Below are positions 1-64,000 of a DNA stretch of 64,000 bases, piece after piece. The translations under genes were made by a program, and so were the position numbers. The stretch's first letter is position 1; each line of letters opens with the position of its first letter. The DNA is taken from positions 2,681,001-2,745,000 of the forward strand of contig NZ_CP042910.1 of the NCBI RefSeq assembly GCF_008298035.1. The letters are read 5' to 3'. Below the pieces are notes generated by a model that saw nothing but the letters and a program-made list of their open reading frames with translations, did no database searches and was not told the DNA's origin. Source of the DNA: Gimesia maris. GTDB lineage: Bacteria; Planctomycetota; Planctomycetia; Planctomycetales; Planctomycetaceae.

Positions 1-2
1 AC

Positions 3-122
3 ACAATTTATCCGAATGTCTATGACGGCGTGGAAGGAATGTTTTTCATTCAACAGTCTGTTGCCAGCAGTCAGGAAAACGGGGCCTGGTTACCTTTTGA
101 ATGTGACAGTGCCCGGAGTTAA
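3..122 (+). CDS. C-terminal end of a Gfo/Idh/MocA-family oxidoreductase (partial)
   Basis: An open frame enters from the left edge and stops at a TAA at 120-122. Its last 39 residues contain YPNVYDGVEGM, then FIQQSVASSQ and ENGAWLPF. This arrangement (tyrosine-proline, a short acidic stretch, a helix ending SSQENGAW) is what I recall from the C-termini of planctomycete Gfo/Idh/MocA oxidoreductases, where the last helix precedes a final strand. The catalytic and NAD-binding parts lie outside the window, so the assignment rests on this tail alone. A second family member is present at 58037-59140. The next gene starts about 150 bases downstream on the same strand. Confidence 0.5.
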   Translation, partial: TIYPNVYDGVEGMFFIQQSVASSQENGAWLPFECDSARS

Positions 123-276
123 TCCGGATCCAGCCTGTTAAACAGTCATTAACTGATTATTACAACGAGTATTGCTAGCAGGATGCGCGCCTGCAGGAGA
201 TTACCGTCTTCATTTCTGAAGATACGTCGTGATTTCATTTACATGTCGAAAACGAGACGCGGGAAGCTGGTGTTTC

Positions 277-1848
277 ATGAAGAAAATCCCACTGCATTTT
301 CAGATTCTAATCGCTTTAATCCTGGGAACGATTCTCGGCTTAATCTTCAACCCGGGGGAAATCTCTCTTGAAGATCAAACCTTAACGCTCACTCCGGTTG
401 CAGGTGGCTTTGAGGTTGTTCAAAAAACAGCAGAACAGGATCCACAGGAGTATGACTTCGCAAACCGGGAACAGCTGCTAAAGCGTTTTCCGGAACTGAA
501 AGGCCTGTTTGTTACAGGAGAACCTGAAAAAACGGTATCTGTCAAGGTGACCGGGCGTCTGATTCATATCGTGGATGCAGCCAGGAAAATCACACTCACG
601 TATACCCGGAATGTCGATCAGAAAAAAACGGTTACCTCTATTTCCGCTGACAGCGGTGAAGAACTGGGAAAACAGTATCCTGAGTGGAAAGCAGCTTACG
701 AAAAATATGGAACAGGAATTTCACAAACTGTAATGGGCGTCTCCAAATGGCTGGGTGATCTGTTCCTGCGCTTATTGAAGATGGTGACGATCCCACTGAT
801 TGTCACTTCCCTGATTACGGGGATTGCCAGTCTGGGAAACGCGACCCGTTTCGGAGCAATGTTCTCCCGGACGTTGCTGTATTATTTTTGTACGAGCCTG
901 TTGGCGATCTGTACCGGTATTTTCGTGGTTAATCTGATCCGACCTGGTATTGGCGCAGAGCTGCCTGGCGGCAGTGGATCACTTTCGTCAGGCACGGAAT
1001 CGGTCGGTTCTATTTTTCTGGATATGGTGGATCGACTCATACCGACCAACATTATTCATTCGCTGGGTGAGGGAGAATTTCTTTCGATCATCTCATTCAG
1101 CATGTTGACTGGCATCTTTATCATTATCGTCGGTGGCAAACACGCGAAAGTAATGACGGATTTCTTTCAGGCCGGCTTTGAAGTCATGATGCGGATGACC
1201 ATGTTCGTGATCAGCCTGGCCCCCATTGGCGTGCTGGCGTTTATGGTGTATGCGGTTTCCTCCCAGGGAATTGAGATCTTTAAGACTCTGTCCTGGTACA
1301 TGCTTTCCGTCTTTTTCGCTTTATTGATCCACTCGGTGGTGATTTTGCCATGTCTGCTTAAGTTTGTGGCGCGGCGGTCCCCGCTGGAATTCGCACGCGC
1401 GATGAGCCCGGCACTGATGACCGCGTTCTCGACGGCTTCTTCCAACGGTACACTACCGCTGACGATGAGTTGTGTGGAAGAGAATGCGGGTATCTCTAAC
1501 GAAGTCAGTTCCTTTGTGCTGCCTCTGGGAGCCACGATTAACATGGACGGAACTGCGCTCTATGAAGCGGTGGCGGTGATGTTTATCGCTCAGGCTTATA
1601 CTGGTGTGGTCATGCCTTTAGAGCAGCAGATTCTGGTAGCGGTGACCGCCTTGCTGGCCAGTATCGGAGCCGCGGGGATTCCTCATGCTGGCCTGGTGAT
1701 GATGGCGATCGTACTCCAGGCGGTCGGTCTGCCTCTGGAAGCACAAGGAGTGATCATTGCCGTCGACCGAATTCTGGATATGTGCCGTACATCCGTTAAC
1801 GTCTGGAGTGATTCCTGTGGATGTGCGATCATTGAACGGTATCGCTAA
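277..1848 (+). CDS. Sodium:dicarboxylate (glutamate/aspartate-type) symporter, DAACS/SLC1 family
   Basis: Inner-membrane secondary transporter that should couple Na+ or H+ entry to uptake of a dicarboxylate or acidic amino acid. Family hallmarks are clear: the serine-rich hairpin STASSNGTLPLT near residue 400 and the TM7 signature GATINMDGTALY near residue 430, both of which build the substrate and cation site in characterised homologues. The frame is open from 229, but I start at the ATG at 277 because MKKIPLHFQ runs straight into TM1 while the 16 residues before it are not hydrophobic. The protein is 523 residues, against roughly 420-440 for DctA/GltP. The surplus is a hydrophilic stretch at about residues 30-135 between TM1 and TM2, outside the membrane, with no recognised fold. 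Substrate is not predictable. Confidence 0.9.
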   Translation: MKKIPLHFQILIALILGTILGLIFNPGEISLEDQTLTLTPVAGGFEVVQKTAEQDPQEYDFANREQLLKRFPELKGLFVTGEPEKTVSVKVTGRLIHIVDAARKITLTYTRNVDQKKTVTSISADSGEELGKQYPEWKAAYEKYGTGISQTVMGVSKWLGDLFLRLLKMVTIPLIVTSLITGIASLGNATRFGAMFSRTLLYYFCTSLLAICTGIFVVNLIRPGIGAELPGGSGSLSSGTESVGSIFLDMVDRLIPTNIIHSLGEGEFLSIISFSMLTGIFIIIVGGKHAKVMTDFFQAGFEVMMRMTMFVISLAPIGVLAFMVYAVSSQGIEIFKTLSWYMLSVFFALLIHSVVILPCLLKFVARRSPLEFARAMSPALMTAFSTASSNGTLPLTMSCVEENAGISNEVSSFVLPLGATINMDGTALYEAVAVMFIAQAYTGVVMPLEQQILVAVTALLASIGAAGIPHAGLVMMAIVLQAVGLPLEAQGVIIAVDRILDMCRTSVNVWSDSCGCAIIERYR

Positions 1849-2046
1849 GATTTCGAATCTGTCCTCGGAGTTCAATCGAAGCTGACAGATTCTGCAGTTC
1901 TCACAGATTTCCAGATGAGCAATCCTTTCAACCGTTACAAACTGCCCCTTGCCTGATCTGCTGAAGACTGCCTGCCGATAGGAGATAACAGGGCAATCCG
2001 CCTTCAACACCGCTTTTTTCTTCTTCGGCGTCTTGGATCAGGTGAA

Positions 2047-3609
2047 ATGGAACAGGTAATCACCCAGCCTCTGGAATGGATTCACAATATTTGTGATCAG
2101 TTTACGGAAATCACTGATTGGCCGTTGCGATTCACTCCTGCCAAACCAGGGGAACGAAAATCCCTGGAAGCCGAGTTGTGCCAAAGTGAAAAATACTGCT
2201 GGTATGAATCCATCGAAGATGGCAAAAGGACTCTGGGATATCTTTATCTGACTCTGCCTGACGAATCAGCAAACGATCATCTGTTTGTGACCGCGATCAA
2301 GTTTGCTGAACTGGTCGGGGGATTGATTTCTCAAATCGAAACGATGAACTCTTCTCTGGAATCGAAGACCAGGGAAGTGACGACGCTGGTGGATGTGGGG
2401 TTGTCAGCAACCAGACAGGAAGGGTTGCAGGATGCGTTACAGAAACTGCTGGAAGCAGCTTTGCAGTTAACCGGATTTCGCGCTGCCGGATTCTTTCTGT
2501 TAAATTCTGAATCAAACCAGTTGTCCCTGCGTGTACAATATGGTTTAACGGCTTTTGAGATTCCCTTTCATCGCCGAAAATTAAATGAATCCCCACCAGA
2601 CCTTGAGGCGTTTGCGAAAGATGCCTTGATCATCAATCGACAGGAAAACCCTGCGTTTTCCAGCTGGTTACCCGAGGGGTGTCTGACAGGTGTCTGCGTC
2701 TCCGTCCAGTCGGAGTCCGGACCGTTTGGAACATTGTGGGCTTTTGACCGGCGTGCTCGACATTTAAAAGACCGGGATATTCATATCCTGAAATCAATTG
2801 GTGCCCAGGTCAGTACTATCTTAGAGCGTGCGGTTTTGCTGAGAGAAAGCCAGAATCAAATCCGCCTGAAAAAAGAGCTGAAGGTGATCTCGGAATCATT
2901 CCCGGCTGAACTGGCACAGGAATCTCATCGGGAACGCGATTTTCAGGCAGCAGTGCAGACGATCAGCCACCATGAAGTGGGAGGGGACTTATGCGAGTTC
3001 ATCACCCTGGCACCCAACATCACCTGTTTTGCTCTGGGTGATGCTTCTGGCGACAGTATTCCTGCAGCGGTGGTGATGGCATCCGTCAGAGGTGCTTTGA
3101 GAACATTAACAGAAGGGCCGATTGAACAGGCAAAAGATACACGCTTTGTCATTGGTCGGATTAATACAGCCCTGTATCATACATCACTGCCGCATCAGTT
3201 CATGAGCATGATGTATGGAGTGATCGATACAAAAAATCGGACTTTCACTTATACCAACGCCGGTCATCCTGCACCGTTCTGGGTTCATAAAGGAAAAATC
3301 ACCAGCCTGACTTCCCACGGAATGTTACTGGGAGTGACTGAGTCAAATGACTATGATTATTCAGTAATCCCGATCTGTACCAATGACATTATTGTTGGAT
3401 TCAGTGACGGCATCAGCGAAGCCATGAGCAGTGAACGCAAGATGTTCCGTTCGGATGGTATTATGAAAGTCCTGGAAAACCACATCGAAGATACCGCGGA
3501 AGAAGTGATGCAGGGGATCTGGGCCAAACTGCAGAAACACCTGGAAGGTGGAAATGATGGCGATGACAGAACACTAATGGTTCTGAAATTTGCCCGCAAT
3601 GCAGACTGA
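2047..3609 (+). CDS. GAF-domain SpoIIE-type PP2C serine/threonine phosphatase
   Basis: Probable cytoplasmic signalling phosphatase of the RsbU/SpoIIE kind, which typically acts on anti-sigma-factor antagonists. Residues about 110-265 look like a GAF sensor: they begin VGLSATRQEGLQDAL and end in IHILKSIGAQVSTILERAV. A short coiled-coil linker near 270-300 leads to a PP2C domain (about 305-518) with the metal-site motifs GGDLCEF and ALGDASGDS, the strand TNAGHPAPFW, IVGFSDGISEA, and DDRTLMVLK at the end. No transmembrane segment is seen. No STAS or anti-sigma gene is adjacent, so the partner is unknown. The upstream gap (1849-2046) shows no feature I can support. A hairpin plus T-run follows the stop. 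Confidence 0.88.
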   Translation: MEQVITQPLEWIHNICDQFTEITDWPLRFTPAKPGERKSLEAELCQSEKYCWYESIEDGKRTLGYLYLTLPDESANDHLFVTAIKFAELVGGLISQIETMNSSLESKTREVTTLVDVGLSATRQEGLQDALQKLLEAALQLTGFRAAGFFLLNSESNQLSLRVQYGLTAFEIPFHRRKLNESPPDLEAFAKDALIINRQENPAFSSWLPEGCLTGVCVSVQSESGPFGTLWAFDRRARHLKDRDIHILKSIGAQVSTILERAVLLRESQNQIRLKKELKVISESFPAELAQESHRERDFQAAVQTISHHEVGGDLCEFITLAPNITCFALGDASGDSIPAAVVMASVRGALRTLTEGPIEQAKDTRFVIGRINTALYHTSLPHQFMSMMYGVIDTKNRTFTYTNAGHPAPFWVHKGKITSLTSHGMLLGVTESNDYDYSVIPICTNDIIVGFSDGISEAMSSERKMFRSDGIMKVLENHIEDTAEEVMQGIWAKLQKHLEGGNDGDDRTLMVLKFARNAD

Positions 3610-3630
3610 TTTGCTGCGGTTCTTTTTTTT
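3594..3630 (+). terminator. Candidate intrinsic terminator overlapping the stop codon of the SpoIIE phosphatase gene
   Basis: CCGCA at 3594-3598 can pair with TGCGG at 3615-3619, with additional imperfect GCAG/CTGC pairing inside, and an eight-T run follows at 3623-3630. The stop codon lies inside the loop. The stem is imperfect, so this is a moderate to weak call; the uninterrupted T-run is its best support. Confidence 0.35.
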
Positions 3631-3633
3631 GAT

Positions 3634-3720
3634 CGCATCACATTTAACTATAGCGTCTCTCAATCTATTATACTCGGTCCGAATGACCTCGGAGACGCTA
3701 CAGTAAAACTGGACACAATC
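3634..3720 (+). repeat. 87-bp structured dispersed repeat, copy 1
   Basis: One of four near-identical elements in the window (others at 14994, 39658 and 56830). It begins CGCATCACATTTAA and ends AAAACTGGACACAATC. The outer arms TAGCGTCTC and GAGACGCTA are perfectly complementary here, and an inner arm pair GGTC/GACC closes a five-base loop. It lies between two convergent genes, and its final C is the first base of the CTA complement of the stop codon of the minus-strand gene at 3720-5006. No ORF is inside and no long terminal inverted repeat is visible. Confidence 0.85.
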
Positions 3721-5006
3721 TAGCCCACGATCCGAAAACGGGGACGGTCTTCTGTTGAACCGCTGCGCACTTTATGCTGCCCAGACCAGTCCTGTGGTGC
3801 GTCGTCCGCAATTTCAATGCAGGAATCCGGCTTTTCCGGCGGTGTTAATTTTGGTGCAGAGCTGACGTTGATTCCAGAGTCTGCTTTCGATTTTTTCTTT
3901 CCCATCGGCTGCAGTGCCGGTTTTTGAATCCAGCGATTCATTCTCAACAGTTGCGAACGTGGTGCCGTGATCGGGAAATGGGAGCAACGATAGCTGGTCT
4001 GCAACTGGTTACTCCACATGCCGGACAGTCTGTTCCCCACCAATCCCAGGTTGAGTGATGGTTCTCCATCCTGAATAGACTGTTGTACCATTCGCGTTAT
4101 CAGGGTGGTGATGACTTCCCGGGGGGCAGTATCGCGGCGGCCTACAGCAAGATAATCTGTTCCAGAGCCGTGTTGAAGACCGTAGGCACAGGCAACCAGC
4201 GAATGGTTTACAAACAGCGCATCTATTCTGGCCGTACCCGAGCGAACTGCAGGGCCGTGGATGTCATGCAGGAATGAAAGCTTTTTATTCTGCGAGAAAT
4301 GACCTCCAGCGATATTCAGCTGATTTCCATCCAGGAAGTTCATCCTTTGGAATTCTGCCCAGAGGTCCCAGCGTGGGTTCCAGCCGGGGGCTGAAGGATC
4401 TTCCAGTCGCGAACGATAAAATGCAATCGGTCCCTGTTTACGGGACAGTTGATCTGCTTTAGCAATCTGCTGTTGAGTTTTATCAGTGCGCGAAGCCAGA
4501 TAGTCTTCCCAGTTTGCTTCACTGGTGTTGATCAGAGGGCTTTTCTGCCAGACACTCTGATTGCTTTGAAATCCGACGGACTTGAAGGAGTTCAAGGTGC
4601 GTTGACGGTCATGACCTTCCTGGTCGATATATCTTAAATCGATCAGATCCCAGTCACGCCTGGAAGCATGAACGTGTCTCATTGCAGTGACCATGGTGGC
4701 AGCGGGATTTGAACCAATCTGTCCGTAAAATGTTCCCCAGCCATCCAGTGGGTATGTCAAAACGCGCACGGTGCCGATTTTGGTAGCCACTGGTTTCACT
4801 ACCAGGGGGACAATGCCGATGATTTTGTTCCCCAGCGTCACAAACAGAATCCGTAGTTTCTGGTTGTGACCAAAGTGGTTCCAGTAATGTTCCAGCCATT
4901 CAGGAGAATGAGCAAACGTAGCTCCTTTGGTCTTTCCCAGCAGAGCACGCCAGGCCAGTCGAAAATGATCGAGGCGATCGATATCGTTGATTTCGGCAAC
5001 TGTGAT
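3720..5006 (-). CDS. BioF2/FemAB-like GNAT acetyltransferase
   Basis: Predicted cytosolic acyltransferase of the GNAT superfamily, in the group often labelled BioF2-like or FemAB-like and frequently found near polysaccharide genes. Supporting features are the N-terminal FAHSPEWLEHYWNHF segment, the IGIVPLVV strand, and a second GNAT half after residue 250 with IDALFVNHSLVACAYG and YLAVGRRD. The frame opens at 5063, but I prefer the ATG at 5006 (428 residues) because GGAG lies about eight bases upstream and the extra 19 residues (MHFLMYLIVPV...) look unlike the family. The last 55 residues are Pro/Ser/Asp-rich and probably disordered. No exopolysaccharide cluster surrounds it. Substrate unknown. 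Confidence 0.75.
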   Translation of the reverse strand: MTVAEINDIDRLDHFRLAWRALLGKTKGATFAHSPEWLEHYWNHFGHNQKLRILFVTLGNKIIGIVPLVVKPVATKIGTVRVLTYPLDGWGTFYGQIGSNPAATMVTAMRHVHASRRDWDLIDLRYIDQEGHDRQRTLNSFKSVGFQSNQSVWQKSPLINTSEANWEDYLASRTDKTQQQIAKADQLSRKQGPIAFYRSRLEDPSAPGWNPRWDLWAEFQRMNFLDGNQLNIAGGHFSQNKKLSFLHDIHGPAVRSGTARIDALFVNHSLVACAYGLQHGSGTDYLAVGRRDTAPREVITTLITRMVQQSIQDGEPSLNLGLVGNRLSGMWSNQLQTSYRCSHFPITAPRSQLLRMNRWIQKPALQPMGKKKSKADSGINVSSAPKLTPPEKPDSCIEIADDAPQDWSGQHKVRSGSTEDRPRFRIVG

Positions 5007-5313
5007 CATGGCTACTCCGGTTCCGGTAATGACAGGCACAATTAAGTACATCAGGAAATGCACTAAATTGCAACAATCATGCCAGTGATGAGGAAGACCA
5101 GAAGACAGCGATCCGTTTCAGAGTTATCGAAGCGAGCCCGAGAAAACTTTTGATGTAACCTGCTGGCTACCATCGGCTTTCACGTAGGCACCAACAGGAC
5201 ATTGGGTATTGAGCATTGTCAGCCCCGTTCCACTCTGGCAATTATGCGTTGACTTAAAGCAACACCGAATCTGCTCAGGTGGCAGAAAAGCAACATCCCT
5301 CTGCAACTGGGAT

Positions 5314-7392
5314 TCAGCTGTTGAGTTTCTTCAATGCTTCTTCAGCCGCTTTCTGCACGCGTGGATCTTTGTCTTTCACTGCAGTTTTCAGAGCCTGTGT
5401 GATTTCTGGGGTTTTGATTCCAAATTCTCCCAGGCTGATGGCAGCTTCGACTCGAGCATCCGGGTTAGGGTGTTTTGTGAGCAGGTCCGTCAGGGCCGGA
5501 ATAGCTGCTTTGGCTCTGGCGGGACTCGGATCGATTTTTGTTAAAGCCCAGAGAGTCACTGCGTTTTCCTGTTCGTTATGTAATTTGAGTTCTTTTTCCA
5601 GCAGGGGAACAGCCGACTCAGAGAGTTTGCCAAAGCGTGCCAGGGCATACGTGGCAACCACTCGCAGAACCATATCTTCAGAGTTTACATAGGGTTTGAT
5701 CAGAGGAATGGCAGCAGCTGCGGGAGGACCGATTTCTGCCAGGGCCGTAATGATTTCAAAGGTGACGCGCTGGTCTTGCTCGGTCTCGAGCGCTTCTTTC
5801 AGACTGGGAACAGCAGATTTTGCCAGTGGGCCGGACAAGGCAATGGCACTGGCTGCCTCTCTGCGGAGCAGCGCGTTTTCATCGGAGAGTGCCTTGATCA
5901 GACCGGGTAACGCGGCGTTCACAGCTTCTGGGTTGGTGGGATCTTCTCTCAGGAGTGCCCAGGCACACACGAGTCGAAAGCGTTCATCATCTGAATCTGA
6001 CTCAGCGTATTTTTTAATGAGTGGCAATGCTTTTTTGCTGCCTATTTTCGAAAGCGCATAAACGGCTTTATTTCTGGTTGTGCCCGTGCTGTTTTTCAGA
6101 ATCTTGATCAGCTCAGGTTCTGCTTTGATTGCTTTGGGGCCAATTTCTCCCAGGCTGACGATGGCGGTCTCACGGATATCCGTATCATCTGATTTTGTCA
6201 GTTTCAGCAGTTCTGGAATGGATTCTTCCGATTCAGTACCAATTTCACCCAGAACGTGAATCGCCAGAAGTTTGAGAGAAGAGTCTTTATTTAACAGTTT
6301 AGTGACTTCAGGAACGGCTGCTTTACCAATGGATGCCAGGGCAGAGGCGCTGGTGAGAGTTAAGGCGGTTGGGCCGTCCTGCATTGCTTTTGCCAGTGCT
6401 GGTACGGCAGAAGAAGCATCAGGTCCAATCGAACCCAGTGCAGAGGCAGCATCCAGTTTGACATTCAGTTCCGAATCAGCCAGTAGTTTGATTAACTCGG
6501 GGACGGCTGATTTGGCAGCGCTGCCGAAATTTCCTAATGCAATCGCGGCATGGGCCCGCACTTCGGAGGATGAATTCTTTAACAGGGGAGTTAATGCAGG
6601 CACGACTTCATCAGGTTTGGCAGAGATGGCGCCCAATGCATTGGCAGCATGCCAGACCAGTTCGGGGTTTTCTACTTTCAATGCTTTAATCAATGTGGGG
6701 ATCGCCGCTTCACCTTGAGCCCCTATGTGAGCGAAAACATCACAGATTTGCTTACATTGTTCTGTGTGATTTTCTTTGTACTCTGTTTTCAGTTGTTCCA
6801 GAAGAGGTTCGACAGCGGGAGCTCCTAATTCAGCAAGGGCAACTGCTGCACTGGAGTGTATTTCATTAATCGGAACATGCAGACTGTCAACAAGGACTTT
6901 AATAATGCGTTGCAGGTTTTCTTTATTTCCGGGATCAACGGCCCAGAGGGTGCGGGCAGCAGCGATTTTCAGATAGGAATTATTACTTTCCAGCAGTGGC
7001 AGGATTTGTTTTGCTGCCGGTTTCGAAGCAGAACCAATCCCCCGCAGTGCCTGCAATGTGTTGTATTTCAGAATGATGGAATAGCCACGTAATATTTTAG
7101 CAAGTTCCGGTACAGCAGCTGATGCAGCAGGTCCAATTTTTCCGAGAGCTATAATGGCTTCACTCCGGGCAGAGACAGAACCCGCTTTGACGACTTCAAT
7201 CAATGCCGGGACGGCAGGTTTGGACAAAGGCCCTAACTCTCCCAGACGATGCGCGGCTGACGCCTGCTGTTCTTCGTTCTCGCTGGCCAGATCTTTTATC
7301 AGAGGGGCGAGATCAGGGGCTTGAGCAGAAACAATTCCTGATGTGAATAAACTGACGCCCAGAAAAAGCACTGTCGTAAGTAGTTGACGCAT
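5314..7392 (-). CDS. Secreted HEAT-repeat (PBS-lyase-type) scaffold protein
   Basis: A 692-residue protein made almost wholly of about 35-residue helical repeats of the form A-VPxL-I-xLL-D-xxxVRxxAAxALGxIG, characteristic of HEAT/PBS-lyase repeats; I count roughly 16-17. The N-terminus (MRQLLTTVLFLGVSLFTSG, then VSAQA) is a typical signal peptide, so the protein is exported. Such solenoids usually bind other proteins; no catalytic motif is visible. It is divergent from the secreted protein at 7647, with 254 bases between them that probably hold both promoters. The 250 bases downstream to the acetyltransferase gene show nothing I can support. Function unknown beyond scaffold. Confidence 0.85.
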   Translation of the reverse strand: MRQLLTTVLFLGVSLFTSGIVSAQAPDLAPLIKDLASENEEQQASAAHRLGELGPLSKPAVPALIEVVKAGSVSARSEAIIALGKIGPAASAAVPELAKILRGYSIILKYNTLQALRGIGSASKPAAKQILPLLESNNSYLKIAAARTLWAVDPGNKENLQRIIKVLVDSLHVPINEIHSSAAVALAELGAPAVEPLLEQLKTEYKENHTEQCKQICDVFAHIGAQGEAAIPTLIKALKVENPELVWHAANALGAISAKPDEVVPALTPLLKNSSSEVRAHAAIALGNFGSAAKSAVPELIKLLADSELNVKLDAASALGSIGPDASSAVPALAKAMQDGPTALTLTSASALASIGKAAVPEVTKLLNKDSSLKLLAIHVLGEIGTESEESIPELLKLTKSDDTDIRETAIVSLGEIGPKAIKAEPELIKILKNSTGTTRNKAVYALSKIGSKKALPLIKKYAESDSDDERFRLVCAWALLREDPTNPEAVNAALPGLIKALSDENALLRREAASAIALSGPLAKSAVPSLKEALETEQDQRVTFEIITALAEIGPPAAAAIPLIKPYVNSEDMVLRVVATYALARFGKLSESAVPLLEKELKLHNEQENAVTLWALTKIDPSPARAKAAIPALTDLLTKHPNPDARVEAAISLGEFGIKTPEITQALKTAVKDKDPRVQKAAEEALKKLNS

Positions 7393-7646
7393 AAGTCAAG
7401 TTCCTGCTAATCATCGTTGCGAATACCAGATTCTCAGAAAGTAAAGAATTCATATTACCTTCAGAAGAAAGACTGGCGAAATAGAAAGGAGAACATTAAA
7501 CTGTTACATTATAGATATCATGATCTGAGTTCAAAAATCAAGTAATTCTGATCAGATTCATCAGGAAATCATAGAAGCCTGTCTTCAGGGAAAAAAATTC
7601 CCTCATAGAGTCAGGTCCACTATCAATTTATGCTCAGGGGTAAGAG

Positions 7647-8447
7647 ATGAAACCAGTGATGCACAAGATGACCCTGTCCGGTTTATGTTTAACGATCCTG
7701 TTGTCGACAGGTTCTTTGGTTCAAGCGGCTGGTCCCTTCTTCCCGAGACAAACGGTTTATAATTTTGGTGGCGGCTACAGCCCCACTGCTTTTTACGGTT
7801 ACCGTGGTATCTATGGTGGCGGTTACTATGGTGGTTACCCTGGTTATTATGGAGGCTATTACAACGATGGCTCCTCTCTGATTCGTGCCCAGGGGCAGGC
7901 TCAGGTCGATCAATCTAAAGCCATGATTAATTATCAGGAAGCTAACAGTAAATATATCGATAACCAGAAGAAGCTGGCTGAAACTTATGTGGCACGCCAA
8001 AAAGCACTCCGCGAGTCGATTCACGAAAAGGCGGAAATCGATAAAGAACTGGCTCAGCAAAAACAGGCTGCGATTGAAGCACAAAAGGAAAAGAATCTCA
8101 AACTGCAGGAATCCGGTTTGAGCCCCTATTACAATGCCGCTTCCTCCCAGGATAGTGAAACCCTGAATGCCAGCCAGCTCAATCCGGCAACAGGTGAAAT
8201 CTCGTGGCCTGAATCTCTGATGGGACCAGAATACGCTGAATCACGCCAAAAACTACAGGAACTCTATTCCTTGAAGAATTCCACCGGCATCACATCCAGT
8301 CTGTCGCAGGAAATCAATGACGAAGCCGTCAAAATGAAAAGTATTCTGCGTGGCCAGATCAAAACCATGCTGCCTAACGATTATTTGGCTGCACGCGGAT
8401 TCATTGAAGGCCTCATCAATATGGGAAAAACCTCCCGGACAGGTTGA
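7647..8447 (+). CDS. Secreted Gly/Tyr-rich protein with coiled-coil, function unknown
   Basis: A 266-residue protein whose start is supported by a purine-rich GGGGTAAGAG just upstream. Residues 1-27 form a signal peptide ending VQAAGP. Residues about 35-70 are a low-complexity run of Gly and Tyr (units such as YGGGYYGGYPGYY), typical of surface or matrix proteins. Residues about 80-155 are a charged, Ala/Gln/Lys/Glu-rich helix with coiled-coil periodicity (SKAMINYQEAN, QKKLAETYVARQKAL). I do not recognise a family. fhcC begins 17 bases after the stop on the same strand, but the shared strand need not mean shared function. Confidence 0.8.
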   Translation: MKPVMHKMTLSGLCLTILLSTGSLVQAAGPFFPRQTVYNFGGGYSPTAFYGYRGIYGGGYYGGYPGYYGGYYNDGSSLIRAQGQAQVDQSKAMINYQEANSKYIDNQKKLAETYVARQKALRESIHEKAEIDKELAQQKQAAIEAQKEKNLKLQESGLSPYYNAASSQDSETLNASQLNPATGEISWPESLMGPEYAESRQKLQELYSLKNSTGITSSLSQEINDEAVKMKSILRGQIKTMLPNDYLAARGFIEGLINMGKTSRTG

Positions 8448-8464
8448 TAAAGAATTTCTACCGC

Positions 8465-9286
8465 ATGGCCTTCACTTTTACTCTCAAGCATGCGCTCACG
8501 ATCCCGGTTGAAGTTGATTCGATCAATCATGCAGCGGTCCAGCAGCTCTCGGCAGATGAGGTACGTGCGCTGCCAGTGCTCCAGGGAAATCAACGGGCTT
8601 CTCTCGCTGATTTTTTTGATGTGAAACAATCCGCCAGTGAAGCGGATCTGATGGTCTGGGTCGGAGATTGCTCGCGAGTCAAAGCCATTGGCGCTGAGTT
8701 AAGTTCCGGTGTCATTCGCATTGAGGGAAATGCTGGAATGCATCTGGGCCGTGAGATGTCCGGCGGTCAGATTCAGGTTCAAGGAGATGTTGCCGATAAC
8801 CTGGCGACTGCAATGCGAGGCGGAGAAATTCAGATCGCAGGGAATGCCGGTGATCTGGTTGGAGCAGCCTGGCCTGGCAGTAAACGGGGCATGAATGGCG
8901 GTACAATTCTGATTCGCGGTAATGCCGGTAGAGAAGCAGGTCATCGCATGCGGCGGGGAGTGATTGTCGTTGGAGGCGATTTAGGTGATGCAGCCGGTTT
9001 TGATATGATTGCCGGTTCCATTTTTTCGTTTGGGAAAATCGGTGCCTGTCCCGGTGCCGGCATGCGACGGGGAACGATTGCTGCATTGGGTGCTGTCGCT
9101 GAACCCGAGTTACTGCCGACGTTCAAGTATTCCTGCCAGTACCGACCCGCCTGGTTGTCGTTTTTTCTACGCGAGTTAAAATCCGTCGGCTTTCCGGTCC
9201 CAGAGGATTGTCTGAATGCAGAATATCGTCGCTACTGCGGTGACTTTTTGACACTTGGCAAGGGAGAAGTTCTGGTCCGCCAGTGA
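8465..9286 (+). CDS. fhcC: Formylmethanofuran dehydrogenase subunit C homologue (formyltransferase/hydrolase complex, FhcC)
   Basis: Parallel beta-helix protein related to FwdC/FmdC of methanogens and to FhcC of the bacterial formyltransferase/hydrolase complex, which releases formate from formyl-tetrahydromethanopterin in C1 oxidation. The helix is visible from about residue 75 to 205 as repeated glycine turns: GNAGMHLGREMSGG, GDVADNLATAMRGG, GNAGREAGHRMRRG and GACPGAGMRRG. The frame opens at a TTG (8444) that overlaps the previous stop; I choose the ATG at 8465 because MAFTFTLKH matches the family start better. At 273 residues the length is normal. The partners fhcA, fhcB and fhcD, and other H4MPT-pathway genes, are not in this window. 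Confidence 0.85.
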   Translation: MAFTFTLKHALTIPVEVDSINHAAVQQLSADEVRALPVLQGNQRASLADFFDVKQSASEADLMVWVGDCSRVKAIGAELSSGVIRIEGNAGMHLGREMSGGQIQVQGDVADNLATAMRGGEIQIAGNAGDLVGAAWPGSKRGMNGGTILIRGNAGREAGHRMRRGVIVVGGDLGDAAGFDMIAGSIFSFGKIGACPGAGMRRGTIAALGAVAEPELLPTFKYSCQYRPAWLSFFLRELKSVGFPVPEDCLNAEYRRYCGDFLTLGKGEVLVRQ

Positions 9287-9326
9287 AAAGTTTGACCGCT
9301 TTTGACAGCCTGCGTTCCTTCTGATT

Positions 9327-10991
9327 ATGTCTGATTCACAACGAAATATTGCCGACCGTTTAAAACAGTCCGCACAAGCCTGGCCTTTTCAAAAAGCCGT
9401 CGTCTTTCCTGCAGGGCAGGATAAACAGGGCCGCTATACTTACAGCAGTCTCACGTTTCAGCAACTGGATCAGGAAAGTGATCGACTGGCGCGGGGGCTG
9501 ATTCAACTGGGGGTGCAACCCGGAACGCGAATGGCGTTGATGGTACGTCCCAGCCTGGAATTTATCGCGTTGACCTTTGCATTATTCAAAGCGGGCGCGG
9601 TCATCATTCTGATTGATCCAGGCATGGGCAGAAAAAATATCATGCGCTGCCTGGCGGAAGTCGAACCCGAAGGCTTCGTGGCGATCCCGCTGGCACAGTT
9701 GATCCGTAAACTGAAACATCGTTCTTTTCCCAAGGCACATCTGAATGTGACGGTCGGCAAGCCGGTGCTTACTTCCGGTATCGATTATGAATGGCTGCTG
9801 GGAGGAGAGTGGGAACCTTTTGAAATAGTTCAGCGTTCTGTTACCGATCCTGCTGCCGTGATCTTTACAAGTGGGAGCACCGGTCCCCCCAAGGGAGTGG
9901 CTTACGAGCATGGCATGTTCTGGTCTCAAGTGGACCTGCTCCGCGATTACTACCAGATTCAGCCAGGTGAAGTGGATCTGCCAGGCTTTCCGTTGTTTGC
10001 ACTCTTCAATTCAGCCATGGGTGTCACGACCGTCGTTCCCGATATGGACCCGACGAAGCCGGCGCAAGTTGATCCGGAGAAAATCATCCGACAGATTAAC
10101 GATCAGGGAGTAACACAGGCGTTTGGTTCTCCGGCAATGTGGAATCGAATTGGCCGCTATTGTGAACAGCATCAGATTCAGCTCCCTTCACTCAAACGGG
10201 TATTATCTGCGGGAGCCCCGGTTCCCGTGCATGTGATCCAGCGTATGCGGCAGACATTTACGAATTCCGAAACAGACATCAATACCCCTTATGGGGCAAC
10301 AGAATCGCTGCCGGTGGCTTCGATCTGTGGTCGTGATGTCCTGGAGAAAACATCGGAACAGACACAGTCCGGGGCAGGCACCTGTGTCGGGACGCCGTTT
10401 CCCGGAGTCCAGGTGAAAATCATCCAGATTCATAATGAACCGATTAGGTCGATCGAACACGCCGTTGAGTTACCTGTCGGTGAGATTGGTGAAATCATTG
10501 TACAGGGGCCGATGGCGACCCGTGAATATTTTCAGCGACCCGAAGCGACACAACTGGCGAAAATACCAGACGGCGATCGGTTCTGGCATCGAATGGGAGA
10601 TGTCGGATATCGGGATGCGGAAGGAAAACTCTGGTTCTGTGGACGTAAGGCACACATGCTGGAGACCAGTCTGGGGGCCATGTTCACAATCTGTTGTGAA
10701 GCGATTTTCAACCAGCATCCACGGGTCTATCGCAGTGCGCTGGTCGGGGTCGGTTCAAAACCGAATCAGAAACCGGTGATCATTGTCGAACCGGAGCAGG
10801 GGGACTATCCTGAAAATCAGGCAGTCCGTGACCAATTCACACACGAACTACTGACATTGGGCAGAGCAAATGCGTTAACGGAATCGATCGAGACCGTTCT
10901 GTTTCATCGTTCTCTGCCCGTTGATATCCGGCATAACGTCAAAATCTTTCGTGAGAAATTAACTCCCTGGGCAGAGAAGCAGGTCAAATGA
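9327..10991 (+). CDS. oleC: OleC-type AMP-forming acyl synthetase (olefin beta-lactone synthetase family)
   Basis: Member of the ANL adenylating superfamily and most like OleC, which in long-chain olefin biosynthesis converts a beta-hydroxy acid to a beta-lactone. The adenylation loop [11 protein letters not shown] (about residues 180-190) carries the GPPKGV form I associate with OleC. Further motifs are [10 protein letters not shown] near 295, [12 protein letters not shown] near 321-332, and the late [11 protein letters not shown] with GRKAHM near 430. The C-terminal lid domain ends with the conserved lysine region [15 protein letters not shown]. The stop overlaps the oleD start by four bases, so the two are translationally coupled. 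A plain fatty-acyl-CoA ligase is the alternative, but the oleD neighbour argues against it. Confidence 0.85.
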
Positions 10992-11989
10992 ATGTACTGG
11001 TGACCGGGGGAGGGGGCTTCCTTGGATTGTATATCGTCGAGCAACTGGTGGCTGCCGGGGAAACGGTACGCGTGCTTTGTCGTGGTGAGTATCAGCGGCT
11101 GAAAGAACTGGGTGTGGAAACCGTTCAAGGCGATATCCGTGATGCGACCACAGTCGAACGGGCCTGCGAAGGAATCGAGACCGTTTATCATACAGCCGCT
11201 GTTTCCGGCATCTGGGGGCATTGGGACTACTTTTACAGCATTAATACTCGAGGGACTCTGAATGTCATTGCCTCCTGTCAATCGCAGGGCGTGACGCGAC
11301 TGGTTTATACGAGTTCACCCAGTGTTGTCTACGACGGTTCTGCCCATGAGAATGCTACCGAGTCCCTGCCTTACAGCGAACATTTTCTCTGTCATTATCC
11401 ACATACCAAGATGCTGGCCGAACGTGCCGTGCTGCAAGCCAACGGTGAAAACGGACTCGCTACAGTTGCGCTCAGACCACATCTGATCTGGGGGCCTCGT
11501 GATAATCATCTGATCCCCCGATTGATCCAACGCGCCAGGTCAGGACGCTTGCGACAGGTAGGAGAAGGAACCAATCTGATTTCGATGAGCTACGTGGAAA
11601 ATGCAGCCGCGGCCCATCTCCAGGCAGCGGCACGACTCTTTCCCGATTCTCCTGTCGGCGGTCAGGCGTATTTTATCAATGAGCCCGAACCGGTACTGAT
11701 GTGGGAATGGATCAATCAATTGCTCGTTGAAGCGGGACTGCAGCCTGTCAAAAAACAGATCTCCACGAAAGCGGCTAAACGAATCGGCAGCGTTCTGGAG
11801 TTTGTTTTCCGGGTTCTGCATCTGCCTGGAGAACCGCCGATGACCCGTTTTCTGGCGTCTCAACTCAGCAGTTCCCACTATTATGATGTCAGCCGTGCGC
11901 GACATGATTTCGGCTACGAACCTTGTGTCAGTTTTGAAGAAGCGATGCGGCGGATGAAGCCTGAATTGCAGCGACTGGCTGCACACTAG
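10988..11989 (+). CDS. oleD: OleD-type NAD(P)-dependent extended short-chain dehydrogenase
   Basis: Extended-SDR/3-beta-hydroxysteroid-dehydrogenase-like enzyme. In the olefin pathway OleD reduces the 2-alkyl-3-keto acid from OleA to the beta-hydroxy acid used by OleC. The Rossmann start is VTGGGGFLG (residues 5-13), an Asp after the second strand lies in VQGDIRD, and the catalytic pair is Tyr137 and Lys141 in YPHTK, preceded by the serine-rich [11 protein letters not shown]. Length (333 residues) is normal. The start codon overlaps the oleC stop (ATGA), so both are one transcription unit. No oleA or oleB is in the window; the fabH at 27279 has FabH, not OleA, features. Confidence 0.85.
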
Positions 11990-12171
11990 TTCTGTCAGAA
12001 CCCGACTGGATCCTGCAGTTAATTGGACACAAAGGTGGGAATCTCTCTTGGTGAAATTCAGGAGAATGAGTAAACTTGCGGCGAACAGCGGTGCAATGGG
12101 CTTTAGTTTAATCTATCTCGATCAGAGATCTGGCAGGCCCTGGAATTCAAATCATGTGAATGGAGTGGAAA

Positions 12172-13758
12172 ATGGAGTCGTTCGATCTGTCCGAACATGG
12201 AATCAACGTAGACTGGGTGATGCGCAATCCAGATCCGTCAATGTTGTATGAAGAAGCCATTCGCTTTGAACCAGGTGCTTCGATTTCCGATACAGGTGCA
12301 TTGATTGCCTACTCGGGTGAGAAAACAGGGCGTTCTCCCAAGGATAAACGGGTTGTCAAACATAAAAATTCCTCCGATGATATCTGGTGGGGCGATGTGA
12401 ATTACCCCCTCGATCAGCATGCGTTCTTCTGTAACCGGGAACGCGCGACCGATTATCTGAATATCTGCCCGCACCTGTATGTGATCGACGCCTTTGCCGG
12501 CTGGGATCCCGAGTATCAGATTAAAGTCCGCGTGATCTGTTCGCGCCCCTATCATGCGCTGTTCATGCATAACATGCTGATTCGTCCGACTGAAGAGCAA
12601 TTGAAAGATTTCGGTAAACCGGACTATGTGATTTACAACGCCGGTACCTTTCCTGCGAATCGTTTTACGACGGGTATGACTTCCAAAACCAGTGTGGACC
12701 TCAGCATTGAAGATGGCGAGATCGTCATTCTGGGAACCGAATATGCGGGCGAAATGAAGAAAGGCATCTTCACGGTCATGAATTACCTGATGCCAAAGCG
12801 GGGCATCCTGTCGATGCACTGTTCCGCGACCGCGGATCGCCAGACGGGTCGTTCTTCCGTATTGTTCGGTCTGTCCGGAACGGGGAAAACGACACTCTCT
12901 GCAGATCCCAAGCGGTTCCTGATCGGCGATGACGAACATTGCTGGACAGATAACGGAATTTTCAACATCGAAGGGGGCTGTTACGCCAAGGCGATTTATC
13001 TCTCGCGGGAAAATGAGCCGGAAATCTTTCAGGCGCTGCGCTACGGAGCCGTTCTGGAAAACGTAGTCTATGATGAAGCCCGGCATCATGTCGATTTCGA
13101 TGACACCAGTTTCACACAAAATACCCGCGGGGCTTATCCGATCGAGTATATGCCCAGTGCGAAAATTCCCTGCCTGGCAGACCATCCTAATGATGTGATC
13201 TTCCTGACCTGCGATGCCTTTGGCGTTTTGCCTCCAGTCAGTCGTCTCACACCCGAACAGGCCATGTATCACTTTATCAGCGGCTATACAGCGAAAGTCG
13301 CCGGAACTGAAATGGGTGTCGATGAGCCGGAAGCCACCTTTTCTCCCTGTTTTGGCGGGCCGTTCCTGGTCTGGCATCCGGGGAAATACGCCGACCTGCT
13401 GGCTGAGAAAATCAGGAAGTACAACGCCAACGTCTGGCTGGTCAATACCGGCTGGAATGGTGGCGCCTACGGCGTGGGAAATCGTATCAGCCTGAAAGAC
13501 ACGCGGGCGATTATCGATGCCATTCATTCCGGAACCCTGGTGCATGCACCGACCGAAGTCGATCCCATTTTTGGAACCGCCACCATTACGAAATGCCCCG
13601 GCGTGGATGATCATATTCTGGTACCGCATTCTTCCTGGGACGATCAGAACTCCTATAAAAATACGGCAATCAAACTGGCGACCGCCTTCAACGACAACTT
13701 TATGAAATACGCATCCGGTGTTTCAGAAGAAGTCCTGGCAGCAGCTCCGCGGGTCTGA
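12172..13758 (+). CDS. pckA: Phosphoenolpyruvate carboxykinase (ATP)
   Basis: Cytosolic enzyme converting oxaloacetate and ATP to phosphoenolpyruvate, ADP and CO2, the first step of gluconeogenesis. The P-loop GLSGTGKTTLS is at residues 233-243, followed by the metal-site stretch LIGDDEHCW near 250-258. Upstream, the substrate-binding arginine lies in GEKTGRSPKDK, and MKKGIFTVMNYLMP precedes the P-loop. Two in-frame ATGs compete, 12160 and 12172; I take the second because GGAG sits six bases before it. At 528 residues the length is normal for the ATP-dependent class. A 180-base gap precedes it with no regulator or terminator I can support. Confidence 0.95.
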   Translation: MESFDLSEHGINVDWVMRNPDPSMLYEEAIRFEPGASISDTGALIAYSGEKTGRSPKDKRVVKHKNSSDDIWWGDVNYPLDQHAFFCNRERATDYLNICPHLYVIDAFAGWDPEYQIKVRVICSRPYHALFMHNMLIRPTEEQLKDFGKPDYVIYNAGTFPANRFTTGMTSKTSVDLSIEDGEIVILGTEYAGEMKKGIFTVMNYLMPKRGILSMHCSATADRQTGRSSVLFGLSGTGKTTLSADPKRFLIGDDEHCWTDNGIFNIEGGCYAKAIYLSRENEPEIFQALRYGAVLENVVYDEARHHVDFDDTSFTQNTRGAYPIEYMPSAKIPCLADHPNDVIFLTCDAFGVLPPVSRLTPEQAMYHFISGYTAKVAGTEMGVDEPEATFSPCFGGPFLVWHPGKYADLLAEKIRKYNANVWLVNTGWNGGAYGVGNRISLKDTRAIIDAIHSGTLVHAPTEVDPIFGTATITKCPGVDDHILVPHSSWDDQNSYKNTAIKLATAFNDNFMKYASGVSEEVLAAAPRV

Positions 13759-13876
13759 TTTTCACTGGACTGAACTGGTGAACTCGTTTTAAGCGAAGGG
13801 GAATACGAAATCGTCGTGCTGGGGAGCACTCTGACGCTTGTTTGGGAAGAATCGAATCGAATGATCGTTTCAATTC

Positions 13877-14830
13877 TTATTTTGTATTTTCTTTCGCCAG
13901 TGACTTGAGAGACGACCTGACATCTTCCAGCGTACCGACAGCAACCAACACCTGGAATGAATAATCGCCGGCGGCGACTCCCTCTGGATTCTTGACCCGA
14001 AAAACGCAGTTCCATTTCACCACTTTTGCAGCTGGGAAACGAAATCGGCCGTAACCCACCTGCTCAAAGCCAGGGGAGGGCTGAGCGGGAGAGAAAACGC
14101 CCATCGCGTACTTGCCGTCTCGCGTGCTCAGGATGACTGGATCATTCTGTTCGCCTGGCCCGTCGTCCAGAGGCAGCAGTTTCCCGGTCTGCGGATTAAA
14201 TTTCCAGAACTGTTCAAACTCAGCAGGCATATAACCCGTCAGTGCTTCAAACTGGGCATAGTTGTGATGCTCTCCTTGGGGGATCGTGAACGTGACGCGA
14301 TAATCGAGCACCTGATCGAGACCCTGGTAGCCGATGCGAACCTGCTTGGAAACCTGATGTGCGGAAAGAACACTGGTATTGAGTGCCGGCCTGTCGGATG
14401 ATTTCTGTCCCGGCGCGAGCCAGAACGCCATCTGGGTCGTCGAATGCAGTTCATTGTCGCGTGCCTGTAAACGGAGTAATTTACTGGAGGACGTGGGTCC
14501 CACGCCATCCGAACGCGAACCCGCTTCAGTGGGATTAAAGCATTCTGCCCAGAACGCGCCCGGTCTACCACAGTCAAAGCTGGCAGCAGACTGCAGTTGT
14601 CTGCCATGATCAAAACTGTCGATGAATTCCTTGCCATTCCAGGTCAGCGAATGAATGGCGCCCGCCAGGCGATTGGTTGTAGTGATCACGATTTCCGAAT
14701 CACCGGCTTTAGCTCGGATCACTGTATCGCCGTCTGGAGCAGCCTGACTTTGACTGGCGATGAAACAGCACAGGTTCAGCATCAGTAAACCGCGATAGCA
14801 GAAGCGTGTGCTACACAAATGGATCAACAT
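13877..14830 (-). CDS. Secreted protein of unknown function
   Basis: A 317-residue protein with a signal peptide of about 30 residues (LLMLNLCCFIASQSQAA). The start is supported by AAGGA six bases before the ATG. After the signal comes a beta-rich sequence with short motifs such as LTWNGKEFIDSFDHGRQLQ, FWAECFNPTEAG and EHHNYAQFEALTGYMP. The opening (asymmetric strand, WNGKEF, GRQLQ) recalls sugar-mutarotase-like beta-sandwiches, but I see no diagnostic catalytic set, so this is only a suggestion. It is convergent with pckA and has no operon partner. The ATG at 14782 is a less likely start that would trim the signal n-region. Confidence 0.75.
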   Translation of the reverse strand: MLIHLCSTRFCYRGLLMLNLCCFIASQSQAAPDGDTVIRAKAGDSEIVITTTNRLAGAIHSLTWNGKEFIDSFDHGRQLQSAASFDCGRPGAFWAECFNPTEAGSRSDGVGPTSSSKLLRLQARDNELHSTTQMAFWLAPGQKSSDRPALNTSVLSAHQVSKQVRIGYQGLDQVLDYRVTFTIPQGEHHNYAQFEALTGYMPAEFEQFWKFNPQTGKLLPLDDGPGEQNDPVILSTRDGKYAMGVFSPAQPSPGFEQVGYGRFRFPAAKVVKWNCVFRVKNPEGVAAGDYSFQVLVAVGTLEDVRSSLKSLAKENTK

Positions 14831-15972
14831 TCAAATATCCTTCTGGAAATTAAGATCACGGGATCACGCCGGACAAACAGAATCTGCTTTGGAAATTTCA
14901 TTATATCGAAACCGGGTAGCCCCGAATGCAATTCGGGGTTGTCGCAGACAACAGGAAACCGTCAGAGGATTCGTACAATTCAGAATACTAGAACGCATCA
15001 CATTTAACCATAACGCCTGTCAATCTAATATACTCGGTCCAATTGGACCTGGAGACGCTACAGTAAAACTGGACACAGTCATGAATCCGACCTGAATTGA
15101 GAGTTTCATTATAGCCAGCCTCCTCAAAGTGCATACGGTAAAACGGTCAGGTCTAATAACGAATCACCACTACTGCCCAGACTGTACTTGACTCCGGCGC
15201 GCCGCAGGAGATAAGCGCTGTTCTGGGTCGCGCGCGTGCTCAGTTTACAGTGCACTGAAACACGCGACACTTGTTCGCAGTCATCACTATAAAACAGCCG
15301 GTTTTTTCCAGATAAGCAGTTCGCAGAACAGCACCTGTTCCGAATGTTTGCCTGCGGGTCGCCGCACTTCGCCCGTCATCGGCACAGAATGGCCTCGGCA
15401 TCGCACCAGATCGCCCCGGTATCAACCTGTATCGCCACCTGCTTTTATTCAGATCTCCCTTGACGTCTGCAAGCCGCTCCATAGAATCGATCTCCTCAAT
15501 AACAAAAACGGATCACGTCCGCCGGGAAAAATGCCTGCCGACCTCGTGACCAGTGGCAGGCTGATAAAACCAGTTGCTGTAGACCGCTTTCACGACAGAG
15601 AGGGACAAGACATTTCTCTGCAGAAAACAAGGCAGCAGTATAACGAAATGCGTCCGATCGCCTCAGATGGAAATCCGGAACTGGTGCAGGTATCGTTCAA
15701 GGCGAATATATGATCAGACGATTCCATCCGATCATGTTTACTTTCGCATCCTGCTCCTTTTGGGAAATCCGTCTGTCGTATTTTTCGACATCACGGTCGG
15801 TGAAATCTACTTAAGGTTTTCAGGCGTCGTCTCTTTCAGCTCCATGCAACCTAAGAAAGCCTTTCTCCGCTGGATTTCTGCACGATAAAAGAATGTGAAA
15901 AAATGGACTGATTTATGCAGTGGTTTTCCTTTGAACGATCTGAGATTTGTTTTGTTCAAAGGATTGTGCCGG
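14831..15972. other. Long intergenic region (about 1.1 kb) holding repeat copy 2
   Basis: The largest gene-free stretch in the window. It holds a perfect 8-bp hairpin at 14920-14938 (CCCCGAAT and ATTCGGGG around a three-base loop) and repeat copy 2 at 14994-15080. From 15081 to about 15890 there are only short overlapping frames on both strands with no start-site support, no family resemblance and no consistent codon pattern. I cannot exclude decayed gene remnants or an RNA gene, but nothing specific supports either. The last 80 bases should hold the promoter of the gene at 15973. Confidence 0.6.
14994..15080 (+). repeat. 87-bp structured dispersed repeat, copy 2
   Basis: Same length, orientation and boundaries as copy 1 (CGCATCACATTTAA to ACTGGACACAGTC), with about a dozen differences. 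The inner arms form a perfect palindrome, GGTCC-AATT-GGACC. The left outer arm has drifted (TAACGCCTG against GAGACGCTA), weakening the outer stem. It sits in a long gap upstream of no close gene. Confidence 0.85.
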
Positions 15973-17052
15973 ATGAAACGTCCATTCTTATCGAAGAACC
16001 TGTTAATTGTAAACACCCTGATTTATTGCCTGAGTTTCATTCCGGCGCCCTGTTCTGATTTCAGACTGGTGACATCGACGGTGCAGGCGGGCAACCCGGT
16101 CCGAAATAATCCCAAAACCCGGCAGGCGATCGAACGCGGGATGGACTGGTTGATCTCGGCTATTCACAGAGATGGAACAGTGGGACCAGACCGGTATCAT
16201 ATGCCGGATCTCAGTTGTACTGCGATGACAGGTCTCGTGCTCCTTTCCGAAGGCAGCACTCCGCGTGGCGGCAAATATCAGAAACAGAGTCGACTGGTAT
16301 TATATGGAGTTCTGGATCTGGTCGAGTCTCATCGATTCAAACGTTCGAAAGAAAATATCACCCTGGTGCAAAGAAAAATCGGTCTGAATGCGGATCTGTT
16401 TCTGGCGACACTTTATCTGAGTCAGGTTTATTATGATGCTCCCGGTGAAGAAAAAGCGATTCGCGCAGCTTTGGACAAACTTGTTAATCATATCTGCCTG
16501 ACACAGAGAAAAGATGGCACCTGGGGAAATGAGAGCTGGGCTCCCGTACTGGGAACGATTTTAGGCTGGGAATGTCTGCGAGCGGCCAGTTCGGCTGGCT
16601 TGCGAATTGAAGCTTCGGAACACCTGGTAGGTCAGGCTCTGATGAAGCATTTGCGGGAGCAGCCCGATGAGAGGCGGAACTGGATGCAACAGTTTTATAA
16701 AGAGGCGGCTGGGGTGCGCGTGCTGTATTCACTGGGATACAGGAATACTCCAGAATTCCAGGAGTGTGTGAAGACGATCCTGGAAACAGTGAAAACGGAA
16801 CCGCGGGTGTTTCGTTTCGCCGGGGGAGAAGAATATCTGGCCTTCTATTTTATTACCGAATGCATGCTGAAAGGACAGGAAGATAACTGGAAATACTGGT
16901 ATCCCCAGGTGCGCGACGGTGTATTGCGAACTCAAAATCAGGATGGCAGCTGGAAAGGCCATCATTGTATTACCGATCGGACCTTTTGTACGGCCGGCGT
17001 TCTGCTGACCCTGTTATCCCCTAATTTCAGTCTTCCCACTTCAGATCTGTAA
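15973..17052 (+). CDS. Secreted alpha/alpha-toroid (prenyltransferase/squalene-cyclase-like repeat) protein 1
   Basis: A 359-residue exported protein built from the helical repeats seen in the prenyltransferase/squalene oxidase repeat family. Typical Q-x-x-DG-x-W turns are visible: HRDGTVGPDR near residue 75, QRKDGTWGNESW near 185, and QNQDGSWKGH near 325. There is no DXDD or other cyclase acid motif, so catalysis is not implied; planctomycete members of this group are usually unassigned. The frame is open from 15895, but the ATG at 15973 is preferred because AAAGGA lies nine bases upstream and a signal peptide begins directly (KNLLIVNTLIYCLSF). The related gene at 17058 begins five bases after the stop, so the pair is an operon. 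Confidence 0.75.
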   Translation: MKRPFLSKNLLIVNTLIYCLSFIPAPCSDFRLVTSTVQAGNPVRNNPKTRQAIERGMDWLISAIHRDGTVGPDRYHMPDLSCTAMTGLVLLSEGSTPRGGKYQKQSRLVLYGVLDLVESHRFKRSKENITLVQRKIGLNADLFLATLYLSQVYYDAPGEEKAIRAALDKLVNHICLTQRKDGTWGNESWAPVLGTILGWECLRAASSAGLRIEASEHLVGQALMKHLREQPDERRNWMQQFYKEAAGVRVLYSLGYRNTPEFQECVKTILETVKTEPRVFRFAGGEEYLAFYFITECMLKGQEDNWKYWYPQVRDGVLRTQNQDGSWKGHHCITDRTFCTAGVLLTLLSPNFSLPTSDL

Positions 17053-17057
17053 TCGGG

Positions 17058-18278
17058 ATGTATCGGCACTGCAATCACAACCGGGTTTGTTTACTTGGAA
17101 TACTACTGCTTATACCGGGTCAACTGAACGCGGAAGACCTGACACCTGACATCCGGGTGGAGCGTGGGAAATTCAAATCGCGACAGCAACAGGTGAGCAA
17201 TGCGCTGCTGAAGGGCAGACGCTGGCTGGAACAGCAGCAGAAATATGATGGCAGCTGGCAATCGAAAACTTATGCCAGTTTCGAGAGCAGAATCGCGGAC
17301 AGTGCGCTGGTGATGTCAACGCTGGTGGAAATCACGCCACCGGGTGCAGCCCAAGGTGAATCAATCAGTCGCGGATTGGCCTTTCTCAAATCTAAAATCA
17401 ACCAGGAAGAGATCTGGAAGTCGGTTGAAGCAGAATCGAATTATCCCATGTATTCAATCTGTCTGATGTTAGCGACACTGAATCAGTATCAGCCGGAAGC
17501 AACTGTAAATCGGGAACTACGGGACTCATTAAGTCGGGAATTGTTGCGCCGGCAGAGAATATTACAAGCAGATCGACTTTCAGAAGGTGATGTCGCGGGG
17601 GGATGGGGGCCAGGTAGTGATTCATTCCAGCAGGGTTCCGCAGCCAATCCACCGAACGTCTCTGTCACTTACTTTGCCCTCGCCGCGCTGTCCGGGGCGC
17701 AAAAATTACCACTCAAGAACCGTTTTGCAGCATTGGACTATCTGCAGCACTGTCAGGTGCCCGCTGAAGCTGCGGGCGCGGGTGGTTTTGTGTTTACGTT
17801 CCTGTCTGATCATCCTCTGAATAAAGCAGGTTCCCAACGCAGCCCGTCCGGGAAGCTGTATGGCGTCCCTTATCTCTCGGCGACCTGTGATGGAATTTCG
17901 GCGCTGCTGGTCTGCGATGTGCCTGCAGACGATCGCAGGATTCAAACTGCGATTCATGTTCTACCTCAATTAACGCATGCACGTCTTGCTGTGATCCCGC
18001 TCTCTGCAGAGTTCTTGCCTTCATACCAGAAGCTGGATGCTCTCTTTTTTTACGAAGCGGCAGCGACAGCCCGTGTCTGGAAACAAATGAGGGAAAAAGG
18101 TGTGGAAAATCAGTTTCTGAATTCACGCTGTCACGAGGTCTTGCAGACACTCATTGCGAAACAGCAGGCAGACGGGCACTGGGAAAACCCGCTTCCCTGG
18201 ATGATGGAAGACGATCCTCTGATCGCTACCGCGTTCGCACTCCAGACGCTTCATCACTGTCTGACTCCGGCTGAGTAG
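17058..18278 (+). CDS. Secreted alpha/alpha-toroid (prenyltransferase/squalene-cyclase-like repeat) protein 2
   Basis: A 406-residue partner of the preceding gene, with a signal peptide (VCLLGILLLIPGQLNA) and the same repeat type: QKYDGSWQSKTY near residue 75, GGWGPGSDSFQQGS near 180, and QQADGHWENPLPW near 375. It also has a Cys-containing DGISALLVCDVP segment. Sequence similarity between the two proteins is in the repeat pattern, not residue by residue, so they are old paralogues or independent members. No cyclase active-site acids are seen. They may work as a pair, for example as binding toroids at the cell surface, but this is inference. The gene ends 36 bases from a convergent oxidoreductase. 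Confidence 0.75.
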   Translation: MYRHCNHNRVCLLGILLLIPGQLNAEDLTPDIRVERGKFKSRQQQVSNALLKGRRWLEQQQKYDGSWQSKTYASFESRIADSALVMSTLVEITPPGAAQGESISRGLAFLKSKINQEEIWKSVEAESNYPMYSICLMLATLNQYQPEATVNRELRDSLSRELLRRQRILQADRLSEGDVAGGWGPGSDSFQQGSAANPPNVSVTYFALAALSGAQKLPLKNRFAALDYLQHCQVPAEAAGAGGFVFTFLSDHPLNKAGSQRSPSGKLYGVPYLSATCDGISALLVCDVPADDRRIQTAIHVLPQLTHARLAVIPLSAEFLPSYQKLDALFFYEAAATARVWKQMREKGVENQFLNSRCHEVLQTLIAKQQADGHWENPLPWMMEDDPLIATAFALQTLHHCLTPAE

Positions 18279-18314
18279 TGAGTATTTTAGATTCGAGATG
18301 AGCAGGATGCCCGA

Positions 18315-19025
18315 TCATTCATCAAAGCCGGGTGGGATCTGGTCCGGGTCTTCGAAACGTTCACCGTCTGGGTTGTTTTTATCGACCACCCAGGGATCGC
18401 CATGGTGATGGTATCCGCAACGTTCCCAGTAGCCTGGCGCATCTTTGGCAAGGAAATCGATCCGTTTGAGCCACTTGGCACTTTTCCAGGCATAGAGCAG
18501 AGGGACGATCAGGCGTACCGGACCCCCATGATCCGGAATCAACGGCTGGCCATCATGCAGATCGCAGAGCAGAACATCTTCGGACTGAAAATCTTTCAGA
18601 GGAAGGTTGGTCGTCCAGTCGCCATCATAGCCGGTCGCCACCACGTAGCGGGCATCGGGATGAACGCCGGCACGTTGCATGATCTCCTGGGCGGAGACTC
18701 CTTCCCACAGATTTCCCAGCCGGGACCAGCGCGTCACGCAATGGAAATCGGCGAAGACCCGGGTCCGCGGGAGCTGCTGGAATTCCTCCCAGGTGAATGA
18801 GAGCGGGGTATTTACCAGTCCGCCGATTTCAAGTTTCCAGGTGTCGAGATTAACCGCCGGGACCGTGGTGGCATGCAGTACAGGCCATTTTCGCGTTCTT
18901 GACTGTCCGGCGGGAATCCGCTCCTGCCGACGGGTGTCTGCACTGATGATGATTTCCGCATCTGCGTCCGGGGGGAGCGGGGGCGCACCGGTCTGATATT
19001 TCTCGGAATCAGGATTATTATACAT
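18315..19025 (-). CDS. Sulfite-oxidase-like molybdopterin oxidoreductase
   Basis: A 236-residue protein of the oxidoreductase molybdopterin-binding (sulfite oxidase/YedY) family. The molybdenum ligand cysteine is Cys96 in FADFHCVTRWSRLGN. Flanking support is WKLEIGGLVNTPLSFTWEEFQQLP before it, and ATGYDGDWTTNLPL, LIPDHGGPVRLIVP and WKSAKWLKRIDFL after it. There is no twin-arginine signal or transmembrane segment, so unlike MsrP/YedY it is probably cytoplasmic, as in the group annotated sulfite-oxidase-like. No haem subunit lies nearby and the electron partner and substrate are unknown. It is convergent with the toroid pair. Length is normal for the single-domain form. Confidence 0.85.
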   Translation of the reverse strand: MYNNPDSEKYQTGAPPLPPDADAEIIISADTRRQERIPAGQSRTRKWPVLHATTVPAVNLDTWKLEIGGLVNTPLSFTWEEFQQLPRTRVFADFHCVTRWSRLGNLWEGVSAQEIMQRAGVHPDARYVVATGYDGDWTTNLPLKDFQSEDVLLCDLHDGQPLIPDHGGPVRLIVPLLYAWKSAKWLKRIDFLAKDAPGYWERCGYHHHGDPWVVDKNNPDGERFEDPDQIPPGFDE

Positions 19026-19422
19026 CTGTAGGCTCCACAGTCATTTAGGAAGAGGCATCCCGAACGGGTTTCCCTCAGAAATATAGGAATTTCGGCTAAA
19101 TTATCCAGAGGAAGATATTACAAATGCCCCAGACTTGGCACATTGGTTGCATTTCTGTATGAGTGAGCCTTCCAATCTCTGAAGTTGCGGTCGCAAGCCG
19201 GCGGAATAACGCCATTGACCATATTTTTCAAAATAAATAAACTTCGGAAAGAGAAGAACTTACAGAAATTAAATGTATTCTGGATAAGGATGGTCTGCTG
19301 CTGGCGAATAATTCAGTCATCAGGGAACGGTTTCTTGTTCCTGCCAGTATGACAGTCGCACCGTGATCAACCAGAAGAAATATTGAAGACTATTTTTCGA
19401 GAATTCGAGTTCGGGTTAAAAA
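19026..19422. other. Divergent intergenic region upstream of secA
   Basis: About 400 bases between the minus-strand oxidoreductase and secA. It holds the sigma-54-like site at 19135-19151, a short palindrome TTGCGGTCGCAA near 19184, and a GGAAC/GTTCC hairpin near 19324-19340. No convincing small ORF is seen between the sigma-54 site and the secA ATG, which would leave a leader of about 260 bases. Confidence 0.5.
19135..19151 (+). promoter_or_regulatory. Sigma-54 (RpoN) type -24/-12 promoter upstream of secA
   Basis: TTGGCACATTGGTTGCA fits the classical YTGGCAC-N5-TTGCW pattern at every fixed position, with the required ten bases between the GG and GC dinucleotides. It points toward secA, 272 bases downstream. 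Under a uniform-base estimate a full match is expected about 0.03 times in both strands of 64 kb, yet two occur here, both intergenic. Enhancer sites for an activator were not identified. Confidence 0.6.
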
Positions 19423-22400
19423 ATGGAATTCCTAGACAAGCTGGGTGAATGGCTAACAACAGTAACGGCATGGTTGGAACGATTTCTGACCGGGTTGTTC
19501 GGTTCATCGAATGAACGACAGATACGGAAACTGGGTTTCGTCCGGGATAAAGAGGGGCATGATCAAATCGTGCCCGGATCCATGCTGGCAGAAATCGACA
19601 GTTTTGAACCGGAGTTGATGAAACTGTCCGAAGAAGAATTGAAACAGACCGCGGAGAAACTCCGCGCCCGCCTCGCTGCGGGGGAAACCCTGGATGATAT
19701 TCTGACTTATGCATTCGCAGCCGTTCGTGAGTCGGCTCGTCGCAATTTGAGTATGCGACATTACCCGGTGCAGATGATCGGGGGCTACTTTCTGCATAAA
19801 GGCATGATTGCAGAAATGGTCACCGGGGAAGGAAAAACGCTGGTATCGTCTCTGCCGGCCTTCCTGAATGCGCTTTCCGGCAAAGTCCATATTGTGACCG
19901 TCAATGATTATCTGGCTTTACGCGACATGGAATGGATGGGCCCCATTCATATTGCGCTGGGACTGACTGTCGGGGCGATCCAGTCCAAAATGGGTCCCGA
20001 AGAACGCCAGAAGCATTACGGCTGCGATATTACCTATGGTACGAATAATGAGTTCGGATTCGACTATCTGCGGGATAACATGAAACCGGTCAAAGAACTG
20101 CAGGTGCAGGGACCCTTAAATTATGCCGTCGTTGACGAAATCGATAATATTCTGATCGACGAAGCACGTACGCCGCTGATTATTTCCGGCCCCGCACAGG
20201 ATGATCTGACCAAATACTCCAAAGCCAATTCCGTAGCCCTGAAGCTGATTCCAGGCACCGATTTTGAAGTCAAAGAAAAAGAGCATACCTGTCACTTAAC
20301 GGACGCGGGGGTCAAACACGCGGAAGAGCTGGCTGGTGTGGAAAGCTTTTATACCGCCGGGAACATGGAATGGCCGCACCTGATCGATAACTCCCTGAAG
20401 GCACATCACCTCTATAAACGGGATGTGAATTATGTCGTTCAGCAGGGCGAAGTGATTATCGTGGACGATCATACCGGGCGACTGATGCCGGGCCGTCAAT
20501 GGGGCGATGGTCTGCATCAGGCGGTGGAAGCCAAAGAAGGTGTGAAAATCAAAGAAGAGTCGCAGACTCTGGCGACGATTACCCTGCAGAACTTTTTCAA
20601 ATTATACGATAAGCTCTCCGGCATGACCGGTACGGCGATGACGGAAGCGGAAGAGTTCTGGAAGATTTATCAGCTGGATGTAGTCAGTATTCCAACCAAC
20701 CGTCCCATGCAGCGTATCAATCATCCCGATGTGATCTATCAGACGGAAAAAGAAAAATGGACTGCGATTGCCGACGAAGTCCGCGAAGTTCATAAACAGG
20801 GACGCCCGATTCTCGTCGGTACCGTTTCGATCGAACAGTCGGAAATTGTCAGTCACAAACTGAGTAAATATGGCATTCCTCACAATGTGCTGAACGCAAA
20901 GCATCACGAACGTGAAGCGGAGATCATTGCGCAGGCAGGTCGTAAAGGCGCTGTCACCATTGCTACGAATATGGCCGGGCGTGGTACTGACATTATTCTG
21001 GGGGGAAGTGCGGAGCATATCGCCTGGGATGAATTGAGCCAGAAATACGCGTCCCGAATTGAAGTCCCCAAAGCGGAGTGGGACAAACTGGTGAAAGAGA
21101 TTGAAAAACGGGAGGGCATGGATGTCGAAGCCGAAGAAGTCATGCAGCTGGGGGGGTTGCATGTGATCGGTTCCGAGCGTCACGATTCCCGTCGTATCGA
21201 CCTGCAGCTGCGTGGTCGTTCGGGACGTCAGGGAGACCCCGGTTCCAGCCGCTTCTTCCTTTCACTCGAAGACAAACTGATGCGGGTGTTTGCCGGCGAA
21301 TGGGTAAAAAATATTCTGTCTCGTCTGGGCATGGAAGAAGGAGAGGCCATCGAGAGTCGGATGGTTTCCAAACGTGTCGAAGGGGCACAGAAGAAACGGG
21401 AAGAAACCCATTTCGAGCAGCGTAAGCATCTGCTGGAATATGATGAAGTCATGGACGAACAGCGAAAAACCGTCTATGGCTACCGTCAGCGGATTCTGGA
21501 TGGCTGCAACTGCCGCGATCTGATCCTGGAAATGATTGAACGCCAGGTCGATGAAGAAACAGAGCGTCTGCTCGATAAAAATTACAGCTGGGATACAATT
21601 GCCGCCTGGTGTGGTCAGGAAGCTCATATCGAAGTGGATGCCGCGAATATTCGTGATATGGATTACGAGCAACTGGTCAGCTATCTGAAAGATGAAGCCA
21701 GCCTGCAGGCGGATGATATCATTGCTGAACAGATCAATGAGAATCTGCCGGAAGAATATGAAGATGACTGGAACTGGCAGGCGTTGACCAAATGGGCGAA
21801 TGCTTATTTCAATTTGAATCTGAATGAACGCGAACTCAAAAAAATCGGCCGGGATGGTCTGCATGAAACGCTCTTCGATCATGCTCAAAAAGCCATCGAG
21901 CGCATCGATTTCACCCCCTTGCAGGCATTTCTGGATGGAGAATGGGGTTCCCGTTCCCTGGCAGGCTATCTGAACTATCAGTTCGGCATCGAAGCCGACC
22001 CGGAAGAATTCAAATCGCTGAGTATTCCCGAAGCGAAAGCCAAAGTACTGGAAAAAGTAAAAGAGCTGTATCGGGAAAAAGAAGTCACCTTCCCGGTAAC
22101 CGTCGGGATGTACAATTTTCTGGGCAATCAACAGCCCGGGAATGAATCAAACAGCCGCGTTGGCCTGGTGAAGTGGGCCAACTCCAGATTTCATTCCAAC
22201 CTGGATCTGGAAGCCCTGAAAGGGAAACAGGTTAATGAGATTCAGAATATCCTGTCCGCAGAAAGTGAAAAGGTTTTTGTTAACGGAGAAGCTTCAAAGC
22301 AGATCGAACAGTATCTGACCAAAGCCTATGCTCCTGAATCGGAAGTCTCTGCCGGAAAGAATCTTCAGCCCGTGCAGAACAAAGCCGCTCTGGGAGAGCT

Positions 22401-22971
22401 GGCTCAGTGGGCAAACGAGGAACTCGAACTGAATCTGACGACGGAAGAGCTGGAACCCCTGACCGACGATGAAGTGAGAATTCGCCTGTATCAGGCTTAC
22501 AACAAACGTTATCGCCCGGAACTCAGTCAGGCAGAACGCTCGCTGATTCTGGAAGTTCTTGATACATCGTGGAAAGACCACTTGTACTATATGGATCATT
22601 TGCGGTCCGGCATTGGTCTGGTTGGCTATGCCCAGAAAGATCCCAAAGTTGAATACCGCCGCGAAGGGATGAAGGCCTTTGATGCCATGTGGGGCCGCAT
22701 TGGTCAGCAGGTCACTTCAGCGATTTTCCGACTGGAAAAACAGAGTCCTGATTTTGTCGGTTCTTTATGGCGGGTTACTGATACGGTCCACGAAGAAGTG
22801 ACGGATGATTACGATTACGATGAGGAGAGTGAAGGGGATACCAATTCTTCCGAGCCTGCTCAGCAGCCAATCGATCCGATTGTCAATCAGCAACCCAAGG
22901 TCGGTCGAAATGATCCCTGTCCGTGTGGCAGCGGGAAGAAATTTAAAAAGTGCTGCGGAAAGAATCTGTAG
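19423..22971 (+). CDS. secA: Preprotein translocase ATPase SecA, enlarged form
   Basis: ATP-driven motor that pushes unfolded preproteins through SecYEG. The first helicase domain has [10 protein letters not shown] near residue 132 and the DEAD-type [17 protein letters not shown] near 237. The second has GTDIILGG near 525 and the arginine-rich [18 protein letters not shown] near 600. The C-terminal tail ends in the zinc-binding [13 protein letters not shown] used for SecB or lipid contact. At 1182 residues it is far longer than E. coli SecA (901). The surplus lies mainly at residues about 725-1040, where a module starting IAAW, LTKWAN, LAGYLN, LVKWAN and LAQWAN recurs at 726, 788, 846, 915 and 993, before the conserved [15 protein letters not shown]. 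The start ATG has only a weak ribosome site (GGGTTAAAAA). Confidence 0.97.
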
Positions 22972-23016
22972 TTCATCACATTCCGGTATTGAAGTCCGGT
23001 TGGGGAATGGAATCCC

Positions 23017-24360
23017 GTGCAAATTTATGCTTACCTGTTGAATCTCGTTTATTGCCTGTTGCTGGCCTGTGCTTCGCCAGTCATTCTGTACCGGGTTCTG
23101 GTTCAGAAAAAATATCGAAGCGGGTTGGCGCAGAAGTTTTTCGGACAGTTGTCCGAGCGAAACAGCTATGAGCCCTGTTTCTGGTTTCATGCCGTCAGCG
23201 TGGGGGAAGTCTTACAACTGCCTCCCCTGCTGGAAGAACTGAAACGACAGAATCCCACACTCGAACTTGTGATTTCGACGACTACGCATACCGGGTATGC
23301 GGTGGCAAAAGAAAAGTTTCCTGAGTTTACCGTCTGTTATTTTCCCCTGGATTTTTCCTGGGCGGTCAAGCGGGCACTGCAGCGCATCAGGCCGACGGCA
23401 GTGCTTCTGGTGGAGATGGAACTCTGGCCGAATTTCGTATTAGCAGCAGATCAGGCGGGGATCCCCGTCTCGATTATCAATGGTCGCTTGAGTGAAAAAA
23501 GTTTTCGCGGGTACCGGAAACTTCGCTGGCTGATCGGTCCGCTGCTGAACCGTCTAAAGCTGATTGCCGTTCAGACCGACGCGTATGCGGAACGTTTTCA
23601 GAAATTGACAGGCCGTGCAGATCGGATTCAGGTGACCGGCTCGATTAAATTTGACGGTATCCAGGTGGATCGGGCGAATCCGTTGACGGCAGAACTGCGG
23701 AACATTTTTCGCCTGAAATCAGGGGAAACTGTTCTGATCGCTGGCAGCACTCAGTCGCCGGAAGAGCAGATTGCCCTGGAGGTTTACCTGGCAGCCAGGC
23801 AGCAATTTCCCCGCCTGCGCCTGATACTGGTACCCCGTCATCAGGAGCGGTTCCATGAAGTGGCAGAGCTGGTGAAACAATACGGACTTCCACTGATTCG
23901 GCGCAGCGAACAGGAGTCGGGAGAAGCAGGATCTGTTTTACCGTTCACAAACAGCCAGACCCCTGCGATCGGACTGCTGGATACGCTGGGAGAATTGAAA
24001 AGCTGCTGGGGGCTGGCAGATATTGCGTTCGTCGGGGGAAGCCTGACAAAACGTGGTGGACAAAATATGATCGAGCCGGCCGGCTATGGGACCGCCTTGA
24101 TGCTGGGGCCGAATACCTGGAATTTCAAGGACGTGGTCGACGCCCTGCTGCAGCATGAGGCAGTCACGATTGTTCAGAACCGGGCTGCATTTCAGGAGAC
24201 ACTGATCGAATGGCTGGAAGACCCGCCACTGGCGGAAGCACAGGGGGCACGGGCGCAACGCTTTGTGTTGGATCAACGGGGAGCAACATTGCGCACCCTG
24301 TCGCTGATTGCACCTCTGCTGGCAGGGGGACAGTCGGACGCGCAAGACAAAGCTGCCTGA
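23017..24360 (+). CDS. waaA: 3-deoxy-D-manno-octulosonic acid (Kdo) transferase
   Basis: Inner-membrane-anchored glycosyltransferase (GT30) that adds Kdo to lipid A precursor from CMP-Kdo. An N-terminal hydrophobic anchor (residues 4-22) is followed by YRSGLAQKFFGQL, the active-site region WFHAVSVGEVLQLPPLL near 55 with its glutamate, and STTTHTGYAVAKEKFP. The C-terminal half has LIAGSTQSPEEQIAL, LILVPRHQERF, VGGSLTKRGGQNMIEPA and GPNTWNFKDVVDALL, all typical. The start is a GTG at 23017, preceded by GGGGAATGGAA; no ATG lies in frame nearby. Its presence supports an LPS-type outer membrane. It follows secA by 45 bases and may be co-transcribed. Confidence 0.95.
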   Translation: MQIYAYLLNLVYCLLLACASPVILYRVLVQKKYRSGLAQKFFGQLSERNSYEPCFWFHAVSVGEVLQLPPLLEELKRQNPTLELVISTTTHTGYAVAKEKFPEFTVCYFPLDFSWAVKRALQRIRPTAVLLVEMELWPNFVLAADQAGIPVSIINGRLSEKSFRGYRKLRWLIGPLLNRLKLIAVQTDAYAERFQKLTGRADRIQVTGSIKFDGIQVDRANPLTAELRNIFRLKSGETVLIAGSTQSPEEQIALEVYLAARQQFPRLRLILVPRHQERFHEVAELVKQYGLPLIRRSEQESGEAGSVLPFTNSQTPAIGLLDTLGELKSCWGLADIAFVGGSLTKRGGQNMIEPAGYGTALMLGPNTWNFKDVVDALLQHEAVTIVQNRAAFQETLIEWLEDPPLAEAQGARAQRFVLDQRGATLRTLSLIAPLLAGGQSDAQDKAA

Positions 24361-24452
24361 TTCCATCTGTTTTTCTGTGCCTGAGAAGCCTTTTTCCACT
24401 GTCTTACGGCCAGAAACATTTTCTAAAACAGAAAGCAGAACGAGAGGTTCTC

Positions 24453-24481
24453 TTGTTGACTTTACTCTGGAATTCTACAAT
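24453..24481 (+). promoter_or_regulatory. Sigma-70-type promoter for metK, with a structured leader
   Basis: TTGTTG (24453-24458), a 17-base spacer, then TACAAT (24476-24481) form a good housekeeping promoter. It leaves a leader of about 140 bases before the metK ATG. The leader has an inverted repeat at 24566-24593 (GTTCCCGG and CCGGGTAC with one T-T mismatch and a 12-base loop). I see no match to a SAM riboswitch class I know. Confidence 0.5.
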
Positions 24482-24628
24482 TAGGCAAAATCATTTAATA
24501 TGAGACGCAAAGTGTGGATATGCTCCTTAAGACAGGGCGTTTCATAAGTTGAAATATTGGATCAGGTTCCCGGCGTTGCTTTAGACCGGGTACACTCATC
24601 ATGGCAAGGTATTAAGGTGGAGTAACGC

Positions 24629-25807
24629 ATGGCTAATTTTTCGTTCACAAGTGAATCCGTCAGTATGGGACATCCGGATAAGGTTTCCGATCAGGTTTCC
24701 GACGGCATTCTGGATGCATTACTTGCTCAAGATCCCTACTCACGTGTCGCTTGTGAGACATTATGTACCACGGACTTTGTCGTGTTGGCTGGTGAAATCA
24801 CCAGTAACGCCCAGGTTGATTATGAAAAAGTCGCTCGTGATGTGATTCGCGATATTGGCTACACCAGTAAGGATATCGGGTTTAACGCCGATACCTGCGA
24901 AGTTCTGGTGAAACTGCATCAGCAGAGTGCAGATATTGCCCAGGGCGTTGATGCAGAAGGAGCCGGAGACCAGGGGCTGATGTTTGGCTATGCCTGCAAT
25001 CAGACTGAAGAATACATGCCGGTTCCGATTGCGCTCTCACACAGGATTTTGAACAAGCTCACTGAAATCCGTCAGAATGGTGAAGTTGACTGGTTATTAC
25101 CGGACAGCAAAAGCCAGGTCACCGTTGACTATGAAGACGGCAAACCTGTAGGCGTCTCTGCAGTGGTCGTTTCCACCCAGCACACAGAAGAAGTATCTCA
25201 GGAAGAAATTCATCGTTTTGTGACTGAAAAAGTCGTCAAGGAAGTGATTCCCGCTGACTTCTTAAGTGATAAAACGAAATACCATATCAATCCTACAGGT
25301 CGCTTTGTAATTGGTGGTCCTCACGGCGATACCGGATTGACCGGACGTAAAATTATCGTGGACACTTACGGCGGCTGGGGACGTCATGGTGGTGGTGCAT
25401 TCAGCGGGAAAGACTCTACCAAGGTAGACCGTTCTGCTGCCTACATGGCACGTTACATTGCCAAAAATATCGTCGCTGCCGGACTGGCTGCTGAGTGTGA
25501 AGTTCAGCTTTCCTATGCGATTGGTGTCGTCGAGCCAACCAGCATTTACGTGGATACCAAAGGCACGTCAGTGATTCCCGAAGCGAAGATTTCCGAACTG
25601 GTCGGTGAGCTCTTTCCGCTGAGTCCGCAGGGAATTATCAATCATCTGCAGTTACGCCGCCCGATTTTCAGAAAAACAACCTGGGGAGGGCACTTTGGTC
25701 GGAATGATCCTGATTTTACCTGGGAAGCAACAGATAAAGCAGCTGAATTGAGAGACGCTGCCGGATTGGGGAACGAAGTACCCGAGACACAATTTGCCAT
25801 GTCCTGA
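24629..25807 (+). CDS. metK: S-adenosylmethionine synthetase
   Basis: Makes S-adenosylmethionine from methionine and ATP in the cytosol. Family signatures are all present: the N-terminal [18 protein letters not shown] at 8-25 (His and Asp contacting ATP and magnesium), the central [12 protein letters not shown] near 111-122, and the glycine-rich [19 protein letters not shown] near 253-271, with the phosphate-binding lysines. At 392 residues the length is normal. The ATG follows GGTGGAG by six bases. It stands alone, with its own likely promoter upstream and the membrane-protein gene 41 bases downstream. Confidence 0.97.
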
Positions 25808-25848
25808 GCTTTATCGTTTATTCAGAATTTGGCAGAGCAGAAGGGAAG

Positions 25849-26796
25849 ATGCTCGATATGAAACAATCCAAGCAGAATCTTCATTGCCTGGAAAATGAAA
25901 TGACACGGGGAAAGCTGTCTCTTTTGAGAGGGCTTTCCCCTCTGTTTTTCGCCGTCGTCATTATTGCCGGCGGAGGAGGGCTGCTGCTGTTACGTGCCGT
26001 TGGCTCGATTCAGGTTCCAAACAGCTATCTCCCCGTGCTGACCGTAGGCAGCCTGATGTCGTGTCTTGTCGCCGGAACCCTGCTGTTACTGCGCCAGTTC
26101 AGGATGCTCAGGCTTTCAGGCAGCCAAAAGAGTGGCCTCACGCTGGCACTCATATTGCCTGTACTGGCCGGCATGCTGGCGGTCTTGCCTGAAAAGGGAC
26201 TCAATCTGATGGGCATCCTGTTTTTCTGCCTGACCTATTTCATGGCGTTTGCCGGGGTGCTGGAGTGGCTGGACCGGGAGGCAGTACGGTTCGCGGAGAG
26301 TGATCACGTCGATGTGACCGAACAGACGTTTTCTAAAACAGTCCCTGTGGAGTCCCTGGCTGAAGCTGATCCAGAGACCTCAGATCACGCCGAGATCGAT
26401 GCAGGACGTGAAAAGCGTTTTGAAGCGTTACTGGCACAAAGCCAGTCTGATGTTGAATCACTTTCAGACGATCAGGAGCACGCCAATTGCTCACAGTGGA
26501 TGAATCGCAACTCAGATGAGGCAGGTTTTGAATTCATTGAGGGCGGGGTCCTGGTGCAATTTGAACCCCAGCAGAAAACCCGGGTGGTGCATCTCGGACT
26601 GTATCCTCCCCTGAAGGGAAAACTCTCCGTGAACTGCGAATTTGATCCCGGTTTATCGGTCCGGACACGGGTTCTGGAAACCCGGGGCTATGGGATCAGC
26701 GTGGAGGTCAAACGATCTATCGATCTGGAATCAGAATTTGAGGCTGTCATGCAATACTGGGTGACCAATCAGACGTGCAATGAAGATGTTGCCTGA
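25849..26796 (+). CDS. Membrane protein of unknown function
   Basis: A 315-residue protein with about four hydrophobic segments in its first 140 residues (LSPLFFAVVIIAGGGGLLL, YLPVLTVGSLMSCLVAG, LTLALILPVLAGMLAVLP and LMGILFFCLTYFMAFAG), then an acidic linker and a soluble tail of about 170 residues with FIEGGVLVQFEPQQKTRVVHLG and SIDLESEFEAVMQYWV. The tail should face the cytoplasm if the topology has four passes. No family is recognised. An alternative ATG nine bases in (25858) has a better-placed GGGAAG; both give essentially the same protein. It is on the same strand as metK, 41 bases after it. Confidence 0.7.
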   Translation: MLDMKQSKQNLHCLENEMTRGKLSLLRGLSPLFFAVVIIAGGGGLLLLRAVGSIQVPNSYLPVLTVGSLMSCLVAGTLLLLRQFRMLRLSGSQKSGLTLALILPVLAGMLAVLPEKGLNLMGILFFCLTYFMAFAGVLEWLDREAVRFAESDHVDVTEQTFSKTVPVESLAEADPETSDHAEIDAGREKRFEALLAQSQSDVESLSDDQEHANCSQWMNRNSDEAGFEFIEGGVLVQFEPQQKTRVVHLGLYPPLKGKLSVNCEFDPGLSVRTRVLETRGYGISVEVKRSIDLESEFEAVMQYWVTNQTCNEDVA

Positions 26797-27278
26797 AACA
26801 GGTTTCCTTTTGATCATCAGGGTAGTTTGGGATATCTGCCGAATTGCAAAACTAATCCTCAAAGGGAAATTGAATTAAGTCTAAAATGTGTCAAAATAGG
26901 CTTTTATGTTTGTTTGCAGGGCATTGAATCTTGCCTATATTATACGTTAGCTGGAATTTTCTATATTTCGCTAGTTTCCAATTTTATGAAACGCTATACT
27001 TTGCGGACCATGTTGTCGAATCACGTCTAAACGGCTGTCGTCAACAGTCAGTGAGATTTGTTTATTTCCCGTCTCGCTACCAGTCTATATAGCTTTTGGT
27101 TACTGATGCGAAATCGTTTTGGTAATCAGTTAGTGCATCTGCATTTGAAGCCGAATCTCATCCCGAGATTCGATATTCAATGGAATTGTGCTGCATCACG
27201 ATCGGACTCGTGTTGAAAGGAGGTCGAGCTCTGTCTGTTCGGCAGGTTTGACTTAAACTGAATAAGGATGTCAGGATT
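26797..27278. other. Long leader and promoter region upstream of fabH
   Basis: About 480 bases. The AT-rich left part includes a possible promoter near 26920-26945 (TTGCAG, 16 bases, TATATT). A perfect 8-bp hairpin lies at 27152-27172 (CGAATCTC and GAGATTCG, loop ATCCC). A perfect ribosome-binding sequence AAAGGAGGT is at 27216-27224, but no ATG, GTG or TTG follows at normal distance; it is about 55 bases before the fabH ATG. No gene is supported here. Confidence 0.5.
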
Positions 27279-28427
27279 ATGCACAAGATGTCTTTGAAAT
27301 TTCAATCAAAAAATCAGGTCGATTCAACGGATCTGGAATCCGTTCTGGATGCATCCGGGTTGTTAAATCAACACAGGGATCAGGTACCTGAAACAAAAAA
27401 AATAGAGAGCAAGCGTGGTCGCCAGGTGATTAGTCAAAGAACTAATTCATTGTTGGGAGTACAAATTGTTTCGAGTGGATCGTATGTACCCGACAATGTC
27501 GTTACGAATCAGGATCTGCAGGAGCGTTTTGGATTTGACCCGGAATGGATTGAACAGCGCACAGGAATTCTGGAACGTCGACATGCCCCACCGGAAATGG
27601 CGACCAGTGATTTATGTTACGAGGCTGCTCAGAAAGCAATCCGTGCGGCCCGTGTGAATCCGGAAGACATCGATCTGTTGATCGTCGGTACGTTTACACC
27701 GGATTTCCAATGTCCTTCCGTTGCCTGCCTGGTGCAGGATCGCTTAGGACTGGATGCCCCTGCGATTGATCTGCAGGCGGCGTGTGCCGGTTTCATGTAT
27801 GCCCTGGTCACCGCGGCCCAGTATGTCGCGACAGGAAACAGTAAACTGGCCCTTGTGATTGGCGGCGACTGCAACAGCCGTATCGTCAATCCCGAAGACC
27901 GTCGTGTGGCCCCGTTGTTTGGCGATGGTGCCGGTGCTGTGCTGCTGTCAAAGGGTGACCCTCATCAGGGGCTGACCTGTTATCAGACCGGCTCTGATGG
28001 CAGTGGCTGTTCTCTGCTGGACCGTCCCTCTGGTGGAACCCGTAATCCTGCCACGGCTGATGATATTACTGCTGGACGTCATTTCCTGAATATGGATGGA
28101 CGCAGCGTCTTCAAGTGGGCTGTTCGAACGGTCGCCGATTCCATTGATCTGATGCTGACGAAAACGGGCATGAGCGTACATGAAGTCGATCTGTTCCTGA
28201 TGCATCAGGCGAATATCCGCATTATTGATTCTGCCTGTGAGCAGTTAGGGATTCCCCGCGAGAAAGTCTTTATCAATCTCGATCGCTACGGGAATACGTC
28301 CGGCGGATCGATTCCCATTGTGATGGATGAAGCGTTTCAATCAGGCCGGATCAATCGCGGCGATACCATTCTCCTGAGTGGTTTTGGTGCCGGACTCGCC
28401 TGGGGCACAGGCTTGTTTCGCTGGTAG
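27279..28427 (+). CDS. fabH: Beta-ketoacyl-ACP synthase III
   Basis: Starts fatty-acid synthesis by condensing an acyl-CoA with malonyl-ACP. The catalytic triad is visible: Cys169 in LQAACAGFMYAL, His309 in LMHQANIRIID and Asn339 in YGNTSGGSIP. The end GAGLAWGTGLFRW is typical. The family core begins at about residue 60 (GVQIVSSGSYVPDN); the preceding 58 residues are hydrophilic and not part of known FabH proteins. The start at 27279 has AGGA at about -14; TTG codons at the core start lack a ribosome site, so the extension is probably real. OleA was considered and rejected on motif grounds. No other fab genes are adjacent. Confidence 0.9.
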   Translation: MHKMSLKFQSKNQVDSTDLESVLDASGLLNQHRDQVPETKKIESKRGRQVISQRTNSLLGVQIVSSGSYVPDNVVTNQDLQERFGFDPEWIEQRTGILERRHAPPEMATSDLCYEAAQKAIRAARVNPEDIDLLIVGTFTPDFQCPSVACLVQDRLGLDAPAIDLQAACAGFMYALVTAAQYVATGNSKLALVIGGDCNSRIVNPEDRRVAPLFGDGAGAVLLSKGDPHQGLTCYQTGSDGSGCSLLDRPSGGTRNPATADDITAGRHFLNMDGRSVFKWAVRTVADSIDLMLTKTGMSVHEVDLFLMHQANIRIIDSACEQLGIPREKVFINLDRYGNTSGGSIPIVMDEAFQSGRINRGDTILLSGFGAGLAWGTGLFRW

Positions 28428-28507
28428 ACCTTTCACGTGCTCTCTGATTCCCGGTGAATCTAGCCAGAACTCAGTCTGCGCGACCACCTGGTGAATTCAA
28501 ACCGGGT

Positions 28508-29800
28508 TTACTCTGGATCGGTTGACTCTTTCGCCTCCTGCTGTACGTCGTCATCTGTTTTGTCCGGCGTCACAGGCCGTTCAATGACAGGTTCACCCGC
28601 TTTGGCAACACCCGCCAGCGGCAGCTCATTGGCGGTATCCGCTTCCTCTTCTGTGTAGTAGACGTGATCAATGGGCGTCCCGTCATCACACTTCCTCAGC
28701 AGGAAATAGATCACGGTACTGGCTGACCAGAAAAAACTGATCACGAAACCGGAAAAAGTGATGTTGAGTACGGCGCCCCAGCCCCTGGAAATGGAAGTGG
28801 CCAGGTTGGTCTTTCCCTGGTTGAACAGTTCGAAAGCCTGTTCGCTGCCCATGCCCCAGCTGACACCCCAGAATGCCAGGTGAGAAACCAGTTGCATCAA
28901 CAGTTCGACAAGGAACAGACAGGCAGCTCCATAGCAGAGTGTGACAAACACCAGCCACAGAAAATACCAGATTCGACCAAATATGTAGCTGAAGATACGG
29001 CTTAAACCATCAAAGCCATCGCTGTCTTCCACGCTGATGGTGGTCATCATCAGAGGCCAGCCCGCCAGGGTTACCAGCAGGATCAGGCTCATGACGAAGG
29101 CAAACAGAAAAGCCAGTCCCCAGAGCAGACTGACGATCACTCCCCCGACACTGGGAATATTACCTAACAGACCGATCAGCAGGCAGAGGATCCAGAAGAA
29201 ACCCATGCCCGCAAAGGGGAGCAGGGGGGCACTGACCAGCGACAGGATTCGTGTCAGTGAAAATTTTAGCGCAGCCCGCATGCCGATATGATCATCCTGC
29301 GCAATCTGAATTGAGGCAATCCTGGTGATGGCACCGCCGAACACCGCCCAGATAATAATCGCCCACAACAGTTGTGTTGTGGCGTAAGCCAGTGTGCTCC
29401 AGCTGGCACCGGTTTCAAACAGGGTCAGAACCGGTCTGGTGAAATAGGACATCGGTTCCAGCAGCGTTGTGCCCCGGACCAGGTTGAGCACTCCCGGTGA
29501 CTGTTCTGGAATCGGGGTCAGCCCCTGTTGAGGAGAGTGTAAAAACAGGTCAGAATTCCGGGGGGGAAACTCAATTCGCTGGTGAACTAAGTCCGAACGA
29601 TTGCTCACGGGTTGCTGAGGTGCAAACGGAAGTTGATTAAACAACTGGTTTCCCAGCATGAACAGCAGGATCGCTGCACAGGCCAGGATGATTTTCTGGA
29701 AATCGACAGCCAGTCGAAATACCCGAAACAGGTTCAACCAGGGAAACAGGGTTTTGTACGGAATCGGTTCGGTAATCAGTGCAGGTTTTTGATTCATCAT
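28508..29800 (-). CDS. Multi-pass membrane protein of unknown function
   Basis: A 430-residue protein with about six or seven transmembrane segments, including IILACAAILLFMLGNQLF, TLAYATTQLLWAIIIWAVFGG, LLPFAGMGFFWILCLLIGLLG, LLWGLAFLFAFVMSLILLV and FLWLVFVTLCYGAACLFLV. Between the first two is an extracytoplasmic loop of about 90 residues (proline- and glutamine-rich). The last 60 residues are acidic and probably cytoplasmic (YYTEEEADTANELP). No transporter motif is recognised. It is convergent with fabH and stands alone on its strand. Confidence 0.75.
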   Translation of the reverse strand: MMNQKPALITEPIPYKTLFPWLNLFRVFRLAVDFQKIILACAAILLFMLGNQLFNQLPFAPQQPVSNRSDLVHQRIEFPPRNSDLFLHSPQQGLTPIPEQSPGVLNLVRGTTLLEPMSYFTRPVLTLFETGASWSTLAYATTQLLWAIIIWAVFGGAITRIASIQIAQDDHIGMRAALKFSLTRILSLVSAPLLPFAGMGFFWILCLLIGLLGNIPSVGGVIVSLLWGLAFLFAFVMSLILLVTLAGWPLMMTTISVEDSDGFDGLSRIFSYIFGRIWYFLWLVFVTLCYGAACLFLVELLMQLVSHLAFWGVSWGMGSEQAFELFNQGKTNLATSISRGWGAVLNITFSGFVISFFWSASTVIYFLLRKCDDGTPIDHVYYTEEEADTANELPLAGVAKAGEPVIERPVTPDKTDDDVQQEAKESTDPE

Positions 29801-30161
29801 CGTCAGAGTGAATATCCAGATGCCCAGAGATGAGAGAGATGCCCGATTGACATGATCCTGTATTTCAAAATCCGTAACAGAAAGCCCGTCAATCCCTCAG
29901 TTCGTATTCAGGCTGAAATCGTGCAGAAATTGCTGTCAATCTGATCTCAGATGACAAAACCCGAACACACTCGTGCAGATGAATACAAACCAGTGGTCCA
30001 TCAATCCTGTTTTGGCAGGTGGTCAATGTCAGGCGGGCACGCCAACGGGCGTGCGGACCATTTCGACCAACGTGCCATTCCAGGTCTGATAAGACACTTG
30101 ACGCGTATTATAGTCAGACCGGCGGAGTTGATGCTATCGTAGACGGGAGTTCCCCGTCATT
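29801..30161. other. Intergenic region between the membrane protein and the RND pump
   Basis: About 360 bases. The one clear element is a perfect hairpin at 30037-30054 (GCACGCC and GGCGTGC around AACG). It lies 110 bases past the stop of the RND pump gene on the minus strand, has no T-run on either side, and may be a transcription-end or stability element. The right-hand part near 29801-29900 should contain the promoter of the minus-strand membrane-protein gene. Confidence 0.4.
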
Positions 30162-33100
30162 TCAGCTGGATTTTACCGGTTCACCGATGAGCGGTTCCTG
30201 TAGTGGAGCTTCCTTGTTTTGCGATCTCTTTTTCGCCGCAGGAACAGTACAGGATTGGTAAATCAAAGGAATTGCCAGCAGGGTGATTGTGGTGCCTGCA
30301 ATCAGGCCACTGACCACAACACGCGCCATAGGAGCCTGCAGTTCGCCCCCTTCACCCCAGCCCAGGGCAATCGGGATCATGGCCAGAACCGTCGTAAGTG
30401 TGGTCATCAGAATCGGTCGGAAACGGCGAGTGGCGGCCTGAATGATCAGCTCGTTCACCGGTCTTTCCGGGAATCTTCGTCGGAGCTGGTTGATATAATC
30501 AACGAGAACGATGGCATTGTTGACCACAATTCCCGACAGCACGACGATGCCGATGAATGACTGCACATTTAACGTCGTGTCTGTGAAAACAAAAACCCAG
30601 ATCACACCCATCATTCCCAGTGGAACCGCAAACAGAATGTAAAACGGATCACTCAATGATTCATACTGTGAAGCCATAATCATGTACATCAGCAGAATCG
30701 CCAGAATGAAACCCTGTTTCAGTGCCGTGAAACTCTTCTGCTGTTCTTCCCAGTCGCCTGCGACACTGACCGAAAATCCGGAAGGAACCTGGATGGCACT
30801 CAGGTTTTCTTCAAGCTCAGGGACTACACTGCCCAGGTCGCGTCCCTCGACATCGGCAAAGACTCTCAGGATACGCTGTTGATTCTGGCGTTCAATCACC
30901 ACGGGGGCTTCGTTGGGCTGAAATGTGAGCATGTTTTTCAAAGGAATGGTGCGACCCGTTGCTGTCGTGACACCCACCTGTTGCACGTCATCCATCTGAT
31001 CGCGGTCTTCCGCCCGCAAACGGACGACAACGGGAAATTCATCACCTTCTTCCCGGTAGAGTGTGGCTTCCGTGCCCCGAATGGTCGTTTCCAGGGTCTG
31101 CGCGATATCCTGCACACTGATTTTGAGCAGTCCCGCTTTTTCACGATCGATGGAAGCAGTCAGTTCAGGGCGTTGATCTGAAACCTCTGCCTCCACATTG
31201 ATCAGTCCGGGGGTCTGCTTCATGACCGATACGACCTGGTCGACAATCAGTTGCGCGGACTGCAGGTTGTGGCCGGCGACCTGTACAACCAGATCTCCCC
31301 CACCTCGTCTCCCGATCATCCGCATCAGCATCATTTCCGTTTGTGCTTTCACCTGGACTTTCATGCCGGGAATCGGGCCGATCGCATCGTCCAGCGCTTT
31401 ACGGATTTCTTCGATTCCCCGTTCACGTTCACCGCGGGGTTGCAGCTGGAGTCTTAAAGTCGTGCGGTTCCACTGGTCTGCGTCATCGGCACTATCACCG
31501 ATAAAGGAAGCAATCGCGATCGCTTCAGGGACTGCCTCAATCGTCGCCTGTTCCAGTATCCGCGTCTGCTGATCCAGTTTTCTGAGCTGAATGCCGGCCG
31601 CCATTCTCGAAAAGACGTTAATCGCCGCTTCGTCTGTTTTCGGTAAAAATTCCGTTTTCACATGCGGTGTCAGGCCCAGTGTGGTCGTAAAGCAGAGTAG
31701 CAGCAGGAAGCCGGTCAACGTGGCATGTTTCAAGCTGAACTTCAAAATCCGCTGGTAGATTCGCTCCAGTTTCAACAGGATCTGATAATTCAGGTGATGG
31801 AAACCATCGATCAGCTTGAACCAGTAACGGGTCCAGCCTGTATGCGGTGTTGTTGCCTGTTCCGGGATCCAGTAAGCACTCATGACTGGTGTCAGAGTCA
31901 GGCTGGCAAACAGCGAGCAGACCAGGGAAAAGGAAACCACCCACGCCAGCTGATGCAGCAGGATACCGGTTGTACCATGAATAAAGATCAGAGGCAGAAA
32001 AATGATCAGTGTCGTCAAGGTGCTGGCAATGATCGCAGAGGAAACTTCTTCAGTCCCTTCAATGGCCGCCGTTTTGGGGTCCAGGCCTTCTTCCCGTTTG
32101 CGGAAAATGCTTTCCAGTACCACAATCGAATTATCGACCAATAGACCGACGCCCAGCGCCAGTCCGCCGAATGAGATGATATTCAATGTGAAGCCCTGAA
32201 AATAAATCAGGGTGAATGTCGCGAGAACGGAGAGAGGCATACAGACGCCGATCACCAGCACACTGCGGAAGCTGCGCAGAAAGACAATCAGCACCAGAAT
32301 GGCCAGTCCCATTCCATACAGAGCGGCTTCCTGAATATTGGCGATCGACTGTCGAATGTATTCCGAGTTATCCACGCGAATGGTGAGCTTCATGTCAGGC
32401 AGCGATTTGTTGACCCGCTCGACCTGCTTTTGTACCTGGTCACTCACGCTGATCGTATTCGCGCCCGACTGCTTATACACGTACAGCAGGATGCCGGGCT
32501 GTCCGTTCATGCGAGTCAGCTCAGTCCGTTCTTTCTCACCGTCGACGACTTCCGCGATGTCCCGCACGTGAACCGTGGCACCCGCCTGTTCACGAACCAC
32601 CGTATTCTCGATCTGATCCAGGTCGGTAAATTCACCCTGGCTGCGGATATGCAGATTGAGATGGCCTTCCTCGTAGTTACCGGCGGGCTGGTTGATATTC
32701 TCCTGCTTCAGCGCGTTAATGACTTCGTTGACGCCCATATTGAGCGACTCGAGCTTACTGCGATCCAGGTTGATCTGGATCTCCCGTTCAATCGCGCCCC
32801 GCATGCGGACCCGGGCGACGCCTTCCAGCTGTTCGAACTGCGGGATGATCTGATTTTCCGTCAGACGGGTGAGTGTGATCGGGTCCAGGTCACTGTTCAA
32901 CCCGAGATACAGAATGGGGCGGTCCGCGACATCAAAATGGCGGATGTAAGGATCTTCGGCTCCCTCGGGCAACTTGTTTCTCAGTTTGTTCAGCGAGTCA
33001 CGCACTTCGTTGATCGCCAGGTTGAGATCGGTGCCCCACTGGAATTGCAGTCGTACGGTACTGCTGCCTTCCATGCTGCTGCTGAGAATATTCTCAATGC

Positions 33101-33326
33101 CGGAGACAGAACTCAGATTCTGTTCAATCGGGCGCGTGATCTGCTTTTCCGCCTCGTCGGGACCCGCACCCTCATAGAGCGTGATCACGCTGACGCTGGG
33201 GTTCTGAATGTCAGGCATCAGATCCACGGCCAGCTGTGATAGTGAAACCCCGCCCAGCATGACCAGCACCAGTGAGGACATCAGGGTTGTAATCGGACGC
33301 TGAACTGCCAGTCGGGTCAGGGACAT
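30162..33326 (-). CDS. RND-family efflux pump, inner-membrane permease (AcrB/MdtC type)
   Basis: Proton-driven exporter of the hydrophobe/amphiphile or heavy-metal RND families, 1054 residues, with 12 transmembrane helices in two homologous halves. The start MSLTRLAVQRPITTLM is typical. The TM4 proton relay has GLALGVGLLVDNSIVVLESIFRKREEG, and the corresponding TM10 segment has LSGIVVNNAIVLVDYINQLRRR, with the usual asymmetry. Two large periplasmic loops flank these. It should form a trimer with the adaptor encoded 53 bases upstream (33380-34582); no TolC-type channel is nearby. Substrate is not predictable. The upstream position of the adaptor fits a two-gene operon. Confidence 0.93.
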   Translation of the reverse strand: MSLTRLAVQRPITTLMSSLVLVMLGGVSLSQLAVDLMPDIQNPSVSVITLYEGAGPDEAEKQITRPIEQNLSSVSGIENILSSSMEGSSTVRLQFQWGTDLNLAINEVRDSLNKLRNKLPEGAEDPYIRHFDVADRPILYLGLNSDLDPITLTRLTENQIIPQFEQLEGVARVRMRGAIEREIQINLDRSKLESLNMGVNEVINALKQENINQPAGNYEEGHLNLHIRSQGEFTDLDQIENTVVREQAGATVHVRDIAEVVDGEKERTELTRMNGQPGILLYVYKQSGANTISVSDQVQKQVERVNKSLPDMKLTIRVDNSEYIRQSIANIQEAALYGMGLAILVLIVFLRSFRSVLVIGVCMPLSVLATFTLIYFQGFTLNIISFGGLALGVGLLVDNSIVVLESIFRKREEGLDPKTAAIEGTEEVSSAIIASTLTTLIIFLPLIFIHGTTGILLHQLAWVVSFSLVCSLFASLTLTPVMSAYWIPEQATTPHTGWTRYWFKLIDGFHHLNYQILLKLERIYQRILKFSLKHATLTGFLLLLCFTTTLGLTPHVKTEFLPKTDEAAINVFSRMAAGIQLRKLDQQTRILEQATIEAVPEAIAIASFIGDSADDADQWNRTTLRLQLQPRGERERGIEEIRKALDDAIGPIPGMKVQVKAQTEMMLMRMIGRRGGGDLVVQVAGHNLQSAQLIVDQVVSVMKQTPGLINVEAEVSDQRPELTASIDREKAGLLKISVQDIAQTLETTIRGTEATLYREEGDEFPVVVRLRAEDRDQMDDVQQVGVTTATGRTIPLKNMLTFQPNEAPVVIERQNQQRILRVFADVEGRDLGSVVPELEENLSAIQVPSGFSVSVAGDWEEQQKSFTALKQGFILAILLMYMIMASQYESLSDPFYILFAVPLGMMGVIWVFVFTDTTLNVQSFIGIVVLSGIVVNNAIVLVDYINQLRRRFPERPVNELIIQAATRRFRPILMTTLTTVLAMIPIALGWGEGGELQAPMARVVVSGLIAGTTITLLAIPLIYQSCTVPAAKKRSQNKEAPLQEPLIGEPVKSS

Positions 33327-33379
33327 AATCGATTTCTCAAGGTTTGATGATCTGCTATGAAATCAAATGATCATCCTGA

Positions 33380-34582
33380 TCACAAATTAGTTTTCTGTGG
33401 TAACGGGGACGGTGTCTGAATCACCTGATCCATGGGCACTTCTACTGGTGTGACCGTCTGTCCTTCATCAACCATCCGATTACCCAGGGTAATCACCAGG
33501 TCTTCCGGTTTGAGCCCGGACAGAATTTCGACGAGTTCACCGTCATTGATGCCGGTTTCAATATTGCGCCGTTCGGTCATGGGAGGATTTCCACCAATGA
33601 TGAAGACTGCGGAACCAGGGCCGTCTTTTCTGCGGGTCAGCGAAGCAATCGGCAGGACGCTGGTTTTGTGGCGATGTTCAAAGACGATCTGCACGCGGGC
33701 ATGCATTCCCGGTTTCAGCGAGAAGTCTGCATTCGGAATTTCGATATGTACAGCGGCGGTTCGGGTTTGCGGGTCGAGAACCGGTGCTTTCCGTTTCACC
33801 TGACCTGAAAAAGTTTTGCCCGGGAACGTATCAACAGTGATGAGAGCCTTCTGCCCCAGTTTGACATCTTCGTAATCTTTTTCCACGATATGTACGATGG
33901 TCCGTACATGATCCAGGTTTACAATTTTCATTAAGGGAACATCCGGTTTAGCCAGATCGCCGACATCGACCATCCGTTCTGCCAGAAAGCCATCGGTCGG
34001 CGCCAGGACTTTATTTTCCTGCAGTCGCAGTCGACTTTGTTCCAGGTCCGATTCGGCCTGTTCCACACGGGCTTCTTCGAGTTCCGTCTGCGCTTCCTGG
34101 ATTGCCTTGTTGGCCAGCGCCTCTTCCATCTCCTGTTGCGTGCTCACACCGGATTTCTGTAGAACCAGCAGACGTTCATAAGCCTTTTGAGCCAGTTCCT
34201 GGCCTGTGACTTGTGCTTTCAGTTGCGCTTTGGCAACCGTCAGTGAGGCAGCTGCTTTACTGACCAGTTCCTGCAGTTCGGTGTCATTCAATTCCAGAAT
34301 CACATCGTTGGCTTTGATCCGCTCGCCTACATCAAACGGGATGGATTTAATATACCCATTGTATTTCGAGCGGATTTCCACCTGGGAACCGGCTTCCAGG
34401 TTGCCCACCAGGGTAATCCGTTTTTCCAGAGTTTTTTCGGTAGAGCGGGTGACCTGTACCGCGATCGGCTCAGTCAGGATTTTTGTGGGAGAGGTTTGTG
34501 CATTGTTCAGGGAGTGTTCATAAACCAGCCAGCCTGCAATCATGGCAATGGCCGTACAGGCTGGGGCAATCAGTACTTTCAT
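33380..34582 (-). CDS. RND efflux periplasmic adaptor (membrane fusion protein)
   Basis: HlyD/AcrA-type adaptor linking the RND permease to an outer-membrane channel. Features in order: an N-terminal membrane anchor (LIAPACTAIAMIAGWLVY), the first lipoyl half with GNLEAGSQVEIRSKYNGYI, a long coiled-coil hairpin at about residues 100-185 (EAQTELEEARVEQAESDLEQ), the second lipoyl half at VLAPTDGFLAERMVDVGD, then the beta-barrel with HARVQIVFEH. The frame is open from 34630; I choose the ATG at 34582 since the anchor starts there and CCGGAG lies about 11 bases upstream. It comes first in the operon with the permease. Confidence 0.9.
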   Translation of the reverse strand: MKVLIAPACTAIAMIAGWLVYEHSLNNAQTSPTKILTEPIAVQVTRSTEKTLEKRITLVGNLEAGSQVEIRSKYNGYIKSIPFDVGERIKANDVILELNDTELQELVSKAAASLTVAKAQLKAQVTGQELAQKAYERLLVLQKSGVSTQQEMEEALANKAIQEAQTELEEARVEQAESDLEQSRLRLQENKVLAPTDGFLAERMVDVGDLAKPDVPLMKIVNLDHVRTIVHIVEKDYEDVKLGQKALITVDTFPGKTFSGQVKRKAPVLDPQTRTAAVHIEIPNADFSLKPGMHARVQIVFEHRHKTSVLPIASLTRRKDGPGSAVFIIGGNPPMTERRNIETGINDGELVEILSGLKPEDLVITLGNRMVDEGQTVTPVEVPMDQVIQTPSPLPQKTNL

Positions 34583-35071
34583 CTTTTCGTTTCTCCGGTT
34601 GTGTGAACCGCAGCAGGAACCTTTGAGCAAACAAATCGTTTACTGATCGAGACTCTGAGATTGCAGACTCGTTCAATGAAAAATCAGTTTGTAAAAGCTC
34701 TTGATGTATGACAGCAGAGGGACTCTGTTGTGCAATCGGGCAGGTTGACGGTTATCGTGTAAAGATAAACTTCTGGTTGTTTAAGGCAGGTAAGCTAAGG
34801 CAGGATCGACAAATCATTTAAGGCGTCGACTCAGCTCTACTATTAGAACTATATCGGTTAGAGAATTCAAGATGTTTGTCGTTCTCAACGTCTTTGTTTA
34901 AATATTCTTTTGTTTATAAAATCACAGGCTGATCTTTCCTGTTCTTATGCCATTTCTATGCTAAAATCCACACCAGCCTCTGAATTTTGCAACAATGATA
35001 AGAAAATATTGAATTTTGACAGTCGGCACAGTTTGGCCAACCTGTGAATTTGCTTTGAGAAGGGAAGAATT
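34583..35071. other. Divergent intergenic region between the RND operon and the NagB-like gene
   Basis: About 490 AT-rich bases that should hold two divergent promoters. I see no strong -35/-10 pair, no operator-like palindrome and no supported small gene. A good ribosome site (GAGAAGGGAAG) precedes the ATG at 35072. Confidence 0.4.
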
Positions 35072-36022
35072 ATGGATTTAATGAGTACGATTGCCGGTTC
35101 CATGATGGAAGGATTTTTTCCAGCAGGATGGGATCTGGCCAAAATTGATCAGTGCATGAGCGCCGATCCCACGACTATTACAGACCGCCAGTCGTGGTGG
35201 CATGCAGACTTCCAGCCTGTCATGTGTGGCAGTGTTACCGATTTCGATACGATGTTGGGACATGAGATCGCTTTAACGATTAAACAGTCTCGGGATGCTG
35301 GTGAGAAACTGGCATTAATCCTGCCTGTAGGCCCGATGGGCATGTATCGCTGGGCTGTCTACTTCCTCAAGGAATGGGGCGTCTCCTGCGATCATGTGTA
35401 TGGCTTCAATATGGATGAGTGGAGCGATGTCGACGGCAATACATTGCCGCCTTCGAACCCCGGTGCGTTTCAGTATGCCATGCAGGAAGCCTTTTATGGT
35501 CCCCTGGGCGACCTGACTGTTCCCGAGAATCAGCGTCACTTTGCGACGAAAGATGTACTGCCCACCTACGCAGAAAAAATCGGTGAATTAAAATCTGCGG
35601 GCGCGAAACTGGGAGTCATTTTCGGTATCGGACGCGTTTGTCATATCGCGTTCTGGGAACCGCATTTTGCCGGCGAATTTAATTCTGAAGAAGAATGGAA
35701 AGCACAGACGCATCGCATCGGTGCTAAACTGCATCCGCTGACGATTGAGCAGAACGCTGTGACGAGCTTCAAGAGCCGCACCACTCTGGTACCCGCTTAT
35801 GCGAATACGATTGGTCCCGGTTGTTTCCTGCAGGCCGACAAGATCATCGGCGGCTGTGACGGCATCTTCTCACGCGGCATGCAGTGGCAGGGAATGAGTG
35901 TCTGGATGACTCTGCGACATGAGCCTACCAGCTGGATTCCTTCCACTTACATGACGACTCAGCCAGGTCGACTGATTATTCTGGACGAACTGGCGGGACC
36001 ACTGGTCGCCGAATGTAACTAA
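35072..36022 (+). CDS. Divergent glucosamine-6-phosphate deaminase (NagB)-like protein
   Basis: A 316-residue member of the NagB/RpiA/SoxR-type sugar-phosphate isomerase superfamily. The signature GFNMDEWSD (111-119) matches the NagB FNMDEY motif, including the general-base aspartate (D115). The second motif is [13 protein letters not shown] (185-197), against GIGxDGHIAFNEP in true NagB: the histidine (H191) and glutamate (E196) remain but the catalytic aspartate is valine (V189), the next glycine is cysteine and the asparagine is tryptophan. It is therefore probably not an ordinary deaminase; another phosphosugar or a regulatory role is possible. No nagA or transport gene is adjacent. A strong terminator follows. 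Confidence 0.75.
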
Positions 36023-36041
36023 ACGATCCACCTGCAAACCC

Positions 36042-36080
36042 AAAAGGCAGCTCGAATACTGATTTCGAGCTGCCTTTTAA
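36042..36080 (+). terminator. Intrinsic terminator after the NagB-like gene
   Basis: AAAAGGCAGCTCGAA (36042-36056) pairs perfectly with TTCGAGCTGCCTTTT (36064-36078) around a seven-base loop, followed by AATTTTC. The A-run before and T-run after the GC-rich stem make it bidirectional, so it may also end the minus-strand gene at 36108. Confidence 0.9.
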
Positions 36081-36107
36081 TTTTCATCGTCGTGTCGCTG
36101 AGAACAC

Positions 36108-36512
36108 TTAACCTGCTGTCTGCTCCAGCACCGACTCATGCACATAGATCGGCAGTGGTGGTTCGTAGTGAATTGACAACGCGATGGCATCACTGGGGCG
36201 ACTGTCGATCTCGACCAGTTCTCCATCCTGTTCCACCCGCAGTACGGCATAATAAGTATGATCTTCCAGATGGGTAATCACGATATCTTTTAAGGTGCCG
36301 CCCAGGGATTCGATCGTATTCTTTAACAGGTCATGCGTCAGTGGACGCTGCGGAGAAAACTCCTGGTTGACCCGGCGGTCAATCGTGGTAGCTTCAAAAA
36401 TACCAATCAGGATCGGGAAGACACGCTCGCCTTCCACTTCGCGCAGATAGATCACCTGCTGATCGCCGATCTCGCTGATAATAATACGAGATAACTCCAT
36501 TTCCACTAACAA
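36108..36512 (-). CDS. Bifunctional nuclease (BFN/DUF151) family protein
   Basis: A 134-residue single-domain protein of the bifunctional nuclease family, first known in plants and common in bacteria; its physiological role is unsettled. The core is EVEGERVFPILIGIFEATTIDRRV near 25-48, HDLLKNTIESLGGTLKDIVI near 60-79, and the C-terminal IDSRPSDAIALSIHYEPPLPIYV, which is the best-conserved part. The start is a TTG at 36512: GGAGG lies five bases before it, whereas the ATG at 36500 would be 17 bases away from that site. It is convergent with the NagB-like gene across the shared terminator. Confidence 0.85.
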   Translation of the reverse strand: MLVEMELSRIIISEIGDQQVIYLREVEGERVFPILIGIFEATTIDRRVNQEFSPQRPLTHDLLKNTIESLGGTLKDIVITHLEDHTYYAVLRVEQDGELVEIDSRPSDAIALSIHYEPPLPIYVHESVLEQTAG

Positions 36513-36663
36513 GAGAGCCTCCTCAGGTCCGGCAGGGAATTCACTGCAAACCAGATTCTATGTGACGAGTTAAAACTGAAATACCTGTGATCGCGAAATT
36601 ATTATACACCGTTTCCGGGGAGGGCAACAGATTCTGTTTGATTTCGCATACGCGAAGCTCAGC

Positions 36664-39588
36664 CTATTTTCCCTCGAGTTCATCAATGGTTTTCAGAACA
36701 CTTTGCAGCTGTTTCTGATTTCCTGCCAGTGTTTCCTGTACCCCTGCCACCACATCGGCGGGGGCCCGATCGACAAAGTTTTTATTGGCCAGTTTCTTCT
36801 CACTGGCTTCGATATGTTTCTCGAGTTTTTCTGCTTCACCTCGCAGCCGTTCGAGTTCTGCTTCCAGATCGATGATGCCTTCCAATGCGATGAAACCGTC
36901 GACATCGTTGAGCGAAAACGTCGCAGACCCGCTGGGACGTTGGACGTCCGCGCCCGCTGATTCCAGCAATGTTTTCGCCAGGTTATCAAACTGTCCCGCC
37001 ACATTCTGCATGTCATCAGCCACGCTGGATTCGCAACGCAGAAAGAGTTGCAGTGGTACTGCCGGGGAAATTTTATAGACCGCGCGAATATTCCGTACGG
37101 CGACAATCATTTCCTGCAGACGTTCAAACCGTTTTTCCAGTTGTGGGTCCTGCCAGTCTTTTGGTGGCTCCGGCCAGGCGGCGATCATGATGCTTTCTGT
37201 CCCTGGTTCCGGCGTGAACAGTCCCCGTTCGGGAGCGATTTCATTCAATCGCTGCCAGAGTTCTTCGGTAATGAAGGGAACGAAGGGCTGCAGCAGGCGG
37301 AGCAGGGCATCGAGCACGCCGACGAGCACGCGCTGTGCTGCCGGTTTCTGTTCTTCATCCCACAGGCGGGGTTTGATCATTTCCAGGTACCAGTCGCAGA
37401 ACTCATTCCAGGTAAAGTCGCGAATGGCACGTGTGGCCACGTCGAACTGGTAGCGACTTAAGACGGTGGTCATCTCTTCGGCAACCGTAGAGAGTCGACT
37501 GAGAATCCAGCGGTCTTCCATCGTCAGATCGGACTCAGTAAGTGGAGCAGGGGTGTACCCTTCCAGGTTCAGCATGGCAAAGCGACTGGCGTTCCAGAGC
37601 TTGTTACAGAAGTTTCTGCCATACTCAAAACGCTCGCTGACAATGCGTGCCACCTTTTCGCTGGGATCCGGGTCGAACCAGGGGCTCGTGTACTGATACG
37701 ATTTTCCACTTTTAGGGAATTTGATCCGTGGCTTTTCACCGCCGGCAGGAATCGTTGTCTGATGCTCCAGAGTCTGGGGCACGACTTCACCGTTTTCCGG
37801 ATCTTCATAACCCACGGGCAGACGGACGTCCTGTGTTTCCCCTGCAAACGAGGCAATCGTGAAGCGGACTGCATCGACCCCGTACTTGTCGATCAGGTCC
37901 ATGGGATCAACGCCGTTCCCCTTGGATTTGGACATCGTCTGGCCGAAACCATCCAGAATTTTCGGATGGATACAGACATGTTTGAAAGGAATGTCTTCCA
38001 TGTTATACAAGCCGGTCAAGACCATGCGGGCGACCCAGAGTGTGATAATATCACGGCTGGTCACCAGCACGCTGCCTGGATAGAAATAATCGAGGTCCGG
38101 ATTCTTGTCGGGCCAGCCCAGTGTGGCATGTGGCCAGAGGGCACTGCTGAACCAGGTATCCAGAACGTCTTCATCCTGCATCAGCTTGTGAGCGGCTCCC
38201 AGTTCATCCCCGGTCAGGTCCGTCTCACTGCAGATCAGCCAGCAGGTGTCTTCATCGTCTCGGCGATAATCCACGTCATAACGATCGCCAAATGCCAGCT
38301 TCAGATCATCTTCAGAACAGGTGTCACAGTACCAGATGGGAATACGATGTCCCCACCAGAGTTGACGACTGATACACCAGTCCCGCTTTTCTTTGAGCCA
38401 GTCCAGGTACGTTTTGGAATAACGACTGGGAAAGAAACGCACACGCCCGTCTTCGACCGCATCGATGGCGGATTGTGCGAGGGTATCCATTTTCACGAAC
38501 CATTGATCGGACAGATAAGGTTCGATGGGAGTTTTTGATCGATCGCTGTGTTTGACAGGAATCTGGCGGTCTTCCACTGCAATAAAGAAACCCAGCTTGT
38601 CCATATCTTCCACGACTTTTTTACGAGCCGCGTAACGATCCAGGCCTTCATACTCGCCGGTCGCGTCGTTCATGGTCCCGTCCGGATTCAGAATATTGAT
38701 CTGCTCCAGATCATTTCGAAGTCCACAGGCGTAGTCGTTGGGGTCATGCGCGGGAGTCACTTTGACGGCTCCGGTCCCCAGATCTTTGTCTGCCAGCAAT
38801 GCATCCGCGATGATCGGGATTTCGCGCCCGTTTAAGGGAATGCGAACCAGTTTGCCGACCAGGTGTGTGTATCGTTCATCGGAAGGATGAACGCAAACCG
38901 CGGTATCGCCGAGCATGGTTTCGGGACGCGTGGTCGAAAATGAAATCCGTTCATCACTGTCGACAACCGGATACTGGAATGTCCAGAACTGCCCGGCAAT
39001 ATCTTCTGAAAAAACTTCATCGTCGGCCACAGCGGTCTGCAGGAACGGGTCCCAGTTGACCAGTCGTTTTCCACGATAGATGAGATCGTCGGAGAACAGT
39101 TTCAGAAAGGTACGGCGGACCGCTTTGGAACACATGTCATCCAGGGTAAACCGGGTGCGCTGCCAGTCGCAGCTGGCGCCCAGTTTTCTGAGCTGATTCA
39201 AAATGCGTTTTTCGTACTGATCTTTCCAGTCCCAGATCCGCTCGACCAGCGCTTCACGGCCGATGTCGTGGCGTGTCAGATTTTCCTCTTCCTTCATGCG
39301 GCGTTCTACAACTGCCTGGGTGGCAATGCCGGCATGATCGGTTCCGGGCATCCAGAGTGCTTCGTAGCCCTGCATACGCCGCCAGCGGGTGATCAGGTCC
39401 TGGACCGTCCCATTTAACGCATGTCCCATATGCAGTGCCCCGGTGACGTTGGGGAGCGGGATCATAATCGTGTGCTGTTCTTTTTCCGGGTCTGGTTCGG
39501 CGTGAAAGTAGCCTTTTTCTTCCCAGAACTGATACCACTTCTGTTGTGCACTTTCAGGGTTATACTGTTTCTCTAACGATTCGGTCAT
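36664..39588 (-). CDS. valS: Valyl-tRNA synthetase
   Basis: Charges tRNA-Val in the cytosol. Class-I motifs are clear: the HIGH equivalent ALHMGH at residues 51-56 after PLPNVTG, and the TMSKS loop at about 551-555 in GFGQTMSKSKGNGVDP. The editing domain lies between, around ETMLGDTAVCVHPSDERY. The anticodon-binding region follows, and the last 70 residues form the ValS coiled-coil arm (IDLEAELERLRGEAEKLEKHIEASEKK). The frame opens at 39687, but the ATG at 39588 (MTESLEKQYNPES) is the natural start for this family and gives the normal 974 residues. Repeat copy 3 lies 70 bases upstream of this start. Confidence 0.96.
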   Translation of the reverse strand: MTESLEKQYNPESAQQKWYQFWEEKGYFHAEPDPEKEQHTIMIPLPNVTGALHMGHALNGTVQDLITRWRRMQGYEALWMPGTDHAGIATQAVVERRMKEEENLTRHDIGREALVERIWDWKDQYEKRILNQLRKLGASCDWQRTRFTLDDMCSKAVRRTFLKLFSDDLIYRGKRLVNWDPFLQTAVADDEVFSEDIAGQFWTFQYPVVDSDERISFSTTRPETMLGDTAVCVHPSDERYTHLVGKLVRIPLNGREIPIIADALLADKDLGTGAVKVTPAHDPNDYACGLRNDLEQINILNPDGTMNDATGEYEGLDRYAARKKVVEDMDKLGFFIAVEDRQIPVKHSDRSKTPIEPYLSDQWFVKMDTLAQSAIDAVEDGRVRFFPSRYSKTYLDWLKEKRDWCISRQLWWGHRIPIWYCDTCSEDDLKLAFGDRYDVDYRRDDEDTCWLICSETDLTGDELGAAHKLMQDEDVLDTWFSSALWPHATLGWPDKNPDLDYFYPGSVLVTSRDIITLWVARMVLTGLYNMEDIPFKHVCIHPKILDGFGQTMSKSKGNGVDPMDLIDKYGVDAVRFTIASFAGETQDVRLPVGYEDPENGEVVPQTLEHQTTIPAGGEKPRIKFPKSGKSYQYTSPWFDPDPSEKVARIVSERFEYGRNFCNKLWNASRFAMLNLEGYTPAPLTESDLTMEDRWILSRLSTVAEEMTTVLSRYQFDVATRAIRDFTWNEFCDWYLEMIKPRLWDEEQKPAAQRVLVGVLDALLRLLQPFVPFITEELWQRLNEIAPERGLFTPEPGTESIMIAAWPEPPKDWQDPQLEKRFERLQEMIVAVRNIRAVYKISPAVPLQLFLRCESSVADDMQNVAGQFDNLAKTLLESAGADVQRPSGSATFSLNDVDGFIALEGIIDLEAELERLRGEAEKLEKHIEASEKKLANKNFVDRAPADVVAGVQETLAGNQKQLQSVLKTIDELEGK

Positions 39589-39657
39589 GATTTCGAGTTG
39601 GGTCTTGTGCTTTGAGGCATGGTTAAAGTGGAGAAATCGCTCTGCCACGAAATAGAG

Positions 39658-39744
39658 CGCATCACATTTAAGTATAGCGTCTCTCAATCTAATATACTCG
39701 GGCCAAACAGCCCTGGAAACGCTACAGTAAAACTGGACACTGTC
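39658..39744 (+). repeat. 87-bp structured dispersed repeat, copy 3
   Basis: Same boundaries as the others (CGCATCACATTTAA to ACTGGACACTGTC). The inner arms are changed to GGGC and GCCC, a paired substitution relative to GGTC/GACC in the other copies. The outer arms TAGCGTCTC and GAAACGCTA have one mismatch. It lies between valS and cimA, both on the minus strand, so it reads antisense to local transcription and may sit within or before the valS leader. Confidence 0.85.
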
Positions 39745-39881
39745 CAGCTGTTTTTCTGTTACTGAAACGAACTATACCAGTTCCGATATCGCAAAAACAG
39801 GCATGACGGGCATTGTTGAGGCTCTGAGATTTGAAATCCGGATTGGATTTCTGTTGATGGTTCCGTCTAACGGGACACGGG

Positions 39882-41456
39882 TCAGCTTAAAATAGTTCCC
39901 TCATCCTTGTAAAGCTTGTATTCGACGCTGTCTGCCAGAGCCAGCCAGCTGGCTTCGATGACATTTTCACTGACGCCGATACTGCTCCAGACCTTGTGTT
40001 CGTCACGGCTTTCAATCACCACCCTGACGCTGGCGGCTGTTCCCTCTGCGGAGTTGATCACGCGGACCTTGTAGTCCACCAGATGCATTTTTTCGAGAGC
40101 CGGGTAAGCAGGGCAGAGGGCTTTTCTGAGAGCGGTATCCAGGGCATTCACCGGACCGTCTCCTTCGCCCACCACGTGTTCCTGCTGGCCGTTGACGATC
40201 AGCTTGATGGTCGCTTCCGTGAGTGGCTCATGCGTATTGTCTGACTCGACATTCACACGGTAGTGGATCTTTTCAAAATGCGGTTTGAAGGTCCCGGCTA
40301 CTTTTTTCACGAGCAGATCAAACGACGCTTCCGCGGCTTCGAACTGGTAGCCTTCGTTTTCCAGGTCCTGCACTTTTTCGAGAATCCGCGTGAGCAGTTC
40401 CGGATCATTGTCCAGTTGCATCTTGGTCGTTTTGGCAACGATGTTGGAGCGACCTGACAGTTCGCTCACCAGCACTTTGCGTTCATTGCCGACAACTTCC
40501 GGTTCGATATGTTCGTAGCTGCGTGCGATACGGTTGACCGCGTGCACGTGCATGCCCCCTTTATGGGCAAACGCACTGCTGCCGACAAAAGGCTGGCCGG
40601 AGCGGAAATTCATGTTAGCCAGTTCGTAAACATAGCGTGAGAGTTCGGTCAGGTTATGGAGCTTATTGTCGAGCAGTACCGAGTAGCCTTCTTTTTTCGT
40701 GACCAGGTTGGCAATTACGCTGATCAGGTCAGCATTGCCACAACGTTCTCCGATGCCGTTGATGGTTCCCTGTACCTGGATGGCACCATGTTTGACGGCC
40801 GTCAGTGAATTGGCTGTTGCCAGATCGCAGTCGTTATGGCAGTGAATTCCCAGGGGAACGTTCACTTCAGAACGGACCAGGTCCACGTATTTCGTAATCA
40901 CTTCGGGCAGGCTGCCGCCGTTGGTATCGCAGGGAATGACGATGTCTGCCCCCGCGTCAGCAGCCGCTTTGATGGTTTTGAGTGCATATTCCGGGTTGGC
41001 GCGAAAGCCGTCGAAGAAATGTTCTGCGTCGTAGATGACTTCCCGTCCGCAGGATTTGATAAAGCCGACGGAATCGGCAATCATTGCCAGATTCTCTTCG
41101 AGCGAGACTCGAAGTACTTCGGTGACGTGCAGGTCCCAGGTTTTGCCGACGATGGTCACCACAGGAGCCCGTGAGTCACGCAGAGCCTGCATGCCGACAT
41201 CGTCTTTGGCTTCAATCTCTTTGCGGCGGGTCATGCCGAAGGCGGTCACTTTGGCGTGCTTCAGATCCATTTCCGCGACGCGCTGGAAATATTCAGTGTC
41301 TTTCGGATTCGAAAGGGGATAGCCGCCTTCAATGTAATCGAAGCCCATTTCATCGAGCTTTGCGGTAATCTGCAGTTTGTCCTCCAGTGAGAAGTTCACG
41401 CCTTCTCCCTGGCTGCCATCCCGCAAAGTGGTGTCATACATCTGAATTCGGGCCAT
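39882..41456 (-). CDS. cimA: (R)-citramalate synthase, CimA type
   Basis: Condenses pyruvate with acetyl-CoA to citramalate, opening the threonine-independent route to isoleucine. The DRE-TIM metallolyase barrel starts with [21 protein letters not shown] (7-27), whose Arg-Asp pair binds the keto acid and metal. The metal-binding [11 protein letters not shown] is near residue 205-215 and GERCGNADL near 235. The [14 protein letters not shown] motif is typical of the long CimA form and distinguishes it from LeuA. The C-terminal allosteric domain (after about 385) fits feedback by isoleucine, which is family knowledge. The start is the ATG at 41456. No ilv or leu genes are adjacent. Confidence 0.92.
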
Positions 41457-41848
41457 CGTGGGGGCTTTCTTTCTGTTTAATTAAGAAATCACTCTTGTTG
41501 CGTCTGCTGTTATTCTTTTCAGGCGTTACCGGGGCAGTGCTTGATTCGTCCTGGTCTACATAACAAAAAAACCTCAGGTTGTGACCTGAGGTTATGAAAA
41601 TCTGTTAAATTGGTAATGATCCTCAAGTCATTGGGAGTCTGAAATTTCGCAAATAATAATAATGTCGCTGATGCGGACCATATTTGAGACAGACAACATA
41701 GACCAGAGAGCCTTCCTCTTGATTTGATACGATTGATAACTGACAGTCGATGGAAAGATCATAAGCAGCAGGGGAGTATGAGTCAAACGAAAAGCCGATT
41801 TCGCCCTGTTTTCAGGTCAGATTCTCAGCGAAGCAGGGGGGTAGATGC
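41457..41848. other. Intergenic region between ftsK and cimA
   Basis: About 390 bases containing the ftsK-side terminator (41565-41593). The part from 41600 to 41848 shows only low-complexity stretches and short frames with no support. The promoter for cimA should lie just right of 41457; I cannot point to a convincing one. Confidence 0.45.
41565..41593 (-). terminator. Intrinsic terminator on the minus strand, downstream of ftsK
   Basis: AACCTCAGG and CCTGAGGTT pair perfectly around a six-base loop. Read on the minus strand, the stem is followed by a run of seven T (the A-run at 41565-41571). It lies about 255 bases after the ftsK stop and before cimA. Confidence 0.85.
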
Positions 41849-44149
41849 TCAAACGAACTCTTCTTCGTATTCTTCTTCCCCTAAATCGTCCTCGAACTGG
41901 TTTGCCTTCACGGCTTCCCACTCATCGAGTGTGTACAAGACTTCACGTGCCTGCGAGCCGTTATATTCACCCACGATGCCATCTTCAGCCATATAGTCTA
42001 TCAACCGGGCACCACGACCGTAGCCGACTCCCAAAGCACGCTGCAGCAGTGAAACGGAACCGCGACCTTCACGAATGACGACTTCAACGGCTTCTTCGTA
42101 CAGGCTGTCTTCTTTACGGTCCGATTCGCCGCCATTATTTTTCTTGGAATTGGCTGCGGTGATTTGAGCCAGTTCCGGACTGTATTCAGGTGCCATGTCA
42201 CTGAAGAAGTCAATCACGCGTTCGATTTCCTCGTCACTGACATACGCGCCCTGGGCCCGTGTCAGTTTACTGGTCCCAGGTGCCAGATACAGCATGTCAC
42301 CGTTGCCGAGCAGGGCGTCTGCACCGTTTTCATCCAGAACCACACGACTGTCGCCGCGACTGGCCACCTGGAATGAAACGCGGGCAGGCAGGTTGGATTT
42401 AATCAGACCGGTAATCACGTCAACCGTTGGTTTCTGAGTTGCCAGCACCAGGTGGATTCCGACAGCACGAGATTTCTGAGCCAGGCGAATAATATGTGCT
42501 TCCACGTCTTTACCAGAGGTCATCATCATGTCGGCAATTTCATCGGCGACGATCACGATCGAAGGCATTTTTTCCGGCATCTGCAATGCTTCTTCCGATT
42601 CAGGATCGATTCCAGCCAGATCCAGAACTTTATCCTTACCCAGTTTGTTGAAGCTTTCGATGTTTCTGGAGCCGCAGCGGGCAAGCAGGTCGTAGCGTTC
42701 TTCCATCTTGTCGACGGCCCACGCCAGCACGGCTTCCGCTTTTTTCATATCGGTGATCACCGGATGCATCAGATGGGGGATGCGTTTGTAGCCGCTTAAC
42801 TCCACCATCTTCGGATCGATCATCAGCATTTTGACTTCGTTGGGCGTGCGGGTCATCAACAGTGACAGAATCAGTGTATTCAGACAGACACTTTTCCCGG
42901 TTCCGGTTCGACCGGCAATCAACAGGTGAGGTAATTTGGCCAGATCGGCAGTCAGAGGATGTCCGCTGACATCTTTCCCCATGAACAGGGGAATGCGACT
43001 TTTTTCTGTTTCGTCAGAGCAGGCTTCGATCAGTTCTTTCAGACGGACCATGACCTGTTTGTCGTTGGGAACTTCCACGCCGACCGTGTTTTTTCCGGGA
43101 ATGGAAGGCACTACTCGCACGGAAGGCACACGTAAAGCGACTGCCAGATCGTGAGCCAGCGCGGTAACTTTGGCCACCCGCAGTCCGGGTTTCAGATCCA
43201 GTTCGAACAGTGTTAAGACAGGGCCGGTATCGATTTCGGAGACCTGGATATCAAGACCAAAATCAGCGAACGTGTTTTCCAGAACTTCGGCCGCTTCTTC
43301 CGCTTTTTTGGCTAACAACTCAAACGGGAAGTCTTCCGCATCTTCCAGCAGGTCTAACCCGGGCAGCTTATAGGAGCTGTTTTTTTTTTGCTCGATTGGC
43401 TGAGTCTGTCGCGCCACGCGAATTCCCGCCGGCGGATTGACTTTGATCGGCTTGCGTTTTTTAGGCTTTACTTTCGCTTTGGGAACGGCGACGACTTCTT
43501 CTTCGTATTCGTCTTCCTCTTCAGCGACAATTTCTTCTTCCTCTTCATACTCTTCTTCGTCTGCTTCTTCTTCAGTTTCATCCACTTCAGCCGATTCACG
43601 ACTCAAGGCTTTGAAAGGAAAGGTGAGGCAGGAAAAGAAGAGACGTACCGGCAGCGTATCTGCTGTCAGCAACAGTCCAGCCAGAAACATCGAGGTCAGC
43701 AGAATCAGCGATCCAGCAACCGAAAATCGGGTTTCCAGCAGAGAAAAACCGAGTGCACCAATATACCCACCACTGCCAATCAGTGGTGTCGCACTGTTTT
43801 GTCCCAGCATCATCTGGCTGACAATACAGGCTGAAATCAGAATCAGACTCAGGCCGATGAGTTCCACCAGAACTCCGGAAGTTTCCTGTCGCGAGAACAT
43901 TCGCATATCGACTACGATTAATGCCAGGAAAATTCCCCAGGCACCGATACCGAAACCGGTACGCAGGTAATGGGCAATCTGAGCGCCGGAGTCACCACAC
44001 AGGTTTTGTGCGACATCACGGACAGGGTAGACGAGTTGCGCAGGAGGATCGGCGGGGTCGTAACTGAACAGACTCAGTCCAAGAAAGACTGTCGCTGCCA
44101 GTAATCCCAGCGCGATTAAATCTGTTTTGAACCGTTGAATGTCGATCAT
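41849..44149 (-). CDS. ftsK: DNA translocase FtsK/SpoIIIE
   Basis: Septal DNA pump that moves chromosome ends during division and usually activates XerCD at dif. About four transmembrane segments occupy residues 10-175. A highly acidic linker (runs of Glu, Asp and Val) spans about 190-235. The motor has Walker A GRTGTGKS at 413-420, Walker B IVIVADEIADMMM near 530, and ATQKPTVDVITG. The C-terminal gamma winged-helix that reads KOPS sites is present (GRGSVSLLQRALGVGYGRGARLIDYMAEDGIVG), and the end is an acidic tail (EDDLGEEEYEEEFV). I use the ATG at 44149; a TTG at 44158 is the alternative. Many planctomycetes lack FtsZ yet keep FtsK, so its role here is likely chromosome resolution. Confidence 0.93.
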   Translation of the reverse strand: MIDIQRFKTDLIALGLLAATVFLGLSLFSYDPADPPAQLVYPVRDVAQNLCGDSGAQIAHYLRTGFGIGAWGIFLALIVVDMRMFSRQETSGVLVELIGLSLILISACIVSQMMLGQNSATPLIGSGGYIGALGFSLLETRFSVAGSLILLTSMFLAGLLLTADTLPVRLFFSCLTFPFKALSRESAEVDETEEEADEEEYEEEEEIVAEEEDEYEEEVVAVPKAKVKPKKRKPIKVNPPAGIRVARQTQPIEQKKNSSYKLPGLDLLEDAEDFPFELLAKKAEEAAEVLENTFADFGLDIQVSEIDTGPVLTLFELDLKPGLRVAKVTALAHDLAVALRVPSVRVVPSIPGKNTVGVEVPNDKQVMVRLKELIEACSDETEKSRIPLFMGKDVSGHPLTADLAKLPHLLIAGRTGTGKSVCLNTLILSLLMTRTPNEVKMLMIDPKMVELSGYKRIPHLMHPVITDMKKAEAVLAWAVDKMEERYDLLARCGSRNIESFNKLGKDKVLDLAGIDPESEEALQMPEKMPSIVIVADEIADMMMTSGKDVEAHIIRLAQKSRAVGIHLVLATQKPTVDVITGLIKSNLPARVSFQVASRGDSRVVLDENGADALLGNGDMLYLAPGTSKLTRAQGAYVSDEEIERVIDFFSDMAPEYSPELAQITAANSKKNNGGESDRKEDSLYEEAVEVVIREGRGSVSLLQRALGVGYGRGARLIDYMAEDGIVGEYNGSQAREVLYTLDEWEAVKANQFEDDLGEEEYEEEFV

Positions 44150-44628
44150 GCTGACCAACCTGCAAATCTATGTAAGAAATTTCGGGTTGTGTATTCAAAG
44201 GAGAATCAACGGCGCGCAAAGCGGACGCAAAATAATGATTACTTTTTTTGTGGGGATTGACCAGAAAATTTGTTCGAGTGAAAAATAGTTCCCGTCTGCG
44301 ATGAAAACCCAAGAACATCAACAGACGGGAATATTTTCACGACCAGTGTCTCAATGGGGGGGCATTGAGACGTACCAAACAAAAGTATGGATTCATAAAA
44401 ATGTTGATTTCCTTAACTACTCAAACCTATCACACAAACGGAGGGCGGGTCGAAAAAACTCATCAAACGATGTTGTGTTTTAGCCACATGCGATCGTGCG
44501 ATTCGGGTTAGAACAGTCAGCGGAAGTTATCAGGAACACGTCGTGCCGACTGTAACGGTTGCGCGGGATTGACAGGTTCTGGCCTGTCTCCCGGTTTATC
44601 GCAGTAGACGTGTGAGAAGGGCGACCGG
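44150..44628. other. Intergenic region upstream of ftsK with two perfect hairpins
   Basis: About 480 bases between coaB and ftsK (both minus strand). At 44348-44371 GTCTCAATG pairs with CATTGAGAC around a loop of six G (six C on the minus strand). At 44289-44331 TTCCCGTCTG pairs with CAGACGGGAA around 23 bases. On the minus strand the second stem is followed by CTATTTTT, so it could terminate transcription from coaB. The rest shows no gene. Confidence 0.55.
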
Positions 44629-45255
44629 TTATCTGCCTGCCAGATGCTGCTGGATCCATTCGATCAGCGAATCTGCGACCTGGGTCTTTTCGCCCGAGTA
44701 AGTCGCGACAATCTCCTGGCTCTGGTCGATCACTTCCACGAAGTTTTCTGAGGAGCCGATGGCGCTCACACTGTTAAGCACGATGGCATCGCATTTTTTG
44801 CTGTAGAGTTTGCGAACGGCGTTAAAGCGGGCATCCTGCGATTCCAGCGCGAAGCCCATCACCCAGCGATTCCCTTTCTGGGATCCCAGTTCTGCCAGAA
44901 CGTCGATCGTTTCTATCAGTTCCAGGGTAATCGCCTCGCCGGTTTTAGCGATTTTGCCGGGTTTACGGGTTTTGATCCGATAGTCACAGACCGCGGCAGT
45001 ACCAATCACACCATCACAGTTTGGGAACAGTTTTTCGCATTGCGCGAACATCTCGTCCGTCGTTTCAACCTGGTAAAGCTCGCAGCCGGCGGGGGGAGCA
45101 ATAGTGACCGGGCCTGAAACCAGCGCAACTTCATGACCGGCGGCAATGGCGGAGCGGGCTAAAGCATATCCCATCTGTCCGCTGCTGGCGTTGGACAGGT
45201 AGCGAACATCATCCAGGTATTCTCGTGTGGGGCCGGCTGTGATCAGGATTCGCAT
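44629..45255 (-). CDS. coaB: Phosphopantothenate-cysteine ligase (CoaB), stand-alone
   Basis: Joins 4'-phosphopantothenate to cysteine, the second of the paired steps of coenzyme A synthesis. The domain begins with the nucleotide-binding ILITAGPTREYLDDVRYLSNASSG, continues with LVSGPVTIAPPAG and VIGTAAVCDYR, and holds KIAKTGE and WVMGFALESQD, all CoaB hallmarks. At 208 residues it is the ligase domain only; in E. coli and most bacteria this is fused behind CoaC. Here coaC is a separate gene 50 bases upstream. I use the ATG at 45255; a TTG at 45270 is possible. It appears to be the last gene of the tpiA-to-coaB run. Confidence 0.9.
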   Translation of the reverse strand: MRILITAGPTREYLDDVRYLSNASSGQMGYALARSAIAAGHEVALVSGPVTIAPPAGCELYQVETTDEMFAQCEKLFPNCDGVIGTAAVCDYRIKTRKPGKIAKTGEAITLELIETIDVLAELGSQKGNRWVMGFALESQDARFNAVRKLYSKKCDAIVLNSVSAIGSSENFVEVIDQSQEIVATYSGEKTQVADSLIEWIQQHLAGR

Positions 45256-45305
45256 TGGAGGATCATTCAATGGATGAGTTCGAAGCAGGGCAGAGCAGAT
45301 TCGAA

Positions 45306-45866
45306 TTACCCCAGTAGTTCTTCAATTCGGGTTAAAATCTCTGCCGGTTCTGCCATCCGTCCTTTTCCGATCACGCCACAACTCAACCAGCCTTCGCCTG
45401 GTTCTACGATCTGAATTCCGTCTGCCTTTATCTGTTCCAGATTGCGCTGAACCGAGGCCTTGGCCCACATGTCAGCGTTCATCGCCGGTGCCAGCAGGAT
45501 GGGAGCAGTGCAGGTCAGCGTGAGCGTGGCTAGCAGATCATCCGCGAAACCATGCGCCATCTGGGCCATCACGTTTGCAGTGGCGGGCGCGATGACAAAC
45601 AGTTCGGCTCTTCTGACCAGGCCAATATGCTCTCCCTGAAAATGTTCACGGGGAGCAAACCCGTCCTGGTAGACCGGGCGGCCGGTGAGGGCTTCAAATG
45701 TGGTCGCGCCTATGAATTTCTGCGCGGCTTGTGTCATCACCACGCTGACGGCTGCCCCTTTTTGAACCAGTTTGCTGGCCAGGTCAGCCGTCTTGTATGC
45801 GGCAATTCCTCCAGAAACACCTAATAGGATTTCGCGCCCCTGCATGGGTTGGTTTCCGGTGCTCAT
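45306..45866 (-). CDS. coaC: Phosphopantothenoylcysteine decarboxylase (CoaC), stand-alone
   Basis: FMN-dependent decarboxylase giving 4'-phosphopantetheine. The flavoprotein start is [22 protein letters not shown]. The active-site histidine is H80 in [12 protein letters not shown], the substrate motif is PAMN at 127-130 in [11 protein letters not shown], and the catalytic cysteine is C163 in [16 protein letters not shown]. At 186 residues it is the decarboxylase domain alone. It lies between rpoZ and coaB, 17 bases after rpoZ, so it is almost certainly co-transcribed with both. Confidence 0.92.
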
Positions 45867-45883
45867 GGTACTGAATCGGTGTG

Positions 45884-46145
<262 letters not shown>

Positions 46146-46162
<17 letters not shown>

Positions 46163-46760
46163 TAATTTCTAGCTCCCGTTGTTTCAGGATGGTGCCGATT
46201 TCTGTGACAGCACGTTCCAGATCGTCATTGATAATGACATGACTATAATATTGGGCCTGCTCCAGTTCTTTGCGAATTGTTGCCAGCCGTTTTTCGATCA
46301 CTTCTTCTGATTCGGTTCCCCGATTGCGGATTCGTTTCTCGTATTCTTCATCGGAGGATGTTCTGACAAAGAGCGTAATGGTCTGGGGGAACTGTTTTTT
46401 CAGTTTCAGGGTTCCCTGCACATCAATTTCCAGAAAAGGCCAGCCCCCCTGTTTCGCTGCCCGGTCCACTTCTGATTTTAACGTTCCATACCAGTATCCC
46501 AACCCATGAACCTGTTCACATTCAAGGAATTCGTTATTTTCCTGTCGTTTTTCAAATTCTTCCGTTGTCAGAAAATAGTAATCTTTGCCGTCCACTTCCC
46601 CTTTTCGGCGAGGACGCGTTGTGGCCGAGATCGCTTTGATCAGTTTGACCGGTGTTTCCTGCATCAGTCGATTAACAATGGTTGTTTTCCCGCTGGCGGT
46701 CGGGCCGGAGAGCACAACAATCGGTATGTCCGGTGGGATACAGGCTTGGGGTTCAGACAC
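46146..46760 (-). CDS. gmk: Guanylate kinase
   Basis: Phosphorylates GMP to GDP. The P-loop is GPTASGKT at residues 19-26 (the family more often has GPSGVGKS). The GMP-binding segment [19 protein letters not shown] lies near 47-65, and [17 protein letters not shown] follows with the usual glutamate and tyrosine. The lid region is [21 protein letters not shown]. Length is normal (204). It lies between yicC and rpoZ, overlapping rpoZ by 17 bases. Confidence 0.93.
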
Positions 46761-46828
46761 TTGGTAAAGCTCCAGAGTAATCGTTGTGTGGTCTCTGTAT
46801 TCAATCTCAGGAGATCAATAATTCTATA

Positions 46829-47701
46829 CTATTCAACGTTCTGGACGTTTTCTCTGATTTTCTCAACAGCCAGTTTCATTTCGATGACGGCGTGGGAAAT
46901 CTCAACATCATTGGCTTTCGAGCCGATCGTATTAATTTCGCGGAACATCTCCTGCACCAGAAATTCCAGTTTTTTACCCTGAGACGTTTTTGAGGTGATG
47001 ATGGAGTCAAATTGCTCTAAATGGCAGCCAAGTCGACTGATTTCTTCGTTGATATCACAACGATCTGCAAACATGCTGACTTCCCGAATCAGGCTGTCAG
47101 GGTCCAGTTCGACTTCCTGGTCTTTCAGCAGGTCTGCCAGTCGCTGATGCAGGCGATCCCGGTAGTTTGTGACAACACGCGGTGCCTTCTCTTTAACTAC
47201 TTCAAGCTGCTGGCGAATAATCTGATTACTGCTCTCAAGATCTGCCTGGGCCGATTCCCCTTCTTTCTTGCGAAACTCAGTGAGTTCCTGCAGGGCACCG
47301 CGAATCGCCTGTTCAATTAATGGCCAGTCCGACTCAGGGGTATGGGAACGCGAGTAATTGTCGATTGCAGCGCCAGGTAACGTCAACAGGCTGTCAACGT
47401 GATTGGGCAAGGGAGTATGGCAGGCTTCGGACAGGTGTTTGAGCTGTTCCCAGTACTGTTTGATGACTTCTTCATCCAGCAGGTAATCGCTGGTGCGATC
47501 CAGACTGTCAATTCGCAATGTGAGATTCACGGTTCCGCGAGAGACAGAACTGCGAATCAGTTTTTCGATCTGGCTTCCCAGTTTCGCGTAGAAGTCCGGA
47601 TAGCGGGACGAAACTTTCAGATAGCGATTGTTGACGGTACGTAGCTCGGCATGGACCGAGAGCCGGTCGTTTTCTGCAGTCGCACTTCCAAAACCAGTCA
47701 T
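46829..47701 (-). CDS. yicC: YicC-family endoribonuclease
   Basis: Member of the YicC family, shown in E. coli to act as an endoribonuclease on small RNAs. The hallmark start MTGFGSA (residues 1-7) is followed by ELRTVNNRYLKVSSRYPDF and IRSSVSRGTVNLTLRID. The conserved C-terminal domain has EVSMFADRCDINEEISRLGCHLEQF, GKKLEFLVQEMFREINTIGSKAND and the end AVIEMKLAVEKIRENVQNVE. I start at the ATG (47701) because the family starts MTGFG; a GTG four codons earlier is the frame limit. It is followed 68 bases on by gmk, the common yicC-gmk arrangement. Confidence 0.93.
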   Translation of the reverse strand: MTGFGSATAENDRLSVHAELRTVNNRYLKVSSRYPDFYAKLGSQIEKLIRSSVSRGTVNLTLRIDSLDRTSDYLLDEEVIKQYWEQLKHLSEACHTPLPNHVDSLLTLPGAAIDNYSRSHTPESDWPLIEQAIRGALQELTEFRKKEGESAQADLESSNQIIRQQLEVVKEKAPRVVTNYRDRLHQRLADLLKDQEVELDPDSLIREVSMFADRCDINEEISRLGCHLEQFDSIITSKTSQGKKLEFLVQEMFREINTIGSKANDVEISHAVIEMKLAVEKIRENVQNVE

Positions 47702-47799
47702 GCCCAGCAGCACAACACACTCTTTTCTGAATAACAGGAATAATTTGAGGCTTAGAGAACCAGCAAAAACTTTGCCGAACGCAGGATCAGCTCAGTTGA

Positions 47800-48390
47800 C
47801 TATTCTGACTTGGGTTGAGATTTGGTTGTCTCAGGTTTTGCAGGAGTTTCCTGTTTATTGTCTTCTTTAGATTCAGGAGCGGCAGCTTTCGGAGCAGCAT
47901 CTTTACCGGCTGGTTCAGCCGGCTTGGTTGCTTTCTCTTCCGTTGCAGCTGGCTTTTTCTCTTCAGCGGCTTTTGTCTCTTTTTCAGCGAGATCTTTAGG
48001 AGGTGTGAATTCCGGGCCGCCTGCCGCTTTTTCTTCAGTATCCGGTGTCTCTTCTTCTTTGTTTTTGTCATCCGAGGAAATAGCGGTCTCTTCAGATACG
48101 GCACTACCGCCACTGTATTTTCCGGAACTGGCGCGTGTGGTGATGCCGGAGACACCAGCCAGGATCACCCAGATCACTGCCATGATAATCGTAATTTTTG
48201 TGAAGACATCGCCGGCTTTCGTTCCCAGTGCACTTTGGCCACCGGCACCACCGAATGCGCCGGCCAGTCCACCACCACGACCTTTTTGCAGCAGGATGAT
48301 GATAATCAGGAGGACTCCGAAGAACATCAGAAATGTCATCAGTATGGTAGCAGGATCTGTAATGGCTTCCAGGAACGTCGCAAAAATCAT
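47800..48390 (-). CDS. secG: Preprotein translocase subunit SecG with a long charged tail
   Basis: Small SecYEG subunit that helps SecA-driven translocation. Two membrane helices are at about residues 14-34 and 62-85 ([20 protein letters not shown] and [17 protein letters not shown]), separated by the glycine-rich loop [20 protein letters not shown], diagnostic of SecG. The remaining 105 residues are Glu, Lys, Ala and Pro in low-complexity order, with no fold. E. coli SecG is 110 residues in all, so this tail is an expansion. It shares the strand and likely operon with tpiA, 156 bases upstream, where an imperfect hairpin (48426-48445) sits. Repeated codons make slippage possible, but the frame is intact. 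Confidence 0.9.
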
Positions 48391-48546
48391 TGTGTCATCC
48401 TAAATGGCTTAAAATATCTTCTGAACGGGTTGATAAAATCACCCGCAAGTTGCTGAAGTAAGATCGCCCGTATCATACAGTAATGATATACGATCTGTAA
48501 ATCGATTCTGGATTCGGAGTATCGTCTAAATACCAGAAACTCTTGA

Positions 48547-49320
48547 CTATTCTGCAGATAACTCCACAGCAGCCTGAATGATGGGGATAAAGAGCTCTGC
48601 TTTGAGGCTTGCTCCTCCAACCAGCGCGCCATCGACGTTTTCCTGGGAAAGCAGTTCTTTGGCGTTATCTGGTTTGACACTACCACCATACAGAATTCGG
48701 GTTGAGTCTGCGATTTCTGCAGAATACTGGTCTTTGAGCCAGTTTCTCAGGTAGAGATGAGCGGCTTCTGCCTGTTCAGGGCTCGCTGTTAAACCGGTTC
48801 CGATCGCCCAGACTGGTTCATAAGCGATCACGATCTGCCCGAATGCGGATGCGTCGACTCCACTCAGGCCGCCTGTCATCTGGGTGTTGAGCACGGTTTC
48901 TGTCTGGTCTGATTCACGTTCACTCTGTAATTCACCAACACAGAGGACGACCTGCAGCCCAGCTTCGAGGGCTTTTTTGACTTTGAGATTGATATCTGTG
49001 TCTGTTTCTTTAAGGACGTGACGACGTTCACTGTGTCCCAGGATAACGGAACGGCAACCGACGTCGGTCAGCATTTCCGTTGAAGTTTCACCGGTAAAAG
49101 CACCTGGTGCTTCATGGTAACAGTTTTGTGCACCAAAGCCGACGCCTGAGCCAGAGACGATCTCGCCGATCGTGGTCAGGTAGGGAAACGGAGGGCAAAC
49201 CAGAACTTCAACGGCAGGATTTTCAGAGGGCACTTCGGATGCCAGGGCCTGAGCCAGCTGTGCACCGGATTCTTTAGTGGTATTCATTTTCCAGTTACCG
49301 GCTACAAGGAAGCGACGCAT
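48547..49320 (-). CDS. tpiA: Triosephosphate isomerase
   Basis: Interconverts dihydroxyacetone phosphate and glyceraldehyde 3-phosphate. The three catalytic residues are in place: Lys11 in GNWKMN, His96 in ILGHSERR and Glu168 in [11 protein letters not shown]. The phosphate-binding [12 protein letters not shown] is near residue 210. Length (257) is normal. It is the first gene of the minus-strand tpiA-secG-yicC-gmk-rpoZ-coaC-coaB run. The 263 bases upstream, to the pheA stop, should hold the promoter; only a short TCGCC/GGCGA inverted repeat is noticeable there. Confidence 0.97.
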
Positions 49321-49583
49321 AATTGATCCTGTGATTGAAGTAAGTTAAAGGTGGAAATGGACTGTACAGATACTGTTTTCGCCAGAGATCGAGAGGCGAA
49401 ACAAAAGCGTTAACGGATCTGTGACCTTCAAATGGTTACCGATGCCGTTTTAAGCAGCAATCAAAGCTGCAGCATAAGTTATTGAGTCAAACGCAATGAT
49501 TCAAGGATTTGGGCTGAAAATCCTGAAATGACCCCTGTTTTCACAGAATTCTCACGAATCAGAGGCGCGGTTGCCATCTTCTG

Positions 49584-50753
49584 TTACTCCAGAATCCCGC
49601 TGCGGGGGTAGGACCCCATTGTTTCCAGACGAACGACGCGTTTCTCCAGTTCATTCAGCGTTCGTTTAATATGGGGTTCCTGAACATGGCCTTCAAAATC
49701 AATGAAGAACAGGTATCCTGGTTCTTCTCCCCGGAGCGGGAAGGATTCGATCCAGGTCAGGTTGACCTTGTTTTTCTTAAAGATCTGAAGTGTATCAGCC
49801 AGGGAGCCGGCCTTGTGGGCGATTTGAACCAGGATCGCCGTACGATCTTTACCGGTCGGGTTGCAGACCTCTTCGCCGATTACGGCAAAGCGAGTGACGT
49901 TGTTGGCGTTATCTTCAATGCCTTCCACGATAATCTGCAGATCGTATTCCACAGAAGCCTGGTGGCTGGCAACTGCTGCGGCACCTGGTTTGGTCGCTGC
50001 CAGCTGGGCTGCGGTTGAAGTACTGGTGACTTCATGCAGATGAGCCTGAGGCATGTTTCGGGAGAGCCACTCGCGGCACTGTGAGAGTGCCTGCGGTTTG
50101 CTGTAGATTTCGGTGATTTCGCTCCGTTCGCAGCGCGCCAGCAGGTTGTGATGTACGGCGATCAGCACTTCACCACAAATCCGTAATGGAAGCCGGGTGA
50201 ACATATCGAGGGTGTCGACCACCCGTCCATCCGTACTGTTTTCGATGGGAACCACACCAAACTCGGTATTCCCCCGGTTGACTTCTTCAAATACAGCCCC
50301 GATGGTGTTCACAGGCACCATGTCGGCCCCTTCGCCAAACCGTTCCAGGGCAGCCAGATGGGTATAGCTGTAAGCAGGGCCCAGGTAGGCAACGCGTTGG
50401 GGGTGGATCTGTCTGCGGGCAGAACTGAGGATCTGACGAAAAATTCCACGGATGGCATTGTTGGTCAGAGGGCCGGATCCGTTCAGTTTTTCGATTGTTT
50501 CACGCAGTTCTTCATCTGTTTTGGGGTCAAACATCGCCTTGCGGGGCTCGGGATCAGATTTGATCTGTTTGACTGTCATCGAACAGCGTTTATTGACCAG
50601 TTTGATAATCTCTCGGTCAATCTTTTTGAGTTCGGACTGTGTCGATGCAGGATTGCGTTTTGTGCTGGGGCTGGTGCGGGCTACTTTTTTCTTGGTTGAC
50701 GTCTTCGGCTTACTGACTGAAGTTCGTTTATTAACCGCTTTTTTCTTGGCCAT
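49584..50753 (-). CDS. pheA: Bifunctional chorismate mutase/prephenate dehydratase (P-protein)
   Basis: Makes phenylpyruvate for phenylalanine synthesis. The AroQ chorismate mutase part is at about residues 38-110 ([18 protein letters not shown]), followed by prephenate dehydratase from [20 protein letters not shown] near 121 through [24 protein letters not shown] and [10 protein letters not shown]. The C-terminal ACT domain (about 300-380) has [13 protein letters not shown] and [12 protein letters not shown], the site where phenylalanine inhibits. The first 35 residues are an odd Lys/Ser/Thr/Pro-rich tail. The P-protein order mutase-dehydratase-ACT is normal. It is divergent from dnaK. Confidence 0.93.
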
Positions 50754-51443
50754 CGGAATCTTTCAGGATGTGAGTCTCGTTTCTGTCTCTCAGAAAATTA
50801 ACCGCAGCCAGATCACACGCCTTCCCTGGTTGTGTTTAGTCGCTTACTGCCAGTTTCACAATTGGATTACAATCCCTTAAGAATTGATTAACTTCGGATT
50901 TCTCCCGAATCTCATTCTTGAATTTTTTGCTTAAAATATTATAAGATAATCATTTAGAGGCATTGAAAAAACAGAAGCAGAGGGTACACAAACAAAAGGG
51001 AATGCCTGTTTCCGGCCTGTTTATCAATTGTTTTAGTTTGTACCGCCGCCTTCAGGGACTGTCAAGCGGTTAGGCCTGACCTGTGAACTGTTTAGCCTTT
51101 ATTCCAGCGGGCAGGGTGAATTGACTGCCATTATGTCATTTTGCCTCAGAGGCAGAATGGGATTGCGGCGGTGTCAATTTGGCAGTGTCTGTCTGGTTGG
51201 AATTGGTAAGAAAAAACAGTCGTGGTTAGTAAGTGCTTATTTATAAATGACATAGGTCTAATTTTTTGGTTGGTGTTCTGCTTGGCACACTCATTGCTGT
51301 CTAACAACACAGCCTGTAATTTCAGGCAGAATCGAATTAAGTATTGAATCACAAGCGGGAGATGTATGAGGCTGGGAGAGTTTTCTCGTAGTCTGAGCTT
51401 TGTACAGATCTGAAATACGAATAAGGAAAGAGGGGAAACTCAC
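50754..51443. other. Divergent intergenic region between pheA and dnaK
   Basis: About 690 bases. It holds the sigma-54-like site at 51282-51298 and a possible housekeeping promoter at 50918-50945 (TTGAAT, 16 bases, TATAAG) about 500 bases from dnaK. A CIRCE operator was looked for and not found. Between these two sites I see no supported gene; a small inverted repeat flanks 51310-51330 (CAGCCTG and CAGGC). Confidence 0.5.
51282..51298 (+). promoter_or_regulatory. Sigma-54 (RpoN) type -24/-12 promoter upstream of dnaK
   Basis: TTGGCACACTCATTGCT matches YTGGCAC-N5-TTGCW at every fixed position with correct GG-to-GC spacing. Transcription would start near 51310, leaving a leader of about 135 bases before the dnaK ATG. 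Together with the site before secA this is the second exact match in the window; both point to the nearest downstream gene. Confidence 0.65.
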
Positions 51444-53348
51444 ATGTCGTCAGGCGAAAAAATCATCGGTATTGATTTGGGGACAACCAACTCAGTAGTC
51501 TCAATCATGGAAGGCGGGGAAGCGAAAGTGATCCCCAACCTGGAAGGGAATCGAATCACTCCCAGTGTCGTGGCTTTCACTGATAAGGGAGAAACTCTGG
51601 TCGGTGAGCCTGCCAAACGTCAAGCGGTCACCAATCCTAAAAATACGGTCTACTCGGTAAAACGCTTTATGGGACGTCGTCATAACGAGGTTCAGAGCGA
51701 AGAGAAGATAGTTCCTTACGGGATTATTGGTGGGCCGGAAGACTATGTCAAAATTGAAGCGGGTGGCAAAACTTATACGCCGCCCGAAATCTCCGCTTCC
51801 ATTTTGCGGAAACTGAAAGAAGCTGCCGAAAGCTATCTGGGACATAAAGTCAACAAAGCAGTGGTTACCGTGCCGGCTTATTTCAATGATGCTCAGCGAC
51901 AGGCGACCAAGGATGCCGGTCAGATTTCCGGTCTGGAAGTCTCTCGCATCATCAACGAGCCTACCGCGGCTGCCCTGGCTTACGGCCTGGAGAAAAAGAG
52001 CGACGAAAAAATCGTGGTGTTCGACTTCGGTGGCGGTACGTTTGACGTTTCTGTTCTCGAAGTAGGCGATGAAGTCATCGAAACTTTGAGCACCAACGGC
52101 GATGGTCACCTCGGGGGTGACGATTTCGATGAAGAACTGATCAATCATATTGCTGATTCCTTCAAGAAAGAGCAGGGGATCGATCTGCGAAGCGACGCCA
52201 TGGCGTTGCAGCGTCTGAGAGAGGCCGCTGAAAAGGCCAAGAAAGAACTGTCCTCTTCCCAGACGACAGATATCAATCTGCCCTTCATCACCGCAGACAG
52301 CAGTGGTGCAAAGCACTTGCAGATGGCAATTACCCGGTCTGAATTTGAGAAGCTGATCGATCCTCTGGTGGAACGCTGCCGGAAACCGGTTGAGCAGGCC
52401 ATGAAAGATGCCGGTCTCAGTGCCAGTGAAATTGACGAAGTTGTGCTGGTGGGTGGTTCCACCCGTGTTCCCAAGGTTCAGGAATTTGTTAAGAAGATCT
52501 TTGGTAAAGAACCTCATAAAGGGGTTAACCCGGACGAAGTGGTTTCAATCGGAGCCGCGATTCAGGGGGGAATTATCTCTGGTGATGTTCAGGATGTAGT
52601 GCTGCTCGACGTAACACCACTCTCTCTCGGGATTGAAACCGAGGGTGGCGTGATGACCAAACTGGTTGAGCGTAACACCACGATTCCTGTGACGAAAGAT
52701 CAGGTGTTCTCGACTGCTGCCGACAATCAGACTGCTGTCACTGTCCGTGTGTTTCAGGGAGAACGACAGATGGCCAGCGACAACCGGTTGCTGGGTCAGT
52801 TTAACCTGGAAGAAATTCCGCCGGCACCGCGTGGGGTTCCTCAGATTAAGGTGGTATTCGATATCGACGTGAACGGCATTCTGAACGTGTCAGCCAAGGA
52901 TGTTGCCACTGGTAAAGAGACATCAGTTAAAATCGAACAGTCGAGCGGACTGTCTGAATCTGAAATCGAAGATATGAAGAAACAGGCAGAAGCACACGCT
53001 GATGAAGACAAGAAGAAGAAAGAGCTGGCAGAGGCGAAGAACAACGGTTCCCGCATCGTTTATGATGTGGAAAAACTGTTGAAAGAACATGCTGATAAAA
53101 TTGATGAATCCTCAAAAACTGCGATCGAAGCATCCGTTAAGAAAGTCAACGATGCTCTCGAAACAGAAGACGTTGCAGCCATCAATTCAGCTTGTGAAGA
53201 GTTGCAGCAGGCCACGCATGCCTTCACCGAGCAGATGTATAAAGCGAGCCAGGAAGCCGGAGGAGCCGAAGGTGCTGCTCCGGAAGCGGGTGGTGCAGCA
53301 GCCGATGAAGAGGATGTGATTGATGCCGAGTTTGAGAAAAAGGACTGA
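51444..53348 (+). CDS. dnaK: Chaperone DnaK (Hsp70)
   Basis: ATP-dependent Hsp70 that binds exposed hydrophobic peptide segments. The actin-like ATPase begins [10 protein letters not shown] (8-17), with [20 protein letters not shown] near 140, [12 protein letters not shown] near 195 and [13 protein letters not shown] near 334. The linker is [19 protein letters not shown]. The substrate domain and acidic tail end [13 protein letters not shown]. Length (634) is normal. The ATG is preceded by AAGAGGGGAAA. dnaJ and grpE are not adjacent. A sigma-54-like site lies upstream and a strong hairpin downstream; clpB follows on the same strand, so this is a protein-quality-control locus. Confidence 0.98.
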
Positions 53349-53371
53349 AGCAGTTCTATGAGATAAGGAAC

Positions 53372-53397
53372 GGGGCTCAAGGATCGTCTTGAGCCCC
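53372..53397 (+). terminator. Strong hairpin after dnaK
   Basis: GGGGCTCAAG (53372-53381) pairs perfectly with CTTGAGCCCC (53388-53397) around a six-base loop, 24 bases after the dnaK stop. There is no T-run after it (TGACTCCTG), so it may be a Rho-aided terminator or an mRNA-stability element rather than a classical intrinsic terminator. Confidence 0.6.
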
Positions 53398-53596
53398 TGA
53401 CTCCTGCCTTAAAATCCATTTCTGGAAGACTGTTTTTTCAGCTTCATACCATTGATCAGACTCAAAAGACTCTCCCTCCCCCGGGTCTGATTCACTTAAA
53501 ATTATTATACGAGCACTGCTTACCGCCCCGTTATCTGATATGATAATTCAGGCTGTTGAGTTGCTGCGCAGGTTAACAATAGAACGGAGGAGTGTT

Positions 53597-56212
53597 ATGG
53601 CATTTCGATTTGAAAAGTTGACTGTGAAGGCCCAGGAGGCCGTCCAGCGCGCTCAGCAGACGGCTGAAGATTTTGGTCAGCAGGAGATCAAACCGTTGCA
53701 TCTGCTCAAAGCATTGCTGGATGAAGAGCAGGGTGTTGTGAAGCCACTGATTCAGAAGATCGGTGCCAATCTGCCTCAGTTGCAGAAAATGGTTGATGAT
53801 GAAATCAGTCGTCTGCCTAAAGTTTCCGGAGCCACCATGCAGGTGGGTGTGGGCCAGGCATTGCTCAAGATACTGCAGGCAGCGCAGGATCGCGCAGACC
53901 AGATGCAGGATAATTTTGTTTCCACCGAGCATCTCCTGCTGGCTTGTACGACCGTTGACGAACAGCCTAAGCGGATTCTGGAACTGAATGGAATTGAAGA
54001 AGATGATGTCCTCTCCGCATTGCAGGCGGTACGCGGGGGGCAACGCGTCACCGATCAGAGTCCTGAAGAGAAATACCAGTCGCTGGAGCAGTATGGAAAA
54101 GATCTTGTCGAACTGGCCAGGCAGGGGAAAATCGATCCGGTGATCGGCCGCGATCAGGAGATTCGACGTGTCATTCAGATTCTGTCGCGGCGTCGAAAAA
54201 ATAACCCGGTCCTCATCGGTGAAGCCGGTGTCGGCAAGACAGCCATTGTGGAAGGGCTCGCGCATCGGATTGTGATGGGCGATGTGCCACAGAATCTGAA
54301 GAACAAGCGTGTGGTCGCTTTGGATATGGGTGCCCTGATTGCAGGTACCAAATATCGAGGGGAATTTGAAGATCGTCTGAAGGCAGTGCTCAAAGAGATC
54401 GAAGCGGCGAAAGGACAGATTATTCTGTTCATTGATGAGCTGCATACCGTCGTAGGGGCAGGGGCAGCGGAAGGGGGCGCGGATGCTTCGAATCTGCTGA
54501 AACCCGCGCTGGCCCGTGGTGAACTGCATTGTGTGGGCGCCACCACGCTGGACGAGTATCGTAAATATATTGAAAAAGATCCCGCACTGGAACGACGTTT
54601 CCAGCCGGTTATGGTGACTGAACCCACGGTCGAAGATACCATCTCCATCCTGCGGGGGTTAAAAGAACGTTATGAAACACACCACGGGGTGCGGATCACC
54701 GACGATGCGTTGATTAATGCCGCGACTTTATCGGATCGCTACATCAATGATCGATTTCTGCCTGACAAGGCGATTGACCTGGTCGATGAGGCTGCCAGTC
54801 AGTTGCGGATGGAGATGGATTCCATGCCGGCAGAAATTGATGAAGCAACCAGGCAGTTGACCCGGATGCAGATCGAAGCGGCTGCATTGGCAACAGAAAC
54901 GACTCCCGACAGTCAGGAGCGGTTGAAAGAGTTGCGCAAGCAGATCGCGGATCGCGAAGAAAGTGTCAATGCATTGAAGACGCGCTGGGAAACGGAAAAA
55001 GAAGCACTGTCGGGCCTGCAGCCTTTAAAGGAAGAGATTGATCGGCTGAATACCGCCTATGAGCAGGCATTTCACCGGGCACAGCAGACGAATTCCAATG
55101 AGGACTATTCACAGGCCTACAATGCGGAACAGGAGTTGAACGCAGCACGTCAGCGACTGACCGAGATGGAACAGAAGGTGACGGAACTCGGGGATGTCGG
55201 TGGTGAGCGGTTGTTGCGCGAGGAAGTGACCTCGGAAGACATCGCCAAGGTTATCAGCATGTGGACCGGGATTCCGATTTCGAAAATGCTGCAGGGAGAA
55301 CGTGAAAAACTCCTGCGGATGGAAGACGAAATTCACAAGCGGATGATTAATCAGAATGAAGCCGTGCTGGCTGTCTCGAATGCAGTGCGCCGCTCACGTT
55401 CCGGTTTGCAGGATCAGAATCGACCGATCGGGTCGTTCATGTTTCTCGGGCCAACCGGTGTGGGGAAAACGGAACTGTGTAAAGCGCTGGCAGGTTTTCT
55501 GTTTGATGATGAACGCAACATGATTCGCATCGATATGAGCGAATTTATGGAGAAACATTCCGTGGCACGTCTGATTGGTGCCCCTCCCGGGTATGTCGGA
55601 TATGAAGAAGGAGGGCGACTGACGGAAGCAGTCCGGCGGCAGCCTTATTCCGTTGTTCTGCTGGATGAAGTCGAAAAAGCGCATCGGGATGTGTTTAATA
55701 TCCTGCTGCAGTTGCTGGATGACGGACGACTGACGGACAGCCACGGACGAACCGTCGATTTCTCCAATACGATTGTGGTGATGACTTCCAACATTGGCAG
55801 CCAGACGATCATGGATCTGTCGGGAAAAGAAGACGAAGATCTGATTCATAACCGTGTCATGGATGCGTTACAGCATGAATTTCTACCTGAGTTCCTGAAC
55901 CGGATTGATGAAGTGATCGTATTCCATCCGTTAGGGCGGGAAGAAATCCGCCAGATTGTGGATCTGCAGTTACAGAACCTTTCCCGGCTGGTGGAAAATA
56001 ATGGTTTTACTCTGGAGGTGACGACGGCTGCCAAAGATCTGCTGGCGGAGGAAGGCTATGATCCTGTGTATGGGGCGCGCCCCTTGAAGAGGGCCATTCA
56101 GCAGAACCTTCAGAATGAACTGGCCAACAAGCTGCTCTCCGGTGATTTTGTAGAGGGGGCTACGATTCATGTGGATGCGCATGAGGGGCTGTTTCTGTTC
56201 TCCGGCAGGTGA
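53597..56212 (+). CDS. clpB: ATP-dependent disaggregase ClpB (Hsp100)
   Basis: Hexameric AAA+ machine that pulls polypeptides out of aggregates with DnaK. The N-domain starts [20 protein letters not shown]. The first AAA module has Walker A GEAGVGKT at 208-215 and [14 protein letters not shown]; the second has GPTGVGKTE at 618-626 and [16 protein letters not shown]. Between them is the long coiled-coil M-domain (about 400-530), which is present only in ClpB and is where DnaK docks. The frame is open from 53540; the ATG at 53597 is preferred because GGAGGAG lies seven bases upstream and MAFRFEKLT is the family start. An intrinsic terminator follows. Confidence 0.97.
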
Positions 56213-56236
56213 ATATAAAGCCTCAGGCGAAATGAC

Positions 56237-56273
56237 AATCAGCCCTGAAATCTGGTTCCAGGGCTGATTTTTT
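56237..56273 (+). terminator. Intrinsic terminator after clpB
   Basis: AATCAGCCCTG (56237-56247) pairs perfectly with CAGGGCTGATT (56259-56269) around an 11-base loop, followed by TTTTATT. It is 24 bases after the clpB stop. Confidence 0.9.
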
Positions 56274-56363
56274 ATTCGGATGAAGTTTCAGGTAGCGCAT
56301 GAAAAAACGACGCTCACTTTAATCAAGTCAGCGTCCTGTTTTATCATCGACTGCCGGAACTGC

Positions 56364-56534
56364 TTATGCAGATTCTTCCAGGACAGTGAAGGGGCTGATT
56401 TTGCGAACTTTCTCTTTGATCGCTTCTTTTTCTGAAGGATCTTTTGCTTTGGCAAACTTAGCCCGGAGCTGTTTCAGCTTGTGTTTACGGACTCGACGTT
56501 GGGCCAGTTCACGCCCTTTTTCAACACGTCCCAT
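56364..56534 (-). CDS. Small Arg/Lys-rich protein (DUF6800-like), 56 residues
   Basis: A 56-residue frame starting MGRVEKGRELAQRRVRKHK and ending KISPFTVLEESA, with a continuous charged helix (LKQLRAKFAKAKDPSEKEAIKEKV) between. This layout (basic helix, short helical hairpin, KISP-type end) resembles small proteins I recall from planctomycete genomes as DUF6800; the family name is from memory and not confirmed. AGGAA lies upstream of the ATG. The high charge suggests nucleic-acid or ribosome contact, but that is inference. It is convergent with clpB. Frames in other phases across it are not better supported. Confidence 0.7.
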   Translation of the reverse strand: MGRVEKGRELAQRRVRKHKLKQLRAKFAKAKDPSEKEAIKEKVRKISPFTVLEESA

Positions 56535-56941
56535 TTCTCATTAGTTCCTGATAAAAGAAAATTGCTATGTTCGAATGTATATATTCTGTCTGAGGAAATT
56601 GATTCTAACATCTAATATGGTAAGGAGCAACGATCAGGACAGGGCATTTTTGCAGAGAAATGAGAGAAGCACTGATCTTAATTCGGCTTGACCTTAAATT
56701 CATTCCCTGATATTTCATACAGCTCTCACTACTACCTCTCTCGAAATACCTCCCCATAGCACCTCTTGTCTATCTGACCCTGGTCTTAGTGCCGGGATTG
56801 AGATATTGATTTCCAGGTTAATCCTGGTACGCAACACATTTAACCATAGCGACAGTAATCTAATATACCCGGTCCGAATGGACCTGGAGACGCTAACGTA
56901 AAACTGGACACAGTCTTATCGTCAATTTGGGAAAATCAGTC
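56535..56941. other. Divergent intergenic region holding repeat copy 4
   Basis: About 400 bases between the 56-residue gene (minus) and the outer-membrane-like protein gene (plus). The right third is occupied by repeat copy 4 (56830-56915), which leaves only 26 bases before the ATG at 56942. The left part contains AT-rich sequence (ATGTATATATTCTGTCTGAGG) and no supported gene. Confidence 0.5.
56830..56915 (+). repeat. Structured dispersed repeat, copy 4 (86 bp)
   Basis: Same element as copies 1-3, one base shorter (a deletion in the left part), from CGCAACACATTTAA to ACTGGACACAGTC. The inner arms GGTCC and GGACC are perfect; the outer stem is reduced to TAGCG/CGCTA with weak extension. It sits in the immediate 5' region of the gene at 56942, so it must affect or be part of that gene's leader. 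Confidence 0.85.
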
Positions 56942-58033
56942 ATGTTGTATCAGTCCCGCCAGGCTGTATTTCTGGTCATTGTCCTGTGTTTCTTCAGCAT
57001 GGGGGGCGTCGATGATCTGGTATGGGCTCAGGGGTCTTCTGTTCAGACAGGGGGAGATGCAGGTGCAGGCAGTTCACAGGCACTACAGCATCGAACGATA
57101 TTCATGCCTCGCGATGTCGAGATCGAACAGGTGAGCCAGTCTCCCCAGGTTCCCAATGTGCTGGATGCCGATTCGCGGGAAGCATTAGGAATTCCCCCCC
57201 AGTTACTGGAAGATGATCAGAACTGGACAGATTCCGGCGATGACTGTGTCGACTGCGATGCGATTGTGCCGCTCATCTCACATAAGCAGGGGGATGCCGG
57301 AGTGACATGGCTGCCGGGGACGGGCGATGAACTCGGGATTTTCAGCATTAATTTATCGGAAACGATCGAGATACCACGGTTTGAAGGCTTTTCAGTAACA
57401 CCTTATTTTGGTGTGCACTATCTGGATGGTCCGATACAGACTGATTTACCAGCGCGGGTTTACGATACCTCGGTCGCGTTCCGCTGGTTCAAAAAACATA
57501 ACGAAAAGTGGTCTTATGAACTGGAAGTGGCTCCCGGGGTTTATAGTGATTTCAAAAATGTGACTTCCGACTCTCTGCGGATTACCGGGAAAGGGCTGGC
57601 CTATTATGTTCATTCCCGCTCCAAGCAGTTTGTAATGGGAGTCGTGTACCTGGATCGCGAAAATATTCAGATGTTGCCCGCTGCGGGGATGATTATGTGG
57701 TTCAGCGAAGGATCACGCCTCGAGTTGATCTTCCCGAAACCCAAATTCACATACCGCATCGAAAAAACAGAGGAGCTGGAGCGCTGGGCGTATGTCGCCG
57801 GAGAGTTCGGCGGCGGTTCGTGGGGAATTCGGCGTGGCGCAACAGGCATTGATGATATCGCGACTTACAGTGACCTGCGTTTAATCGGAGGTCTCGAAAC
57901 AAAACATACCGGCGGAATGATCAGCAAACTGGAAGTCGGATTCGTCTTCAATCGCAAGCTGGAATATAAATCCGATATCGGCAATTACGATATTTCGCCG
58001 ACAGGAATGATGCGTTACCAGCTGACGTTTTAA
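56942..58033 (+). CDS. Exported outer-membrane-type protein of unknown function (DUF6268-like)
   Basis: A 363-residue protein with a signal peptide (AVFLVIVLCFFSMGGVDDLVWAQ, cut after about residue 28). A Ser/Gly-rich stretch and a Cys-x-x-Cys pair (DDCVDCDA) come next. The C-terminal 220 residues have alternating hydrophobic strands, for example GFSVTPYFGVHYLDG, KWSYELEVAPGVYSDF, FVMGVVYLDRENI, LRLIGGLETKH and a final aromatic strand ending RYQLTF, which is typical of outer-membrane beta-barrels. The DUF6268 label is a memory-based suggestion. The frame opens at a TTG (56927), but I use the ATG because no ribosome site supports the TTG. Repeat copy 4 ends 26 bases upstream. Confidence 0.7.
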   Translation: MLYQSRQAVFLVIVLCFFSMGGVDDLVWAQGSSVQTGGDAGAGSSQALQHRTIFMPRDVEIEQVSQSPQVPNVLDADSREALGIPPQLLEDDQNWTDSGDDCVDCDAIVPLISHKQGDAGVTWLPGTGDELGIFSINLSETIEIPRFEGFSVTPYFGVHYLDGPIQTDLPARVYDTSVAFRWFKKHNEKWSYELEVAPGVYSDFKNVTSDSLRITGKGLAYYVHSRSKQFVMGVVYLDRENIQMLPAAGMIMWFSEGSRLELIFPKPKFTYRIEKTEELERWAYVAGEFGGGSWGIRRGATGIDDIATYSDLRLIGGLETKHTGGMISKLEVGFVFNRKLEYKSDIGNYDISPTGMMRYQLTF

Positions 58034-58036
58034 GAC

Positions 58037-59140
58037 TCAGAGATCGCAGTTGATGTCGATCCAGGTCCGTTTGTCAAACGATTCCAGTACAGAGTCAGCA
58101 ACGAGCTGTGCTGAGGCACCGTGATCAAAACCGGGAATCGCGTCCCGTTCTTCGACGATGGCCGATACGAATTCATAGACCAGGTCATAACGAAATACGG
58201 TGCTGGGTACCCCTGCATGAGGCTCACGGGGACTGCCGTCAATTACCAGGTATTCATCGGGCACGGGCAGTTTTTCCATGGTCTGGCCCGGTTTGCCGAT
58301 CAGAATGTTGTTCGGATCAGTTAACTGATAGGCGGCAGAGCCCTCTGAACCATTGACCTCCGCCCATTCATAGCCGAAGCCATCATTGTGATAGCCTTTC
58401 ATCAGCGTGCTGCCTTCCCAGACCCCCACGGCTCCGTTTTCGAATTGACCAATCAGGGACGACCAGTCATCCACTTCTGACGGTTCGCAAGGCTCGCCTT
58501 CCGCCGTTTTATCGCGGGGAACAAACTGGGCGACGGCACCACAGATGCTTTTGATCGGTCCCAGCAGGTCCTGTGCAAAATCGATCCGGTGAATGGTCAT
58601 GTCGAACAGGTCACCCGCTCCTGCCAGTTTTTTGCTCTGCCGCCAGCCCCAGCTGGATTCAGGCCAGTCGAGAAAACGCTGGCTGCGAAAGTGTCGAGGC
58701 ACTCCCAGCGCCCCCGATTCGACCAGGTGTTTTACGTAACGCATCGAAGGGGCAAAGCGATAGGTGAAGGCCGTCATGTGCCTCAGGTTGGCATCGCGGG
58801 CTGCGCGGTACATTTCGGCTGATTCGGTGTAGTTCAGCCCCAATGGTTTTTCGCACATCACGTGTTTGCCGCCTTTGATGCAGGCTAAAGCAATTTCATG
58901 ATGCGTGAAATTGGGAGTGGCAATGATTACGGCGTCCACATCCGGGTCTTCTGCCATGTCTTCAAAGCGTGTCGAAACTTTGGTTTTTCCCCAGTCAGAC
59001 TGGCGTTGGGCCAGCAGTTCTGAATTCGGATCGCAGATGGAGACCAGTTCCGCACGGGGATCAAGATTGATGCCGGGAACATGATGGTAATCGGAGACGG
59101 CGCCTGCTCCAATGATTCCGATGCGAACTAAATCAGACAT
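58037..59140 (-). CDS. Gfo/Idh/MocA-family NAD(P)-dependent oxidoreductase
   Basis: Likely sugar or inositol-type dehydrogenase with a cytosolic location. The Rossmann start is IGIIGAGAVSDYHH (7-20). The family signature EKPLGLN is at 97-103, with HVMC before it, and the C-terminal domain contains FDMTIHRIDFAQDLLG with the catalytic histidine region, and YEWAEVNGSEG. At 367 residues the length is normal. It ends three bases after the convergent gene's stop. Substrate is not predictable; planctomycetes have many of these for polysaccharide breakdown. A related fragment is at the left edge of the window. Confidence 0.9.
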   Translation of the reverse strand: MSDLVRIGIIGAGAVSDYHHVPGINLDPRAELVSICDPNSELLAQRQSDWGKTKVSTRFEDMAEDPDVDAVIIATPNFTHHEIALACIKGGKHVMCEKPLGLNYTESAEMYRAARDANLRHMTAFTYRFAPSMRYVKHLVESGALGVPRHFRSQRFLDWPESSWGWRQSKKLAGAGDLFDMTIHRIDFAQDLLGPIKSICGAVAQFVPRDKTAEGEPCEPSEVDDWSSLIGQFENGAVGVWEGSTLMKGYHNDGFGYEWAEVNGSEGSAAYQLTDPNNILIGKPGQTMEKLPVPDEYLVIDGSPREPHAGVPSTVFRYDLVYEFVSAIVEERDAIPGFDHGASAQLVADSVLESFDKRTWIDINCDL

Positions 59141-59187
59141 GAGAAAACCTTAGCGAACTACTGTTATGGAAAATTCGAATACGATGC

Positions 59188-60456
59188 TTATTTCTGAAGT
59201 ATCTGGCTTAACAGCGCAAATGCTTCATCCTGTGTGTGAATCAGTTCTTCCAGCTGGGCATCTTGGACCTGCGTCAGCAGATGTTTGAATTGAGGACCTG
59301 ATTTGATCCCCAGGTCAATCAGATCATTGCCTGAGATCAGAGGAGGGGGATTCAAGACCTCTCTGGGTGTATGATCACGATACTGCCGGCAAAATTCAAG
59401 GTCGTCCAGTGGTTGTTTCCGAGAACTTAAATCGGCGGCGATCAATTCAAACAGCTGCGGGCAATCCTCGTGTGCCAGCAGTCGTTTGAGTCGCGACAGC
59501 TTCATTGCGGGGGCATGTTCCAGGCTGTGTCGCTGCTGAACCAGCCAGTGGACCAGGTTCAGAGAGTGGTTGGAAAAACGCAGACGCTTACAGATTTCAT
59601 AAATTTCATCCAGTCGCTGATCGGCTCCTGAAGCAGGTAAATCCAGCAGGAGGGTTGCGAACGCGGTTTCAAAGCTGTGCGTGCTGACCAGTTTCAAGCG
59701 ATCGAGTGTCTGAAGCCAGAGACTTCGATTTCCTGCAGATTCCCAGAGCGGTGCCAGTTCAGGCAAAACCTGTTTGAGCAGCCCTGTCTCCTGTACCAGG
59801 GCAATCGCCTGGCTGCGAGCCGGGTGGATCAGCATCTTACGCAGCTCGTCTGCAATCCGTTCGGGGCTGACCACATTGATCTGGTCTGCCATCGTCTGCA
59901 CTGCCTGGCGGGTCGATTCCTCCAGTTGAAAATGGAGTGTAGCCGCAAACCGTATCGCGCGGAGCAGGCGGAGTTTATCTTCCTGCATTCGTTCCAGCGG
60001 GTTTCCGATCGCACGAATGATGTGCTGATTGAGATCTGCTTTGCCCCCCACATAGTCGAAGAGGGAGTCGTTGATCGGATCGTAAAACATGCCATTGATA
60101 GTGAAATCCCGGCGCTGGGCATCTTCTTCTGCTGTGGTGAACTTTACATGTTCAGGCCGCCTGCCATCCAGGTAAGGGCCTTCGCTGCGAAAGGTGGCAA
60201 TCTCGACATCGCAGTCTGGCTGGTGTCCGCGAACGATGATGACTCCAAAGCTGGCACCGACTGCCAGAGTTCGACGTTTGCCAAACAGTGTGCGCACTTC
60301 CTCAGGGAGTGCATTCGTGGCGACATCGTAATCTTTGGGTTCTTTCTGCAGCAGCAGATCACGTACGCATCCGCCTGCCCACAAGGCCTGGAAGCCTGCG
60401 TCACGTAGTTTGCGGACGATCTCGACCGCTGCAAGATAAGGTTCTGAATGTTTCAT
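59188..60456 (-). CDS. cca: CCA tRNA nucleotidyltransferase (class II, poly(A) polymerase family)
   Basis: Adds or repairs the 3' CCA of tRNAs, or is a related poly(A)-adding enzyme. The class II nucleotidyltransferase signature GGCVRDLLL is at 28-36, with the metal-binding pair in KDYDVATNA (D42 and D44), RRDFTINGMFYD near 114-125, and RLLRAIRFAATL near 162-173. The remainder is helical (tRNA-binding body). Length (422) is normal for class II. The divergent region upstream (60457-60661) should hold promoters for this gene and for the 152-residue unknown. Distinguishing CCA-adding from poly(A)-adding needs more than the sequence. Confidence 0.88.
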   Translation of the reverse strand: MKHSEPYLAAVEIVRKLRDAGFQALWAGGCVRDLLLQKEPKDYDVATNALPEEVRTLFGKRRTLAVGASFGVIIVRGHQPDCDVEIATFRSEGPYLDGRRPEHVKFTTAEEDAQRRDFTINGMFYDPINDSLFDYVGGKADLNQHIIRAIGNPLERMQEDKLRLLRAIRFAATLHFQLEESTRQAVQTMADQINVVSPERIADELRKMLIHPARSQAIALVQETGLLKQVLPELAPLWESAGNRSLWLQTLDRLKLVSTHSFETAFATLLLDLPASGADQRLDEIYEICKRLRFSNHSLNLVHWLVQQRHSLEHAPAMKLSRLKRLLAHEDCPQLFELIAADLSSRKQPLDDLEFCRQYRDHTPREVLNPPPLISGNDLIDLGIKSGPQFKHLLTQVQDAQLEELIHTQDEAFALLSQILQK

Positions 60457-60661
60457 GGATCCTGTGTTTTGAATCGAACCGGGTTGAACAACTGGGTTGT
60501 CGTAATGATAGCAAGTTCTGAATACTTATCGACTTATGGTGGTTGTTTTTTTTCAGTTCCCAACGGTTCCTGGAAAAAAAAGAAGGTTTATCGGCTTGGA
60601 TGGACAGAGGAGGCCAACCAGAGGTTCTAAAACGGACTTCGCAAAAGGAGGAGAATGACGT

Positions 60662-61120
60662 ATGATTTATAGTCCATTTTGTTTCCATCTGGTTGATACG
60701 AGGTCTCTTACACTTATGGCACTCAGGAGTATCAGTCTCTGTTCAGGAACATTTGTTTTGGAAGGTACCCACGGAATACGTTTTGAGGGAACCCGCTTTT
60801 GGGTTCTTCATCGTAGAAGAGAATTTGGTCCGTTTGACTATGAATGGAGCAAAGATTTCTCTGGCGTGGAATTTATGTACCACGATCAAAAGTTTGGTGA
60901 ATATTGCAGTGCCGAGGAAATATTCGCCGATTTGAAGCAGTTTTCGCTGCCGATGCGCGTCGTTGAAGTCGCCAGTCTGACAATCGGGATGGTTCTGTAC
61001 GGTATTCTGAATGGACTTCCTCAAAAACTGTGGAGAGAACTTCTCAGGCAGCGCCTTGATGAATCAGGGTTTCAGCGGTTTGATATTCGCGAGGAAGGTC
61101 CCGAACGCTTCGCCAGTTGA
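60662..61120 (+). CDS. Protein of unknown function, 152 residues
   Basis: The ATG has an excellent ribosome site, AAAAGGAGGAG eight bases upstream, which supports it as a real gene. The protein has mixed alpha/beta character, with FEGTRFWVLHRRREFGPFDYEWSKDFSGVEFMY in the middle and a hydrophobic helix (VVEVASLTIGMVLYGIL) near residues 100-117, then a basic end (WRELLRQRLDESGF). The first 18 residues (MIYSPFCFHLVDTRSL) are the only doubtful part; an ATG at 60716 is an alternative. I do not recognise a family. It is flanked by cca (divergent) and the TetR gene downstream. Confidence 0.65.
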   Translation: MIYSPFCFHLVDTRSLTLMALRSISLCSGTFVLEGTHGIRFEGTRFWVLHRRREFGPFDYEWSKDFSGVEFMYHDQKFGEYCSAEEIFADLKQFSLPMRVVEVASLTIGMVLYGILNGLPQKLWRELLRQRLDESGFQRFDIREEGPERFAS

Positions 61121-61282
61121 TCTCGAATCAATTGCTGAATATTCGGTATTTCGACGAATCTTTGCGCTTGAGTAGCGAATTCGACTCAGAGACACTCATT
61201 AATACCGGTGTGCTTGTAATTGCTGTAAGTCAATTTGTAGTATAATTTTATATAGATAAAGATTGATTTTCAAAAATTTGCT

Positions 61283-61331
61283 TTGAATTTAAACGCCTGT
61301 TTAATACAATTGTTTTAAACGGCGAGTTTAA
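61283..61331 (+). promoter_or_regulatory. Promoter with tandem TetR-type operators upstream of the TetR regulator
   Basis: TTGAAT (61283-61288), 16 bases, then TACAAT (61305-61310) form a promoter. The 16-base spacer (61289-61304) is TTAAAC-GCCT-GTTTAA, a perfect inverted repeat. A second palindrome, TTAAAC-GGCGA-GTTTAA, lies at 61315-61331, just after the -10 box, its centre about 26 bases from the first. This is a classic arrangement for autorepression by a TetR-family dimer. The regulator starts at 61408. Confidence 0.65.
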
Positions 61332-61407
61332 TGAATATCACGATCAGGCTGTAATCATTCGATTGTCAGACCGGTCGGTTAGCGCTACAAAGAGTCGGAA
61401 TACCACC

Positions 61408-62076
61408 ATGTCCACAATCAATGTCCGTGAAAAACTGCTGGAGGTCGCGGGACCGGTTTTCTCAGAGAAAGGCTTTGAGAAGGCGACGGTTCGTGAAATC
61501 TGTCAGAAAGCGGATGTCAATCTGGCGAGTGTCAATTATTATTTTGGCGATAAAGAGCAGCTCTACCTGGAAGTAATCTGTCTGGCGAAACAGATGGGAG
61601 TTTCCCGGGCGCCTTTACCGGAATGGACTGAGAATACTCCCCCCGAACAAAAATTAGAGGATTGGGTTAAAACACTGGTGAGACGGATGTTGGGCACGGG
61701 AGAGCTTTCCTGGAGTAATCATCTGATAATGCGCGAAGTACTCAGGCCGACACGGGCCTGTGAGCATCTGGTACAGGAACTGTTCCGTCCGTTTGTGAAC
61801 ATCGCCGACAAAATCCTGCTGGAGATTCTGGGAGAGGATGTACCGGATCATCGGCGAATGCAGTGTGTCTTCAGTATTGCCGCTCAATGTCAGTTCTACC
61901 GTGTTTCAGGCGGTCTGGTTACCTTGATGCTGGGAGAGGAAGAGCAGAAAACTCATTACAATACCGAACAGATCATTGAACATATTCTGCAGTTTTCACT
62001 GTCAGCCATCAAAAATTTGAAACACGAATACCTCTCTTCAGAAATGGAATCTTCTTCCTCACTTAACCAGATCTGA
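61408..62076 (+). CDS. TetR/AcrR-family transcriptional regulator
   Basis: A 222-residue repressor. The N-terminal helix-turn-helix is at about residues 5-50 (REKLLEVAGPVFSEKGFEKATVREICQKADV with NLASVNYYFGDKEQLYLEVI following), a textbook TetR pattern. The C-terminal ligand domain resembles DUF1956/CecR-type members (VNYYFGDKEQLYLEVI with a C-terminal dimer). The frame opens at 61363; I use the ATG at 61408. It precedes the adaptor and RND genes on the same strand, so it probably controls that efflux operon, and the operator-promoter at 61283-61331 suggests it controls itself. The inducer is not predictable. Confidence 0.85.
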   Translation: MSTINVREKLLEVAGPVFSEKGFEKATVREICQKADVNLASVNYYFGDKEQLYLEVICLAKQMGVSRAPLPEWTENTPPEQKLEDWVKTLVRRMLGTGELSWSNHLIMREVLRPTRACEHLVQELFRPFVNIADKILLEILGEDVPDHRRMQCVFSIAAQCQFYRVSGGLVTLMLGEEEQKTHYNTEQIIEHILQFSLSAIKNLKHEYLSSEMESSSSLNQI

Positions 62077-62232
62077 ACCGGAACCCTGCACAATCAGAAA
62101 ACAGGTACTAAAACTGTGTTGAATTAAAACGGAATTTTATAAATCTAAGTATTACCGCGGGGCGACTGTAATTGACTTTACGCGTTTCACCGTCAATTTC
62201 ATTTGTGATGCAATTCACGATAGAAAATAATC

Positions 62233-63675
62233 ATGTCAGAATTCAAGAATCAGAAATCAGGCAGTTTTTATAAAAAACTGAAGCATTTCCTGCTGCCGAT
62301 TATTATTTTAGTAGCAGGTGGTGGCAGCCTGGTTGTATTAATGGCGATGAAAAAAGAACCGGAACAGAGTCAGAAACTTCTGGACCAGGTAGCACCTCTG
62401 GTTTTGACTCAGCCTGTGGTATCGACGGATGCCGGGTTTACGGTGACCGTTGATGGAACCGTGGTCCCTTCCCGCGAAGTCAAGCTGGCGGCAGAGGTGG
62501 CAGGCAGGGTTTTATTGACGCGTGATGGATGTAAAGTCGGGAACCTGGTTCGCAAAGCTACCGATCAGGAACGGGCGGCATCGGGAACAGAGAATCTGTT
62601 GATTCAGATTGATCCCGAAAACTATGAGCTCGAAGTCAAGCGACTGACGCAGGAACATGCACAGGCGCAGGATGTCATCGATGAACTGGAAGTAGAGATT
62701 GATAATTCCAAAGCGATGATTGATCTGGCGCATGAAGAAGTCAATCTGCAGAAAACACACTTGAATCGTGTCGAAAAATTAAGAGCCAGAAATGTGGTTT
62801 CCGATACGGAATACGAAGAAGCCAAGCGCAGCGAACTGGCTGCTCGTAATGCACTGCAGAAGTTAACCAATGAAGCCGACCTGCTGCGATCGAAACGACA
62901 GCGGATGATGCATGCCCGTGATCTGGTGGGAGTGCAACTGTCTCGCGCCAGGCTGGATCTCAGCCGGACCCGCATTTACTCACCCATCAATGGAGTCATC
63001 GTGGAAGACTCCGTCGAGCAGGATGGTTATGTCAAAGTCGGTGACCCGCTGGTGACGATCGAAGATACTTCCGCCGTGGAAGTGAGCATCGATCTGCGGA
63101 TGGAAGAACTTTCCCTGCTCTGGCAGCACGCGGCGCAGGCTGCCCGGGGTACTCGTGCCGCTGCCAATCCATCCAATCGCCATGATCTGGGATATCAACT
63201 GCCACAACTGCCTGTGAAAGTTTCTTATGAACTTGGCGGACGCAAGTTTGTCTGGGATGGGGAACTGTCCCGCTTCGATGGGATTGGTCTGGATGAAAAA
63301 ACAAGAACGGTTCCCTGTCGGATTATAGTATCTGATCCACGCCCCTCTGCCATTCTGGTAAATGGGCAGCCGACCAGTCAGATTGTAGGGGCTCCCCCTT
63401 TGACACGGGGAATGTTTGTCGTAATTGATATTCCCCTCAAGGGGGATGTTTCCCTGTTGCAACTTCCCGAGATGGCCATACGCCCGGGAAATCTGGTCTG
63501 GGTGGTTCGGGATGGTAAACTGCATTCTGAAACAGTTCGTGTTGTGGACATGAGTGGTGATCAGCTGTTGGTCGAGCAGGGGGCTTCAGGCCTGAAGCCG
63601 GGAGACCGGGTGGTCGTCTCGCCACTCAGCACTGCTGATGAAGGCATGCTGGTGAGTGAGGGAGACACAGAATGA
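62233..63675 (+). CDS. RND efflux periplasmic adaptor (membrane fusion protein), second system
   Basis: HlyD/AcrA-type adaptor, 480 residues, anchored by an N-terminal transmembrane segment (FLLPIIILVAGGGSLVVLMA). The first lipoyl half is VTVDGTVVPSREVKLAAEVAGRV, the coiled-coil hairpin is long (about residues 135-250, with EAKRSELAARNALQKLTNEADL), and the second lipoyl half is SRTRIYSPINGVIVEDSVEQDGYV. The C-terminal barrel has SIDLRMEELSLL and RTVPCRIIVSDP. It is longer than the 33380-34582 adaptor, with a longer hairpin. The stop overlaps the start of the permease by four bases (ATGA), so the pair is translationally coupled. The 156 bases upstream hold an ATTGAC/GTCAAT inverted repeat and an AT-rich palindrome. 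Confidence 0.9.
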   Translation: MSEFKNQKSGSFYKKLKHFLLPIIILVAGGGSLVVLMAMKKEPEQSQKLLDQVAPLVLTQPVVSTDAGFTVTVDGTVVPSREVKLAAEVAGRVLLTRDGCKVGNLVRKATDQERAASGTENLLIQIDPENYELEVKRLTQEHAQAQDVIDELEVEIDNSKAMIDLAHEEVNLQKTHLNRVEKLRARNVVSDTEYEEAKRSELAARNALQKLTNEADLLRSKRQRMMHARDLVGVQLSRARLDLSRTRIYSPINGVIVEDSVEQDGYVKVGDPLVTIEDTSAVEVSIDLRMEELSLLWQHAAQAARGTRAAANPSNRHDLGYQLPQLPVKVSYELGGRKFVWDGELSRFDGIGLDEKTRTVPCRIIVSDPRPSAILVNGQPTSQIVGAPPLTRGMFVVIDIPLKGDVSLLQLPEMAIRPGNLVWVVRDGKLHSETVRVVDMSGDQLLVEQGASGLKPGDRVVVSPLSTADEGMLVSEGDTE

Positions 63676-64000
63676 GGTCGATCATCAAATGGGCCATCAA
63701 TAATTCCCCAGCGATGAACACGCTGATGGTCACAGTGCTGGGGGTTGGCCTGGTTTCACTGATGATGATGCGTCGTGAAGTTTTTCCGGAATTTGAACTG
63801 GAAATCATTCTGGTCTCGGTGCCTTACCCGGGGGCCAGCCCTGATGAAGTTGAAGAAGGCATCTGCCAGAAAATGGAAGAGGCCGTTCGCGCCATTGACG
63901 GCATTAAAAAGATGACATCCATCGCCAATGAAGGTTCAGGCTCGATTGTTCTGGAATTAAGGGCAGATGTCCCCGATGTGCAGAAAATTCTGAACGAGGT
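63672..64000 (+). CDS. RND efflux permease, N-terminal part (runs off the window)
   Basis: The first 109 residues of an AcrB-type permease. The start MRSIIKWAINNSPAMNTLMV is followed by the first transmembrane helix, REVFPEFELEIILVSVPYPGASPDEVEEGICQKMEEAVRAIDGIKKM, the porter-domain opening that is diagnostic. It is cut by the right edge. The initiator overlaps the previous stop (ATGA at 63672-63675). It belongs to a different subgroup from the pump at 30162, judging from a longer adaptor partner and lower similarity in these opening residues. Confidence 0.92.
   Translation, partial: MRSIIKWAINNSPAMNTLMVTVLGVGLVSLMMMRREVFPEFELEIILVSVPYPGASPDEVEEGICQKMEEAVRAIDGIKKMTSIANEGSGSIVLELRADVPDVQKILNE

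What the first reader, a model, noticed from the sequence alone, without database searches (positions are those of the whole stretch)
19135..19151. Exact sigma-54 promoter pattern before secA
TTGGCACATTGGTTGCA has the complete -24/-12 consensus with correct spacing and points to secA. Control of the main secretion motor by sigma-54 and an activator would be unusual; RpoN normally serves nitrogen, motility or envelope-stress genes. The leader would be about 260 bases.
Basis: partly seen in the sequence, partly recalled or inferred. Interest (0 to 1): 0.62.

Follow-up and report, generated by a model that had tools for sequence, protein, structure and literature searches.

The report
Stress-type sigma-54 promoter before secA
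In a group of planctomycete bacteria the gene for the protein-export motor SecA appears to carry, besides its everyday start signal, a second switch of the kind found before heat-shock chaperone genes, with its control site on the unusual (downstream) side; this is read from conserved sequence and not yet shown by experiment.

Summary
TTGGCACATTGGTTGCA (19135-19151) is a full -24/-12 match pointing at secA, invariant in 15 of 15 aligned genus sequences. It is not isolated. secA has three ordered elements: P1 (the sigma-54 site); P2, a sigma-70-like promoter (TTGACC-N17-TAAACT, 19215-19243); and an inverted repeat, IR (CTGCCAGTATGACAG, 19341-19355). The same IR lies 89-166 bp upstream of sigma-54 sites of dnaK, two groEL loci and an hsp20 gene, where an activator's enhancer is expected. 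At secA it lies downstream. Among 42 related secA loci P1 and IR go together (18 both, 4 P1 only, 0 IR only, 20 neither at the most favourable of four thresholds; 14, 3, 4, 21 at the strictest). P1-P2 spacing moves in helical turns (about 50, 60, 71, 81, 91 bp; 20 of 22 loci; Rayleigh p 2e-6). Best reading: a constitutive P2 plus a stress-inducible sigma-54 P1, controlled with the chaperones through a downstream enhancer. The activator is unidentified and no transcript was measured. The phase-locking of a sigma-54 site to a sigma-70 promoter is unexplained.

The parts
19135..19151 (+). P1: sigma-54-type -24/-12 element TTGGCACATTGGTTGCA; predicted start about 19162
   Evidence: exact; 17 of 17 bases invariant in 15 of 15 genus sequences
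19215..19243 (+). P2: sigma-70-like promoter TTGACC-N17-TAAACT
   Evidence: -35 and -10 invariant in genus; 37 of 39 family loci forward, 0 reverse, 0.8 by mononucleotide shuffle
19257..19265 (+). unknown motif AACTTACAG (family form near [AG][CG]TTA[CG]G), about +8 of P2
   Evidence: seen by eye, not counted or tested; function unknown
19341..19355 (.). IR: inverted repeat CTGCCAGTATGACAG, proposed activator enhancer downstream of P1 and P2
   Evidence: invariant in 15 of 15; only 12/12 match in the window; co-occurs with P1 in the family
19423..22971 (+). secA (1182 aa)
   Evidence: SecA_DEAD, SecA_PP_bind, SecA_SW, SEC-C
51125..51139 (.). IR copy 1 upstream of dnaK, CTGCCATTATGTCAT (10/12)
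   Evidence: a copy here in 16 of 16 genus dnaK loci
51171..51185 (.). IR copy 2 upstream of dnaK, GTGTCAATTTGGCAG (11/12)
   Evidence: a copy here in 16 of 16 genus dnaK loci
51282..51298 (+). sigma-54-type promoter of dnaK, TTGGCACACTCATTGCT
   Evidence: TTGGCAC-N5-TTGC kept in 16 of 16 genus dnaK loci
51444..53198 (+). dnaK, 5' part as searched (Hsp70)

Best explanation
secA has two tandem promoters. P2 (sigma-70 type) gives housekeeping SecA. P1 (19135-19151) is a sigma-54 promoter that joins secA to the cell's sigma-54 chaperone regulon. A bacterial enhancer-binding protein that recognises CTGYCA-N3-TGRCAG binds upstream of the sigma-54 promoters of dnaK, groEL and hsp20, and at secA binds one copy about 206 bp downstream of P1, reaching back over P2 by DNA looping to open the sigma-54 polymerase at P1 when misfolded protein or heat stress calls for it. 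Shown: the elements, their conservation, shared motif, order, spacing and co-occurrence. Inferred: that RpoN binds P1, that the IR binds the activator, that it acts from downstream, and that the signal is protein-folding stress.
For: P1 invariant in 15 of 15 genus sequences. Family enrichment is strand-specific: 19 of 39 forward, 2 reverse, shuffle mean 2.4. One RpoN (E 4.2e-61) whose C-terminal RpoN box looks intact to me by recall, and 19 strong activator ATPase domains. CTGYCAN3TGRCAG has three places in the genome, one before secA and two before groEL genes. CTGCCAN3TGGCAG (a form secA itself does not have) has 36 places in 17 genus genomes against 1 for the reversed control (sums mine). 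dnaK: an IR of at least 10/12 lies 97-158 bp upstream of the best sigma-54 site in 24 of 25 loci; groELa 4 of 4, groELc 4 of 4, hsp5 4 of 4. At secA, 14 of 19 loci with P1 of score 12 or more have an IR of at least 10/12 downstream, against 3.7% of coding control windows. P1 and IR co-occur in 42 loci: 18 both, 4 P1 only, 0 IR only, 20 neither at P1 score 9 (Fisher 2e-8); 16, 4, 2, 20 at 11 (5e-6); 14, 3, 4, 21 at 12 (3e-5), with absences on several branches of the SecA tree. Rhodopirellula heat shock raised SecA, with DnaK and GroEL also raised (PMC2754498, passages read). Sigma-54 promoters are predicted on planctomycete chaperones (PMC12316311, passages).
Against: No transcript data. P1 is phased to P2, which a plain sigma-54 promoter does not need; P1-to-IR phasing is not significant (p 0.07; 0.14). 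Four P1-bearing loci have no IR at 10/12. Of 22 family P1 sites of score 11 or more, 9 have C instead of T before GG and 12 end in C or G, weaker than consensus. CTGYCAN3TGRCAG is not in excess in the own genome (3 places against 5 reversed), nor CTGCCAN3TGGCAG in the 23 genomes outside the genus (14 against 35). The 34 secA loci of the second group, many titled Pirellulales and one Rhodopirellula sp., lack the forward site (1 forward, 6 reverse, shuffle mean 2.0 and maximum 5), so the Rhodopirellula heat induction is only a parallel, and its authors saw no heat regulation of rpoN. The activator is unknown; no activator gene of this genome has the YR form of the IR near it, two have a loose form (L054, L065). 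GroELb, clpB and several hsp20 genes lack the IR. Score weights and IR consensus are mine, and Fisher ignores shared ancestry.
Confidence: 0.72

Rival explanations
1. The -24/-12-like element is not a sigma-54 promoter but the site of an ordinary class-I-type activator of P2, which would explain why its distance to P2 moves in whole helical turns.
For: P1-P2 spacing in 22 loci clusters at 49-51, 59-62, 71-72, 80-82 and 91 (20 of 22; the others 105 and 128); Rayleigh R 0.77, p 2e-6 at 10.5 bp; 29 weak-site controls p 0.85. 19 clade-collapsed values with both outliers: R 0.73, p 4e-5. L017, missed by the first scripts, reads 61.
Against: The site is the sigma-54 consensus, GG-N10-GC, non-palindromic, and of the same type as the sites of dnaK and groEL; its partner IR is found upstream of those sigma-54 sites; IR and P1 go together.
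Confidence: 0.15
2. P1 is a real sigma-54 binding site but the closed sigma-54 polymerase mainly serves P2 (contact, anchoring or insulation), with little transcription from P1.
For: Phase-locking to P2 and a shortest spacing of about 50 bp, which by my estimate just lets two polymerases sit side by side.
Against: Does not need the IR, yet IR and P1 go together.
Confidence: 0.1
3. The conserved blocks are a regulatory RNA leader or arrest-peptide leader of the SecM kind.
For: A leader of 180-260 bases with conserved stretches, including just before the ATG; a TTG-started frame through the P2 block is open in all 15 genus leaders.
Against: That frame starts in the -35 box of P2 and ends differently between species, so no start-to-stop frame is shared; covariation term -0.17 of -10.76 kcal/mol; no Rfam match at E up to 1; P1 itself lies outside the transcript.
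Confidence: 0.02
4. Chance match of no function.
For: With up to one mismatch, 4 such sites in 64 kb against 2.57 expected.
Against: 17 of 17 bases invariant in 15 of 15; family enrichment; co-occurrence with IR.
Confidence: 0.01

Closest known systems
Sigma-54 chaperone promoters predicted in Planctomycetia (PMC12316311; passages read)
   Same: Same sigma factor, same promoter type, same functional theme (GroEL, GroES, DnaK, DnaJ, GrpE, IbpA, ATP-dependent proteases).
   Different: secA has 0 occurrences in the text; no enhancer motif, downstream position or P1-P2 phasing in the passages I read.
Tandem sigma-54 and sigma-66 promoters before hrcA and omcA in Chlamydia trachomatis (PMC7482065; passages read)
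   Same: A sigma-54 and a housekeeping promoter in tandem before a heat-shock gene; chlamydiae belong to the same superphylum (recalled).
   Different: secA, dnaK, groEL and phasing have 0 occurrences in the text.
Flavobacterium psychrophilum sigma-54 promoters on groESL, lon, dnaK, grpE-dnaJ, htpG, clpB, skp (PMC9723704; passages read)
   Same: Starts mapped by 5'-end sequencing, with -24/-12 elements, on chaperone genes in another phylum.
   Different: secA has 0 occurrences; activator and enhancer not identified in the passages.
Rhodopirellula baltica heat-shock response (PMC2754498; passages read)
   Same: SecA induced, with DnaK, GroEL, ClpB, Hsp20 also induced.
   Different: rpoN was not seen to be heat-regulated; the Pirellulales-containing group of secA loci lacks the P1 type (1 of 34).
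Sigma-54 promoters with enhancers placed downstream (recalled: Caulobacter flagellar ftr sites)
   Same: Activator site downstream of the start.
   Different: Here a sigma-70-like promoter lies between, and the same motif is upstream at sister genes. Recalled, not looked up; one search found no paper holding its three terms.
E. coli secM-secA regulation (recalled)
   Same: Adjustable secA supply.
   Different: Translational there; here transcriptional, with no shared leader peptide found.

Membership tests
sigma-54-dependent promoter | GG and GC ten bases apart within YTGGCAC-N5-TTGCW | tested here: met
   for this window; weaker in many family members
sigma-54-dependent promoter | organism has RpoN | tested here: met
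sigma-54-dependent promoter | organism has AAA+ enhancer-binding proteins | tested here: met
   19 strong (E about 4e-27 or better) of 28 PF00158 matches listed
sigma-54-dependent promoter | enhancer within looping distance | tested here: inconclusive
   a candidate, IR, lies about 206 bp downstream; its role as enhancer is inferred from dnaK, groEL, hsp20 and co-occurrence
sigma-54-dependent promoter | RpoN- and activator-dependent transcript | not testable with these tools
   needs RNA data
planctomycete sigma-54 chaperone regulon | same promoter type and same IR as dnaK and groEL | tested here: met
planctomycete sigma-54 chaperone regulon | IR upstream of the promoter (89-166 bp) | tested here: not met
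   in this genome the only repeat within 500 bp of P1 is downstream; two searches looked only downstream of P1 in the family
planctomycete sigma-54 chaperone regulon | induction by folding stress | not testable with these tools
   parallel only in R. baltica
class-I activator site of P2 | helical phasing to the promoter | tested here: met
class-I activator site of P2 | site of a known activator | tested here: inconclusive
   matches the sigma-54 consensus; no other protein was sought
SecM-like or RNA leader | conserved leader ORF or covarying structure | tested here: not met
CIRCE/HrcA chaperone control | CIRCE repeat near chaperone genes | tested here: not met
   0 of 15 loci tested (secA included)

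The most novel reading that the evidence does not exclude
At secA a sigma-54 polymerase and a sigma-70 polymerase sit on the same face of the DNA, at touching distance or one to four turns beyond it, and work as one unit: the sigma-70 polymerase at P2 is the hinge of the loop by which an activator bound downstream opens the sigma-54 polymerase, or the two polymerases contact each other. This would be a tandem-promoter switch in which the housekeeping promoter itself is part of the stress promoter's machinery.
Probability: 0.22. Interest if true: 0.82.

Novelty: new variant of a known kind. Interest (0 to 1): 0.62.

Why it matters
It would place the cell's export motor in the same stress regulon as the folding chaperones, in a phylum for whose sigma-54 chaperone promoters I found no described activator (searches; passages of PMC12316311). 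It names a candidate enhancer word, CTGYCA-N3-TGRCAG, that can be used to find that activator. The P1-P2 phase-locking makes a mechanistic question directly testable by inserting half or whole helical turns.

Tried and rejected
Leader RNA, leader peptide, CIRCE and Rfam readings were tested and dropped. P1-to-IR helical phasing was tested and is not significant (p 0.14 at 10.5 bp, p 0.07). My first sigma-54 regular expression for dnaK had the wrong length and found nothing useful; the score used replaced it. says nothing about the promoters of clpB and clpC, because the fetched flank there lies inside the genes; for clpB I looked in the window itself (no IR of 10/12 or more and no sigma-54 site of 11.5 or more from 700 bp before to 200 bp after the start of the open frame); clpC remains unexamined. 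Activator: three of the 19 have reciprocal-best orthologs in all 6 compared genomes (L049, L053, L060; a first extraction missed 14 of 101 proteins). One ortholog of L049 (L311 in G027) has two IRs just before the start I infer, but the gene in this genome does not, so I name it only as a weak candidate.

L017 does have P2 and L195 one by the script. L218 counts as 'neither' although it has a 12/12 IR and a P1 of score 14.2, because both lie outside that script's distance limits. The 17 clade-collapsed spacings were chosen by me, included one P1 of score 9.2 and left out both outliers (105, 128); one search repeats the test with them (n 19: R 0.73, p 4e-5, 0 of 20000 simulations). P1 thresholds 9, 10, 11 and 12 and eight periods were tried. 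The sigma-54 weights are from recalled consensus and the IR consensus from this genome, so thresholds are not independent of the data.

Full report
What is there. The window lies in a single-contig 7.8-Mb genome (I call it Gimesia-like from recall, the tools name no organism for it; named secA relatives are planctomycetes). TTGGCACATTGGTTGCA stands at 19135-19151 on the strand of secA (19423-22971; SecA domains). Upstream, on the other strand, is a molybdopterin-oxidoreductase-type gene (18315-19025). The match as such is weak evidence: with one mismatch allowed the window holds 4 such sites against 2.57 expected, and the genome 12 exact cores against 5 for the pattern read backwards, some of them inside long reading frames.

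Conservation. A match to the SecA protein, paralogs included, was found in 39 of 40 genomes. I aligned the upstream DNA of the own copy and 14 genus members; the two other genus assemblies (74% and 76% complete) gave no full-length secA. All 17 bases of P1 are invariant in 15 of 15 at nearly constant distance from the ATG, and so are TTGACC and TAAACT of P2 and CTGCCAGTATGACAG (IR). The 20-base bins around and between the blocks are 0-20% invariant, mixed bins aside (in one search one sequence was anchored wrongly and is to be ignored).

The shared repeat. The second exact sigma-54 core of the window, at 51282-51298, stands before dnaK, with two copies of the same repeat 111 and 157 bp upstream. 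In 16 of 16 genus dnaK loci the core and both repeats are kept; of all 25 dnaK loci examined, 24 have a repeat of at least 10/12 upstream of the best sigma-54 site (the exception is L127). GroELa has TTGGCATGNNGATTGCA 89 bp downstream of a perfect repeat in 4 of 4 genomes; another groEL locus (repeat 762 bp before the matched part, probably with groES between, not tested) and one hsp20 gene show the same order in 4 of 4 each. A second hsp20 gene shows a repeat by regular expression in 3 of 4, with two 10/12 copies in the own genome. GroELb and the other hsp20 loci do not, nor does clpB; clpC was not examined. CTGYCAN3TGRCAG has three places in this genome: before two groEL genes and secA; its reversed control has five, so the number is no excess, but all three lie before proteostasis or export genes. 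CTGCCAN3TGGCAG, which secA does not have, gives 36 places in 17 genus genomes against 1 reversed, and 14 against 35 in the 23 other genomes (sums mine), so as a bare word it is informative in this genus only.

Beyond the genus. One scan of named genomes with a SecA alignment gave 80 loci (the tool kept the best 80), 73 with enough upstream DNA. In the first group of 39 (L183-L223 and L252) a sigma-54 site of score 12 or more lies within 450 bp on the secA strand in 19, on the reverse strand in 2, in coding controls 1, in shuffles 2.4 (maximum 6). In the other 34, many titled Pirellulales, it is 1 forward and 6 reverse against 2.0 (maximum 5) in shuffles. So P1 belongs to one family-level group. 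P2 is found forward in 37 of 39 of that group and reverse in 0, with 0.8 expected from mononucleotide shuffles; outside it a P2-like pattern is often missing. Of 19 loci with a strong P1, 14 have an IR of at least 10/12 131-207 bp downstream against 3.7% of coding windows.

Linkage of P1 and IR. In 42 loci with P2, counting IR at 10/12 or more: with P1 at score 9, 18 both, 4 P1 only, 0 IR only, 20 neither (Fisher 2e-8); at 10 and at 11, 16, 4, 2, 20 (5e-6); at 12, 14, 3, 4, 21 (3e-5). The SecA tree of 47 rows shows the absences on several branches, for example L212 beside L206, L202 beside L203, and a clade of eight. Fisher ignores ancestry, and L202 against L203 may be a threshold effect. All 42 were chosen to have P2. 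This is what a sigma-54 promoter and its enhancer should do, and it is the main ground for reading P1 as sigma-54 and the IR as its enhancer although the IR lies downstream.

Phase-locking. The distance from the start of P1 to the start of TTGACC is 49, 50, 50, 50, 50, 51, 59, 60, 60, 60, 62, 71, 71, 72, 80, 82, 82, 82, 91, 91, 105 and 128 in the 22 loci with P1 at 11 or more. At 10.5 bp the Rayleigh p is 2e-6 (of eight periods tried, 11.0 is slightly better); 29 loci whose best site is weak give 0.85. With 17 values collapsed by clade, R is 0.87 and none of 20000 simulations reached it with the period free between 9.5 and 11.5; with both outliers put back, R is 0.73, p 4e-5, again 0 of 20000. 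L017, missed by the first scripts, reads 61. P2 to IR gives p 0.0014, P1 to IR 0.07. I did not expect this; it is the strangest part. It may mean simultaneous occupancy of P1 and P2 on one face, with the P2 polymerase as hinge of the loop, or that P1 is a site acting on P2. The first keeps the sigma-54 reading, the second does not.

Activator. The genome has 28 PF00158 matches, 19 of them strong. Orthologs of three (L049 and L060, which look like response regulators; L053, 352 aa with no long N-terminal domain; by reading, not by domain search, since one search failed) occur in all six other genomes compared. In one, the L049 ortholog carries two repeats 48 bp apart just before its inferred start. 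This is a lead, not an identification.

Literature. Passages read: planctomycete chaperone genes are enriched for predicted sigma-54 promoters, secA unmentioned (PMC12316311); sigma-54-type starts on chaperones in Flavobacterium (PMC9723704); tandem sigma-54 and sigma-66 promoters before hrcA and omcA in Chlamydia (PMC7482065); SecA among heat-induced genes of Rhodopirellula, with rpoN not seen to be heat-regulated (PMC2754498); a Xylella list with a predicted site 43 bases before secE-nusG, score 8.79 (PMC3224663). Searches for sigma-54 control of secA, downstream enhancers and phased tandem promoters gave no paper on the point among those whose listings or passages I saw; this covers only the open library. 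The Studholme and Dixon 2004 study of Pirellula activators was seen only as a reference. The other papers opened (PMC5493296, PMC6426960, PMC6389857, passages) do not bear on it.

Verdict. What is new is the gene, the downstream enhancer and the phasing. All function is inferred from sequence.

Noticed in passing
51125-51298: dnaK has an exact sigma-54 promoter with two inverted repeats 46 bp apart upstream, kept in 16 of 16 genus loci.
   Followed up: yes
19257-19265: Motif near [AG][CG]TTA[CG]G about +8 of P2, seen by eye in many P1-bearing secA loci; function unknown.
   Followed up: partly
19103-19134: Strongly conserved stretch directly upstream of P1 in the genus, not explained; might belong to the divergent gene.
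   Followed up: no
19390-19422: Conserved stretch just before the secA ATG without an obvious Shine-Dalgarno sequence.
   Followed up: no
L311 (G027:C1, near 4312406-4312909): An activator gene of the L049 type with two IR copies 48 bp apart just before its inferred start.
   Followed up: partly
26143-26159 (+) and 5085 (-): Two further high-scoring sigma-54-like sites in the window; the first lies inside the ORF 25849-26796.
   Followed up: no
L040 and L042: Other exact sigma-54 cores of the genome lie near the start of an activator gene and before a prepilin-like protein (the second named from recall).
   Followed up: no
G000, places listed: The word CTGCCAATTTGCCA recurs in seven places of the capped list, perhaps a repeated element.
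   Followed up: no
second secA group, L224-L262: Strong sigma-54-like sites are slightly more frequent on the strand opposite to secA (6 of 34, shuffle mean 2.0, maximum 5); divergent genes not examined.
   Followed up: no
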